Shown: in pieces, positions 1-64,000 of the stretch
Numbering within the stretch: the stretch's first letter is position 1
Layout: each line of letters opens with the position of its first letter
Origin: Onthophagus taurus
Lineage: Eukaryota; Arthropoda; Insecta; Coleoptera; Scarabaeidae
Length of the DNA stretch: 64,000 nt
Assembly: GCF_036711975.1 (NCBI RefSeq)
Contig: NC_091966.1
Location: 6,889,501-6,953,500 of the forward strand
Reading direction: 5' to 3'
Notes under the pieces: model-generated
What the model was told of the DNA's origin: nothing
The model's database searches: none
Seen by the model: the letters and a program-made list of their open reading frames with translations, nothing else
Translations under genes and position numbers: made by a program

Positions 1-289
1 CACCTGCTCTTTAAGGTTACTTTCTAATAGCTAATGGTGTGTCCGAGTTCAATAGCTCTTTTTTATGCACAATTCACATGTGCTGTGTCATACTGCTATG
101 TTGGTAAATTGTTTTCACAATTTTTAAATAACTATTCTTACCATCACTGTAGTTGAATTCTCGTTATTTTTACTTCTGATGTAACCAATTGTATTTGGAG
201 AAAGACAATATAAAATTATAATCCTATTCAAGTACATAATGAAACAAACAAATTAACAAATATCATCCTAATTACTCAAGTTACACAAC

Positions 290-510
290 TCGAGTAATTG
301 GAAAAGGAGTTGATTGCCTCTAACCTCGTAAATGTTTAATTTGTTTTCGACAACCCCACGAATAACAGTGTTAAATGCTTTACTTAAATCGATCAAATTT
401 AACGGCAAGTTAGACCTATCAATCAGTGCGTTGTATATCAATTCCATGACTCTTGATTTGATTTCTTGTAGTCATGTTGTTTGTTATTAATCACATCGAA
501 ATGTTCCAGA
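290..510 (-). mobile_element. Non-LTR retrotransposon RT fragment (decayed)
   Basis: Read on the minus strand, this stretch gives a broken reverse-transcriptase segment containing IDLSKAFNTV, the usual 'DLSKAFDTV' block of non-LTR RTs. It is followed by a stretch resembling 'LxIYGVRG'. Stops and frame breaks lie upstream of the block. No element ends were found. Seen: the RT motif. Inferred: a dead LINE fragment of Jockey/CR1-like type. Confidence 0.5.
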
Positions 511-1850
511 TAACATATCTATCTATTGGCTATAAGTGCATAAATACATTTAATTTAAAAAGTGTCGGAAAAATTTAGTATGATCTAAAGTTTGCGCATA
601 TTAACATCGTCATTTTTATGATTGGAGAGTACTCCCGTTAAAAGTTCGGGTGGATAAGCGCTCTGTGTGGCGCTGCTATTACAAAGCATGGTCAATTTGA
701 ATGCGTTGGAGTAATTGGAATCTGCAGTCCAGAATCGCGCCGTCATAAAAGGTTTCTAGTAGTTCCCTCGTATCATAAAAATCCGAAAAGGGCAGTTGTT
801 TCATTTATTTAAGCTTTTTGCCATTTTTAATTCTATTTATCCCCGAAACAATTTAATATAATTACAAAACGTTATATTACGCTGAAATATATAAAAAAGA
901 GTGGAATCAGTACAATCAGCGACATCTATAGTAAGGAGTACTACATGCAGGTCGATCCGGTCTGCATCGACTTTACGAGGCGATTCAAGTTATTTACTTT
1001 CTCGAGTACTTTGAATTCGCATTCCGCGTCCGGACTATTTTCACATACTCTTAAGAAATCGAACTAACTTTAAAAGCACTAAAAAAATTTAACTTTTTAA
1101 AACCACCGGGTTGACGTCCCCTCTTGCAATAATGTTTGACATTTCTAAGAACTTCTAATGTTAGAAAGAGAATAATTAAAGAAGCTTTATATATACCCCC
1201 GATTAACCCACGAAACCAGTAAAACTTTAACACATATAATTATTAGCCACTATTTACCACTATTCATCTGTAAAGAAAATTCAAATAAGTTAAACTTATC
1301 CTTTCGCTCGTTCATATAGTGAACATGGAGTAAATAATTTATTTCTTTGTATCTGGTGTAATTACTTTAAATAAACACATGCATATATCAGCATTTCGAA
1401 TGACAACATATTAACGGTATTCATGTATTGGATTTAATTCATACATAAATACCTATTATTTTTGTTGCTGTCAAAAGCAAGAATTAAATTGTAAGCGAGG
1501 TCAATCTACAAATCGAGTTGTTGTGGTAGTGGAAAATGCCATCATATATTGTTTGCCTCTCGTGCTGAATCGCAACAATTAATGAGTTAATGTATAGTGA
1601 ATTCCGAGCGAATTTAGTTGCTAAACCGGTAAGTCTGACCCAGAGAGAACTGGGCTTAAAGCGAGTGCCTGGAGCCATAAAACTAGGCCACCACGGCTAA
1701 GGTATAGTAACACCGATCATCTTATGCTGTAAAAATCTGGTCGCTGCGAAAGCCATAAAAAATGATGCCGGATTGATTAGTGGTACATGACACATGATAA
1801 GAGAAATGATTAAGAAAAATGGAATATAAGAACATTATTGCAGACACGTA
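511..1850. other. Intergenic, no gene recognised
   Basis: AT-rich sequence with only short open frames and no recognisable domain. The moderately GC-richer part at about 1480-1790 has the mixed texture of old repeat DNA, but I could not assign it to a family. Confidence 0.5.
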
Positions 1851-2830
1851 AATATGATATGGATCTAATAACTGTGCAGGAAATAAGATGGAAAAGAAGT
1901 AGCTTAATTAAAAAGAGAAATTATGGAGAATGGAAGGACTACTTCGAGAAACTTTTAACATCAGAAGAAGACATTGAGGTCGAACAAAATACGTCTGAAC
2001 CTCACACATAAAAGGGATTTAGGTCAGGTTGTTCAACTAAAAACCATATCCACATTCTGTGGGCATTTACATCATTTCCAAAGAGGCTCTAGACAAAAAA
2101 ATAGAAAAGGTTTAGACGAAGCCTTGGAAGGAGCTTGGAATGCGAAATTGCAACAACACGAAAATTTCGCTTTTGTGTGCCTTCGCAAATGATGTAGTAA
2201 TCCTAAGTTGTACCAAAGGTGCAATAAAGTAAAAATTTACTCAACTCATAGAAGAAGCTTTGAATGCAGGACTCATAATTGACGCATCCAAAACAACATG
2301 TATGGAGTCCACAAGACCTAAAAGAAGAAACTCAGATCCCCTCAAGGTTGGAAATTATTCATTTGAATAAGAACAAAGCCCAAATATATGAAATTTGGGA
2401 TCCAGAGTAAATGAAAAAAATGTAAAAATCAAGATTATGGCAGGATTATAAAGCCAATAACAATATATGTATAAGAACCATAGAACATATCAACAGAAAA
2501 TGAAAACAAATTAAGAGTCTTTTACAAATTAATGCAAAATAGATGGACCTATACAAGATGATACTGGAATAAGGAGAAGAGATGGTGTAGACATAGTACG
2601 ATACACCATAGGAAGGATAACGTAATGAAAGATGTTATCACGCATGGTGTATGAGGGTGGTAGCGTGCTGCATCTCACAGATCGGAATGGCAACCTATTA
2701 TAAATTAAACTAAAGTCCACCAAGGAGTGTAGTCTTGGCAAAAGAAGAATTAATATAGATGTACTAAGATTAATATAGATTAAATAGAATTGTACTAAGA
2801 ACAGTACATTTTGTGTCAAGTATATTACTA
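1850..2830 (+). mobile_element. Decayed non-LTR retrotransposon remnant (RTE/craft-like)
   Basis: Plus-strand pieces in different frames resemble the ORF of an endonuclease/RT LINE. In order they are a 'TVQEIRW' endonuclease-like piece (about 1870), 'WKDYFEKLL' (about 1935), 'FANDVVIL' matching the FADDxxxL catalytic block with one Asp lost (about 2185), and 'IDASKT' (about 2280). Several frameshifts and stops separate them. The catalytic YADD-equivalent is damaged, so the copy is inactive. The family is inferred only from motif order. Confidence 0.45.
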
Positions 2831-3059
2831 TAGGATGAGAATTTTTTATTGAATCTTTACCCTTTAGCCATCTTTATTAACTATACGGGTTTAATCACCG
2901 CGAGCACGTTTACAGCAAACGATTCTTTGGACACAATTTTACATGTTGTCTCCTGAACTCCTCTAACGTTATTAGCTTATTGGCACAAACCAACCACTTG
3001 ACCTAAACCCAAAAAAAGAAAACGTACTGCGTTAAATTTTTGAGATTACATGGTTACCT

Positions 3060-3450
3060 AACTTTCTCTTCAATATAAAAATTTCATATTTCTAATATCA
3101 AGTCCATCAAATTCTAGTCCATTGACTATAACATGGCAAAAATATACATCGACAAAAAAATATGATACAGTCATACCTCCGGCAAAAAATCCACACCACA
3201 CGGTCACTTTTTATGGTTGTAATGGAGTTTTTTAAAAAGCTGTGGATTTGTTGCTATCCAATAATGCATATTTTACTTATTGACAAACTTATTAAGCCAA
3301 AAATGAGTTTCACCGTTAAAGATGATTTTTCGATGAAATTCATTCTTTTCTTCCAACTTCAGCAAAGCCCAACCTGAATTTTCAAACTTACTCCAAAGTG
3401 CTTTTAAAGTTGCGACTACTGACTCAACTTTTTATAATATCCATGGTACA
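3060..3450 (-). mobile_element. Tc1/mariner-superfamily (IS630-like) transposase remnant
   Basis: Minus-strand translation gives a decayed DDE transposase centre. A run resembling 'HRKIIFSDEAHFWLNGYVNKQN' is readable here with FNGETHFWLN (about 3295-3325), followed by 'IATNPQLF' and a 'VxWCGF'-like stretch. The first catalytic acidic residue (SDEAHF in relatives) is altered to NGETHF. Stops interrupt the frame. No terminal inverted repeats were located. Confidence 0.5.
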
Positions 3451-3489
3451 TTGGTATTGAAGTTGAAATGAGTACTAACTATTCGAAAA

Positions 3490-6400
3490 TCAATATATTC
3501 CACCAATAGTAAATACTATCTATCAAATAAGTGCAATTTATGCGGTAAGTACCTGTGCCTGTTGTGAACACTTAAAAAATGCGGGTATGTAAAAAGTTAC
3601 ATAATGTTTTGGTTTTTAAGCTATATTATAGAGACATTATAAAAGATTTAAGAGTACTTATAGATACTTAGTTAATGTTTAATTAATTAATAATCAATTA
3701 TTTATTGTAATTCTTTTAATACTAATTCCGTTGATTAACCTTTCAATATTATTAGTTTTTGGCAACTGAAAGGAAAGGGTGTGTGCGGAAAAGGAAGCTG
3801 GTGCTCGGAACTCCTACCACAAGTACATGTCATACACTAAGTAAACACAATTGCTTAATAGCCTATTAATATTTAACGACATCCCCGTTAGCAAAAGCAG
3901 AGCACGGTCTTTGGGGCTACGTTCCTCGTAAGCATCCCTCCCAGTACTCTTGAACCCGCCTGCAATATCTGACAAATATTATTAGGGGATTATTTGCCCA
4001 TCTCGGTTGTTGATTTTAGAATCCTTCCCTGTGGGTTGCTTTACTTATCAATTTGCTATCTATAGTCTAATTAATTAAATTTAATATTCAAAATCATTAT
4101 GAGATTAAACTTTTACTGAATATATTGTACTTAAAAAACGTGTATCAGTGTGATGGTTTTGTGTATTGACTACACTCACAGCGGAACGTATTCTATTTTG
4201 ATGATATCTATGGAGACAACAAACATTCGTTTATACTCATTCGACGGCATTGAAAAATAAAGAGGCCCTCGATGTACACATCGAGTACATAGTCGCATTT
4301 CACGTCCACGTCGGCGGCGGCGGCCTCGAACATAATACAGTATCTCTCGTGCCGAATTCACCGGGACGAGGCTCAGGGCACAATTTATACACAGGCTCTC
4401 TTGTTCTTGATATATGTGTACGTATACCGCACAACGATAGAGTCCGGGGGAGCGAACGGGAGACCAAATCGTGTACAAGGGATCCCCGAATGCGCTACGG
4501 AACGTATATAAATTGAACACGGACCCCGACGTTATGGAGGCTTTATCTGGCATCGGATGTACGGTACAGCGACTTCCACGGTATCGAAACTGCATCGAGG
4601 TCGGCGAATAAATATGCAAAAGTCTGCCTCCCAAACCGCCTTTGAGTACTCATTGCTCATAAACGTTGGACAACACCGCCGGAGGGCGGCTTTGTTATAC
4701 CACGAGTTTGACGGCCTCTGTTGATGTGCAGTAAAGTTTTCGTATCGTTTAACGATTCACTGAGCATGTAGTATATAATACAGGGAAATATGGGTAGAGA
4801 TTGAACAATGGAAGTCTCGCCATCGCGAACCCATGACAAGTTCAATGACAAATCCATCGCGTAGATCCTCGAAATTACACATCTAAAACCAATCTTCGAA
4901 TTAACGTTCTATTTGGTAAAAACAATAGACATTGTTTTTTAAATCATCTCTAAATACTTTGATTTATTCTCCTTCTTCTATAAAATATCATTTTATAAAA
5001 TGGTACGCTCCGTTATTTTCGATCAACCTGTTACGTCAATCCAATTTGCGCCATATTCGGAGAATTTGGTTGCCTGAACTGGAAACACGTCCACAAACGA
5101 TTTGATGAGACTCGAATAAAAAACAACGAATCCAACACGATTGGGAATTTTAATTACAGTTAATCTCCCCCAAAATGGGTCGGACTTTCGAAATACAGCC
5201 TGTTTGGACTATTTTATGTTCTAACCAAAAAACGCGTTTATCGTCTTTCTAGCGGAAATAAAACGATATTTTACCTGTTTTGTGTCCGAAACGGTAATTG
5301 TCGAAAAAAAGCTATTAGGGAACTAAGTACCATTTGAAACTGATGGACGAAATGGATATTTTTAAGGATAACTTTTTAAAATTAACATTTTAAAGTTAAC
5401 TTTTTAATAATGAACACTACTAATTGTAAGTTAATGAGTAATCCGACTGCAAAATAATTACCGCTAGCTAATAAAATCCACTTATCTCAAGATCTAATAA
5501 AACCGCCCTCATAAATTAGAGGAAGAGATAAAAGGATCCACGATAATTTCGAAACACGCCGCAGAAGAGCTACCCCCCAATAAATTCTGTAATTAAAAAA
5601 TAACATGATATTCCTCTAGTTTCGCGAGGCAACTATAAATTTCACGTTTGATTCCTCTTGTTCCCGCTTCGTCGGTAATTGAATTTCGATTCCAATGAAT
5701 TTTAATTAATTCCCAGCTAGGGGACTCGGGCATTTCTAGTGTTCTGCGTTTATTTCTAACGCCACTCCCGCGTAAGTTATGACGAAGAAAGGTTTCCGAA
5801 TGGGATCGGACGCACGAGATGACTATTTTTAGGGCAGTCAGTGCACCATGTGTTTATAAATATACACACGACTGGTGGCCATGAAACTTTGCCCTCAAAA
5901 CAATTCCATTTACATCGTCTAGACCGAATTCTGTACCTCTCCTTTCCAAAAGCGCATGTGTTTACAAACCTACATCCGGTAAAACGATATATTGTACTTA
6001 GCACGTTACATATTAACCGGTTATATTCAAACATTCAAAATATCCAGAATTCAATTAAGAACCACTTAACTATCGCGTTTGTATATTGAAATTAGCCAGA
6101 TTCATTTAAATATGCAAATCGAGTTAATTTTGGGAAAATGGAATAGGAAATGGAGGTTAAATAGTCACTATAGGTTAATTTTAACCTTACAAAAATTTTT
6201 TACCCAGAAAAATAAAAATGATATAAGGCATAAAGGGATATAACGGGGATTTTCATATATTAAAGAAGTTGGGTTAAATTTTAGTGGGCGTCCAATTTCG
6301 GCTGAATGTTTTATTCCAGAACGAAATACTATCCGTCGGATCCGAGTTTTAATTAACAGGATATTGCATTGAAAGAGTCGACAAAGCCGTTACTTCTCGA

Positions 6401-7780
6401 TAGAGGCGCGCGACGATTGTTAAATTGAATTTCCACTTCTTTCGTACAGACGTTTTCGAAGACTATTTTCGATTAAGGAAGCTTTCCCTCAAATAACTCA
6501 ACTATAAAGCTAAATTCGATTAGAATGTTGTTATTTTTTGTTGAGCGTTATGTGTCGCAGTAAATTTGCAAATTTATATCAAAATGTCATAATAAGCTAA
6601 TGGCTTTCCCGAATCACTGCGTATTCGACACATAATTACAAGTCATATCTCGAGTACGTTTCGACGTATTGACATGTTATTAAGTTGTGTAGGCAAGTGC
6701 ATAATATGTGACCAGTAGAACCCGACCATTCCCCATCTGGTGTTTGCAAACTGTCGCAAGCCAAAAGTCAAGTCCATTGCGATCATCAACTCACACACAT
6801 TATGTCAGTGAATATTAACTGCGACGTTCTCGAACAGGAACTAAACTTTCCTAATTTCCCAACAGTATTAAATCGAATATTGGAGTCCTGTCGCCCGGCA
6901 GACAACAACGAAGGGGGCGGCCGATGGACTCGGATGGAGCAAGTTTCGTGAGAAGGAAAACGTTACTAGGGCACCGGGACAGGAGGAAGGACTCGAACTT
7001 GGAATACATCGCCCGTCCCTGCTACCCCCGTCTCTCCAAACCGAGAATTAAACTTTCCACTTTGACAATTCTAGCAACAGGCTGTCCAGCACACTTGTCC
7101 GAACACCAATAACTAAACTAGACGAATGGCCCGCTACTTCGCCAACTCGTCACCCTGCCGGAAACAGGACCCACTGACACATCTCTCCAATTTTCCTTCG
7201 CTTGCGTGCCACTTCTGAAGATGTCTGCTTTCCTGAAGGTTCCTGTCTAATAAATCTTTCTAACCGAGTTAAGGAAATGGTACTGCAAACAATCCGTTTA
7301 ATATAAACTTAAATTGACATTAAATCCCATTTTTTTAAAGTTAAAAAGAAACTTTTTAAATTCATACGAATTTATTTTTGCTTTATTTCACACTTTTCAA
7401 ATTTTCTTTCATTCGCGTGCAACTTCTAAAGATGTCCACTGCTTTGCAAGATCCTGTCCAATAAATCTTACCGGCCGAGTTAAGGAAATAGCGTTGCGAA
7501 CAAGCTATCTGATATAAAGCTGAACGAGCACTGAATATTTGCATCCCATTGTCTGGGTGCATATCTAAATCATATCGAAGTAAGTGGAGCATCGTGATAA
7601 AAAGAAATATTTGAAAGCCACTTTAACCTTCATCCAACATTCATAACACACCGTTCAAGGAACTTAATTGTTTGATAAAAAGATTATTTGTTTTAATTGT
7701 TTGATTAAAAAGGAGTTTAATTTGGTGTTTAAAAAAATGATTAGATTATTTATTATCAATCGCCACTCACTCACAGACGT
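3490..7780. other. Intergenic, no gene recognised; a few GC-richer blocks
   Basis: No exon with convincing splice sites or protein similarity was found. GC-richer blocks at about 4180-4860, 5760-6000 and 6880-7260 are open on both strands at once, as expected of composition rather than coding. They could be regulatory or intronic DNA of the minus-strand gene whose first exon lies at 9791-9854. Confidence 0.45.
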
Positions 7781-7796
7781 AAATCTAAATCTGTAG

Positions 7797-7803
7797 TATA
7801 AAA
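7797..7803 (+). promoter_or_regulatory. TATA box of the cysteine-rich module gene
   Basis: TATAAAA lies 38 bp upstream of the ATG at 7841. With a start about 30 bp downstream of the box, the 5' leader would be only about 10-15 nt. This is inferred from position alone. Confidence 0.5.
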
Positions 7804-7840
7804 CAGCAAAATAATTGCGGTTTGTCTTAAATTAATTACG

Positions 7841-9167
7841 ATGTTGTTAATATACATGTTAGTCATAATTACGTTTGCGTCTGCTAGGCGTCCACGTACT
7901 GGTATGGTTAAATTATATCAAAGAAAATTATGATATTGGAAAATATAATTTTAGGTCCATGGCCAAGCGATAGCCACTGTGAAGGTAAAAACGATTACTT
8001 TTACTTGGATCCGGCAGACTCGTGCTCATGTTGGTGTATAAAAGAAAAACTATTTTGTCCAGAGTGTTTTGATCCAACAACTAATGGTAAGTTAAAATCA
8101 AATAATTTCAAACGATTTACTTAAATTGTCGTAGATGCGATTCCTTATTGTAAGCATCAAGAAGATCATCAAATAGATCCAAACGATCCATGTTCGTGTT
8201 GGTGTATTAATGAGGAAATGGTTTGTAATGGTTGTACCACTGAAGAGCCAACAAGTAAGATAGAAAATTTGGTGGTTTTTTTAGTAACAAATTTATTTTT
8301 GAAGCTACTCTTTGCTCAACTGATTATCCCATCGATCCAACAAATCCATGTTCTTGTTTCTGTGTAGATGGGATATTGGCATGTCCAACATGTCCACCAG
8401 AAACAACTACTAATGGTTGGTGGTTTTAATACTTGTAATATAAATTTTTTGTAATAAAACTTATTAATTCCTAGATAATATTTGTGAAGGAAAAGAGGAT
8501 GGTCCATTAGATCCAAATGACCCATGTTCCTGTTGGTGCCTTTCCGGTTGGCTTGCATGCCCAGGCTGTACGACAACAGAAACAACCACAAGTGGCAAGA
8601 AATTTTATACCCTCAATATACCTTTGGTACTATAATAATGATTATTTCTGTTATTAGATAATATTTGTGAAGGAAAAGAGAATGGTCCATTAGATCCAAA
8701 TAACCCATGTTCATGTGTATGCCTCGATGGGTGGCTTGCTTGCCCAGATTGTCCAACAGAAACTACAACATCCGGTAAGTGGGTTTACCACCATATAAAA
8801 CTGTTACAATAAAAATTTTCAAATTGTCAGAAAATATTTGTGAAGGAAAAGAAGATGGTCCTATAGATCCAAATGACCCATCTTCATGTTGGTGCCTTTC
8901 CGGTTGGGTTGCATGCCCAGCGGATACCACAACAGAAACAACCACAAATGGCAAGAAATTTTATACCCTAAATATATAATATATTTGGTACAATAATAAT
9001 GATCATTTTTATTATTAGATAATATTTGCGAAGGAAAAGAAGATGGTCCGTTAGTTCCAAGTGACTCATGCTCATGTATGTGTCTTGGCGGATGGCTTGT
9101 ATGCCCCACATGTGGAACTGGATCACCAATTACTGAAGAAAGCATTTTTGTTAAAGCCAATAATTAA
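7841..9167 (+). CDS. Secreted protein of seven pacifastin-like cysteine modules (8 exons)
   Basis: Exons: 7841-7901, 7955-8086, 8135-8254, 8305-8415, 8475-8594, 8658-8774, 8831-8950 and 9019-9167, giving 309 residues. Exon 1 encodes a signal peptide (MLLIYMLVIITFASA). Each later exon is one module of about 37-43 residues ending in a Thr/Glu-rich linker (TTTETTTNG). The pattern is C-x(11-14)-C-x-C-x-C-x(2)-G-x(3)-C-x(2)-C, typically CSCWCLSGWLACPGC. This resembles the pacifastin inhibitor array (CNxCxC...CTxxxC) but is one residue shorter between C2 and C3 and one shorter between C5 and C6. Every intron is phase 1 and about 48-68 bp long. Exon 7 lacks C2 and C6. The introns after exons 5 and 7 begin with GC rather than GT. 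A poly(A) signal follows at 9180-9185. Protease inhibition is possible by analogy only; no reactive-site residues can be assigned. Confidence 0.85.
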
Positions 9168-9179
9168 AAAAATATAATT

Positions 9180-9185
9180 AATAAA
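9180..9185 (+). terminator. Poly(A) signal of the cysteine-rich module gene
   Basis: AATAAA lies 13 bp after the stop codon. This implies a very short 3' UTR, in keeping with the short leader and compact introns. Confidence 0.6.
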
Positions 9186-9790
9186 TCATTAATGCAAATT
9201 GTTGAAACAATTTCGATTCGACTCTATTTTATTTAATTAGCTTCCCTTGCTTTAATTACCTGAAGAAAGTGAAAATGATCTATTAGCAAAGATTACCTTA
9301 ATACCTAATCATTATAATTAAAAGTTTCTTCGGCGATCTTTCTAATGTGACATGATAAGTAATTATTGAAAGCGAAAGTTTGGTTAAATAAATAAATATA
9401 AAAAAAAACCGGTGAATGAACTTTTCTTTAACGTTTTGCTTAAATGATCTTCTTTGTATATAAAACATTTTATAAATTTCAACAAACATGTGTTGCCCAT
9501 AAGATATCTTCATAAACAGTAATTTAATAGTTGTTGCTTTCCATATGTAGCAACTATGCATAATAAATAAAAAGAAACATCGGAAATTTCTCCATGTCTG
9601 CCGTCCTAATATTTCCGCATGGTGCGTCCACTTCAACCGTGACAACCTCTCATGCTACGCATACTATATACAATCTCTTTGTTTCAAATAAAATCCACAA
9701 CACAACCTGAGTTAATTTCAAATATAAAATCTTAAATGACAAAAATTAAAATAATTTATCCCCCGATAAAACAAGTTAAAAGTTACTCAC

Positions 9791-9854
9791 CTGTGGCGAA
9801 TACATGGAGTAGAAGAACACATAGGGTAGCAGTAGCAGCAACGTTTCCAAACAT
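9791..9854 (-). CDS. First coding exon (signal peptide) of an unidentified secreted or membrane protein; partial
   Basis: On the minus strand an ATG opens a 21-codon hydrophobic leader, MFGNVAATATLCVLLLHVFAT, that ends in a consensus donor (CAG|GTGAGT), phase 1. N-region, hydrophobic core and small residues near the end fit a signal peptide. Upstream, about 9860-10260 is a CpG-rich block that suits a promoter and 5' UTR. No downstream exon was recognised between here and position 1, so the first intron is probably longer than 9 kb, and the cysteine-rich gene at 7841-9167 may lie inside it on the opposite strand. The product cannot be named from 21 residues. Confidence 0.55.
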
Positions 9855-10260
9855 TATTTCCTCACAATTTCGCATCCGCGCACATTAGCCCTCACAAAAT
9901 GAGCAAAGTCCCTTTCGTCTCTATCCAACTTCGGTAATTGCGTCCGCGTGTTCCGTTCGGTTCAGTTAATCGCGTACTGGCCGTTAGACTGGCTTTGACA
10001 CTGTGGCGTCGCGACGCTCAAACAAACTTTCTGACGCGAGTACGGAATAACTGCGAGAAGAACGGCTTCGAAAGAGGAACGGACCTCCTAAACTGTGGGA
10101 CGCCGAAGCGGTACTGACCGCGCCACTGCGATAAGCGAGACGCGCGGACCGATTTATTCTGGCAAAGAGAGACGCGCGTCGCGACGCCAACGACGAAGGG
10201 TTCAGTTCGTAGTGTTGCGTTGAGATTTTCTACTGCGAATCTCTGCTAATTGAAAGCAGT
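9855..10260 (-). promoter_or_regulatory. CpG-rich putative promoter/5' UTR of the signal-peptide exon
   Basis: This GC-rich block in an AT-rich setting lies directly upstream of the minus-strand signal-peptide exon. It holds two copies of the perfect 12-bp palindrome GCGTCGCGACGC (10006-10017 and 10176-10187). A 68-codon open frame here has no recognisable homology and I treat it as compositional. Confidence 0.4.
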
Positions 10261-10689
10261 GAGTTTGTTATTAAACTTGTTTGTCACTGCAAATAGGAGT
10301 CAAAAATATCTCAAAAAAAACTTTAGTTAAAGTTAGCGACTTAAAAATTATCTTGAAGTTGTGTGTGAAGTTCTGCGACGTTAGATCTCAATTTTTATAG
10401 TATTTTGATCATAACAAGAGAAAGTCGCAACCGATTTGAATAAACAATATCTTATTCAAAAGCTCAATCCTTGGCCAATACGTTAATGGTGAAATGTCCA
10501 ATTGGAAATCTTTTTCAAATTTCCCTAAAACGCAAAAATATTACTAGCATATTTATGTAAGAAGCGTATATTAAAGTGACTTACACTGCTGTTTAAAAAA
10601 TCAAAAGAAAGAGGAGAAAGTATAAGATCTATCATGCTAATTGAAATTATACAGCAAAGAGACAATTTTTTATAGATGGAATTACATTT

Positions 10690-11320
10690 CTGCACGCTAA
10701 AGACATCAAAATTATATCTTCAGGCAACCTGATAATCACAATCCGAGGTAAATATGACACAATCATAACTCAACGAATGCAGAAAGCCCTAGTACTTACC
10801 AGCACTTGGTGCAGAAGCAATTGGCTCAGCATCAATCCAAACAAAATCGAAATAGTCCTTTTCACTTGGAGAAGGAAGCCACAATTGAGAGCAGCCTCCA
10901 TTGAAAGTAGCATTTTCAACCTCAAAACAGAAATTAAATACCTAGGGGTGAAACCAGACAGTAAATTAAATTGGAACTCCCACATAGACAAGGTGAGGAA
11001 AAAGGCCATTATGGCTAACCAGATCTGCCGCAGGCTCCTTGGAAGTAACTGGGATCCTAAACCACGAATGGCGCAACGTAGCAATAATCATACCCATGGT
11101 CGCCTATGCCTCACTGGTCTGGTGGCCAAAAGCAAATCATAAGGCAGCACAACAACCGCTGGCACAAATTCAGAGGTTAGCATGTCTTAATATAACGAGT
11201 GCAATGAGATCTTGTCCGACGGCTGCTCTTGAAGCCCTAGTCGGTCTCACACCACTTCATTTATATATACAACAGGAGGCAGCTTATGCATTAATTTATC
11301 ATCAAATGTATTGAAAGTGT
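10690..11320 (+). mobile_element. Jockey-like LINE fragment (RT thumb and C-terminal part, frameshifted)
   Basis: The plus-strand frame at about 10720-11090 carries the post-catalytic RT region: 'RGKYDTII', 'WCRSNWLSINPNKIEIV' and 'IKYLGVKPDSKLNWNSHI'. It continues in another frame from about 11060 to 11312 with 'MVAYASLVWWPKA', 'LACLNITSAMRSCPTAALE' and 'LTPLHLYIQQEA'. The YADD block upstream is degenerate. At least one frameshift separates the halves and the 5' part of the element is missing. It is a dead 5'-truncated copy. Confidence 0.75.
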
Positions 11321-11783
11321 CAAACTGAACCTGAGACCATTCACTAAAACAAATTTCTGTCATCTAGAGTCTAGCTTGACCCAAATCTCTTTATAATGTC
11401 ATTCCGTTTATATTCGATGTTCTGAAAACAACCAAATCTGGACTGATATCCTTGCATATTTAAGTGAACCTGGTAGGTTGTTCCTTAAAACTTGCCATCT
11501 TAAGAGTTCTTACGACTGAAGGATTCGTCAGACATATTTACTCAAGAACCTTTAGATTTCTCCATCCAAACGCAGTGTTTCGAGTCGAAACTTAATTGTA
11601 CAAATATCGACAAACATAAGGATTAGCTAGATGGCGAAAAACCTATTAATCGATTCAAAATTTGGCGCTAAAAATTATTTGATGAAACGCAGAAGAAAGC
11701 GGTTTGAAGACGGTTAATGCCAATTGAAGACCTTATTAATATGGTATATGATATTAACTTACTATCCGTGCAAAACGTCAAGG

Positions 11784-12898
11784 CCCCTCACTTTAGAGAT
11801 CGATATCTTCGTAACCGCTCGATGGAAAAAATTGCGGTAAAGTTTATTGTAATCAGTGAACATTTCTGCGTATTAGATATTAATTTGGAAATTTTCGGGT
11901 CCGCGGTTTTTCTTTTATCGCGAGTTAAGTGAAAAAAGTACCTGATTTTGAGAGTGCCAGCAACTTTGTCTACTTTGCGATTTTTTTCTCCAAAACTATT
12001 TGACGAAAATAGTTCAAATTTGAACTGGTGGTAAATCGGTGTGTTCTTAATGTGGGGCATGTTTTATTTTTTCGATATTCCATATAGTTTCGCGGAAAAT
12101 CGCGGTTTAGTAGGATGCGGTTATTTCGAAAACGACCTGACGGATTTTAACGCAGTTTTACCAAAATATGTCAAATAATGTCGGTTATAGGATTCCATTA
12201 TCAGTTTTTCAAAATTAGGGCTCCCTAATTTTTTAAAAGCCATTTAATGGAATTACAAATTGAAGAGAAACAGAAATAAGCAATGCGGCGAGAGGGGGTT
12301 CCGTCCAATCGGAACAGATGGTGCGTTCCAGACAGTACGTCGCGCCTTTATCTTACCTACATAAAGAAATAAGGCGCGACGTCCTATCTGGGACGTACCA
12401 TCTGTTTCGATTGGACGGAACCCCGTCACCCCGCAGAGCTTATTTCTGTTTCTCTTTAATTTGTAATTCCATTAAATCGCTCTTAAAAAATTAGGGAGCT
12501 CTAATTTTGAAAAACTGATAACGGAATCCGACAACCGACATTATTTGACATATTTTGATCAAATCCGCGAGGAAAGCCACCCAGCCATTTTCGACATAAC
12601 GGACGTTTTCGCGAAACTGTATGGAATATCGAAAAAAATAAAATATGCCACTCATTAAGAACACATCACTTTTTTCGTATGAGGTTTTCGAGTAAAAAAA
12701 TTGAAAAGTTGACAAAGTTTCTGGTACCGTAAAAAATCGAGTACTTTTTTCATTTAATTCGCGATAAAAAGAAAACCGTGGATCTGAAAATTTTCAAATT
12801 AACATATGCTACGTAGAAATGTTCAGTGATTACAACAAACTTTCTCGCAATTTTTTTTATCGAGCGGTTGCGAAGATATCGATCTCTAAAGTGAGGGG
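11784..12898. repeat. Long fold-back element, about 1.1 kb, arms about 540 bp
   Basis: The left arm (11784 to about 12345) and the right arm (about 12362 to 12898) are imperfect reverse complements. Both ends carry CCCCTCACTTTAGAGATCGA or its complement. Near the centre, CGTCGCGCCTTTAT faces ATAAGGCGCGACG across a short loop at about 12350-12360. No transposase is encoded. Structurally it is a fold-back or snap-back non-autonomous element. Confidence 0.8.
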
Positions 12899-13138
12899 TT
12901 ATTACCCCTTGCTCAATGTTCTTTAGGTATTCATTCTGCGATGGAAATCTTCCTTCTGGTGTCATAAAATACTCTGCAAAAGATCTGTGAACGTATTTCT
13001 TGATGCCAAGGTCCTGTCCAATTACTATAAATATTGATGTATTTGTTTTTAATTTTAATTATTATTTTATTTAATTATTTTAATCTTTTGCGATGATTAC
13101 CATTTCAAAAGAAAACTAACCCTAAGTCAACCTTCCTT

Positions 13139-13400
13139 CACGGTATAATTAATATTTGTAAACAAAACTTACCTTACCTAACATTCCTTCACGGTATAAT
13201 TGACATTACAAAAGAAAACTTCACGGTATAATTGGCATTGCTAAAGAAAACTTCACGGTATAATTAATATTTGTAAACAAAACTTACCTTACCTAACATT
13301 CCTTCACGGTATAATTGACATTACAAAAGAAAACTTCACGGTATAATTGGCATTGCCAAAGAAAACTTCACGGTATAATTAATGTTTGTAAACAAAACTT
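13139..13400. repeat. Tandem repeat, 116-bp higher-order unit built on TTCACGGTATAATT
   Basis: The core CACGGTATAATT recurs at about 13139, 13190, 13222, 13255, 13306, 13338 and 13371. Subunit spacing repeats as roughly 50, 33 and 33 bp, so three related subunits form a 116-bp unit present about 2.3 times. One subunit carries TTTGTAAACAAAACTTACC, and the other two carry GACATTACAAAAG or GGCATTGCTAAAG. No coding content. Confidence 0.75.
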
Positions 13401-13444
13401 ACCTTCCCGAACATTCGTTCACGGTTCTTAGCTCTTTAAAAAAT

Positions 13445-14715
13445 GTTTTAATATGTAGGGCGTTCCATTAAAAAAAAACAAAGTTGAACCATTTTCCGGA
13501 AAAACTAAAAGTGATAAACAATTTTCTGTACTAAAATATTTGGACTACCAAAAAATTTTAATCGCATTGTTTTGACTCATGACGACATCTGGAACCGTAT
13601 TCAAATTAGACAGGAGCGGGTTACTTTTGAAGCGGACCGTATATGTCATTATTTTACCAACATACAAAAATAAAGACGCGATGTCCAGTCTATGTAGAAC
13701 ACATACCAGCACCATCTTTTCCGATTTCACGAAACCAGCTCTCCCCATATTGCATATTTCTGTTTCCTTTTAATTTATAACTCGCGTACAGGTGTCCAAA
13801 TTTCGATGGGTTTGCAGGGTATCTCAGTTATTATGAATGATAGAAAGTTGCGGCTTTCGCGAACCTGAGCTACATTTTTGTGAAACTTACAATGGCGCAA
13901 ACCAAATTTTCATAGCCCTCTACGTTTTTGATATACAGGGAGTGTTTGAAATTTACGATTTTCAGACACCTCCTGTATCTCGGCTATCCGCAAACTTAGT
14001 AAAAAAGTAAAAACGGGTTCTAATAGATTTTTTCACGTAGAATCCAATGGTGCACGTAGACTTTTTCTAGTCATCGCGGTTTTTGAGTTATAAACACAAC
14101 TCAAATACTGAATACTCAACTTGTAAAATACTTAACTCTTTATAACTCAAAAACCATGATGACTAGAAAAATTCTACGTGCACCATTGGATTCTACGTGA
14201 AAAAGTCTATTAGACCCCGTTTATACGTTTCCGGATAACCGAGATACAGGAGGTGTCAGAAAATCGTAAATTTTGAAACACTCCCTGTATATCAAAAACG
14301 AAGAGGGCTATGAAAATTTGGTTTGCGCCATTGCAAGTTTCACAAAAAAGTAGCTCAGGTTCGCGGAAGCCGCAACTTTCTATCTTTCATAATAACTGAG
14401 ATACCCTGCAAACCCATCGAAATTTGGACACCCTGTACATCGCCCTAAAAAAATTAGAGAGACAAAACTTAACGGGATTCGACATACGCAATTATTTAAC
14501 ATACTGTTAAAATCCCGTTGAAATCCACCCAACCCTTTTCCATATAACGGGATCCTATTAAACCGGTATATTAGACGGAATACCGTAAAAATAAAATAGA
14601 CCCCTCATTAAGCAAATATTAAATTACAACCTGTTCAGAATTGAAATTTTTTTGTCAGACGGGTTTAAAAAAAAATCGCAAAGTGGACAAAGCACCCTCA
14701 AAAGTCGATAGCAGT
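13445..14715. repeat. Second, interrupted copy of the 11.8-12.9 kb repeat family
   Basis: The left part (about 13445-13787, ending with a TTTCTGTTTCC...TTTAATTTATAA stretch) and the right part (about 14453-14715) resemble the sequence around 12440-12720 of the fold-back at 11784-12898, in the same order. They are split by the inverted repeat at 13788-14451. The segment also carries GGGCGTTCCATTAAAAAA, which reappears at 33953. Confidence 0.55.
13788..14451. repeat. Fold-back element, about 660 bp, nested in an older repeat
   Basis: The ends are GTACAGGTGTCC and GGACACCCTGTAC. The arms of about 310 bp (13788 to about 14098, and about 14130 to 14451) are reverse complements, and the centre lies near 14115 (ACTCAAATACTGAATACTCAA). 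TCGC flanks the left end, and TCGC follows the right end after one extra base, which may be a 4-bp target duplication. No coding capacity. Confidence 0.75.
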
Positions 14716-14983
14716 TTAATACGACGAAACTGAAAATTGGATATCTCGTTAATGCCCTAAATTTATAATTTATTCACTATATTACAAAGCGTTGCAAATG
14801 GTTTTAAATGAAAAAGTAGCAATGGATAAAACTGAGTAACGACCATAATATCCTTAACAGAAAAAGTATCTTCAAAAGATTCAAACATACATAACAATGT
14901 CAGTATATAAAAAATTTATTTTTATTTTTGGTATGCAACTTATATCATAATTGAAATTTCTGAATTTGCTTAATTTCTAAACA

Positions 14984-15260
14984 TTCTAGAAACATCCATA
15001 AAATTCTAGATTTTATAAAAATGATATTCTCGAATATTCCATCGCAAAAGCTCCTAATTTTCATATTTCTAGAGAGTTCTAGAACATTTTAGAATATTCC
15101 AGAATTTTCTGTAACGTTCTAGAAATAATTAAAACTATCTTCATAATTAACCAAAATTGCTTGTTACTTGTTGGACAATTAACCCCCTACCAAAATAAAA
15201 CAATATTTTTTATGCCCCAAAAAAAAATATTTTTCTAGAACTTTCTACCCCCGAACGTTC
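14984..15260 (+). promoter_or_regulatory. Cluster of heat-shock elements (HSF sites)
   Basis: Alternating GAA/TTC pentamers with exact spacing are visible. They are TTCtaGAA (14984-14991), TTCtcGAAtaTTC (15027-15039), TTCtaGAA (near 15078), GAAtaTTCcaGAAttTTC (15092-15109, four units), TTCtaGAA (near 15117), TTCtaGAActTTC (15233-15245) and GAAcgTTC (15253-15260). The last two lie 20-45 bp upstream of a TATA box, as in insect hsp genes. Three- and four-unit arrays are the form bound by the HSF trimer. The only downstream gene is the GID8-like ORF at 15453. Confidence 0.85.
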
Positions 15261-15277
15261 TGGCGGCGCTTCCGTAC

Positions 15278-15286
15278 TATATAAAG
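15278..15286 (+). promoter_or_regulatory. TATA box of the heat-shock-type promoter
   Basis: TATATAAAG sits just downstream of the proximal heat-shock elements. A start about 30 bp further on (near 15310) would give a leader of about 140 nt, similar in length to insect hsp leaders. Confidence 0.75.
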
Positions 15287-15330
15287 TGAATTCGCCCGAG
15301 CGCCGCTTGTCATAAACAGTTCAGCGTTCG

Positions 15331-15558
15331 ATGAATACACATCTAAATGTGAAAATAAGTGCTAACTGTAAACATCACCATATCATTTGGTATTTACCAA
15401 CATCCTATCATCATCAACATCAAGTGGTGATTTTCATTTTTAACCCGAAACGATGGAGACAAAAATTGAAGAACTCAGCAAAAGATTCAAAACTTCAGTA
15501 TCTGTCCAAGAAGGATCCAAAATCGTGCCAAAACAAGAAATTCTTGAAGTCAATTTAG
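15331..15558 (+). other. Overlapping upstream ORF in the leader of the GID8-like gene
   Basis: An ATG at 15331, just downstream of the predicted start site, opens a 75-codon frame in a different phase that runs 106 nt past the main start at 15453. Its context is weak (T at -3), whereas the main ATG has A at -3 and G at +4. The uORF product has no recognised domain. Its likely role, if any, is to limit translation of the main ORF. Confidence 0.45.
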
Positions 15559-16091
15559 AAGATATTTCTGAATTCAATAATAATTTGTGGATACAAATTC
15601 CTGAAGAAGAATTACACACGAGTATAAACACTTTAATAATGGATTATTTAACCACCGAAGGATTTTTGGGAGCAGCCGAAAAACTCGAAGAATCCGGCAT
15701 ACTTCACAACACCGGAAGCAATCAATTGATTAAACGAATCACTATCGTCGATGCCATCGTTAACGGCAGAAGCCATGACGCATTGGAAGCAATAAATTTC
15801 GCATATCCTCATCTATTGGAAAATGATCAATATCTACATTTTCATTTACAACAACTCCACTTAATTGAACTGATACGCAAGGACAAACTAGAAGAGGCTT
15901 TAGAATTTGCACAGAACCATTTGATTAGAGCGGTAGAGCAAAATCCGTTCATAATGAACGAACTGGAGAGAACCATGGCTTTGTTCGCTTTCAACGATCC
16001 CGTACACAGTCCGTTTGGCGATTTGATGCAACCACAATATAGGCAGAACATTGCGAACGAAGCTAATACTGCCATGTTGAATCAAAATTAA
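15453..16091 (+). CDS. GID8-like LisH-CTLH-CRA protein, intronless, heat-shock-type promoter
   Basis: The 212-residue product matches GID8 (TWA1/C20orf11), the scaffold subunit of the CTLH/GID E3 ubiquitin ligase. LisH spans about residues 55-87 (INTLIMDYLTTEGFLGAAEK), CTLH about 93-150 (YLHFHLQQLHLIELIR), and CRA about 146-210 (ERTMALFAF, SPFGDLM). Residues 1-50 are novel. The protein ends at NEANTAMLNQN, about 45 residues short of the usual C-terminus, so the CRA domain is truncated. The whole ORF lies in one exon behind heat-shock elements and a TATA box. Poly(A) signal AATAAA is at 16216-16221. I infer a diverged retrocopy or paralogue of GID8 that has become stress-inducible. Whether it still joins the ligase is unknown; loss of the C-terminus could make it a partial or competing subunit. 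Confidence 0.88.
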   Translation: METKIEELSKRFKTSVSVQEGSKIVPKQEILEVNLEDISEFNNNLWIQIPEEELHTSINTLIMDYLTTEGFLGAAEKLEESGILHNTGSNQLIKRITIVDAIVNGRSHDALEAINFAYPHLLENDQYLHFHLQQLHLIELIRKDKLEEALEFAQNHLIRAVEQNPFIMNELERTMALFAFNDPVHSPFGDLMQPQYRQNIANEANTAMLNQN

Positions 16092-16215
16092 TTAATCCTT
16101 TGTAATCAAAATTGATATGATGGTATAGAGGTTATTTTACTTTTGGGTTTCGGCACATTATATCTAACAATAGAGGAAGTATTACTGGAATGAATGTGTA
16201 CATCTACAGTTTTAG

Positions 16216-16221
16216 AATAAA
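16216..16221 (+). terminator. Poly(A) signal of the GID8-like gene
   Basis: AATAAA lies 125 bp after the stop. Further AATAAA copies follow downstream (around 16365), so more than one end is possible. Confidence 0.5.
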
Positions 16222-16249
16222 CTGTAAAAAATTACAAAGTAATTAATTG

Positions 16250-17700
16250 ACAGCTACTTAATTATTATTAAATTGATAATCGTGTATTGTCAAAAAAAAT
16301 GGAAGAATATTTCTTCAGTGAATGTAAATATTCTCGCAGATCAATGCAATGTTAGATTTTCAGGGAAATAAATGTATTGTGTAACGAAAAACAATAAAAA
16401 AATGTGATAATAATACTACTTATAATCAACTACTACTGGTACCTATAAATTTATGTAATTATGTAAATTTAATAATAAAGTTACAATTCTGAAGAAATTC
16501 GGAAAACTGTTTTATATATTAAAGTAAACTTTTGGGATATTCAATAAATTTTATTGATACTACTCCAGCTGTTTTTTAATATGATATAAAAATCATAACC
16601 ATCTTTCATACTCAGTACTTAATGGTTAGTAAATCTTTGTTACTAAGAATGCCATTCAACATATCTTTGAGCTATGCTTAGACGATTGATAAATAGATTC
16701 ATAAAGCAATACTCCGAATCTGTTATTGCCTTTAAAGGATTATCTTATGCTAACAAGGAATTTGTTATGCTTTAGGTTGTGTCAACAAGTGAAATATTAT
16801 TCCTGCACTATTGCAGAAGAATGCTGAAATCTGGTGGACTGTAGATGGTAACTACGACTTCCTGGTCTCATTAGGGAGACAGCCCATAAATTCTTACTCT
16901 AAACGCACGTTTTGACAGAACGGGTTGTTTTTACACTTATAATTGCACAATTATTCCATCATTTGCAGAACTATCAAGGGTAATCCTAGCAGAAAGATGA
17001 CATGCTGAATGAGGGGATGCCTCATTGCATCTGGTCACTGATATATCTGCGTTACAGACAAAAATAGTCCGTATTATTCTTAGCACGAATAATTTATCCT
17101 CCTAACAAGATGAAGAATCCCTTTGGAAGTATTTTTCTTCTCTCTTACACATAATGATGCGAGATTGTTACACATAGTGTAAAACACGGAGTTGTGGCAG
17201 GAGCGGTTGGAAAAGTCAAGTGAAAGCGCTTAATGATTGTATAACACTACATATCGCTACATATCTTCATAGGTGATGTTGTCATGAAGAGAGGAATCAG
17301 GTTGGCAACTACATTCGCAGATCTGACAAAACAAGAGGAAAGCGGAAGATGGATACAGTGATATAAATTAACATTCTTAGGTGTATCTAAATTTGCGCAA
17401 GGCAAAATTGTATCCTGGGATCGCCGTGTGTTGCTGCCGCGCTATGATTATCGTATTTATTCCCGGTCATTTTTATACATATAACTGACGTACTTACTAT
17501 AATGTGTACATAAACTAGGCAGTGTATGCATTTGCTAACAGATGTTAGTAAAAGTTATAAAAAAGAAAATTTACGGTATACTTTTTTTAATGGAAGAAAT
17601 TGCATGTGATGCAAGTAGTAAGTAAGTATAGTAGTAACCATTTTTTGGGTTGGGTTGAGTTTCGTAAGCTTTAACTGAGCGTCTTTAGTAATTGTATATA
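16250..17700. other. Intergenic, no gene recognised
   Basis: No open frame with recognisable content. The texture at about 16780-17420 suggests old transposon DNA, but no motif could be assigned. Confidence 0.45.
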
Positions 17701-17739
17701 TCAACTAGTAAAAGGTTTACATATCGTATTTTATATACA

Positions 17740-18540
17740 CATTAACTAGATAAATTAGTTAATGTATGTGTCGCAGGCAAATGGTTGTTTCAGGTAAATA
17801 GCTTTTTCCTAGTCAGATACTATCTGCCTAGGTAAATAGTTTTATTCCATTTATTTCAGTCTAAATTCTGCTTGCCTAGGCAAATAGCATATGGCTAAAA
17901 TATTTTCAGGCAAATAGCTTTTTAAACCAACCCAACCCAACCCAACCCTAGGAATGTTTTATTTCTTTAAGAGAGACCTACACGTCACTGTTTTCTGGGC
18001 AAGGGATGTCAAAATGCCAGCCTTCGAAATTTCAGTGCAGTACAAAAAGGTTTACTTGTTTCAAAAATAAAATGATGTGCAACAGTAGATGCCATTCCAG
18101 CAACAATTGTCAGAACAAGTAAATTTTTGTATTTAGTATTAAGTCTTCAAGAAATAAATCGTTTATTTGTATTTTTGTTAAACTTAATAAAAGTAAATGA
18201 AACTGTTATGCATTTTTTGAAAATTATACGCAAATAATTTGATTTGTTTGACACTCATTAGTGACTTTAATTTAAGAAAAGTAGGTTGATAACGATAGGA
18301 ACTACTTTATTTTATTGTGAACAGGTACCTATTCTATATTGCATTGTTGTATTGAAAAAATGGTATTTCCCTAAAATAGGCATAGAGAGATACTATTTGT
18401 CTTGTCCAATAGTATTTGCCTAGACATTTAATGATAAAACTGTAACGAACTACTGTTTGCCTAGGCAGACAGTATCTGACTAGGAAAAAGCTATTTACCT
18501 GAAAAAACCATTTGCCTGCGACGTATGCATTGACTAGACA
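17740..18540. repeat. Inverted repeat rich in GCCTAGGC palindromes
   Basis: CGCAGGCAAATGGTT (from about 17772) through TCCTAGTCAGATACT and TGCCTAGG (about 17850) recurs reverse-complemented at about 18450-18522. The arms extend more weakly to about 17910 and about 18340. Variants of TTGCCTAGGCAAATAG occur several times inside. A (AACCC)n run at 17930-17948 faces GGGTTGGGTT at about 17648. No protein is encoded, so this is a non-autonomous repeat of unknown class. Confidence 0.6.
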
Positions 18541-19178
18541 ATGTGTACATTCACGGAATGAATACTTTAACTGTAACAAATGCATTTTGATCCGTTGAAA
18601 TAAAATAAATAAATAAGAAAAGGGCAAACAACTTGAGACTGCATTGATTTACAAGACTGCAATATATGAAAAACTTTCTCTTAAAACAAACAAAACCTTC
18701 CAACACTTTCTTGGCACCTAGGGAAGGACATTGGACTTATAAGATCGTGGAAATTTAATAAATCAAAAAAAAATCGTTTCTAACGAAACTCATAATGTCC
18801 TTTGAACATGATTTCATTAATCATCAATTAAATTATTCAGCGTCATGTAAATTACACAATCTTAAGTGATTACAAGTGCAACTTCAACAAGTTTTCATTA
18901 AATATTAACTACATATTATCTTTCTTCATAAATATACTAACTAATAACTTTTACAAACAATTTAACTATTTATTACGAATATTTTAGAAACAACAAAAGA
19001 AACTACATCTAAAGTTTGTTTTTCATATATTTATTGAATTACTTAAAAATAAAAAATAAAAGAAACATAAATATTATTTATAAAAATAACACAATCGGCA
19101 TAATCAAAGAAATTAAAAAAAATATATACTCTGAAATTATAGAAAGTACTGGTCCATAATCAACAATTTATTCATTTA

Positions 19179-21028
19179 TTAATTTGGTTTCTCAATAATC
19201 CTAAAAAGAGGTTTCATTAAATGTATGCCATAATCTATAGATGGATAATTACCTGTTCTTGATCTTGTTATCCTTATATTTTCACTAGGATCATTATTTA
19301 CAACTACAATTTTTTTTACTTTCTTAGTAACTTTTTTACGAGATTGTTTCTTAGTCAACATTTTTAATTGTTCCTCTTCGAAACGTTGTCTTTCTAACAT
19401 TTTTGTGTACACAGCCATCATTATAGGTGTATATCCAGGGATATTATTAGATCTAAAGAAATTTAAATAAAGTTTAGAAAACGAAATAATCGAAATGTTG
19501 GAACTTACTCGAATTCACAGTATCTCGGCGATGATCCAGATTGCAACCTCTCCATGAATTTGTTATAAACCTCAACCATAGCGTATGTAGGATTAAGTTC
19601 GTCTAAATCAATATCTTGTAAATTCAAAACTGCGTCACTAGATTCGGTAATTGTTCGATAACGATGTTTTCCTTGTCTCAGAATCATTTCAGGATCCATG
19701 AGTACTTTCGACCAACTTAAATTAGCAATTTCTTTGCCTTTTCGTCGCCGTTTTGGTTTTAATGGTAAATTTGAAGGTTTCGTTGACAAAGGAATTCGGT
19801 TTAATTTGTAACTTAATTTATGTTTCACTCCAAGTATTTGTCTTTTCTTTAGGTTTGCCAAACTTACTTGGTTATTATAACCATAACTTTCCAAGGCACT
19901 TTTAAAAATACCTCTACAATAAGAGTAGTCAGGTTCAGTATTAAAATCTAATTGAACCAAGTATTTAAAATAGTCATAAATAAACTGTGGATATGTAGTC
20001 AAAAAACAAGATTCTAAAAATTTGTGAAGATCAGATAAACTTCTTTGTTTCATTTTATGGACGATTACAGGGTCTTCGATTTCGTTCATCCAGGGTAAAG
20101 TCGATGTTAACCAATAGACAATGTTATAACCTAAGGATTCTAAATCTGAACGTCTAACTTGTACGCCATTATGAGCATCTAAGCTACAAAATAATAGTGT
20201 TCCAGCGTGAGCTTTTCTCTGATCACAAGAAACGTTTTTATGTCGACCATCGGGTTGAAGATATTTCGACACTAAACCCAGATCCAATAAGTAAACTTGA
20301 TTATTATTCACAATTTCATATAAATTTTCTGTTTCATCATCAATTTCCGCCGATCTTAAAAAATGAGTTCGATTTACTTGCTTCTTTCTAAGAGATATTG
20401 CTCCAGCCTTTCGTCTTTTATATCCCGTGATATGAGGATATTTAATCATAATATTTGTTGCTTTTATATCACCATGAATATATCCATTTGCATGTATATA
20501 CTCGATCACATTTAACAATTCTAACGCCACAATCAATACAGTATTAAAATTAAACGATTTATTCGTATTAAAAATATCCTCTAAATTCTTATCAAATCGT
20601 GGAAGTATTAAAAAACGTAATTTCGACCCTCTAACCATATGCGAACCGGATGCTACGTAATGAGGCATTCCCAATTTTCGCAATCCCGTCGTTTTTTTGT
20701 ACTCATTAATATATTCTTCTTTGGCGATACGTATATAACAATTAATTTCTACAAAAAGTGGCCCGCTGGAATGCGTTTCAACCTTGGCCACGTATTTACA
20801 ATTATCGTTTACGTCATTTTTTATATCATCCGACGCTAGAAATATTGCACCGAAACCCCCTATACCAACGGTTCTTCCTAACTTCCATTGCTTACCGGTT
20901 ATATCGGTTAATATTTGACCAGTTCGGATGTCGATTGTTGATGGTGGTGTTGTATTTGACGATTTCTTTTTAGGACGAATATCTTCACTAGATGGTGTTG
21001 CTCGTTTAGGCATTTTCGCCGAAACCAT
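19179..21028 (-). CDS. VRK-family Ser/Thr kinase (ballchen/NHK-1-like), two exons
   Basis: Exon 1 is 21028-19509 and exon 2 is 19452-19179. The 56-bp phase-2 intron has donor GA|GTAAGT, and the protein is 597 residues. Visible motifs are the glycine loop GIGGFGAIFLA (55-65), catalytic Lys in VAKVE (82), VRK-type catalytic loop HGDIKATN (185-192), DLG (249-251) in place of DFG/DYG, HAGTLLFCSLDAHNGV (274-289) and RRSDLESLGY (292-301). VRKs phosphorylate nucleosomal histones and BAF on chromatin. The N-terminus (KRATP, RPKKK) and the exon 2 tail (KKQSRKKVTKKVKK) are basic, fitting a nuclear protein. Unlike usual VRKs, about 40 extra residues (198-242) lie between the catalytic loop and DLG. M6 has a better start context (A at -3) than M1. 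It is either the ball orthologue or a divergent paralogue. Confidence 0.88.
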
Positions 21029-21860
21029 ACGAAAATTTGTTTATGGTGAATTTTAACCTATAAACAAAAATAATTGTAATTAAGTATAGAAAGAAATGTA
21101 TGCTTAATAAGCATTCCTTTGTATTGAAAATGAGGTTGGAAATTATTGATTTTGCATGATAATGTAAAATTAGGGCATTGCGCTAAATGGATGGCTTAGA
21201 TACTCTAGGCCAAACTGACAAGAATTATTTGCACATCAGTTTGCGTTGTGGGGATTTTACTAACGTAAGGACCTTGCAAATTTTCAAAAATAAGTTCTGC
21301 CGTAATCATCCAAAAGAATGAGACTGGTAGTCCAAATTCTGCAATGGTATCATTGCTCTAAAAGATCAAATGATACACAAGAACCATTTAGTAATATCAA
21401 TTTTTATTGATTTTGGGTAATAGAGAGAACCAGAAATAAGAGTAACATAATCACAAAAACGAATACCAATGTGCATTACTATTTGAATTCAAAGGCACAG
21501 TTAAATCATTCTTCTTCCTTGAAAACTACGACTGAGTATTCGGTGATATTGGGCACAACATTGGCAGAAATTCAAAAGTAGGCATCAAGCGGCAGCTTTA
21601 ATTCAACTTGCGCGATTTAATTATTTCAGAACTTGGATTCATTTAACATAAATTAGAATACCTCTCGTATCTGTGACAAAATCAAAGAACCCTTTCCGAT
21701 AAAGCACATCTTCTGTTTCTATTTCTGCATTATTTTATACTCATAAAGCTTTATATAAATCGTGCAAAACTTTTATTTTCGAGATCTACCTAAATCCACA
21801 AGGCCTGTTAAGAGTTAAAAACTTACACTTTGACGAAGTCTAAGCAATGATGAGTCTTAA
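21029..21860. other. Upstream of the VRK gene, no further gene recognised
   Basis: AT-rich intergenic sequence. It should hold the minus-strand VRK promoter directly upstream of 21028, but no TATA box stands out. Confidence 0.4.
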
Positions 21861-21862
21861 GC

Positions 21863-22760
21863 GGCCCTTACACGATCAATAATATTGACAATACCTTCGC
21901 ATATTGACCGTGTAAGGTGAAAAATTTTATTGACGGTAAATATTGATGGAGTATTGATAAAAATCCGGATTTTCTGGCATCAATACTGAAAATGGGAGGG
22001 GATATTTTAGCCAAGATGATTTAAAAACAGGTTTAATTCTTATTTTCTACATAACACTCAGTTTAGTTCAAGTAGCGCGTCTATGAAGAAGTGGTGAAAA
22101 TGACCGACCCATTAACTGACATTGTTGACGTTCAACACGATGGAAACAGTGCTGGTTCATCCAGTTCCCATAATGATAAACAACATGCTCTTCGTAATTT
22201 CATCGAGCAATACGAACTATCTCCATGTAGTCTTGTAGAACATATATAAAGGTTTCACAGGTTTCTATTACAGCTTTGCTGATAGTTGTTGGAGACATTA
22301 TGACAGAAAATTTCAAGTCTTTAAAATTTCTTCCTGTGGCCAAGTACCTCAGGGTTAACGCTAACCTTTTCCTAACACTTATACTTCCTCTCACATTGCT
22401 ATCCTGTCTTTCCAAAAATGGAACAGTTTGTTAAAGGTACTTTCATCCATTCGAAAGTAGTTCTTGAAATCATCAACATCGCAGAAACTGATTTCTTTCA
22501 ACAGTACTAGATGAGAATATTCATCTCTCTTCTTCAACCATACATTCATCCTGTGTTTGCGTTTCACTGGACGAGTAGTTCCAAGCGCCAAAATAATAGC
22601 TACACAAGCTTTTGTACGATTATCCATATTTGGAAGGAAAAAACCGGCAAATAACTGAGTAAACTTACGTAGATTCACTCGTAATTGGTAACTTATTGAG
22701 CAAACTTACTGACAAAAGTATTAACAATAATATTGATTATGTAAGATAACGTCTCAATTG
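21863..22760 (-). mobile_element. PIF/Harbinger element, deleted and frameshifted
   Basis: The minus-strand frame 22678-22391 gives an N-terminal Harbinger transposase stretch (LPNMDNR, YFRMDESTFNKLFHF). A second frame, 22415-22200, continues with the hallmark 'RQDSNVRGSISVRKRLALTLRYLATG' region (read here as RQDSNVRGSI then RLALTLRYLATG) and SPTTISKAV. A frameshift near 22405 separates them and the catalytic DDE half is missing. The flanks resemble terminal inverted repeats: CCCTTACACGATCAATAATATTG at 21868 against the complement of CAATAATATTGATTATGTAAG at about 22726. It is non-functional. Confidence 0.75.
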
Positions 22761-23896
22761 TGACTGGTACTACGAGGATTGATCTGCTTTACACCTTTAC
22801 AAATTGTAATAGATACATAAAAAAGTGTAACAGATTCTAGAAAGCTGTAATAAATTAAGGGTAGTAATATTTTTTGTGAATAGATGGCGTTCTTGGGACC
22901 ACTAACCAGGGTAATACCCCGTCATGTTAAATAAGGAAGATCAAAAAACTGAAATTAAACAGTGTTTCAGGATACAACTAAGGCAAAATTTAATAATTTT
23001 GAATTAAAGATTAAGATAAAGATACCGTAAAGAAGAAGTTAACCTTAAATGTTATTAAAACATATTTTAAATTTCGTAGCAACAAGTTGTAATCTAAAAG
23101 TAGAGTTGTGTAGGTTTCTAAATAGAGATTTTCTGGCGAGTGTTAAAGAAGGCCTGGAAGATGGCCGAATATCCAAAATCAATGAAACATGCTTCACTAC
23201 TCATAACTAGACCAACGGTTGAAAAGATCTGTCTAATTACACACCCTTTTGTCTTGGTAGCGACGTGTATGCGATCCATTATGACCAAAACAATCATTTA
23301 TTTAGTCTATTCTATCAGCCGATCATGTTCCAGTGAGTCACATAACCAAGACATAACTTAACGTAAAATGTAACATTACAATGACGGTAATATTCAGGAA
23401 AAAGTAAACACGAATGATATCCCTGAAAAAATTCAAAAGCGCTGGAGATTACGAAGGAAGAGATTATTGAAGAGAATTGACATGTTAAATCAAAGAAAAA
23501 GAGTATCCCAAACAAAGCACTGAAAATGTTTCCCAAAAACGTAAGGTTGCAAATCTCGAAGATAGTAGATAAACAGCACCTTACAATCACAAATCGTAGA
23601 AAAGAATGTCGAAAATTATTGAAAGAATTCTGCTGGAGCGACTGAAGTAAGAAGCAGAACAGAAAGGATTACTACGGGGAACGTAAATGAGTTGTGCAGC
23701 TCATTACCACGTTGGAACTTACCCAAAAGAAAATCTTTTACAACAATCATATTTAGTACACAGCCCGTATTTGCTTATATGACCCATACACCTTATTCAT
23801 CACATTCTCCCGATTCTCCCTACAAATCTGAACTTGATCGAGCATACGTGGGATAAAGTAGACACAAGTAGGCAGAAAATAATAATTTCTAATAAT

Positions 23897-25019
23897 AATA
23901 TACAGAGTGTTTATGTAAGTCGTGGCATAATTTTAATCACAAATACTAGAGTCAAAATGATGACGATTCATGTAAAAAATTTTGGTCTAAACCCATAAAT
24001 GGCTAAGATATAGGCCATCAAAATTAAGAAATTTTTAAATATTTTCAATATGGTTTGTCTTAGAAAGATAAAATTTTGCAAATGTTATCATGAGAAATCA
24101 TTTAAGATCACTTTTGAAAATATGCAAACACAGGATCAATGCAATACACAAAAGTTCACAAAAGTTATTTCCTTAAAACTTTTTTATTAAGTCATAAACC
24201 ATTCAATTTTCCAACATGATTCTAAAAGCCTTTTTCATTTTGAAATTATTTTTACTCTTACTAATTTTTGATTAGACGCATCGTTTTTGAGTTATTCACA
24301 AAAAGATTTAAGTGCGTTGAAAGGAAATCTGTCAAATTATTACTCAATGTAGCATGAAATCTGGATTTTCTTCAGTACAATCATGCTTCAGCATTTCTCA
24401 AATTAATGATTATCTGTAAAAAGTACTTTTTTCTATCATAGTGTGGTAACACTGTATTTGCAACGGATGATCAGCAATTTTAAACTCTTGTATCCTCTAT
24501 TAAAATCCAGATTCCCGTTATTTACATAGTTCTGTCTTACATAAACATCATTCAATATTTAGAAATGTTTTTCTATCAGGTTGTCTCTACTTACAATTTG
24601 TTTGTAATGGAAACATTATAAAATCGAGGTTATATCTTTTTGCAAATATCTCGAAAACGTAATTTTAAAATGAAATAGGCTTCTAGAATCGTGGTTTATG
24701 ACATAATAAAAAAGTTTTGAAGAAATAACCTTCGTGGACACCTGTATAGCATTGATCCCGTGGTTCGATATTTCCAATGGTGATCTTAAACGATTTCTTA
24801 TGATAACATTGCACTGCTTGCCAAATTTAGTCTTTCTAATTGTAAGACAAACCATATTGAAAATATTTAAGAAAATGTTTGAATATTTCTTAACTTTGAA
24901 GGCCCATATCTTAGACATTTATGGGTTTAGATCAAACATTTTTACACGAATCGTCATCATTTTCAATCTAGTATTTGCGATTAAAATTATGCCGTGATTT
25001 ACAGAAACACCTGTATATT
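23897..25019. repeat. Fold-back element, about 1.1 kb, arms about 380-400 bp
   Basis: The left end AATATACAGAGTGTTT and the right end AAACACCTGTATATT are reverse complements apart from two bases. The arms (23897 to about 24300, and about 24630 to 25019) pair along their length, for example CATTTATGGGTTTAGA at about 24920 with TCTAAACCCATAAATG at about 23985. The unpaired core spans about 24300-24630. No ORF of note. Confidence 0.75.
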
Positions 25020-26890
25020 CCATAAAGCCATTCTTATCGTTAGTTTATTAGTCTGGTGTGAATAATTTTGTTCACCACTGTATAAATGTTTCTTATTGTT
25101 TTGGCTTACAACTGTCAAAATGATTCTGCGTAGAATTTTTTATTCTCTTTCTGTTACCGTAAATGTAAATTAAAATCTCCTTTTTCATTTCACCAATATT
25201 TATTTATTTTTCAATTTTCAAATAACGTACTGTGAGTTTTTAAAACTTTTATTTTTAAAGCTAATAACAAATCAGCGCCATCTATCATTAATTTTTCTAG
25301 TTATTTCATGTCAACATCATGTAAAATTGTTAGGTTATGTTGGATAAAAACAATAATTTGTAAAAATTAAGAAATACTTTTTTGAGAAATTAAAAATAAA
25401 TATCTTTTTTTAGAAAATGAACCATTGGAAATGTTATTGGTAAAATAGTTGGCAGAAGTAGTCAGATCTAAGAGTTTGTACTTATACTTAACAGGAATCA
25501 TCAAGAGAAATATTTTTGAGAATTCAGAAACATTTAAATGCTTTGAAGAGATGTTTAGAAAATCAAAACGAATTGAAAAATAATTTGCTGTTATAGAAAT
25601 AATAAAATAAAGCTGTTTTAGATGGAGTAAAAGATGTGATCAGTTGGAACCTGATACGATTTTGATTAAACCTTTAATACGATTTTGAAGCATATTAACT
25701 TTCTTTGTGTAAATTTACATATTTAAATACGAAGCATATGTAAATTATTTCAAATAGAAGCTGGTAAGGTTGAATAATTGATAAAAAAAAGTGTGATCTA
25801 ATATGGTAATTCCTTTTTAGTGTTAATTTTACATGATGCCCTGAACAAGGGGTCCTTAAGGTTCACATTTAATGAAAATTTGGATTCACTAATATTTATT
25901 TTGCTTTTTAGGGTCTAGATACTAACCAGAAAGAGATAATTAAATTACTAAAATAAAGTATTGCTTGATTTGTTGCTGATTTCCTAAAAAACTTGGTATA
26001 ACTCAAATAAAAAAAACACGATTATCTGATGCACCAGTCTCTAATTATTTATCAATTTATTAATGACAATAAAGATAAAGTAATGGCAATATATCGCAAT
26101 AAGATGATTTGAATAAATAATCATCAGTAGTAATCATTTATGATAAGGCTTTTACTCAATTTCTTTAATTTCAATTTAAATAATTAAATGTATAACACAT
26201 AAACAACATACAATACTTACTGTAGTAAATAAGCAGCTAAACCAAAATTTTTTTTTTTTTTTGAAGATAATATCACAAAAGTTTTGCAAAATTATCAGAA
26301 GATTAATACAAATGCTCCTAAAACAATAAATAAACCTTAAAATTCAGAAAAGTTAAGTTAAAGCCTAATTCCCGCGTAAATAAACGAAATGAGGTTATGT
26401 TTTCTAAAATAACTCACCAATTGATAAATTAATGTTCACAATATGCACACGAAGCTCTCATCGAATAAATTAATAAGTTTTAAGCTTCCAATAGGTATTC
26501 TCGGCCATCTTAACGTCTATTCTGTATTGCCATAACAGAATCAACATAACCTATCACAAATTTCTTCGATATACCGTACTCGTGGTTTAAGAGGACCTGC
26601 TATTATAAGAAAAATTTAACGGTTACCAATCGGTTTATATTGAGCGCTCTATATCCCGGCAACTCCCTTACTTTTAAATGGATGTAACCACAGCGCATGC
26701 GCGAACTTTCACATTGAAATTTATATTATTTTTAAATTTACATTTATATTTTTCACAATTTTCCTGTAAACATTTTCAGTTTTAAATGTATGTTCTTATT
26801 TTATAATTTTTGCAATAATAAATTAAAAAAGCGATTCGATTTTCGGTTTAGACCTTTAAAAGCCCTGACGTCTATTTGACGTACACATGG
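25020..26890. other. AT-rich intergenic DNA upstream of B9D2
   Basis: No gene recognised. AACATAACCT or its complement occurs several times (about 25332, 26391 and 26537), a motif often found near insect promoters. On the minus strand an ATGGCCGAG with good context at about 26509 opens only 12 codons and has no donor, so I do not call a gene. Confidence 0.4.
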
Positions 26891-26893
26891 TGT

Positions 26894-26906
26894 GTTGCTA
26901 GGTAAC
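26894..26906 (+). promoter_or_regulatory. RFX X-box upstream of B9D2-Tectonic
   Basis: GTTGCTAGGTAAC consists of two imperfectly inverted RFX half-sites, GTTGCT and GGTAAC, with a 1-bp spacer. It matches the X-box consensus of ciliary genes (GTNRCC-N(1-3)-RGYAAC) with one mismatch. It lies 90 bp upstream of the B9D2 ATG and about 43 bp upstream of a TCAGT initiator (26949-26953). RFX control of transition-zone genes is known in flies and worms. Use of this site is inferred. Confidence 0.75.
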
Positions 26907-26948
26907 AAGTTTGTTTGTAAACAAATCCCTTTAATTATTTTATGACAA

Positions 26949-26953
26949 TCAGT
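26949..26953 (+). promoter_or_regulatory. Candidate initiator of the B9D2-Tectonic unit
   Basis: TCAGT, the arthropod initiator core, sits 44 bp before the B9D2 ATG with no TATA box upstream. Confidence 0.35.
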
Positions 26954-26996
26954 AGGTGACACTGAAAAGTATCACTTCCGGTTGTGTTTCTATGTG

Positions 26997-27613
26997 ATGG
27001 CAGAAGTTCATATTGTTGGTGAAATATCGCACGCAAAAGAATTTCCAAAACAAGAACTTTTCTGCCGTTGGAAATTACATTGTGGTAAGAAAAATAAATT
27101 CAAATTTTTAACTAAATTTTAAATAAACTTTAATTTTATTGATTTTTTCGTATTTCCCTAATATTTCCAGGTAATAATTGGAAAGTGATTTCTGGCAAAC
27201 AAGAAGGTCAAACTCAGGTGATAAGTTCAGAATTTGATGATAAATGTAAATGGGCTTATCCTCTTGATATACATTTAACAACAACTGGAATTCCAGGTTG
27301 GCCTAAAATTTACGTTCAAGTTTATCATTTGGATTGGTTAAATAGAAGTCATTTGTACGGATACGGTTTCGTTTGTATCCCTACAAGTCCTGGGTCGCAC
27401 GTGCTAAATTGTTACACGTGGCGACCGTTAGGATCGATACGCGAACGATTCATACAATATTTTCTCGGTGGTGGTCCTCAATTAAAATACCCCGACTTGA
27501 TTTTATCGTCAAACGATCGTTATAAATTAAATACCGAGGCTATGGGAGTAGTTTCTTTTGAAGTTAATATTGTTTTAAGAAATTTTAATAAATTTGGAGT
27601 TGAATACGAATAA
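26997..27613 (+). CDS. B9D2: B9 domain-containing protein 2 (ciliary transition zone)
   Basis: Exons 26997-27084 and 27171-27613 (86-bp phase-1 intron, donor G|GTAAGA, acceptor CCAG) give 176 residues, the usual B9D2 length. The start MAEVHIVGEI matches the family N-terminus. Other B9D2 blocks are LFCRWKLHCG, WKVISGKQEGQTQV, GIPGWPKIYVQVYHLD, GYGFVCIPTSPG, TWRPLGSIRE, GGGPQLKYPD and LLRNF-like VLRNFNKFGVE. B9D2 forms the B9 module with B9D1 and MKS1 at the base of cilia, helping gate membrane proteins. The ATG follows an in-frame-independent ATGTGA minicistron at 26992. The stop lies 7 bp before the best Tectonic ATG, leaving no room for a separate 3' UTR or promoter. Confidence 0.95.
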
Positions 27614-27620
27614 TTTAAAT

Positions 27621-30600
27621 ATGGAGAAAATTGTTTTCTTCGGATTCGTGCTTTTTGGCATCGTATTTAAAGTATTTTCCGGAACAAGTACTACAAATAC
27701 TGAAAGTACAACTGAAATCATTACTTCAGAAATAACGAATGATTATGAAAATGATAACGTAACTTTAGAATTTGGTATAGATGATAATAGCACTTGTGAT
27801 GAAAATTGTACCACTTTAACAACAGTTAAAACGGGTTCATCGCCGACTAAAGCACCAACTACTATTAAACCAAACGTTAAAGTACCAAAGATTTCTTTAT
27901 CGTCGTCAACTAAAACTTGCTTTTGCAATATTCAGGTTTGTTAAAAAAAATTTGAAGAAGCATCAATAAATATGATTATTTTTAGGAGAAAGTTTGTGAT
28001 ATAAACTGTTGTTGCGATAAAGATTGTAATTATGATATGAGGCAAGTTTTTGGGAAATGTGACGATGATCTTAATAGAGTTTACGACACCTCCTTTTGTG
28101 AATATACTAAGTATATTTACAAAAATAACACGCCGTTTGAATGGACTGTCAATCAAAATGGATTTTTTTGCGTGGCTAAGACTAATTTACCACGACAGTA
28201 TTATATTCATAAAGACATTGTAATTATTTCTATGTGAGTTGATTCAAAAGTAGATGGCAAAATCATGAGTTCATTTTAAGATAAAGTAATTAATGCTATT
28301 TTGGTATCAACATAAAATGAGTTTCCAATAATATTTCCAAAATCATGCAAAAATAATCTCGAAACTAACTGAGTGGTTTAAGAGTGGTTCTGTAACAAAA
28401 ATGCAATACAGAAAATTTTTAGTCATTAAGTATAGAATCTAATCATTTTCGTCATGCGCACTGTGAATGGAATAATCATTGAACGAGGTGTTCAAGGACG
28501 CTGGAAGGTTTTTGAAATAAGTGTGATGGGTTGGAGGAGTTTTTTTACTGTAAATTGAACCAGTTAACAGGCTACCCATTTATGTTTTTCCTGTTAGTTA
28601 AAAAGTTTCCCAAACTTTTGATACATAGAAATTCATAACTAGATATTGAAAACGTTTTGAAATGTGACTTCTTCCTTACCGATTTTATGATCTGAATCCA
28701 GCACTTTGGCGCCACATTTAACATCACTCGCCATGAATGAATGTCCAGACACTGAGAATTTGAAATCTATTCTGGTGAGGAGTCTGGACAAGTTTTAGAA
28801 TACATTTTAATGCATTCTACAAAATAAAATAGTGTGCGTTTTGTTTTCTCTTAAGTAGTGGTAAAAGTGAAAAAAGTGAAACCATTGAAGCACTGAATAC
28901 TGTAATTCTATGCATCCAAATTTGAAAGAAGTGCAAAGAAAAATGCAAATGTAAATTTCAGTAGAGGTTGAGTTATAGACTGTAAGGATAGTCCTTGCTT
29001 GTTCTGAGCAGGCTACATGGAGTTACTCTTGCACGTTTATGGCCTTTCTTTTCCTTAGATCCTGTTCACTCTTATTGTATGCATGAAATTATGACATAAC
29101 ATACAAGTATCTATAGAAGGATAACAATATTTGTTTCTTAACAAGCTGTTTTTGTTCCTGCATATTTTTCAAGATTGATCAAAGATCATACATTTTTTGT
29201 TTGATGTTACATTGGCTTTGAAATAGAAACGTCCTCTTTTTTGTCCTCTTTTAATCACATCTACAAACTCCAACCATTTAATTTGCAATATTCCTATGAA
29301 ATATGTTTTGCATACTTTCGTATTGTTCTCACCTTGTTCCACTGTAAGTTTGTTACCATATTTTGAATTGGGATCCCATTGATTTCGAGCATACAAAGAA
29401 CATATTTTGGAATAATCTGCCAAATTTACTTTGGCAGTGGCAGTTTAAATATCTTTTCATTCCTTAAAATATTATTTGTAGTGGTAAAAGATTTATAAGT
29501 GTTTCTATTTTGCTTCCGTTTATTCTGTGTCTAAATGTCTTCATTGGTTGTCCTTATCCTACCAAATTGTTGTTTTAAATCTTAATCTTGGTCTGGAATT
29601 AGGATTAGATATTTATTATGCACAGTAATATAGCATAATGTGTGGTTTCAATTGACATAAACCTTTCGATAATTTGTGGTCTTGACAATGGTTTTCAATT
29701 GGTCTGGGCCAAAAAGTATTTGATGAAGTTGGCAATTATAAAATTATAAAATTTTGTCACCTACTCTTGAATCACATTTTTTTAAAAAGCTTTTGTCTAT
29801 ACATAAAATCTTTTAGACATTAAATAATCTTAAAGAAGCATCACTAGCAAAACAAAATAAATTTGATTGGGCAGAAAAAGATTCATCAACAACTCCAGAA
29901 ATAGATCCGCAACAAGGTTTTATGTATGGAAAACCTGCTTATTTGGTAAAAAATAATTTAATTATTCCTTGGGGTATGCAATCTGAGTGAATCATTTTTA
30001 AATTGTTGTTTACATTTGTCGTTTTTAGTAATTCCAGACACTTTACATACAGATTCTTGCTCAACCACAAAAACAATAAATTTACTTGAAGATGTAGAAA
30101 CAAAATGTACTCAATATGAAATAAACAATAATAACAAAAAGCTGGATCTTCATAGTTATATTGAAAATATTACAGTATTAACTTCATCATCTGACTCGAA
30201 ATATTTTAATCAAAAAAGACTGACTTTATTGCAGGTAAGAAACAGAAATGTCTAAAATAATTTGTTCTTAACTTTATTACTTTTTAACAGCATTGTCCAA
30301 AGGAAATTTGCAAAAACTTCGATGTCTTATTATGCAACGAATTTTTACAAAACTGTTCAAAACTAAGTCAAAACGTTTCCAAAGCACATCATTGCCAAGG
30401 ATATTCTTTTAATTTTTCTTGTAAAAATTTATTACAAAAACTGCAATATAATATTTACCATAATGGAACACAGGGAATTAAAAAAGTTGACCTATTAGTT
30501 CATTTAATGAACTTATCTTACCCTTCAATCCATACTGTCATTCAACACTTTAAAGTCAAATTCTTCTGGGTAAACCAAAACATAAACATTACTTCTCAAC

Positions 30601-31442
30601 GTAGCGGAAACCCTGGATACATTTTTAAAAAACCCATCATCACAGCGAATTTAGTACAACACAAATTTGTAATTTCAAAAAAACCGTTAAATATTTCAAC
30701 AAACGCAACGATTGAGAGAAATCATTCAAAAATCAACGAAATTGTTTTGACACTCCCCAAAAATCAAAACGGAAAATGTATTTTAACGAACCATATTAAT
30801 AATCAAATTCAATTTGGAATAAATAATTTAATAAATTGCGAACTCCGCGAATTAATAACAACAAAAAATAAAAAACTAAATAAAGATTTATGCCTAAACG
30901 TGCAAGAATTAATTTCGACTTTCTGGTCTATTGAATTGAATAATTCAACGAATAAATTATTTGGCAAATACGGAAACGCAAACATTACCAATATAAAAGA
31001 TTGGAGTAATGTTTCGTATACTTTAACTCCTGAAAATATGCTAAAACGTGTAAATAGCGTGCCATCGGGTAATAAATCTCGTTTAAACTGCATCAACCTC
31101 TGCACCAAGTTAAAAATAGACGTTTTTCATGCGCGATCAATCGTTGAAGACCTTCACGATCAAGTACAAATCGTTTGGATCACGTACTCATTTGGTAATT
31201 GTAGGAATTACACTTTTCTAATCGAGGACGATCAAATTTCAATTAACATCCGATTACGTTTCGAGGTAATGTTTTATGATATTACTACAGAAAAATTAAA
31301 AAAATATGTTGAACCACCTTCCTTGAAAATTAGCTTACCCTACGATTTCTTTTATCCATTTGTTAAAATCGATAATGGGGGTAATTTAATTAAAAACTCA
31401 ATTGTATTAATTATTACTTTGGTGTTAATTTTAATCAATTAA
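27621..31442 (+). CDS. tctn: Tectonic, ciliary transition-zone protein (five exons)
   Basis: Exons: 27621-27935, 27986-28219, 29817-29973, 30029-30234 and 30291-31442, giving 687 residues. The signal peptide is MEKIVFFGFVLFGIVFKVFS, followed by a Thr/Ser-rich linker. The tectonic cysteine block CFCNIQ-EKVCDINCCCDKDC (about 100-119) spans the first intron. RSGNPGYIFKKP (about 408-419) matches the conserved GNPGY segment. The C-terminus is a short hydrophobic tail (SIVLIITLVLILIN), either a membrane anchor or a lipid-anchor signal. Tectonics are secreted or membrane parts of the MKS complex that also contains B9D2. The exon 2 donor (ATT|GTAATT) is weak but keeps the frame. An in-frame ATG at 27594 inside B9D2 would add nine residues before the signal peptide. 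The 1.6-kb intron 2 holds repeat debris. Confidence 0.9.
28220..29816. other. Tectonic intron 2 with decayed minus-strand transposon-like ORF
   Basis: On the minus strand, broken frames between about 29425 and 28680 contain a GHSFMASD...CGAK stretch that resembles the 'GHSFLPCDRDFG' motif of proteins spread by insect transposons. Stops and shifts interrupt it. The family is uncertain. The other Tectonic introns are only 50-57 bp, so insertion probably enlarged this one. Confidence 0.35.
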
Positions 31443-31576
31443 GTTTAAAAGATAAAATAAAACTTTGTGTAGAACGAAAAAATGTTTATTAAATAAATAA
31501 ATTGTAAATTGATTTTATAAAAAGAATCTTCTTCGATCGCCTTTTTCCTTACCATTTTTTTAGGCCATACCGTGCC
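31428..31576 (-). pseudogene. Duplicated RPF1 3' end next to the Tectonic stop
   Basis: GATAAAATAAAACTTTGTGTA (31451) through TTTTATAAAAAGAATCTTC (31513) and CCATACCGTGCC (31565) closely matches the true RPF1 3' end and its flank at 34780-34888. On the minus strand it keeps the last codons (RRRFFL-stop equivalent), with an insertion of about 25 bp after the region matching HGMETS. It is a non-coding remnant. Confidence 0.7.
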
Positions 31577-31679
31577 TAAAAACACTGAGATTGTTCTCTT
31601 CACTAAACAGAGGAAATTGGGACATTTAACACCACCCCGTTTCTTCTGCAACAGTCTATTAACCTTTGCTCTAAGCTCT

Positions 31680-32335
31680 AGAGGTGAAATATCTTGGTGT
31701 TATCTTGGACAAAGGACTGACTTGAAAATCACAAATTAGTTGCAAAACCAAAAAAGCAACGATTGTTACTCACCCAGTGTCGAAGGGCAGTTGAGAATAC
31801 TTGGGGATTAAATACGAGGGTTACAATGTGGATCTACACGTCTGTCATGTGGAGCTCACGGAGCTATAGTTTGGGGCTAAGCACTGAAACATGCCTATAA
31901 AGCTAAATTGCTGCATCAATTGCAACGAGTGGCCTGATATTTTTATCAGGGAGGTGGCCATGATGGCATTGCTTCGAACTCTGGAGTGAGGCTGTTCGTA
32001 AACAACTCCTCCTTGAAGCTTGCACAGATTACATAACACCTACTTTCTTAAACACGCCACACTTTGGCATTGAAACGATACCCCAAAGCAACTTAAGCAC
32101 GGGCAAAACGCAGACCATCTACACTGATGGATCAAAGAACGCTGGGAGGCTCCGGAGTTCGAATTTTCTCGCACGATCTCGCGCTATACCTTTCCACTTC
32201 GCTAGGGACTATAGCAGCCAATGTAATCATCGACTCCGAAAAAGTTGGAAGAAACGTTGTAATCTGCACAGATAGCAAACAGGCTACGCTGGCGGTTAGC
32301 AGGCATCGAACTACATCATCGTTAGCAATTTAAAA
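31680..32335 (+). mobile_element. Jockey-type LINE fragment: RT C-terminus and RNase H-like region
   Basis: Frames contain EVKYLGVILDKGLT at about 31682, a degenerate 'YGAIVWW' equivalent at about 31860, and an RNase H start IYTDGSKNAG at about 32119 followed by VVICTDSKQA (about 32257). At least three frame breaks and stops occur. It is related to, but distinct from, the fragment at 10690-11320. Confidence 0.65.
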
Positions 32336-32344
32336 AAATTTTAT

Positions 32345-34595
32345 ATTTATCGGAAATTGTCCTATGCTACCCCCAATACTTTCTGGAAAACCATCCGTTC
32401 TCTTGGTGTAGTTAAATCTCCTTCTTACCATGGTAGTTTTGATTGTGATTCTCTGACTAGTTATTTTGCCGAATCTCCTATCACTCTCGACTATTCAATT
32501 AAGGTATCAACAATTCTCCCCATTAATGCCTCCGCTAAAATCAATTCCAAATTTTCCTTGGAGTTGTTCGACGAATTCCAAGTCCGCCAGGCACTCAGAC
32601 ATTCTCGGTTCAGTAGTGTTGGTGCTGATGGTGTTCGCATTAAGCAGCTCCTTCCTATATTGGATATAATCATTCCTCCACTACTCCACATATTTAACTT
32701 CTCCATTGAGACATCGTCCTTCGCTTCTATTTGGAAACTAGCTTATGTTGTACCCATACCTAAACTTAAGTGCCCTACTCGTCTAAGTGATTTTCGTCCT
32801 ATTTCTATTATTTCTGTAATTTCTAAAGCAATTGAGCGCTTGGTGTATATGCAGGCACAGCGGTATTTTGATGAGCAATCTGTGCTCACTGATTTTCAAT
32901 CTGGTTTCTGTTCCAATCATACCTTTCTAATCGTTCCTTGTGTGTACGTGACTCCTTATCTTCCTCATCTGTATTTATAAGCCGTTGCGGTGTGCAGTGA
33001 TATTGGGTCCACTTCTCTTTTCTTTCTTCATAAATTGCATTACTAAGATAATTAAGTGCAACTTTCAGCTATATGCAGACGACCTCCAAACTTATACATC
33101 TGCAACTGTGGATGAACTTCCAGCAGCGCTAATGCGGCTTAATAGGGATCTTGCTAGTGTTATAGACTGGTCTAGATGCTATGGCTTGAGTTTGAATATA
33201 GCAAAGACTCGAGCTATTGCTTTGGGCCTTTGCTAGCAAAATTTTACTCGATCAATAATACCCATCTGACACTTGATGGTAACTTCATACAATTCTCTCA
33301 AACAGTTAAAAACTTGGGAGTAATGATAGGTTTTGCATTGTCCTGGCAGCCCCAGATTCAGTCGGTCTGTAGGAAGATTTATTTCTGATTTTATTCCCTA
33401 CGCAAACTTGGTTTTTTTCTTCCACCTATTGTTCGTCGCAACCTATGTTACTCTTTAATTCTCCCCCATTTGGACTATATTGATGCCGTGTACCCAAACC
33501 TCTCGATTAGTTTCCATAACAAATTAAAGAGGTTACAAAATAATTATATTTTCTATATTTCTAATGGATCTGATGATGGCGTAAGCCGAAACCGGTTAGA
33601 CAATAAATTGAAAAAGACCAGAAAAAGTATTGCTTTTTATTGAATTTATATTATATAAAAAATAACTGGTCAACATGGATCAAACTCCCTCATCTAATTA
33701 CAAAATAATTGTCTGCGCTTTATTTTTGACCTGAGAAAGTATGACCATGGTACACCATACCGTAATCATCTCGAGATGCTCATCGTTGAGAAGCGTAGAT
33801 TCTTTCGCATATTAACTATCAACATACAATCATTGAAAATCTTAAAAGTTTCCAAGTTGTATATTTCAAAGAAGACTTCAACAAGATATCAACTGTGCTA
33901 TATTTTTGGAAAGGAAATTTTATGCTCTCGTCCAATTTGTAAAAATATATAGGGCGTTCCATTAAAAAAATCATTTTTATGTCAATAACTAGTAAAATAT
34001 TGCTTTGCGGGAAAGCTAACTTATACCATCGAATTTCATCACTTTTTTGAAAAATATCCTGTATCTCTGAAATCGTAAAAGATATCGATATTCGGTTTTC
34101 GCCATTAAGTTTCTTATAAAAATCGAGCCTCAGACACTGATATCATTTTTCCTTTATCTCTTATAGAAATAGGAGTTTCCCGTTAAAAGTGCCTAATTTG
34201 GCCCACCTGTACATACCTGTACACATATAACACTGTGGAATAATTTACCCATAAAATTGCGTAATGCTCGTAGCTTTTCCATATTCAAAGGTTCGCTAAG
34301 ATATCACCTGTTGTCTCTACAGTTATCTGAGGCTGATTTTTGATGTCTGCTTTATCTGGTTCTTCTCTTTTCCATCTTCAGCTGACAGCTTTATTTGCTC
34401 TTTTCCAATCATTTTTTGCTTAATCCGATTTTCTTTATTCCTTGTTCTCTCCTATTCTTTTTCTGTTACTTGACGCCTCTGGCGATAAATTGACCTTTTG
34501 TCAACCATGTATTAATGTTATAGAATAATGTATATTTTTCTGTTATTATTGTAAATCTTGGTGGCAATAAAGTTAAGTATTATTATTATTAAGTG
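32345..34595 (+). mobile_element. CR1/L2-like LINE, RT to 3' end, with two insertions
   Basis: The RT frame 32357-32980 contains LRHSRFSSVGADGVRIKQL, FASIWKLAYVVPIPK, DFRPISIISVISKAIERL and DFQSGF. It resumes at 32985 with GPLLFSFFINCI, LYADDLQTY (catalytic DD intact) and LSLNIAKTRAI. Further pieces are LRKLGFFLPPIVRRNL and LILPHLDYIDAVYP (about 33400-33490), CLRFIFDLRKYDHGTPYRNHL (about 33713-33775, split by an insertion at about 33566-33690), and TLWNNLPIKLRNARSFSIFK (about 34230-34290), ending at a stop near 34341. A second repeat insertion lies at about 33950-34215. The 3' end is an (ATT)n run at about 34577-34592. Catalytic parts lie in different frames, so it is dead. Confidence 0.75.
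33950..34215. repeat. Repeat fragment inserted in the LINE
   Basis: It begins with AGGGCGTTCCATTAAAAAA, shared with the repeat at about 13459, and ends near CCACCTGTACATACCTGTAC. It interrupts the LINE reading frame between the 'RRFFRIL' and 'TLWNNLP' segments. ATCCTGTATCTCTGA inside resembles the CCTGTATCTCGG of the fold-back at 13788-14451. Confidence 0.5.
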
Positions 34596-34756
34596 GCACA
34601 CCTTGACCCCAAATATTGGATATAAAGAATATACCCTTCTGTTCTATATTACGGTTCATTAATACCACGGGCTGGTTTTCTGACCCTTGATTGTACTGTA
34701 AAATGTGGGAATGTACAAAGGGCCCTAAATGCTGTGAAGGAATTCACCCCCACAAT

Positions 34757-34888
34757 ATTTTAATGAATTAAATTTAATAGATAAAATAAAACTTTGTGTA
34801 CAATGAAAACTTGTTTATTGAATTTATTAATTAAACATAAATTAATTTTATAAAAAGAATCTTCTTCGACTTGTTTCCATACCATGCC
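34757..34888. repeat. Junction duplication, copy 2 (RPF1 3' end plus Tectonic 3' trace)
   Basis: TTTTAATGAATTAAATTTAATAG followed by ATAAAATAAAACTTTGTGTA corresponds to TTTTAATCAATTAAGTTTAA and ATAAAATAAAACTTTGTGTA at the Tectonic stop (31429-31471). The duplicate therefore carries a trace of the Tectonic last codons and stop as well as the RPF1 end. The two copies flank 31.6-34.75 kb. Confidence 0.65.
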
Positions 34889-35928
34889 TTTTCCCCTGAA
34901 TAATCCAATGATATTGTCCATATTTACTATCAAATGTACCTTTTTGTAAAGATTTTAATTTTAAAGTAAACCTTGGACCTAATTCTTTTAAACTGGTTTT
35001 TTTCCCATCTTCATTAAATGTATACCTGAAATAACACATAATAAAAATATAATTTATCCTTAAAATAAAATAATTTTACTTGTAATGTCTAAAAAAGACA
35101 TAATCCCTTTGATTATGAAAAGCAACAGCTCGTCTTCCAACAAATTCAGCATCATAATGAAATAAGGCCCCTAACATTCTACCAATAGTGTGCCCTAATC
35201 TTGTTGAAAAATTATTAATAATAACTTCTGGTCGATGTATAGTAATATCTTTATGACTTTTCTTTAAATCTTTAGTTATTTTAACATTGCTTAATCGAAA
35301 ATGAGCTGTTGGGCCATCAGGTAAATGAATTAAAAGTAAACCATCCGGTTCTTTTTTATGTTCATTAATAATCAAAATGTCTGTATAATTCTCTCTTAAC
35401 GCACTTTTAACAATTTTCTTCACCCCAGAACGATTTCTATACCTCGAAATCGAATTAGGAATAATTCTCGTTAATTCACGCCCAAATATTCTTGTCTTTT
35501 GCATGGGATTATCGCAAAATGTGATTAAAACTTTCGGTTCATATGAGTGTTTATAATAATCGCTAAATTCGTCATTTTCTAAATCAACACGGACTACTTC
35601 ATTGGAATCATCGTTTAAATCACCAACTACAGTTTCATCTTTTTCTCGTAAACTTTCTAAAGTGTGAGGGATTCCTTTTGGTGCTCCTTCTTCTTTGCGT
35701 TGTTTTTTAATTGCTTTCTTTTCCTAAATTAAAATAAAATAATAATTTGGTAAAATAATTTAAACATAACCTTACTTTGCTTGCTTCCTTTTTCATCTTT
35801 TGAAATCGAACGTTTCGAACCATTTTATTCCGAATATGTCCATATTTATTATTGTTGGGAAATAAAACATCTCCACTCGTAGAAGGTTTAATATCTTTAA
35901 CTTCCTCTTCTTTGATATTTTCATCCAT
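34848..35928 (-). CDS. RPF1: Ribosome production factor 1 (Brix-domain protein, three exons)
   Basis: Exons on the minus strand are 35928-35776, 35723-35080 and 35025-34848, giving 324 residues. The introns are 52 and 54 bp, phases 0 and 2. A charged N-terminus ([15 protein letters not shown], then [12 protein letters not shown]) precedes the Brix domain: [92 protein letters not shown], ending [13 protein letters not shown]1 acts in the nucleolus in 60S subunit assembly (27S pre-rRNA processing). It converges on Tectonic. Its 3' end and junction exist twice, here (34757-34888) as the functional copy and at 31428-31576 as a remnant. AATAAA signals lie downstream on the minus strand near 34810-34850. 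Confidence 0.95.
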
Positions 35929-36294
35929 TTTTAAGAACTGAAAATGCCGCTAAACCACGTGGTAAGAAACGTCAATTTAATTATTTTTTTTTAAATTAAG
36001 ATGGCGCTACTTTTCTTTTATTATAAAACAAAATTTTTTTTAATTTATTTTATTGTTTGTAATATTTATTAAACTGATTGTTTTTATAGAAATTAAGAAA
36101 TTATTTTAAATTATTATAAATAGGCAACCAAAAAAACATAAAATACCTGTTAACACCTGATTCTTGGGTGAACCAAAAGGTGGCACAAGGTGTACGACGT
36201 TTAAAATAAGTCAACATGGCGACAGATACCTTTTAAGATTTTCAAGAATTGTTTAATAATGTCAATTATTAATATAACATTAGCATAAATTTAG

Positions 36295-36496
36295 GTGTCA
36301 CGTGCGGTTTATGGTCGCGAGTTTTTAAACGAACCCCGTATTAGATTCGCCGTTATTCAACAAAGTTGTGTACTGCCACTTCTTGGACATAAGTTTTCCA
36401 TGGACTTTGCGTTTAAAGAAAAATTTTACATTCCCGATAATCTCTTTCCGCAGAAAACAGAAAATTCTCCTGGAATAATTGATCGGAAGTTTTTAT
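36295..36496 (+). CDS. Unrecognised internal exon candidate, divergent from RPF1
   Basis: The exon begins after TTTAG and ends at a strong donor, TTTTTAT|GTAAGT. The reading frame without stops gives a protein-like stretch: VSRAVYGREFLNEPRIRF, AVIQQSCVLPLLGHKFSMDF, AFKEKFYIPDNLFPQKT and ENSPGIIDRKFL. Residue use looks like a real protein, but I do not recognise the family. It lies 367 bp beyond the RPF1 start in the opposite direction, so a shared promoter is plausible. A short ATGGCGACAGATACC start at about 36214 stops after six codons and does not join directly. No next exon was found. Confidence 0.4.
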
Positions 36497-36499
36497 GTA

Positions 36500-37430
36500 A
36501 GTTGAAAAGAAATTGTAGGGGTGCAAGATAATTAATGGAATTAAAAGTGGTTGGGTTAGTTGTTTGAAGTTTTAAGAAATTTGAGGGGTTTTCTTAGAAA
36601 AATACAGGTAGTTTTCTTAAAGAAACATTATTAGATTTCTTTTATGAGCCGTGTTCAAGAAAGTTTTAAGTAAATAGATCAAATTCATCTTTCCTATCGA
36701 CTTTGGCAGATGTTGTAAATAACAGGAGAACAATCTTGTAAAGAAAGTTTTTTATTGAGGCTTCTTTAAACAAGAGGTTTACTCTTTAAGCTGGTCCATT
36801 GTAGTTTATATCCGATTTACCTGCGTGCTTCTCCTGCAGCAGGTGCAATAATAACTTGTTTTCTCACTAAATAGAAATACTTAGTAATAAGTGAGTATTG
36901 ATTGTTAATTATACTATCATGTTTACGGCCTATTTAGCAGTTCGACATGAAATCTTGATGAATATAATAGAACGTAATTATTAAATTATTATTAAATGGA
37001 AATAATAGAATAAAATTGAATCAAATTTATATGAAATGTCAAAGTGACAGATGAAACGTCAAATTAATACAAGTAATAAGTGTCAAGTTATCAATTGTTT
37101 TTAATAAGAACTTATGAAAATAAAAATGTTAAATTTTTACAGTTCCTATGAAGTACGAAGGAAGTTAGTATTCATTTCATGCAAAACGAATTTTTTACTA
37201 ACGGTTTCAATTGATGTCCATAAAATAAAACACACAAAAAGTAAAGACACAAATTTGTTAATAACCTCAACTACCGGGAAATATTTAACATACTGTGCAT
37301 TATGCGTATAAATTACGTTTTTATTAAACGACTGATCTCACCGCCTTTCGTTTTTACTCCCTCTCAAATATAAAGTAAACGGATAGTATTGGAATCGTGC
37401 AAAAATTCGTGATAAATTTTGTGATATATC
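36500..37430. other. Intergenic, no gene recognised
   Basis: AT-rich DNA with only short open frames. If the exon at 36295-36496 is real, this would be intron. Confidence 0.4.
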
Positions 37431-37705
37431 CTGTATATAGAAGGGTAGGTTGAAAGTACAAATAGGGTCAAAACGTGCCCTATTATGAGTTAAACATATT
37501 TCCCAAATTTCATTTTCCTAGCGTTTATGGTTTTTGAGAAAAACAAATTAAACCAAAATTTTCCGCCATTTTTGGAGAGGTGTAGCTCCTTAGGGGAGCC
37601 GAAGTCGCCCATGGTGCATATATCAAAGTACCCTTAAAATTGCCTAAAGAATCACCCCCGGAAGTTTGGGCACGTCATTCAGATACACCCCTGTATATGA
37701 TTTGA
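37430..37705. repeat. Repeat with CCTGTATATA / CCCCTGTATATG ends
   Basis: This segment of moderate GC content starts at ATCCTGTATATAGAAGGGTAG and ends at ACACCCCTGTATATG. These ends share the CCTGTAT core seen at the ends of the fold-backs at 13788-14451 and 23897-25019. The interior is not clearly palindromic. It is probably a member or relic of the same broad group. Confidence 0.35.
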
Positions 37706-37918
37706 GGCTTCCAATTCTACTTTTTTGGCATTGTTTGTGTTTGCGTGTTTTGAAATTGCCGGTTTTTTTAAATTGTATACTCCACCATGTAGCGATCCAG
37801 TCTATTAGTGTACAACCATACAAAAATGCAACAAAATTGAGTACTGTTTAATTTTAAATGATGTTACATATACAAGATGAATCGTAACTATTGCTGATTA
37901 ACTAAATCAAGTTTTGCC

Positions 37919-38460
37919 TGATTAAGCTGAGGTCACTTGCGGGTGAGGATCTACAATTAATGCCATATCAATCCAAAACTGGTCAACTCATTGCAATACC
38001 TCGGGCGCAAACGACCTCACTTAAAGTTGGGATGGAGAGATTTTATTCGATTAAGCCGAGGTCGCTTGCGGGCAAGACTACAATTAATACCATATCAACC
38101 CAATACTGGTCAACTCATTGCAATTCCTCGGACACAAACGACCTCAGCTAGACTTATGATTTATGATGGAGAGTGTAGGATTTTATCTGATCAAGCCGAG
38201 GTCGCTTACAGCCAAGGCTTTGAATTGTAGAATTAATACTATATTAAACCAAAACTGGTCAACTCATTCCAATAGCTCGACCGCAAGCGACCTCAGCAAA
38301 ACTTATGATGGACAATGTTTGATCTTGTCTAATTAAGCCGAGGTTGCTTGTGATCGAGGCTCCACGATTAATATCATCTCGACCCAAAACTGATTTTGGG
38401 TCAACCCATTTTAACGCTTCTGTCCCAAACGACCTCGGCTAAAATTATGATTGGGAATGT
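37919..38460. repeat. Tandem satellite, about 4 copies of a 130-140-bp hairpin unit
   Basis: Units begin near 37919, 38048, 38188 and 38329 with AAGCCGAGGTCGCTTGCGG variants. They continue through TACAATTAATACCATATCAA and AAACTGGTCAACTCATTGCAAT and reach CGCAAACGACCTCAGC. The unit start and this last block are reverse complements (GAGGTCGCTTGCG against CGCAAGCGACCTC), so each unit can fold with a loop of about 65 nt. Confidence 0.8.
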
Positions 38461-41400
38461 GATTTCTTCTTCCAAGCCCTACTGTAGTAGAGTGGGTACG
38501 ATATCGTCAGGCCCAGCATTTGCACAAATTTTGTGCTTGGTACAAATTTTCTTAGTTAACACCTGTTAATCTGGGGTCTCGCTGAATAGCTGTAGAGTTT
38601 TCCTTACATGCTTTATTAGAAGGTGTAAGATTTCGAGAAAGTTTAACCACAATACTTCTACCGGAAGTGACTTCTTCATAAAATCTTCTTCAAGAATCTC
38701 TCAATTTCTACGTATTTTTTTTGAAACTTTAATGGTTGGTTTTTATAGCAGATCCAGTTGAAATCTAACCTAGTATCCTGACTGTTTTTGATAGCTGCAA
38801 CCAGTCAGAGTGTACAGACCTTTTTATATAAAGTTAATTAGGTAAAAGTGACTTCTTTCAAACAATCAGATAGATAGTACTGATTGGGCGTTGGACTTGG
38901 ACTTATTCATATAAGTATTCTTGTTGCACTTTGTTCAAGTTGCATTTGCGATTTTCCCAATCCCTTCAGTACATAGATCAAAAATCATCCACCTGTGTCC
39001 TAACACTGAAACCACTTTGGCGACCTTCTAATTGTGGATTGCCTAGGGGATAGCTATCGAGGCTACAGTAATATCAGTAACTGATTGATGATTTACCCCT
39101 GGCAGTATCAAAGGTTGGCTCTGAGCCCTGATTAAGTAAATCAAGATTAGTGCTGAAAGCGAACTATGTAAAATACCAAGTACCTATACCTATACTATGT
39201 GTTGCTATATTTACATTTCATACTATAAGTAAGTTTTAGTCGGCTTTTTCAAAAAACACTTTTATCAAAGCAATTTTTTAAGACTTATAGAGTTATTTCT
39301 CGTAGTTTGATAAAATTGTTAACATTTCTAAACAACAATATTTATTGTACATTCTCTACAACATAATTTTTGTAATTGTAAATTTAAGTTATCTTGACTG
39401 ATTGTAAGTTTTGATAGATCCTTGTTGTTTTGATCTTATAAAATTCTAAATGATGTTCGGTTTTGGTGAACGTTTTCTTTAATCTTCCGATTGTTCACGT
39501 TATAACGACAGATGCCCAGCACCGGCCCATGAAACCGCAACAAGTTGGTGCGGCGAACGCGTCTTGGTTTTGGTCTGGCGCCGTGGAGCCCTTTGTTTCG
39601 GACTAATCGACCACGTAAACAGGGAACTTTTTCGACCGTGGCCTACCGTCGTCGCACACTTTTCGTGTCGCCGCAGATTGTAACGCCCTCGAATACAGAA
39701 ACTAGACGTTTTACCTAAAGTCGAAACGAGTTTGTGTTTCCCAGAAGAATAAATCCATTATTTTCTCGCGAATGAATTTATTAAATTTGTGTTACCCGTC
39801 CGCTTATTGTCGAAGGAGTCGTTTGTCACCTTTTACGGCATTCCACTTTGAGTTAGCGCCTGTTTAACTGTTGTATTTTCACTCGCGGTCAATAAAAATA
39901 TTAATAGTTGACGTGTTGTAATGAAACCCTCCTAAATGGTACTGTGCGCCTCAACCACATGAAGTGATACCGCTTCTGTTTATGGCTTCTGCGAAATGTC
40001 AACGTTCTTTCCCAGCTCCGCTTAGAATGGTATATAACAATTTTAATTGTTGAGTATTTAATTGCAGAATAGCCCTCATCTTTTGTTGACGATGTGCAGC
40101 CGACATGGGAAAACCTTTAATTTGTTACCAAATAACCGAGGCAAATGTTAGTGAAGAGAAAGTTGAGTGTTTATTCAGTAGTTTCAGCGCAATATATGAA
40201 TTATCAAAATTATTATACCCACTACTTATTGTATAGGTAATATGCATTTGGTAAAGTAAATCTTTATGCATGGAATTACTCATGGTTGATATTAAATTAT
40301 AATTTTGTAATTTGTTGCAGATATTAGGTAAAACTATTAACATTATAATTAATGATTAATAATGATTGAAATCGCCTACGAACTTCAACATATCCTGTTG
40401 CAATTAATATCCTTTAGGTGAAATAAACCGTACAGAATAAAACGTAAGGGTGCGTCCGCCGACACTGTTAAAGGTTTTGTTGCTTTTCCAACAAGTCAGT
40501 CGGTTTAAAGTCATCTACCGCGCCCTGATTGATATTTGCTTGGTACAAAATCTTTTCCACATGCAACTAGGTGTACAACGAAGGTCAAGTTCTTTTGCCC
40601 TGCGAGACGGCGCGGCGTGCCGTATCCTTGTCATCAAAAGGCACAGAATAATAATAGTTTACTCGCTGGGAGCGCCATTTTAATGGGGGAGGTTGCCTTA
40701 CTTATGGATTAGAGCACACGCGATACCTGGCTGGATATAAAATTTATGGGCAGAGCAACGAGTGTTGTGGCTACGGCGGTTCCGTGCTTCCTTGAGAGCT
40801 CGGCATGCTTTGTGATTATTATTCGATTATGTAATTGCACGGTAATGATTGCACTGAAACCGTAAATTTATAGGAGATTCGAAGAATTGCGTCTTCGAGT
40901 CGACGCATAATGAGAGGGAACGCGGGGAGTAATTCGTGAGACCGCCTTTCATAACCTTATACAATAATACATCTCTTATAGAGTAAATTGCTGTTTAGCT
41001 TTGCTATGACATATCTGTAATAAAATTATTGCTAAATTAGGTTTTCCTACTGTAATACGACTCTAATACAAAATAAGGTGTGTCGAATGTTTTTTTTTTC
41101 AATATTCCTGAATTATACCCACATATCCGATTTTTCCCTTATATCCGGTTATTGTATACCTACCAGGATACAAGTATGGATACGAGTATGGTTACTGAAC
41201 GCGCCCATATTGCACAAGTAATTTACGCTAGTTGACCGTTTTTGAACGCGTACCGTTTGTGGTTTACGGTTGCCTTGAATTATTATTGAATTGTATTCCT
41301 TTAGCATACACACTATTAAGTCGTCTACGGGGTTTATTACTGCTAACCAATTGAACGATGTGTCCATAAACGCGTTAAAATGGCAAATTGTAACTTAAAG

Positions 41401-41780
41401 CGTACTTGATGTCGTGTTGGTAACATTGTTGCCCATAATTTCACAGTCTACCGTTTATCGGCAGAAGGTGTAAAATTTATGGAATTATATGAAATTAATT
41501 AATCTTTTCTCGCTACAAACGTGAGTGAAAGGTTGAGATGGATTGTGTAATGCTTGATAATATATTAAAAGCATTCAACAAGAAATCAATTAGGTGAATT
41601 GTATAAATCTCTGGGAGAGTTTAAAATAGTTTTTTGTCTGTTCTATTGTTAAAAGTTTATTTCGACACGTTGCCTAAGTTTTAACAATAGAAGGAAATGA
41701 TTACTACAATATTTCTGGTAAATCGGTTTTGGCTCGGGGTTTCCTAAAAATACACCTACGCATTAAACCTTTAAACCCGT
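38461..41780. other. Gene desert with GC-richer blocks
   Basis: No exon recognised. GC-richer blocks at about 39490-39680, 40440-40680 and 40880-40950 stand out from AT-rich surroundings and may be regulatory. Confidence 0.4.
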
Positions 41781-41797
41781 CTATTTCTTTATTGCAG

Positions 41798-41846
41798 GAC
41801 TTCTGTCATGATGCTGGCCGCTTTTGGCGCTTTTGCAATTGACGAG
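41798..41846 (+). CDS. Small candidate exon with signal-peptide-like start
   Basis: A 49-bp segment is framed by a polypyrimidine tract plus TTGCAG and a perfect donor GAG|GTAAGTG. From the ATG at 41808, the frame reads MMLAAFGAFAIDE, a short hydrophobic leader ending in phase 0. It could be the first coding exon of a secreted or membrane protein with UTR exons upstream. No partners were found. Confidence 0.35.
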
Positions 41847-41849
41847 GTA

Positions 41850-43560
41850 AGTGTTTTGATTTATTTGATTGCTTAAACAATAACTATACACAGATTTGAA
41901 TTGCACAAGTTGGATCAAGCTTAGATTTATTTCACGTACAATTATGGAATTTGCTCCAATACCATTCTTTGTGTACATAAAACATGTCGCTATGTATGTA
42001 TATAACTCGAGGCACGCATAAATTGCGTTTGATTTATTGCATCTTATATGGCTAATTGGGAAATAAAGCGATTGGTGAATGCGATGGGAATGCTTTATTC
42101 ATGTTCCAATTTGTTGAAAATGGTTTGTAAACTATGAGTAACTAAGAAAATATTTGAAGCTTTGTGTAGTATGTTAAAATAACCAGTTGGTTTTGTAAAC
42201 TTGGTCGAATTTGTCATTCTATGAAACTAATTTCATTAATAATTATAATGGTTTATTGTTCGTGTTGATCGAGTGCAACTTAGGCGTCGCCATAAATGCA
42301 ATATAATTCATACTCATTACTAACTGTAACAAAGGAAGTAGGAGTATTAAATAAATATGTAAAAACCTAATGTTTGCCATGGCGCCATTTATCTGTCGAC
42401 ACATTTCGCATGTATGTGGGCCCGTGGAAATGCCTACGTAATTTGCTCTTATTTATCATCACGTCGCACAATTCTTTCGACGCTCCATCCATTACGCGAC
42501 CACGACGTTCCACTCGCCCTATTCGCCGTTATCTATATGATAATCGCCACGTTATTTATGGCATCTATCCCTGTGTAACCCTCCCGGCCACCCCTTTATT
42601 ACATCCTTTTTCTTTTAAACGTCGCCGTCATCCCGCGGTCGTTATCCGTGTTTATCGATTTCCTGGACTTTTCCGTCCGGTTCGCATCCGCAGTCCGGTG
42701 GTGCATCGTTGCAATAATCTAATAAACGCGCTCGCCTGTCGCTGACGTGTGTCGATGCGGTGACTCTGAGCAGCGGATATCCTCGGAGACTTCACCATCG
42801 GACTGCTGATGAGAACAGGGACGGTCTCATATAAATTTTAAAAAATGACAAAATATTTTAATAATAACTGAGTCTATAAAAATACATTATATTATGAATA
42901 TTTAAATAGTAACAATGTTGAAAATTTATTGGTAATTTTATGTAAAAAGTTAGAATCATGATGTACGTACTGAATTTAAAATTTTTGTAGATTTGGTTCA
43001 ATATATGAAGAATCTTATTACAATCTACCTGGAGATGATTTTAATTTATTAAGCAAAAATTTGAGCAAAATCAGCAAGATTGTATGCTTGAAGATAAGTT
43101 GACATTTGTGTTATTAAGTATATAATTATGCTCTACATACATAACGCGCTACATAATTGAGAATAACTCAGGATGTCAGAATCATGATGTAATTACATCA
43201 GGTTAGGGAATTCGTATTCAAGGGTTGTAATATACAATACTTATATATACCAGTTCACTTTTTAGCCTCAGAATCCTAGAATCATAAATAATTACTTAAT
43301 AGATGAAAGGAAGAACATTTTACAGAATTAAGACAGAGTTTTAAAATGAAAGATTATTACAATTGCGACGTATGCGGATTACAATGCGGAAAAAAGAACC
43401 AATTTCGAAATTGATGATAATTTGTCGGAATTAACTGTAAATGATAACTTAACAGATTAATGCCATCTATTTCGCATGTTTACCACACGAGATAATTTTA
43501 ATGGTTAGGTTAATGGAAAAAGTAAAGAAACTTCGTACTATTCGGTGATAACTTTATTAA
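41850..43560. other. Gene desert, no gene recognised
   Basis: A CG-rich block at about 42370-42790 is open for 123 codons on the plus strand but has no domain-like content. The rest is AT-rich. Possible intron if the exon at 41798-41846 is real. Confidence 0.4.
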
Positions 43561-43599
43561 CTAATTAAAGAAACCCTTAGCTTACTTAAAAAGATACTG

Positions 43600-44037
43600 A
43601 TTGCCGATTTGAAGGATGATGCGTTGTCTAACAATATACATAAACTCTTTCAAATATGTATTAAACAGAATTTCTTCTCCTTTAATAAAAAGATCTATAA
43701 ATTCAAAGAAGGATTACCTATGGGTTCTCCACTGAGCTGTTTAATGTCAGATATTTTTCTTAACTCAATCGAGAATAATTTTATGTTAAACGATAATAAG
43801 AACCCATATAATACGCACATTGTCACATGTTGTAGATATGTTGATGACATTTTTGTTATTCTGGATACAGATGATTCAACAGTAATCAATGGACTTCATC
43901 TTTATTTAAACACAATACATGACAACCTAAGATTCACAGTTGAAACTGAACAGAATAATAGTATTAACTTCCTCGACCTTACAATCTCACCGAATAGTAC
44001 GAAGTTTCTTTACTATTTCCTTGTACGCAAGTGGTGA
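43600..44037 (+). mobile_element. Penelope-like element RT fragment
   Basis: The open frame encodes the central RT of Penelope-like elements: FKEGLPMGSPLSCLMSDIFL, CCRYVDDIFVIL (catalytic YVDD intact), LNTIHDNLRFTVETE and NNSINFLDLTI. The frame then stops. The GIY-YIG endonuclease and N-terminal parts are absent nearby, so it is a fragment. Confidence 0.85.
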
Positions 44038-44039
44038 TA

Positions 44040-45490
44040 AAACCGAAGAATTTTCTCATATTACGGTTGAGAAAATCTTGAGTGTTACAATTTTATGGAA
44101 GTGATCATTGTTATGCCAAAACCCCTCCAAGAAGGAAGTTGCTACAAACTTATTAGCTTGGTGTCTTTAATGTCTAAAATGTTTAAATAACAATTATCTT
44201 GATTGAATAAAGCTACTTTGCAGCTTTTCTACATGTTAGTCAAGCATTTCACAAGGTTAACATGGTTATCTTGACAAGCTTTGAAAATGCTTGCGTGGGT
44301 TAATACTGGATGAAATGGTATTCCTGCTAACTTGTCAGTCCAAATGACGTGAATTTATAAAAACCTCTCCACTTGAGGCATATGCTGAATTTATGTATGC
44401 TTATAGTTTCATTTTTACACTCAAGACAAATAATTATTCTTCATAAGCGATCGCACGCAGCCAAAAGTGTAGCCAATACTTGTATATTCGAGAATCTGAT
44501 TGTTGAGTTTTAGGCCCAGCTTGCGCAGTACTGCTTTGAGGAGTGCTGTTGATAACATTATTAGTCATTTGGATAAAGGGTACGCAACGATGTTAATGCT
44601 ATGCTTTAACTTACTTAATTCAATATTAAAATTTGTATGGTTGGTTGTGGATACTATTTAACTCATTGCTTAGGTTTGTTTGAATTGGCTGTGGGTTGCT
44701 TGGGATATGGATTAAAGATCCCGTAAAAGCACGATCTTAAACTAATAGGATCCTTCATTAGGTGTGGTAAAGGCCATAAGTGATTCTAAATCATCAGCTA
44801 TTGTGATTTGCCAGTACTCTGTTTGTAATAACCTCTTTAAATTCTCGTATCTTCTTGTCGATATTTGAGAACTGGAAGCACTCGTCTATTGTAGTTGATG
44901 CACAATCCAGCATTCATCTCCTTCTTGATTGTTACAACCGTGAGAGACTAGTATGGCTGATTTTGATGAGACTATAGGCCAGTATGCATTTAATGTACAA
45001 TTCTGAAATCGTTCTTGAGATTTCATTACGATATGTTTCTTACCTTGTCTTGGACTTGCAGGCAGAAGATAAGAAGAGTTGGTTGGTGAACGCCTCCTGG
45101 TTTATCACTAGCCTTACAAGGAAAGTGCTGCTTGTGTACTTCCCAAAAAAGATGGAAATGTGCTTCGTCGTTTATCCAGCAAATCTTGCTCTACGGAAGG
45201 CATTAGAACAATCTGCTCGACTTAATTCTTGAGCAATCATATTGTTGTAAGGGTAAAATTTAAGATTAATGAGCAATATGCCCATCGTTCCATTCGATAT
45301 TTTTCCAAGCAAACGGCGTGGAAACGTGTCTATTTGATTGCAACAATTTTTAGAACTTTTCTAGATTTTAATTGAAGTGCCTATCTGACTTTTTAAGGTA
45401 TACAAATCTTATTGTGTTTTCACTTTGGACTCCTTTCAAGTATGTCCTATTGAGAACACTTTTATCTGAAATGCCCTCTTTATGTAGATC
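44040..45490. other. No gene recognised; probably old repeat DNA
   Basis: Mixed-composition sequence without recognisable protein motifs or clean splice-flanked frames. Confidence 0.35.
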
Positions 45491-45496
45491 GCAGAC

Positions 45497-45766
45497 TTAA
45501 GCCTACGTTACACGTCGCAATTGACTGCTATGGCGGCAACTACGGAGGAGCGTGGTTTGACTGTTCCCGTCAAAATTTGCGAGTAACATGTCTATTACTA
45601 TAGTAATGACTGCGAGCAAAGCTACTGCGAAGGCTAGAAAATTTTCTACTTTCGGTATATCACGTAAATTTGGTATTTACACGCCAATTTGACTCTAGCA
45701 GTCAAACCACGCCCTTCCGTAGTTACCGCCATAGCAGTCAATTGCGACGTGTAACGTCTGCTTTAA
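45497..45766. mobile_element. TTAA-flanked MITE with about 62-bp inverted repeats
   Basis: TTAA (45497-45500) and TTAA (45763-45766) flank a 262-bp element. The left end GCCTACGTTACACGTCGCAA and the complement of the right end, GCAGACGTTACACGTCGCAA, match except near the tip. The pairing continues through TTGACTGCTATGGCGG and CGTGGTTTGACTG. The interior is non-coding. A TTAA target duplication is typical of piggyBac-type and some other superfamilies. The source transposase is not in the window. Confidence 0.85.
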
Positions 45767-45769
45767 AGT

Positions 45770-48700
45770 TAATCAGTTGTTTATTTCACCAAATAATCAT
45801 GTCCAAAGTGCTTATGAACCCAGAAATATATAGAAATATACTGAATATACATTCATGGGTAATGTACATAGGTAGTATTATTAAGCTTGAACACATAAAG
45901 CTTAACAAGATGAAAATGATGTAGATATGGAAAGCTGCGCAAAATTCCTAAAAAATCTATGGATAGCACACTAATAATCAATAAAATATCCTTTAGTAAT
46001 CATTAAGTACTATACCAACAAGTAAAGGCACTTCATCCCTGCAATTTGTTGTGTCTTACTCATTCGCAGTTGTGATCCAGACACACATCAATTTATATTC
46101 GTCAAAAATCAAGGCAATACTCTGAGGTCTTACCATTACAAACTTCAAAAGCTAGGATTTTTGTAGAAACATAAAAGTTTTTGAAATTGAATTACTGGTT
46201 TCGATAAAACAATCATCTTCAAACTCAGATAATTAAAACTTCGTGATTAATTCAAGTGTGTTGTAATGTTTACAGATATATTTTAACATAATAGTAAAAA
46301 CAGAAAAAAAGTTTCCATTTAAGTATAAGTTAAGTATGGTAATAATTTTTTGATTAATTTTTTTATTGATTACCTCATTATATATGCACCCGTAATGTCC
46401 TCTTTAATAATTTCTAATAAATCGACGTTTCTTACAAAAGAATACATCTAATTATGATCCAATTATATTATGGGTCTCGAATCTGAAGTTGATATTATTA
46501 AGACCATAATTATAGGAAACATTTAAATGGATATCTGAATTAATTATTGTTTATTAGTATCCGGTTTAATATCCGGATATAAAGTTGAGTGTGTCGTCTG
46601 TCTGAGGCCGTTCCTGTAAGAGAGGACACAACAGCCAACCCACTTTCATGGGAGACACCGGCGGCGGCGGCACCGCGCGCAATGACTCATCCATTCATTC
46701 GTGCCGTCTGCACACGGGCCACATACACCCATACGAGAACCCGTACGCGTTCTACGCACACATGAACGAATAGGCACACACACAGATAGAAACGCCGGTT
46801 CGCGTACAGGACAATTCGTGTACACGTAGTGTAGTTACCTACCAGAGCCTCTCCGTCTTGAATGAATCAACCTCCTCTTCGAGTCGTAAACAATGCGCCC
46901 GAACCAACGACGGCGGCGCCTTTATTTATTAATAAGTTTGGCGGCCGGAATTTGCGTTGGGTGGCCGATTAGGTTACTACGCACACTCTCTAAGGAGGTT
47001 ACGTAATCCCCTCATTCGGTTAGGCGTTAGAAGAAGGCGTTAAGTTAGAGTAATTACTAAATACAATTTGCGATTATCTTTAAATGTTTTATTCAAAGAG
47101 GAAATTTTATACAGACCGATTCATCAAGTACGATACATTTACATCAAAAATTTACAAACAAACCAGGTTAATATCTATCAAATCAATCTAAATAATCCTT
47201 TAGACTCTAGATATTTCAACATGCTATCAAATTAATCAAAAAGTCCTGCTTTATTTCCCTACTTTCTACATATTTTTTAAAAAAATATCGAGAATTTTTA
47301 TTCAAGCGATATAATGAACCCATTAACTATGATCGATAGACACTCAGTCATTCGATTTTCTGTCGCGGTTTTGACAGGTCTAACACACTTATTCGGGTCA
47401 CCTTTAGATCGAACGAGTTGCCCTAGTCCTTACGTCCATAACGACGTGAAAGGTAGTAGGGCAAGACGTCATTTACGCCAAGCTTTCTGATAACTGGACG
47501 CTCAGGCGACGACGGTCAGTCGTGCTTTAAGCTTTCGACCGAAAGAGCCAAACTCCTGCAGCAGTTGTACTGCCAAGTCGATACAGGCAAGTCGTAGACT
47601 GCACACAAATATATCACCATCTTAGAAATTATTAAGCACTTGTTAAATGTGATCACCTGGTAGTTTTTAATATATCAAATAATAATGAAGCGATAAATAC
47701 AGATAGATTCAAATGTTTCAATTTATTTTAATTATTTTATGATTTATTAATGAATATTAATAAATAATTAAAACAAGAGATATTTTAATAATACATAATT
47801 TCTTGAAAATACGCTATTCATGGATCATTATGTTTAGCTAATGATGTGAATCTCCACATGCGATTTTTACACCCTATTGGTTTATTTCTAGTAATATTTT
47901 ACACATAATGTTATGTATAATTCGACTACACATGCGAATGGTTTTAAAGTATCTGCGGAGTGGTATGTGTGTTACTGCCGATTGCAGCCGCAGACGCATC
48001 TGCTACCACATCTCTTCGCCGGCAGGAGCACGTGTGCTCTTTTCAATTTGAGAGATGCCGGCCTGTTTCCTGTATGGGTCTTTGTTATTAATTTATGTAC
48101 ATTCGGACACGTTTGGACAGGATTGAAACCGCGTAATATCATTTTTCTATAAGAAATGTTTAGGCTAAATTAATTATGAAAGAATTTTTGTGGTTAGTTT
48201 ATAAATTAGGATTAAAATTTGTAAGTTAATTAAGTGTTGAATTGATTTAGTTGTTATTTAATTCATTGTTCTTGTCGAAATCTGATAAGAAAACTAATGA
48301 AAACAATTAGGGTTAACTGAGATTGCACGTAGAGCGATTAACCACTGACGACGTAATCAGATTTCTCAATAACAATTTGTCAACCTCAAGAAGTAAATCG
48401 TTCATTGCCTAACAGACGTGGTAACAGATAACATGGTAGGAGAGTTAAACGTGTGTGGATATAGTTAAAGAAAATATTACCTTGTTTTTCAAGGATTATT
48501 TTTTTTGTAACATATTATTAATCATATCAAACTTTCTTTCGCTGTAAACTTTTATTAAACTGACTTGTTTTGTTAGACATTCCAATAGAAAAACTGATCT
48601 AGAACATTGATTGTGTCCCAAAGCAGTTTTTCAACTTCACCCATACATTGCGAGGGTAAGGAAATTTAGAAATGCGACCGTTATTTATCAAGGCGTTCTT

Positions 48701-51700
48701 AGTGGAAAACCATTGCCAAGAGACGGAAAATTTATAGACCAATTTGTCCAATTCTTTGAATTTTCTGCGTTTTTCTCAGGAAAAAATACGTCTAGTCTCT
48801 TAAATTGCGGTTTTATCGCGTGTTTTTGACATAAATGCGATAAAACGGTCGATATATCACCGACCATATCCTTTTAAGCGATTTTAATTCAATTTATCAT
48901 TTCTTTTCATTTTAAACAAGTAGGTTGTAACGAAAAGATGTTCTATTAATTTTTTTCGGTGAAAACAAATTTTGCGGACGAGTGGGCGGCCACAATATTT
49001 GTACATATGGACGCACGTTAAAATTGTGAGATCGTGCCGAAATTGAGAGACGGGGAGAAGAGAAAAGAGGCCGATAAATAGACGACCGACGGCATCCACC
49101 AGCCCCCTACAGAACAGGAGTTTATGGTGAACACCTTGTACAACTTCCGAGTGCTGATATCAGGTTACGCTTTACGATGTTTGCACGGCGACAGATGCTG
49201 CAGCAAAAGATATCCTACTCTTATCCTACGACAGCCCATCGTCATTGTCGCATTTTCACCGGTATATTTCCTTCCAAATTACTTTTCGTAGACAACTATT
49301 GCACTACTGAATGTAAGATGTAGGTATTCTATTTTAGATGTGCCCTATATTATGTTCTCGAGGGATCCATAGACTCACAACAAACAGCTTATTGGGAAAA
49401 TAATTCAAACTTAATGAAATTGCAACTAAAGCATTTTGTGAACATTCTATTTTAATAATATTTTTAATGAGATCCTAAAAAGTTAGTTCACACCAAGTAT
49501 AATGTAATAAAGATTCTTATTAATACATGCGATACGTTTTTATGAACAAAATTTTTTTTTAAATTGCCAATTAATGACTTAAGTGATGATTTTAAGTATA
49601 TAAAGTATCAACTAATTAACGTATTATTATACCATTATTATTATAATAAATAAGGAACTTAATTATAATAAAAGATCATCTTCCCATACGCGTTATTAAA
49701 AATAAATAATCGACTAATCTCCTCAACAGACATCTTTTTATAAGCAATTTATTTAAGTTAGTTATGTGAACGGAATACAGGAAATCGAAAAACTACTTCC
49801 GCAAGTTTTATCCCAAAAATCTTAATGAAGTAGTAAATCAAACTTAAAAAGCACCACTTTAGGGTAAAACCCTATCTAAAAAATGTGTTTTCCGCAGTAA
49901 TTTATCATTCTGAAATAAGCATAGAATCTGGAAAGCTGGGGGATTAGTCAATAACAATAAAAAAAAGAACAGATCCGGTGAGGACTTTTAGTCGTGTGTG
50001 GTGGTAACGCGATATAGAACCGAAGCGTGCTAAAGGGGATGAAGGAGCTAAAGGGTGGCAAAAAACTCACCTTATTAACATATGGGAGTCCCCTTATAGT
50101 TCTGGTTTCTTCAGGGGAATTTAAAACGTTTTAAATTTACTTAAAAGCTTATTTAGCTGTAATCCAAAACATTTGTTTTTTAAGTACGAAAAGGTGAAAG
50201 CGTGAGTTTACAATTTCTTGAATTATGCTTATTGAGTGCAAGTTAATTTTCAGTGTAGAATCGATTTGAGGTTAAATACGGTCAACGTTGGCTAATAAAA
50301 CTGACATGTTACGAGCTACGAACCCTCCTCTTTCGTTTCAATTTCAGTCAACCGCATCAATGGGATGATCTAGGCGAAATCTAATTAGCAATGAATTAGC
50401 GGGATTATGTTACTGTTTTAAAAACACGCCTCGTACAAATTAAGTAAACAAAGACAGTTGTATCGAAAATTAACTGGACGAAAAAGTTGTAATTTCCATT
50501 AAATTATTGGAAAAAAAGGAAGATCAAGAAGAAAACATTTTTCTATTTTTTTAGTTATTTTTAGAATAATTCTATTTACTCTTCTTCTGAAAAGCTACTT
50601 CTAACTTGCTGGAAAATGTATTTACATCGAAACTTGTTTACAGGATTCATGTTCAGCACATAGTAGATAATTGGGAGGAATACAATAATACCATAGAACA
50701 TATATTTTTCCAGATTATGCAGAACAACGAGATCGATCGCAAGATATGTGATTACAAATACAAAGGTTGTTGAATGTAGAGATTAGGCATTGGAAATATT
50801 GAGGTTAAAATGTTGGATTGTGTGAGGTTTAACAGGCTCTGCGAGATGTACCAGCTATAAAAGTAGAAACTGTTAACGTCTCATTAATATTGGAATAAAT
50901 AGCGTTTCTAAACATGCAGATGTTCCACAATATGTGGACAACCTTTCAGTAGTGTAGAGATTGTGTAAACATAACACTATAATCTTTAAAAAACATTTAT
51001 TTTGATACTAGCAATCGCTGTTGAAGTTGTCACTCCTAAAGAAGGACAATTCAAAATGCTTCTTCCATTATAATTTTTACTATTGTGAGTTGCCACGACT
51101 AGAAATTTTGTCACCAAATAGTATATCATAGCTTCTTCAGTTCTTTGTATCACTACATACAAGTCACAATTTGTATATCAATTCGGTTAACAATTATTAC
51201 GACGTCAGGATTTAAATGTATCTGTTGACCAGAGCAAGAAATAGTGTATATTCATGTGAGTTAATACAAAACTACTGAAATGAGGTGGTGAATAAACAGC
51301 ATACTTTTGGTTGGTTTATATTAGTGCAGAATCCAAGAAATTAATCAGATTCTCTTTGAATAAAGGCTGAAAGAACAGTAATTAAAATGAAGCATTGTTG
51401 CAAAGTCGAATTTTTAGTTAATTCAGTACAACTTAGTGTAGGTCAGATTCTTCCGTTGCCTTCAAGTCGTCGAAAAAATTGTTCTGACCCCCGTTCTGTC
51501 CCAATCAAATTATTTCCGATCTGTAAAGTATTTGAAGGAAGTAATTCCAGTCTTTTCAGTTTCATCGATTGAAACTTCAAGTAGAACTGAAGATTTTCCA
51601 TATATTTGAAAGATTTTTGTATGTTTGAGATCTTGATCTTAGAAGAACTTGGTAATCGATAATTACGAAGCTAAAGTCATAACACTCATAACACACTTCA

Positions 51701-54380
51701 AACGGTTGAGCTGTCTGATGTTGGCTTAAAATAACTTTGTGTTCCAGCTTTCTTCGATTGCGGTAAATGTGTTGGGGTCGAATCTGCCACAGTGACAGAA
51801 AGTTGAATAAAATGTCAATGAGATATTTCTACATAATTTCATCAACCTAGCCATAATGGTCCAGACCACCATATACTCCTTTTCGAGTAGTATATTTATT
51901 TGCATGAAGAGCCGAATTTTCAGGATTGCATCATTTCTGATTTTGTTGCTTCGCCTTCCATATAAATCTTACATTTCTCTTTGTGCACTAGGGATCAATT
52001 AATTCAGGCTAGAGCACCATCTATATATTCCACAGATGAATGGGATGATTTTGTATCACTTAGTTTTCAACAAGTCATCTGGGACATTAACATAATCCTT
52101 GATATTTCCATTATTTTATAAATAAAGTTCATGTTATCTATAATATATTGGCTTCATTATTTTCATTTAACTTCGTGTTTTTAATTCTTTATATTTCATC
52201 TTGTTCTACAATATACAGTATAAGAAACGTGAAGTTTTCAATTCGTATCTGGAGTTCTTATTTGTCATATACACACACAACTATTGATTACGAAGACATG
52301 GCAATAAGCCAGGGCGTTTTGCCAAAATTGCTATCGGTATCTTTTTGTAGTAAGTATATCAAAAAAATTATTTCCCATTTTTGAAAAAATTATAACATAA
52401 TTGTTAAAGATTGGACACTTTATTTATCTTCGACTAGCCGACTATAAATGTTTACATTAACAATTACCCTTAATTCTAGTACAATTTTAGCTGTCAATAC
52501 ATTAGGGCGCCCTCGCAAGACATAACCAGGTTAACGTAACGATGGCGAGCAATGATTAATTTCCCCATTTTTCCCACCTCGGCAGCGTCAACTAACGAAT
52601 TTTTAATGTTTCTCACCAGGTCCCCTTTGTCGTTACCGTGGCCCTTGTCATGGTTTTTTATGATCACGACGACGTTCCGCCATTTGTAATTATGGGGGCG
52701 AGATATTCTTGACCGTATATGCGGAGGTGGAGAGAAAGATTGGCCGGTGATAAGGTCCCGTGGTTTCCAAATGCTTTTTACGTAGACACCGCGCCGCACC
52801 GTCGCCGCTACGTTCAATGTACTCCTCCAGCACCCGGTCGGTTTCGTTACGAACGGTGTACGGAAGAAGAAGAACGAACGAAGAAATAATGTATTGGGGG
52901 TGTACAATCTTGTGATGGTGTGCTGTATAGCGGGCGGATGTCGTCCTGCGGTTGCAGCTGCCGTTCTGTCGCGTCTTGTTGAGCACCACTTGCAATTTGC
53001 CGTGTTTGAAATTTTAGATGTTTGGGGAACGCAAACGTAGCCTAAATATTTGGAAGAACGGAAGAAGAAATCTAACAAATTATCTTAAGTTGTTTTTATG
53101 ATTCATATACAGTTCGCATGGGAACATCCTTTGACAATTGTCCACTTATTGTCCTGGATCAGTACAGAGCACACCTACGAAATGATTGTGCGGTGCATGG
53201 TACAGGGTTGACTCATGAAAAAACTACCAAGATTATACTCTTAAAGCGTTAATAAGGATGGAACATATCACGTGCAATTTCGTACGCCGGCTTTCAATTA
53301 GTCACATTGTTGAATAGTGGATAATTGCTCTCCTTGAGTAACGCCTATTTGTGTCAAAACTGGAACGACCCAGTATTTGTTTGTAAAAATATTTGTTCTT
53401 ACAATTAGTCGTTTAACCAAAAACATGAGAGTCACGAGAAGATAAGAGAAGTTATGAAAAGTGAAAAGAAGATTCTTCTTTCGTCTCGTTTTTTAACACT
53501 TGGGTCGCTACCGTAAGGTGAAACTGCAACATTTGCCAGATATTGACCGTGGCGGGATATCTGGATCACCTGCCCTCTCCGATGGTTAGTACCATATGGG
53601 ATTCGGGTTTTGTCCATCGATCCCTCTATTAACGATGCTAACGTGAATGGACGGCGAAATGGGGCGGACAACGGCGGCGTTGGAGTTTATTCTAGAAGAC
53701 ACGGTGCGCTCATTCGGCTGGTCGGCATAATCCGCATTAAGAAGAGACCCTCTATCCCGTATTATATTATTACGGTATTAGTGCGGTAATTTGTCACACG
53801 AGCCCATTGGTTCCCTACCCAATTGGCAATTTGTGTCACTCAAACGAATGGCCTCCGTTTGGGGATTGACCGACGTCCGATACGGCATTGTTATGTATTT
53901 ATACGATACAAACAGATTTCCTAAGAGATTTTATCCACCGGGAATTGTCGTGTGACATTGAAATTGGGTTATTTTCGTTTACTCAGAACCAATAGTATAA
54001 AGATAAAAATGATATCGTTATTTCCCATCAATTGGAAGTATTTGTAGTATATTTCTAGAGCTATTACAATTTGTTTCACAATTTTAAACAATATAGAAAA
54101 TTATAGAACGTATAAATGTAGTAAATGCGATAATGCGGTTATTTCAAAAGAAGGAGGGTTTATAACACCCCTTAATATTGAGAAACGAAGAACGTGACCA
54201 CCCAACTAAAGTCCAAGATTCTATTGCTTTGTTATGGGTGTTCAATCAATACCCATATTTTTCTAATTCCTTAAAGTATTTCCTTCATTCTTCCCACAAA
54301 CTTGTAGACCACCATGAATTTCGTTATTCACTCCAAATCCTTTTTATCTAATGACGTTTATCATTGCACAAAACGTTGCA
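45770..54380. other. Gene desert with scattered GC-richer blocks
   Basis: No exon with protein similarity was found. CpG-richer islands occur at about 46590-47040, 47330-47600, 48960-49260, 52500-53000 and 53440-53960. The 194-codon minus-strand frame at 52494-53078 overlaps another long frame and lacks domain character. These blocks are better read as promoter or regulatory DNA of genes whose exons lie elsewhere. Confidence 0.4.
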
Positions 54381-54395
54381 AACATGACGTAGTGA

Positions 54396-55220
54396 ATGTC
54401 ATATAATGAAATAAACATGTCATTTAGAAATCAATTTTCAAAACGTTGTTTCAAACTAACTAATTTTGACAATGTGAATGATTTTATATTAATTCAGTGG
54501 CAATTAAACGAAATTGTTAAGGGTTACTATGTGATATACAGATTTATTGTAGCTTCTGTATTTACCCTAGTTTCTTATGCCGCTGTAAGATGGACGTCGA
54601 TGGTCCCCGGAGGATTCGGGAAAGCCTTTATTTACTTTTCAAATTGGATTTTATATCTATGTTCTATAGAGTCTATATATGTGGGAATTTTAGTGCTGAG
54701 TGTTTATTTGGAACAAAATAGAACCGAGTCCAGCAATAATACGTCATTGAATGTGAACAGGAAAATTATTGCTATAGATTGGTTGTTATATTCCTTAGCA
54801 TTAGATCACTCTATGTGCATTCTGTTGTCTTATTGGGTGTTTGTTATTAAATATCAACTTCAATTAAATTGGTGGTCGGAAGTTTTGCATACATTGGTTC
54901 CAATCATGGTATATATGGATTTTTGGATCAGAGCCGTTCCTATTAGATTATTTCATGTATACGTGACCTTTGCATTAGGAACTATTTTCATTCTGTATGC
55001 ATACCTTTTTCAAGCATTAGGATTTACCAATTACGATGGAAAGCCGTATATTTATATGACTACTGATTGGAGATATCCAATAAGTGCATTATGTTATAGT
55101 ATGAGTGCTCTTACTTTATGTGTAACTATACGTTTCGTAGTTTATGGCCTTTACTGTTTGAGACTTTATATACATAAATGGGTGTACAGTGATATAACCG
55201 ATGTTACCAAAGAAAGTTAA
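54396..55220 (+). CDS. Rolling-stone-like multi-pass membrane protein, intronless
   Basis: The 274-residue product has about six hydrophobic segments (roughly 44-64, 77-103, 127-150, 160-178, 186-207 and 228-253). It follows the rolling stone (rost) family pattern: YYVIYRF, FSNWILYL, DWLLYSLAL, SYWVFV, WWSEVLHTLVPIMVYMDFWI, the hallmark AVPIRLFHVYVTF and GKPYIYMTTDWRYP. Drosophila Rost is a plasma-membrane protein linked to myoblast fusion; the role here is unknown. There are possible N-glycosylation sites at about 108 and 115. The ORF is uninterrupted, unlike most insect multi-pass genes, so a retrocopy is possible. ATG 54396 is the longest start and M8 (54417) is an alternative. Poly(A) signal is at 55248-55253. 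It stands alone in a gene-poor region. Confidence 0.8.
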   Translation: MSYNEINMSFRNQFSKRCFKLTNFDNVNDFILIQWQLNEIVKGYYVIYRFIVASVFTLVSYAAVRWTSMVPGGFGKAFIYFSNWILYLCSIESIYVGILVLSVYLEQNRTESSNNTSLNVNRKIIAIDWLLYSLALDHSMCILLSYWVFVIKYQLQLNWWSEVLHTLVPIMVYMDFWIRAVPIRLFHVYVTFALGTIFILYAYLFQALGFTNYDGKPYIYMTTDWRYPISALCYSMSALTLCVTIRFVVYGLYCLRLYIHKWVYSDITDVTKES

Positions 55221-55247
55221 CCAATCTAATTATTGTATCCCACATGT

Positions 55248-55253
55248 AATAAA
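55248..55253 (+). terminator. Poly(A) signal of the rolling-stone-like gene
   Basis: AATAAA lies 28 bp after the stop codon, implying a very short 3' UTR. Confidence 0.6.
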
Positions 55254-55259
55254 TTAATT

Positions 55260-58200
55260 ATAAATGGTTGTTTATTTTTAATCAACACGTGCCGGCCGCT
55301 TCCTTTCCATCAGCTTCCATCCCATTGTATCCAAAATATAATGGCGGGGTTGCTTATAATGATTAAAATCAGGTAGTCCGACTGGATGATGACGATGGAA
55401 GTGGAAGATGGTGTCGTATACTGTTACAGGTCTTGCTTGACATATGGCTCCTATGGGAACAGTTGCGAGCCAGCACACGTGCTGTGTCTAATGGATTGAG
55501 AAGTGTTATCTACTCTTAATAGTTTCGCGGCGAAGAAGAATGTTGATATTAAGTAAAACAAATAGAATAATAATATTTAAACTACCCAGCAAAACAAAGC
55601 AAACATTTTCGTCTAATTTTAAAGGGTACAAAGATCGTTACAGCTCTTGTGCTTAATTACCCAACGATTTCCATCATTCACCTTTAAAGTTTGAGTGTCA
55701 TCAACCATAGTCTGCACTTCACTTGACGTGCAGCCACTTCCGTCTATCCAAATTGTAATTAACGACCCCGTTGGGAAGACGGGGCATCTGCATTAAGAAT
55801 TCACGAACTTTCTCCCGACTCCTACATCCCAGAGGGCTTAAAATATTTACGGTTGACGACTGGACTCTCTTTGATTAAGCGGCCTAAGCCAAGAAGGAAC
55901 GGTAGGCGGGTGGAGGCTCTTTAGGACGTGTGGTAGCCGCGTGCTTAACAGCTGCGCCCTCTCGGATACGCCACTTCCCCAGACGGCGACGGCGGGTCAA
56001 AGGGCACTGGAGCAATATTAAAGCAATCGGAATCTGCACCTGGCGAGCGCGTCTGCAGCGTCTGTGCCATATAACAGTCCGTCAAATGTGCCCTCCTCCT
56101 GTTTGCCTTAATCTGTGTTATTAATCTATTTTTTTCTTAATTTTTGTAATTCAGAAAAGAACTTAGTTTAGACAGCAGGGAAAGTTCTTTCGTAAAAGGC
56201 ATCTTTCTTGGACTTGGAAAATATGGAAGTACAGTTTAAGTGGAAACGATTTATTATGTTCGAAGTATATGATGCCCTAATCAAGTCTAGTTTATATCAT
56301 CATGACTAGTCATTATTCTCTTATTTGAATACTTACTGCTTTACAGTCTTAATAGTTTGTTGAAATAATTTAAAAGAATGTTGGCATTTTGTTTGTTAAT
56401 TTACTATAAAACATACCTTTTTAAGGATGAAATGGCCTGAGCCGTAAAGAACATGGTGGGGGCAGTATTTTTATTCGAAGTAGAAATTGATTCAACAAGA
56501 AAGTTACCCATAAGATTTTTGCAATAGCAATTTTGCTCTAGATGTACCACATACTCCGACAACTAAATATCTTGCTTTTTTGGCAATGCATTTCTGCCAT
56601 TTATCCCATCGATGATCTCTCATCCACAGAAAAGGCGGTAGATAAAATGTAGGATACGCACCGATCTTGCGAAAAGCTGCATCAAGATTATCTCCACGAC
56701 GCTCCAGCTTGAGACCACAAATATATGTGATTACTAATAATGCCAACAAGATGTCGAAGCATTGGAATGGGACGTATGTTTCAAGAGACTGTGAAAACAT
56801 CTTGATAGGGTAGAAAAATACGTTAATACACCGACCAAACATATCACACTTGCATAAGCTATTAATAAATTTAAAATCAGACTACATACCATTCATGGTA
56901 TGGATAATATTGCACCGTAATTAAATTTTTAACTTACTCTAGTTCCATGTTTAAACGCCAAAAAGATACAAAGAGGTCCCATTTTTAATATTTAATTAAA
57001 ATACACAAAAATGATTTGGCTGATTTTGATGTTGCTGTTGAGACAGTATATCAAGATAGGGGAACATGCATTCAGAGCTTGAGCACCTAAATGCAGCACA
57101 CTTAATTTCGAAATTCAATCTTGTCTAATTCCTTCCAAAGTCTAATCACGCCAGTAGATATTTCGGGGTTGCGTTTCGCTTCGGGAACTTCCTCGACTTC
57201 TGAAGAGCGTCTCATGTTCCCCGTTGTACTTAGACTGTTCGGGATTGTTTCGTTGTAATAATAGTAATACTCTCATCGTAGGGATCTCTCATCGTACCTA
57301 AAAGATATATCTTATATATATATATATATATATGTTATATCCTGTGTTTATATAACACTTTTTGACATCTGGGTCTCCTTCATAGTGCAACTCCTTTCAG
57401 AAACAAGTTTAAATGTGATAAAATCGATAGAACGTTGACATCGGTGTAGTGTGGGTGAATATTTCATCGAAATTAATAATACCTTTCATGTTTAGTTGAG
57501 TTCTATACCATCGATACATTTCTGAACTACTCTAATTTTGGAAATCAATAATTTGACGATGAAATTTGCACCTTTTGCAAACAAGTATTTATTTTCTTTT
57601 AAAACCAATATATATTGGTCAATAAGTCGTCGATAAAGAGAACAACACGATTTCACTCACGGTTCGAATAAATATTATCAGGGTCATTTAAGATCGAGTG
57701 AAGTCCACATTTCATCTCAAAGATAATCAACGTCACTAGTAATTATCACACATCAACACCTTCGGCCTTCGGTACTTCATAGGGGAGCAATGTAGCAACA
57801 AGAGCCTTATTTCCCAATTGAAATATTATTACTAAACGATATTTTTAAAATACCAGCTCTTAATAATGTTTCTCTAACAAAGCAATTCTTAATTAAACTA
57901 ATAGTAAGTTAATTTATTGTCTTCTACAAATGTATTAAATCATTTTTATTTGATTTTACTTTTTATTTCATTTATCAAGATTTTTGAAAACATACTACTT
58001 TTGCCACGCGCTGTATGTGATATTAAAGAGATAAAATATGTTTTTTTTATTCAAGTGCTTCATTATTATAACTGTTTGCAGTTTTTTCCCCTATTACGAG
58101 TCTGTGAAAAACCAGCCGATGGCGCCCCATTTCATTAACGGGAACAGTTTTTTTTTACATTGCGGCTTCGGTTAAAGCCGTGGCGTCGCAATCAAAATTG

Positions 58201-61120
58201 AGAAAATTGGGGAGCGATGATGATGATATGTAGGTACCACGGTGACAGCTGGCGGGCGGTCGTGCGGATCACCTCCTCGCAAATACACCTGCCCAAATAC
58301 GACCCGAGCAGCCCCGGAATAATTCACCTCCTCTCACCTCTTTTAATCTGCTTTCTTCGCCCCGACGCAATTAAACTTTATCATCGAAAGCTTATCGGAT
58401 TTCTCTTTGATTAAACAACCGGAGATGAAGTACCAGTGTATTATATCATGACGTTTTTTTTAGATGCTTTCTGCACAGTTTCCTCTTCTAGTCAACATGA
58501 CGGCACACCTGGTTGCAGTTCAAAGAGATCTATACGTATTGTTTTCGTTTTCTGTAGGTGTCTTCCACTGCACAATGCTGCAACCGTACGTGACTACAAC
58601 AATTATGGGCGAGTTATTGTTTATTTTACCTATCGGTGTTTTAAAACGTTTGAATGACTCTAACATTGGCAGGTTTGTTTTTCTTTTTACACTTAAACTT
58701 GGAACGTCATGAGTCATGATTTAGTATTGTTAAATAAACCACGCTTTATTATTTCTATTAATTATATTAGTATTCATTTATCGGTTTCGAATAATGTTTA
58801 TTTTAGTTTATAACTGTATGTTAATTAATTGTTGATTACTTCTTAGAAAGTAATTTAATTAACGCTATAATTTTAGAAATTTATATGTAAAATATGTGGA
58901 CCACTTATTGGAAAATCACAAAAAAGTTAATAAAAAATTCCTCCTTATTTTTGTATAACGATAAAAAGCAGCTTCAAATTAACGTTCATATTTGAAGTAA
59001 AATCAGCATGCACTCGATCCTCAATCCACTTATTTACGAGTCAGCGTAGATATAATAACAGTAGCGTACCCAACAATCGCTATCTCGCACCGCGCCGAAC
59101 TTGATCGTTACCAACATAGTAATATGCAAAAATGAAAATGAGCTTAAGCCAGAGGTAAAACTGCACATCGACGTCTTTCGGTACGATCGTGCGTTATCTG
59201 TATCGCGAGACCAATGTCTCCTCGTACAATGTTATTGTACGGGTGGTCTTCTTTGAGCTATCGCTCTTCTTCGAGGACCATCAGGGGGGCACTAAACGAG
59301 TTCAAGTCCCCTTCGTAAACGGGAAATTGTATCGTATCGATCTTGCATAGCGCCCATCGACATTAAAGATTTAGCGGGGTAGAGGGTTCGGTACATTATT
59401 CACCAGCTAATGGGATCTAAGCGGACGATGTTCGCTCGCTTCCACCCTTGAAATATTCATAGAAAACATCGCGAAATTGAAAAGGCTGCTACTATCACTG
59501 ACAAATAAATAATGATCTTTTAAATTAACTTTGATACCACTTAAATTAATTTGATGATTAATTCATCCATTAAGTTAGTGCATCGAAACAATTTTTGCGC
59601 TGTAATTGATTCCATAAATAAAAATAATGTAGTGATGTTTCTACGAAAACTATTATTATGGTTATGAATTAAAAATAGCAAAAATATATTTTCTCAGTAA
59701 AGATAATATCAAATTCTTTTGCGATTGCTTTAATAGACATCCATCTATAACATTAAAAATAGTAAACATGCAAAATTCATCGGCCTACACACGTATACTC
59801 TGTTACAATGTTGCAGGTTTTCCTGCAATTATCTTGTTACGGAAAAAGTATATCGTGCGGCGGGATCATTCGTTTTTCCGCCCTTGGGATCCCCTTGGAG
59901 CCAAGACGGCGCTTTTTCGTCGACTACGTAATCGGGTACCAGCAATAAATTTTGGTGTAAAATCTTGGCAAGCAAACTAGGTTGCCACGGAACGTGGAAA
60001 TATCGGAAGGAGATCATGCGCTCTACAGCACGCCCGATCCGAATTAAATCCCTATTTGCATAGTTGTAAGTCTTACGAACACGACATCGTGGCTGTATGT
60101 CGCATTAATCAACGACAGTAAAGCGATTGCGGACGTAAAGCTCTCGGTCTAATTTTGTGCTTACGTAACACGTCGAGCTAACTTTTAAAATATTGCCTCA
60201 ACTATAACGATTAAATTAATTAAATTTAAATTGGTATCGGGTATTTATATGAAGGTGTTACTTTCACTTTGAACTGAAAATGTTTTAGCGGCGTTTATTT
60301 ATTATTTAAAAAATGAGGTAAACTAAAACGAAAAAGTTGAACGTTATAAATTGAGTCTTCTATAGAAATAGCTATTATTTAGTTGAGTAATGTATTCATA
60401 AGTGCACAATGGTGTTCGTGCTGACTCTATGTATGCATTTCAATTTCCATAAGTCGTCTATCTTGGCAACGGTTAATGGCGTTTTGGCAAGAGCTAAGCA
60501 CTAACGAAATACACGTTGACCACAAATAACTTATATCGAATCTATAATGTACGACTGGGGCATTCAATTGCAACCGTTCGCGTGCCGTAGACTAATTACG
60601 TACATCCTCACCCGACTTTGAATTCAAATTTTAGTGGATGTCCGCGAACCTCTCCATATTCATGCCGTAGACGGAGTTTCGTGTCAAAACCAGTAATAAC
60701 GACAATCGGTTGGTCGGTAATCGGAAAGCCGATAAGCAATCCAACGAACCGACTGTTCTTCAAAGCCTCGCCGACGATAATTTCTGTAATTTACTTCGTC
60801 ACTCTTACTCGAACATAACTACATTCACCAATACAGAGTTTGTTAGAGGTGGTAAAACCAACTTTTGTAGGTATTTAATACAAAGTTATTATTCATCATT
60901 AGTTGTGAAATAAGATAGGATTAATGTTAATAAGAGCACGGGTTTATAAGATTATATAGAACGAAAAAGAGTTTTGTTATCTTCTCGCTCTTATTCACAA
61001 TATTTAAAATGAAGCACTGACCGAGTTTTTACATAACGTATTTAGTTTACTTATTACCAGATTTATCTCACAGTATGTTCTTTTTCATGTACTCATCGGG
61101 TTCTTTGTATTCTGGTTATA
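55260..61120. other. Gene desert with GC-richer blocks; (TA)n run
   Basis: No gene recognised. GC-richer blocks lie at about 55270-55490, 55660-56110, 58130-58380, 59030-59430, 59830-60180 and 60540-60780. An alternating (TA) run of about 22 bp sits near 57312-57332. Confidence 0.4.
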
Positions 61121-61129
61121 TCAACAGGG

Positions 61130-62430
61130 TGTTAAATAGATGCAAGGAGATTCAGGATGTGACAAAAAGATTTTTGAAAAGAATTTTTTCAAATTTTGGT
61201 CTAGAGCCATCTGGAACTAAACACATATTTCTGGCTTAGAAGAAATCGCGATCATTGAGTCAATGAGAGTTTCTGCTTTCGAAAGACAATCAAGAGGATG
61301 AAAATATAGTATATCAAAGGCGAAATAGTGGGGTCGTTGAAAACGTCGAAATTAAGAAAGTTATTGCAGAACTAAAAAAGAGAAAGACACCGGGATCTGG
61401 CAACAATTTAAGTTACGGGGTAAAACAAAGAGCGAGGGAACTACCAATAACGCTACAATAATTTTTTGAAGCATGGAAAGTTCCTACAGATATACATATA
61501 AGCAAGCACAAGTGATGATAATAAAAAAGGGACCAGAAAAGGATCTCCCTATACCGAGTACATACTCCTATTTAAGAATGGAAAAAGTTCAGGTGTAAAC
61601 CAACTGCAAACGGAGATTCTTAAACTGATAGATGACGATCAGACTCACATACTGGTAGAGCTAATGAATACCATATACAAAACATAAATGATACCAAATA
61701 AATGGTTGGAAACAACTTTCATTGCTGATTCAAAAACGAGGAATCCCGCATGATAACCTTCATTGCTCACTCTTCATGTCTTGTTGAAAATGATTGATAA
61801 TAGATTATACAGAAAACTAGATACACTCATGAGCTTCAATTTGGATTCCACAAAGTGCTAGGAATAAGGGAAGCACTGTTTCAAGTCAATGTCATGGCAC
61901 GAAGAAGCCTACACAAAAACCAGAACGTAGACTATAAAAAGCCTTCGATTCAAAACTTAGACACGACCAATGCTTACAAATGTTAACAAATAGAAAGATA
62001 GACCTCAGAGACATATTATTAAATGGAATATATCAAAGACGTATGCTATGACCAATCCTTTTAATCTGTACTTAGAAGACGTAGTGAATAAGGCACTTAA
62101 TAATCAAGACATAGGGTCTTTTAGCAGGATTATTCGTACTAATTAAATAAATTGTCACAGTCAGCGAAGAATACTATCTAAAAGGAATCGACATAAAGAG
62201 ACTGGAGGCATTTGAGCTATATCGAAGAATACTGAGGATTTCATAACTAACGTGGAAGTGATAAAAGTTGACATGAAACTTATGGCTGAGGAACCTTAGA
62301 AAATGTTTGGACGCACTAGCTACCAACAATTTAGAGCTGCTGATTAAATTTGAATACCGCAGGAAGAACTTTTATAATGCTTTAACATTATCATGCATTT
62401 CAAAAAGCCTCTGTTCCTTTTTTAAAAACT
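61130..62430 (+). mobile_element. Heavily decayed non-LTR retrotransposon
   Basis: Frame-shifted plus-strand pieces resemble LINE RT: VIAELKKRKTPGSGNN at about 61350 (the 'LKNRKAPGPDGI' block), 'NGWKQLSLL' at about 61700 (like 'PKEWKxxxI'), KAFDSKLRHDQCLQML at about 61940 (like 'KAFDxVxHxxLxxxL'), and DILLNGIYQ at about 62010. Stops are frequent and the catalytic DD block is not recognisable. Confidence 0.6.
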
Positions 62431-62439
62431 TGATGACAT

Positions 62440-64000
62440 GAATAGATATGAATAAATACATCACAATTTAATTTATTTACACATGTGTTAAATTCTAGGA
62501 GTTCTCATTGAATCCCATATGTGTTGGTATTAATATGTAATTTAATTAAGGAAAGAGTAGCAAAGAATATTGAGCATATACATAACTAATGTAATTCACT
62601 AATCGTAAATTACCCGGTGAAACATAAGACCTTCCACTGCGATTTAGGACACGACGGACTGGCCTTTTACTCGTGCTTTTTACTATGTACAGGAGTTTCT
62701 TGACCGTGAGTTGGTTGCTATATAAATGTGAACGTTTAACATCTCATCATCATACGTTAAACATTATTATTTACATCCACCTAATTCACCTATCCTAAAA
62801 AAGTCGCATTTATTACAACTGAATTATATGATTAAATTGTTTGACTTGAGATGTGTTCAAACTTAAATCTGACTTAAGTGGTTTATGTCTCAACATTTAA
62901 GATTTTTGACATCTCCAAATGGATTATAGTAGTTACTGCATCTTCTATCAAACATTTAAAACGCGTTATAATCGTTCAAGTTTATTCATAATAATTAATT
63001 ATTATGAACTCCAGTTATAATAAAATTATAATTAATCCAAATTAGCAAAGAAAAAGATAGATTCCAAAAATTATTAATTGTTTGTTTAGAAGATGATGGA
63101 TCTTTCAATACTACTTTTTGATGTTCTCTTAAAACCTGTCAAGTAGTATTTTTATCTTATTATTGATATATAATTGATGATGATGGTCGTAATAGTTAGA
63201 AAGAGGGATGTTAGCGCACTAATATTGATAAAAGGGCGCAGGTGTAACCGGCAGGTGCTTCTACGTTCTACTTCAATTGCCACCATTCAACGTTTACTGT
63301 TTACACTACAGCAGTGCTTTACCACTCATAACGTGATACCACTGTAGCAAGGTTTTTTACCGACATTAGCGTACGGTGCGATTGTTTCTACTCGAGCGGA
63401 AACGCTACGAGCCACTTACCTGTGAAGGTAGCTCTTATTGTGTCGACAAAAAAATCTATTACGGTGTTATTACTGCGGTGTCTTTATTGAAGACAGCCTT
63501 TATTTATGTAAATTCTTTTCTTGATTAAGTAGTTTGTGGAAAGGAATTTTGTTGACTCAACGTATATCTATATTTAGACATTTCTTTTAATTACATATTG
63601 TTACTTTTCTGCTTTTAAAGGTAATTCTTTATTAAGTAAAAAATCATTACAGAATTGCGGAACTTTCGTTAACTATAATCAGGTCGTAAATAATGATTAA
63701 AGTACAAGCTGGACGTGCGAATTCGGTCTGCTGTCGTTATACAACAAGTACCTACAAGATCGTTTCTATTGCAAAATAGAAGCGATACGCATCGGCGGTG
63801 ACTGATGAAACGTCAAATCGGTGAATAAACCTGGAAGGTATCCTCAACCGATCGAAATTTGAAAGCGGAAATAGGTATCGTCGTTGGTGGTTACGGCGAG
63901 TTATTACCGTTACATGAACTTGCATGCAGATGCGTCGGATTCACTAACGCGTGACAAGTCGGCGCGCTCCGCTGTATTATAATTAAACAGACTGCGAGTT
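62440..64000. other. No gene recognised; GC-richer tail
   Basis: AT-rich to about 63200, then increasingly CpG-containing (63240-63460 and 63700-64000), like the other blocks in the desert. It may be promoter-proximal DNA of a gene beyond the window. Confidence 0.35.

Follow-up and report, generated by a model that had tools for sequence, protein, structure and literature searches.

In this beetle locus, B9D2 and Tectonic lie in tandem with 7 nt between them, and the best reading of the arrangement is a single shared transcript, with one message probably encoding both proteins, an unusual layout that fruit flies probably share. The gene structures, the 7-nt gap, the sequence of an X-box and a depletion of start codons are directly established. 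The shared transcript is favored because of that gap, the lone X-box upstream of the pair, the lack of one inside B9D2, and what the available parts of the literature say of Drosophila CG9227. More specifically, we put at about even odds (0.5) a dicistronic ciliary pair expressed from one RFX-driven mRNA, with Tectonic translated mainly by leaky scanning. B9D2 and a Tectonic belong to the core transition-zone set of most of the ciliated organisms examined (PMC4092220).

Structure of the two genes

All positions refer to the window, i.e., the whole 64-kb stretch of DNA analyzed. B9D2 comprises two coding exons on the + strand (26997–27084 and 27171–27613) and encodes 176 residues; its only intron is 86 bp long, as initially annotated.

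26992–26997, + strand: upstream ORF ATGTGA (start–stop), overlapping the B9D2 ATG, T at −3; read from the sequence
26997–27084, + strand: B9D2 exon 1, coding, ATG at 26997; B9-C2 domain on the spliced protein
27085–27170, + strand: B9D2 intron, 86 nt, GTAAGA...TTTCCAG
27171–27613, + strand: B9D2 exon 2, coding, stop TAA at 27611–27613; out-of-frame ATGs depleted

The B9-C2 domain match covers residues 4–164 of the 176 (193.3 bits, E 4.3e-57). By sequence identity, the beetle protein is nearer B9D2 than B9D1, with 86/174 identities to the former and 47/166 to the latter in the human sequences. Among solved structures, none matched B9D2 at E 0.001. Pattern searches for B9D2 relatives gave four matches in viral contigs and 11 in genome contigs, with no relatives in either set; these records are viral, bacterial and archaeal and hence uninformative on insects.

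Tectonic extends from 27621 to 31442 on the + strand and encodes 687 residues in five exons with no internal stop. Its introns are all GT–AG and measure 50, 1597, 55, and 56 nt.

27621–27935, + strand: Tectonic exon 1, ATG at 27621; N-terminus hydrophobic, signal-peptide-like by eye
27986–28219, + strand: Tectonic exon 2, carrying the DUF1619_N domain
29817–29973, + strand: Tectonic exon 3, picked by open frame and GT–AG sites
30029–30234, + strand: Tectonic exon 4, from the splice model
30291–31442, + strand: Tectonic exon 5, TCTN_DUF1619 domain, stop at 31440–31442

DUF1619_N scores 42.7 bits on the full-length protein (cut-off 22). With the frame of the last exon taken by itself, TCTN_DUF1619 reaches 25.1 bits (cut-off 22), no single stretch passing separately; it is absent from the match list of the full-length Tectonic protein.

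The junction

27614–27620, + strand: spacer TTTAAAT, 7 nt between the B9D2 and Tectonic frames

The B9D2 stop and the Tectonic ATG sit exactly where the initial annotation had placed them, 7 bp apart. Two complete frames on one strand with such a gap fall inside the range of −34 to 319 nt given for Drosophila loci with exclusively polycistronic mRNAs (PMC4528330). An earlier in-frame Tectonic ATG, which had been claimed at 27594 inside B9D2, is not there: the codon is TTG. We therefore rejected that start; the sole ATG in 27561–27640 is the one at 27621. The Tectonic frame is open upstream of 27621 back to 27579.

Alternative splicing behind a single promoter could also yield a Tectonic mRNA that omits the bulk of B9D2, a route we regard as very improbable. 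One such splice would link the donor at 27085 with the AG at 27578–27579. The first 29 codons of B9D2 would join Tectonic in frame without a stop, but in-frame joining has a chance of about 1 in 3; the acceptor, with its poor pyrimidine tract, falls below the splice-scan filter, and the product would carry an extension ahead of the signal-peptide-like start of Tectonic. Some of the monocistronic forms described by Crosby et al. do come from splices that disrupt a frame (PMC4528330).

Given a shared dicistronic mRNA, leaky scanning might not be the main route to Tectonic, which could instead be translated by termination–reinitiation or from an internal ribosome entry site. The Tectonic start is 7 nt from the B9D2 stop, and an ATG inside B9D2, in frame at 27542, opens a 23-codon ORF that shares this stop. 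Reinitiation is usually poor after a frame as long as 176 codons. The predicted RNA structure at the junction is not unusual (z 0.49, with 136/200 shuffles folding equally well), Rfam has no match at gathering score anywhere in the window, and neither mechanism predicts the depletion of ATGs in B9D2 described below. Crosby et al. argue that most dicistronic pairs fail the requirements of scanning and that internal entry may be common (PMC4528330); for the present pair we consider either of these routes unlikely.

Candidate promoter and poly(A) signals

26894–26906, unstranded: X-box, predicted RFX-binding-type palindrome, GTTGCT A GGTAAC; sequence motif
26949–26953, + strand: initiator-like TCAGT, candidate start at 26951 with a 46-nt leader; motif only, weak
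27587–27592, + strand: AATAAA motif in the last codons of B9D2, which might act as the poly(A) signal of a B9D2-only mRNA
31456–31461, + strand: AATAAA, likely poly(A) signal of the two-gene unit, 13 nt after the Tectonic stop

The X-box ends 90 nt before the B9D2 ATG, and the 64-kb window has no second exact match to GTTGCYNRGYAAC; with spacers 1–3 allowed, there is one site where 0.15 would be expected in 64 kb. The body of B9D2 has no match to either the loose or the restricted Drosophila X-box consensus. Matches with two mismatches were disregarded, 16 in all against 16.9 expected, which is chance level. The position of the X-box suggests that the B9D2–Tectonic pair is a putative RFX target. 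TCAGT is present in 45 copies on the + strand of the window, while the broader TCAKT motif, of which the window has 176, occurs twice inside B9D2, at 27325 and 27349. Downstream of Tectonic, further copies of AATAAA lie at 31492 and 31496.

The locus has one exact X-box, yet it also has the AATAAA at 27587 and the TCAKT motifs inside B9D2. These would suit a closely spaced pair in which each gene has an mRNA of its own, B9D2 ending by way of this AATAAA and Tectonic having its promoter inside B9D2. A T-rich stretch past 27621 (27 T of 60) follows the signal, and at 45 of the 159 dicistronic loci of Crosby et al. each of the two genes has a monocistronic mRNA as well (PMC4528330). Cleavage 10–30 nt past the signal would, however, fall near the stop or the Tectonic ATG and leave almost no 3′ UTR; no stretch within B9D2 matches the X-box consensuses tried; and AATAAA and TCAKT are each frequent in a window as AT-rich as this, AATAAA occurring by chance in about 6% of 40-nt stretches. 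Separate mRNAs are in our judgment improbable. The initial annotation, which saw no room for a separate promoter or a poly(A) site, was right on the tight packing, but this does not prove a promoter absent, as one might sit in B9D2 coding DNA, and the exclusion of a poly(A) site was too strong, the AATAAA at 27587–27592 having been overlooked. Of the dicistronic ciliary unit that it proposed, the layout holds, without the overlapping ATG and the poly(A) exclusion.

Start-codon depletion and start contexts

Synonymous shuffles of B9D2 have 8.16 out-of-frame ATGs where the gene itself has three (P 0.00015; 0.0006 in repeat runs). The shortage arises mostly because C replaces T in NAY codons before G: 7/8 such codons end in C before G, compared with 3/24 otherwise (P 0.00026). 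This is what selection by ribosomes scanning through to Tectonic would give. Windows of 528 nt within Tectonic (52) and a kinase frame (34) hold as few as two out-of-frame ATGs, so the raw ATG count was dropped as evidence by itself; information comes only from comparing the count with synonymous shuffles.

Avoidance of ATG is not confined to B9D2, and several control frames are biased in the same way, though more weakly. The observed/shuffled ratio is 0.37 in B9D2, 0.56 in CTLH (P 0.08), 0.76 in Tectonic (P 0.005), 0.79 in the kinase (P 0.03), 0.97 in RPF1, and 1.07 in Rost. The pooled control frames show a mild C-before-G bias (P 0.008), a pool that leaves out the unassigned frame 52497–53084 for want of a Pfam match; with 8 C to 1 T before G, this frame counts against the signal being specific to B9D2. 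In the kinase frame, the C-before-G bias extends to other NNY codons (P 0.011).

Both genes start with a purine at −3 and G at +4 (TGTG-ATG-G in B9D2, AAAT-ATG-G in Tectonic), and the B9D2 start, with G at both positions, is hence not weak by those two. The ATGs internal to B9D2 have T at −3 in three of four cases. B9D2 keeps one in-frame internal Met codon, and the ATG at 27542, with G at −3 and +4, could trap scanning ribosomes.

Proposed mechanism and its meaning

In the reading that we prefer, an RFX factor would bind the X-box and drive one pre-mRNA starting at about 26950, which would be spliced with B9D2 first and Tectonic second and polyadenylated after Tectonic as a single mRNA. B9D2 would be translated from its own moderately good start codon, and Tectonic mainly by ribosomes that scan past this start, which the few competing out-of-frame starts in B9D2 would help to reach Tectonic. 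One mRNA had been expected to link the dosage of the two proteins; this would hold for their transcription but not for the protein ratio, which under leaky scanning would depend on how strong the B9D2 start codon is.

A wider reading, that of a ciliary operon predating the beetle–fly split, in which one RFX promoter serves both genes, codon selection (C for T in NAY codons before G) keeps B9D2 transparent to scanning and leaky scanning sets the ratio of these two transition-zone subunits, we put forward tentatively, as a possibility with the odds somewhat against it.

If the preferred reading is true, the locus would be a clear animal example of one message encoding two proteins that belong to the same cell structure, and within a short stretch of DNA it would tie together RFX control, the ratio of the subunits and start-codon selection. 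Should the pair be kept across insects, a knock-down or knock-out meant for either gene may affect its neighbor too. A cheap and specific prediction for other insect genomes follows from the leaky-scanning signature.

Comparison with known systems

Among the papers searched, none proved to treat B9D2–Tectonic as a dicistronic or bicistronic pair; the one that mentions B9D2 in a cistronic context deals with imaging of cilia in live cells. The initial annotation suggested consecutive numbers for the Drosophila genes, CG42730 and CG42731, and the same papers mention neither. The title of a 2005 paper by Wall et al. links translation of the second cistron of Drosophila stoned to a first cistron that lacks in-frame AUGs. 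Like the unit proposed for the beetle, stoned (stnA/stnB) is dicistronic, and B9D2 differs in having one internal in-frame Met codon.

The fly literature describes a gene model, CG9227, which is named tectonic and has Y38F2AL.2 and NP_085055 given as its homologues, with X-boxes 119 and 146 nt upstream of the ATG in two fly species and reporter expression that is lost in dRfx mutants (PMC2375033); NP_085055.2 is human B9D2 (PMC4092220). B9D2 homology and the name and cited role of Tectonic meet in this one gene model, which, like the beetle locus, has an upstream X-box, the letters of which differ from those of the beetle. CG9227 is probably B9D2 plus Tectonic, which fits an old shared arrangement. 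This reading of the fly gene comes from table entries and a name, and a naming mix-up is possible.

In the green algal bicistrons shown to rely on leaky scanning, the first start is weak and start codons ahead of the second are scarce (PMC11892635). B9D2–Tectonic resembles them, as far as they are described there, in the shortage of start codons and perhaps in a first start weaker than the second at −4 to −2; the algal cases belong to another lineage and were tested by mutation, whereas leaky scanning in the beetle is proposed from sequence, and B9D2 there has G at both −3 and +4 of its start. A further comparison is with the 159 dicistronic gene pairs annotated in Drosophila (FlyBase release 6.04), some of them functionally related, which have cDNA or RNA-seq support (PMC4528330), whereas the beetle pair is known from sequence. 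Both have two full-length proteins encoded on one strand across a short gap. B9D2–Tectonic is probably a new example within this known class of insect dicistronic pairs, and its new, testable part is the leaky-scanning signature.

Gene structures and identities

B9D2, which has two exons separated by an 86-nt intron and a product of 176 aa, is followed after a gap of 7 nt between stop and start by Tectonic, with five exons and a product of 687 aa.

Exons of the gene pair, from the sequence
26997-27084, plus strand, B9D2 exon 1
27171-27613, plus strand, B9D2 exon 2
27621-27935, plus strand, Tectonic exon 1
27986-28219, plus strand, Tectonic exon 2
29817-29973, plus strand, Tectonic exon 3
30029-30234, plus strand, Tectonic exon 4
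30291-31442, plus strand, Tectonic exon 5

In profile searches the first protein contains a full B9-C2 domain (193.3 bits) and, judged by its identities to human sequences (86/174 with B9D2, 47/166 with B9D1), is B9D2, not B9D1. Tectonic carries a DUF1619_N domain (42.7 bits); the Tectonic domain itself scores 25.1 bits with the last-exon frame alone and is unlisted for the full-length protein.

Open frames just 3′ of Tectonic (32300-33643, plus strand) suggest, by eye, a broken LINE-type reverse transcriptase; the first of them (32300-32980) has no Pfam match. Reverse transcriptase fragments (PF00078) also occur on the plus strand at 10645-11139 (19.5 bits, below cut-off) and 43561-44034 (35.1 bits). 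Convergent with Tectonic is a Brix-domain exon, RPF1-like by eye (35079-35723, minus strand, 76.2 bits).

The junction

The initial annotation placed an earlier in-frame Tectonic ATG at 27594; that codon is TTG, and the sole ATG in 27561-27640 is 27621. Its statement that the junction lacks room for a poly(A) site goes too far: a canonical AATAAA, a motif present in about 6% of 40-nt stretches of the window, lies within B9D2 at 27587-27592, so a B9D2-only poly(A) site is possible there, with a 3′ UTR that would be almost nil. Folding of the junction revealed no unusual RNA structure. Joining the B9D2 donor at 27085 to the AG at 27578-27579 would link B9D2 exon 1 to Tectonic with the reading frame kept; the acceptor is weak, and the match of frames may be chance.

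Promoter and X-box

A palindromic X-box (the RFX-binding type of site), GTTGCT A GGTAAC, lies at 26894-26906, with 90 nt separating its 3′ end from the ATG of B9D2. No other exact match to GTTGCYNRGYAAC occurs in the 64 kb, and with spacers of 1-3 one site was found vs 0.15 expected. Laurencon et al. give a restricted Drosophila consensus, which has 8 matches at 6 places in the window, including this X-box and a weaker match at 26399, likewise upstream of B9D2; none starts between 26907 and 40123. Their loosest consensus has 88 matches, and since those within 25800-28300 start at 25979, 26399, 26894, 27810, and 28046, even this form finds no X-box inside B9D2. A loose X-box by itself is reported as no predictor of RFX control (Laurencon et al., 2007; PMC2375033). 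Transcription from the initiator-like TCAGT at 26949, one of 45 on the plus strand of the window, would give a 46-nt leader.

Start contexts and translation of Tectonic

Tectonic could be reached by leaky scanning, in which ribosomes pass the B9D2 start and initiate at the Tectonic ATG. The two starts (B9D2 TGTG-ATG-G, Tectonic AAAT-ATG-G) share a purine at −3 and G at +4; of the two, that of Tectonic is closer to the fly consensus. A start-stop upstream ORF, ATGTGATGG (ATG-TGA, 26992-26999), runs with its stop into the B9D2 start codon and may reduce B9D2 initiation. Three of the four internal ATGs in B9D2 have T at −3; the other, at 27542, lies in the B9D2 frame, carries G at both −3 and +4, and opens a frame that terminates at the B9D2 stop. 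In green algal leaky-scanning bicistrons, which were tested by mutation, first starts are weak and few start codons precede the second (PMC11892635).

On a shared mRNA four introns would follow the B9D2 stop; nonsense-mediated decay could then act and keep the putative transcript scarce. The cDNA of Drosophila CG9227 was described as hardly detectable (Laurencon et al.; PMC2375033), which fits a decay-limited mRNA and also expression in few cells.

ATG depletion in B9D2

Were B9D2 scanned by ribosomes on the way to Tectonic, it should avoid out-of-frame ATGs. It has 3 of them vs 8.16 in synonymous-codon shuffles (P 0.00015 in 20,000 shuffles; P 0.0006 in 5,000). With codons resampled by the usage of both genes, ATGs of all frames number 5 vs 10.7 in B9D2 (P 0.0008) and 30 vs 37.1 in Tectonic (P 0.02); with a first-order Markov model the result is weaker (P 0.04). 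Among the out-of-frame triplets scored, ATG has the lowest z in B9D2 (−3.7; ACG the highest, +3.2) and the second lowest in Tectonic (−2.6). The depletion in B9D2 arises because NAY codons before G end in C (7/8, vs 3/24 before other bases; P 0.00026); for other NNY codons the difference is not significant (5/20 vs 5/41; P 0.18).

Other open frames in the window
15444-16088, plus strand, CTLH/LisH-domain frame (Pfam), control
19508-21040, minus strand, protein kinase-domain frame (Pfam), control
54396-55217, plus strand, Rost (rolling stone)-domain frame (Pfam), control
52497-53084, minus strand, 196-codon open frame, no Pfam match, many C-ending codons

Observed/shuffled ratios of out-of-frame ATGs are 0.37 for B9D2, 0.76 for Tectonic, 0.97 for the RPF1 exon, 0.79 for the kinase frame, 1.07 for Rost, and 0.56 for CTLH. 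Among equal-length control windows, 0/49 reached a ratio of 0.37 and 1/49 a P of 0.001. Five control genes taken together have 36 C:60 T; B9D2 differs from this pool (P 0.008), and the pool is itself mildly biased in that direction (P 0.008). The kinase frame favors C before G at other NNY codons too (P 0.011), a pattern distinct from ATG avoidance. The frame at 52497-53084, left out of the pool, has 8 C:1 T at NAY before G vs 12:12 (P 0.047). The bias is thus weak in general and stronger in B9D2, which for one gene in one species is suggestive, not proof.

Comparison with Drosophila and known dicistronic pairs

The fly gene model CG9227 was presumably later split by FlyBase into CG42730 and CG42731, and nematode Y38F2AL.2 is, we assume, mksr-2. 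Laurencon et al. (2007; PMC2375033) listed CG9227 under the name tectonic, referred to it as the Tectonic acting in mouse Shh signaling, grouped it with B9-domain genes and gave as homologues Y38F2AL.2 and human NP_085055; NP_085055.2 is human B9D2 (PMC4092220). The simplest reading is that one gene model, CG9227, spanned both the B9D2 and Tectonic frames; the tectonic name may also merely have been borrowed. In two fly species X-boxes lie 119 and 146 nt ahead of the CG9227 ATG, and the CG9227 reporter is absent in mutants of the RFX gene dRfx (PMC2375033). Without MKS1, B9D2 and Tectonic are both lost from the fly transition zone (PMC5087661), and are therefore members of one module.

Drosophila has 159 dicistronic pairs, 45 with dicistronic mRNAs only, and gaps at loci with polycistronic mRNAs only range from −34 to 319 nt; the partners of a few pairs are functionally related (Crosby et al., 2015; PMC4528330). 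The literature searched yielded no description of B9D2-Tectonic as dicistronic. Known here from its sequence, the pair fits this Drosophila kind, to which it would be a new addition, and the locus probably has a fly counterpart.
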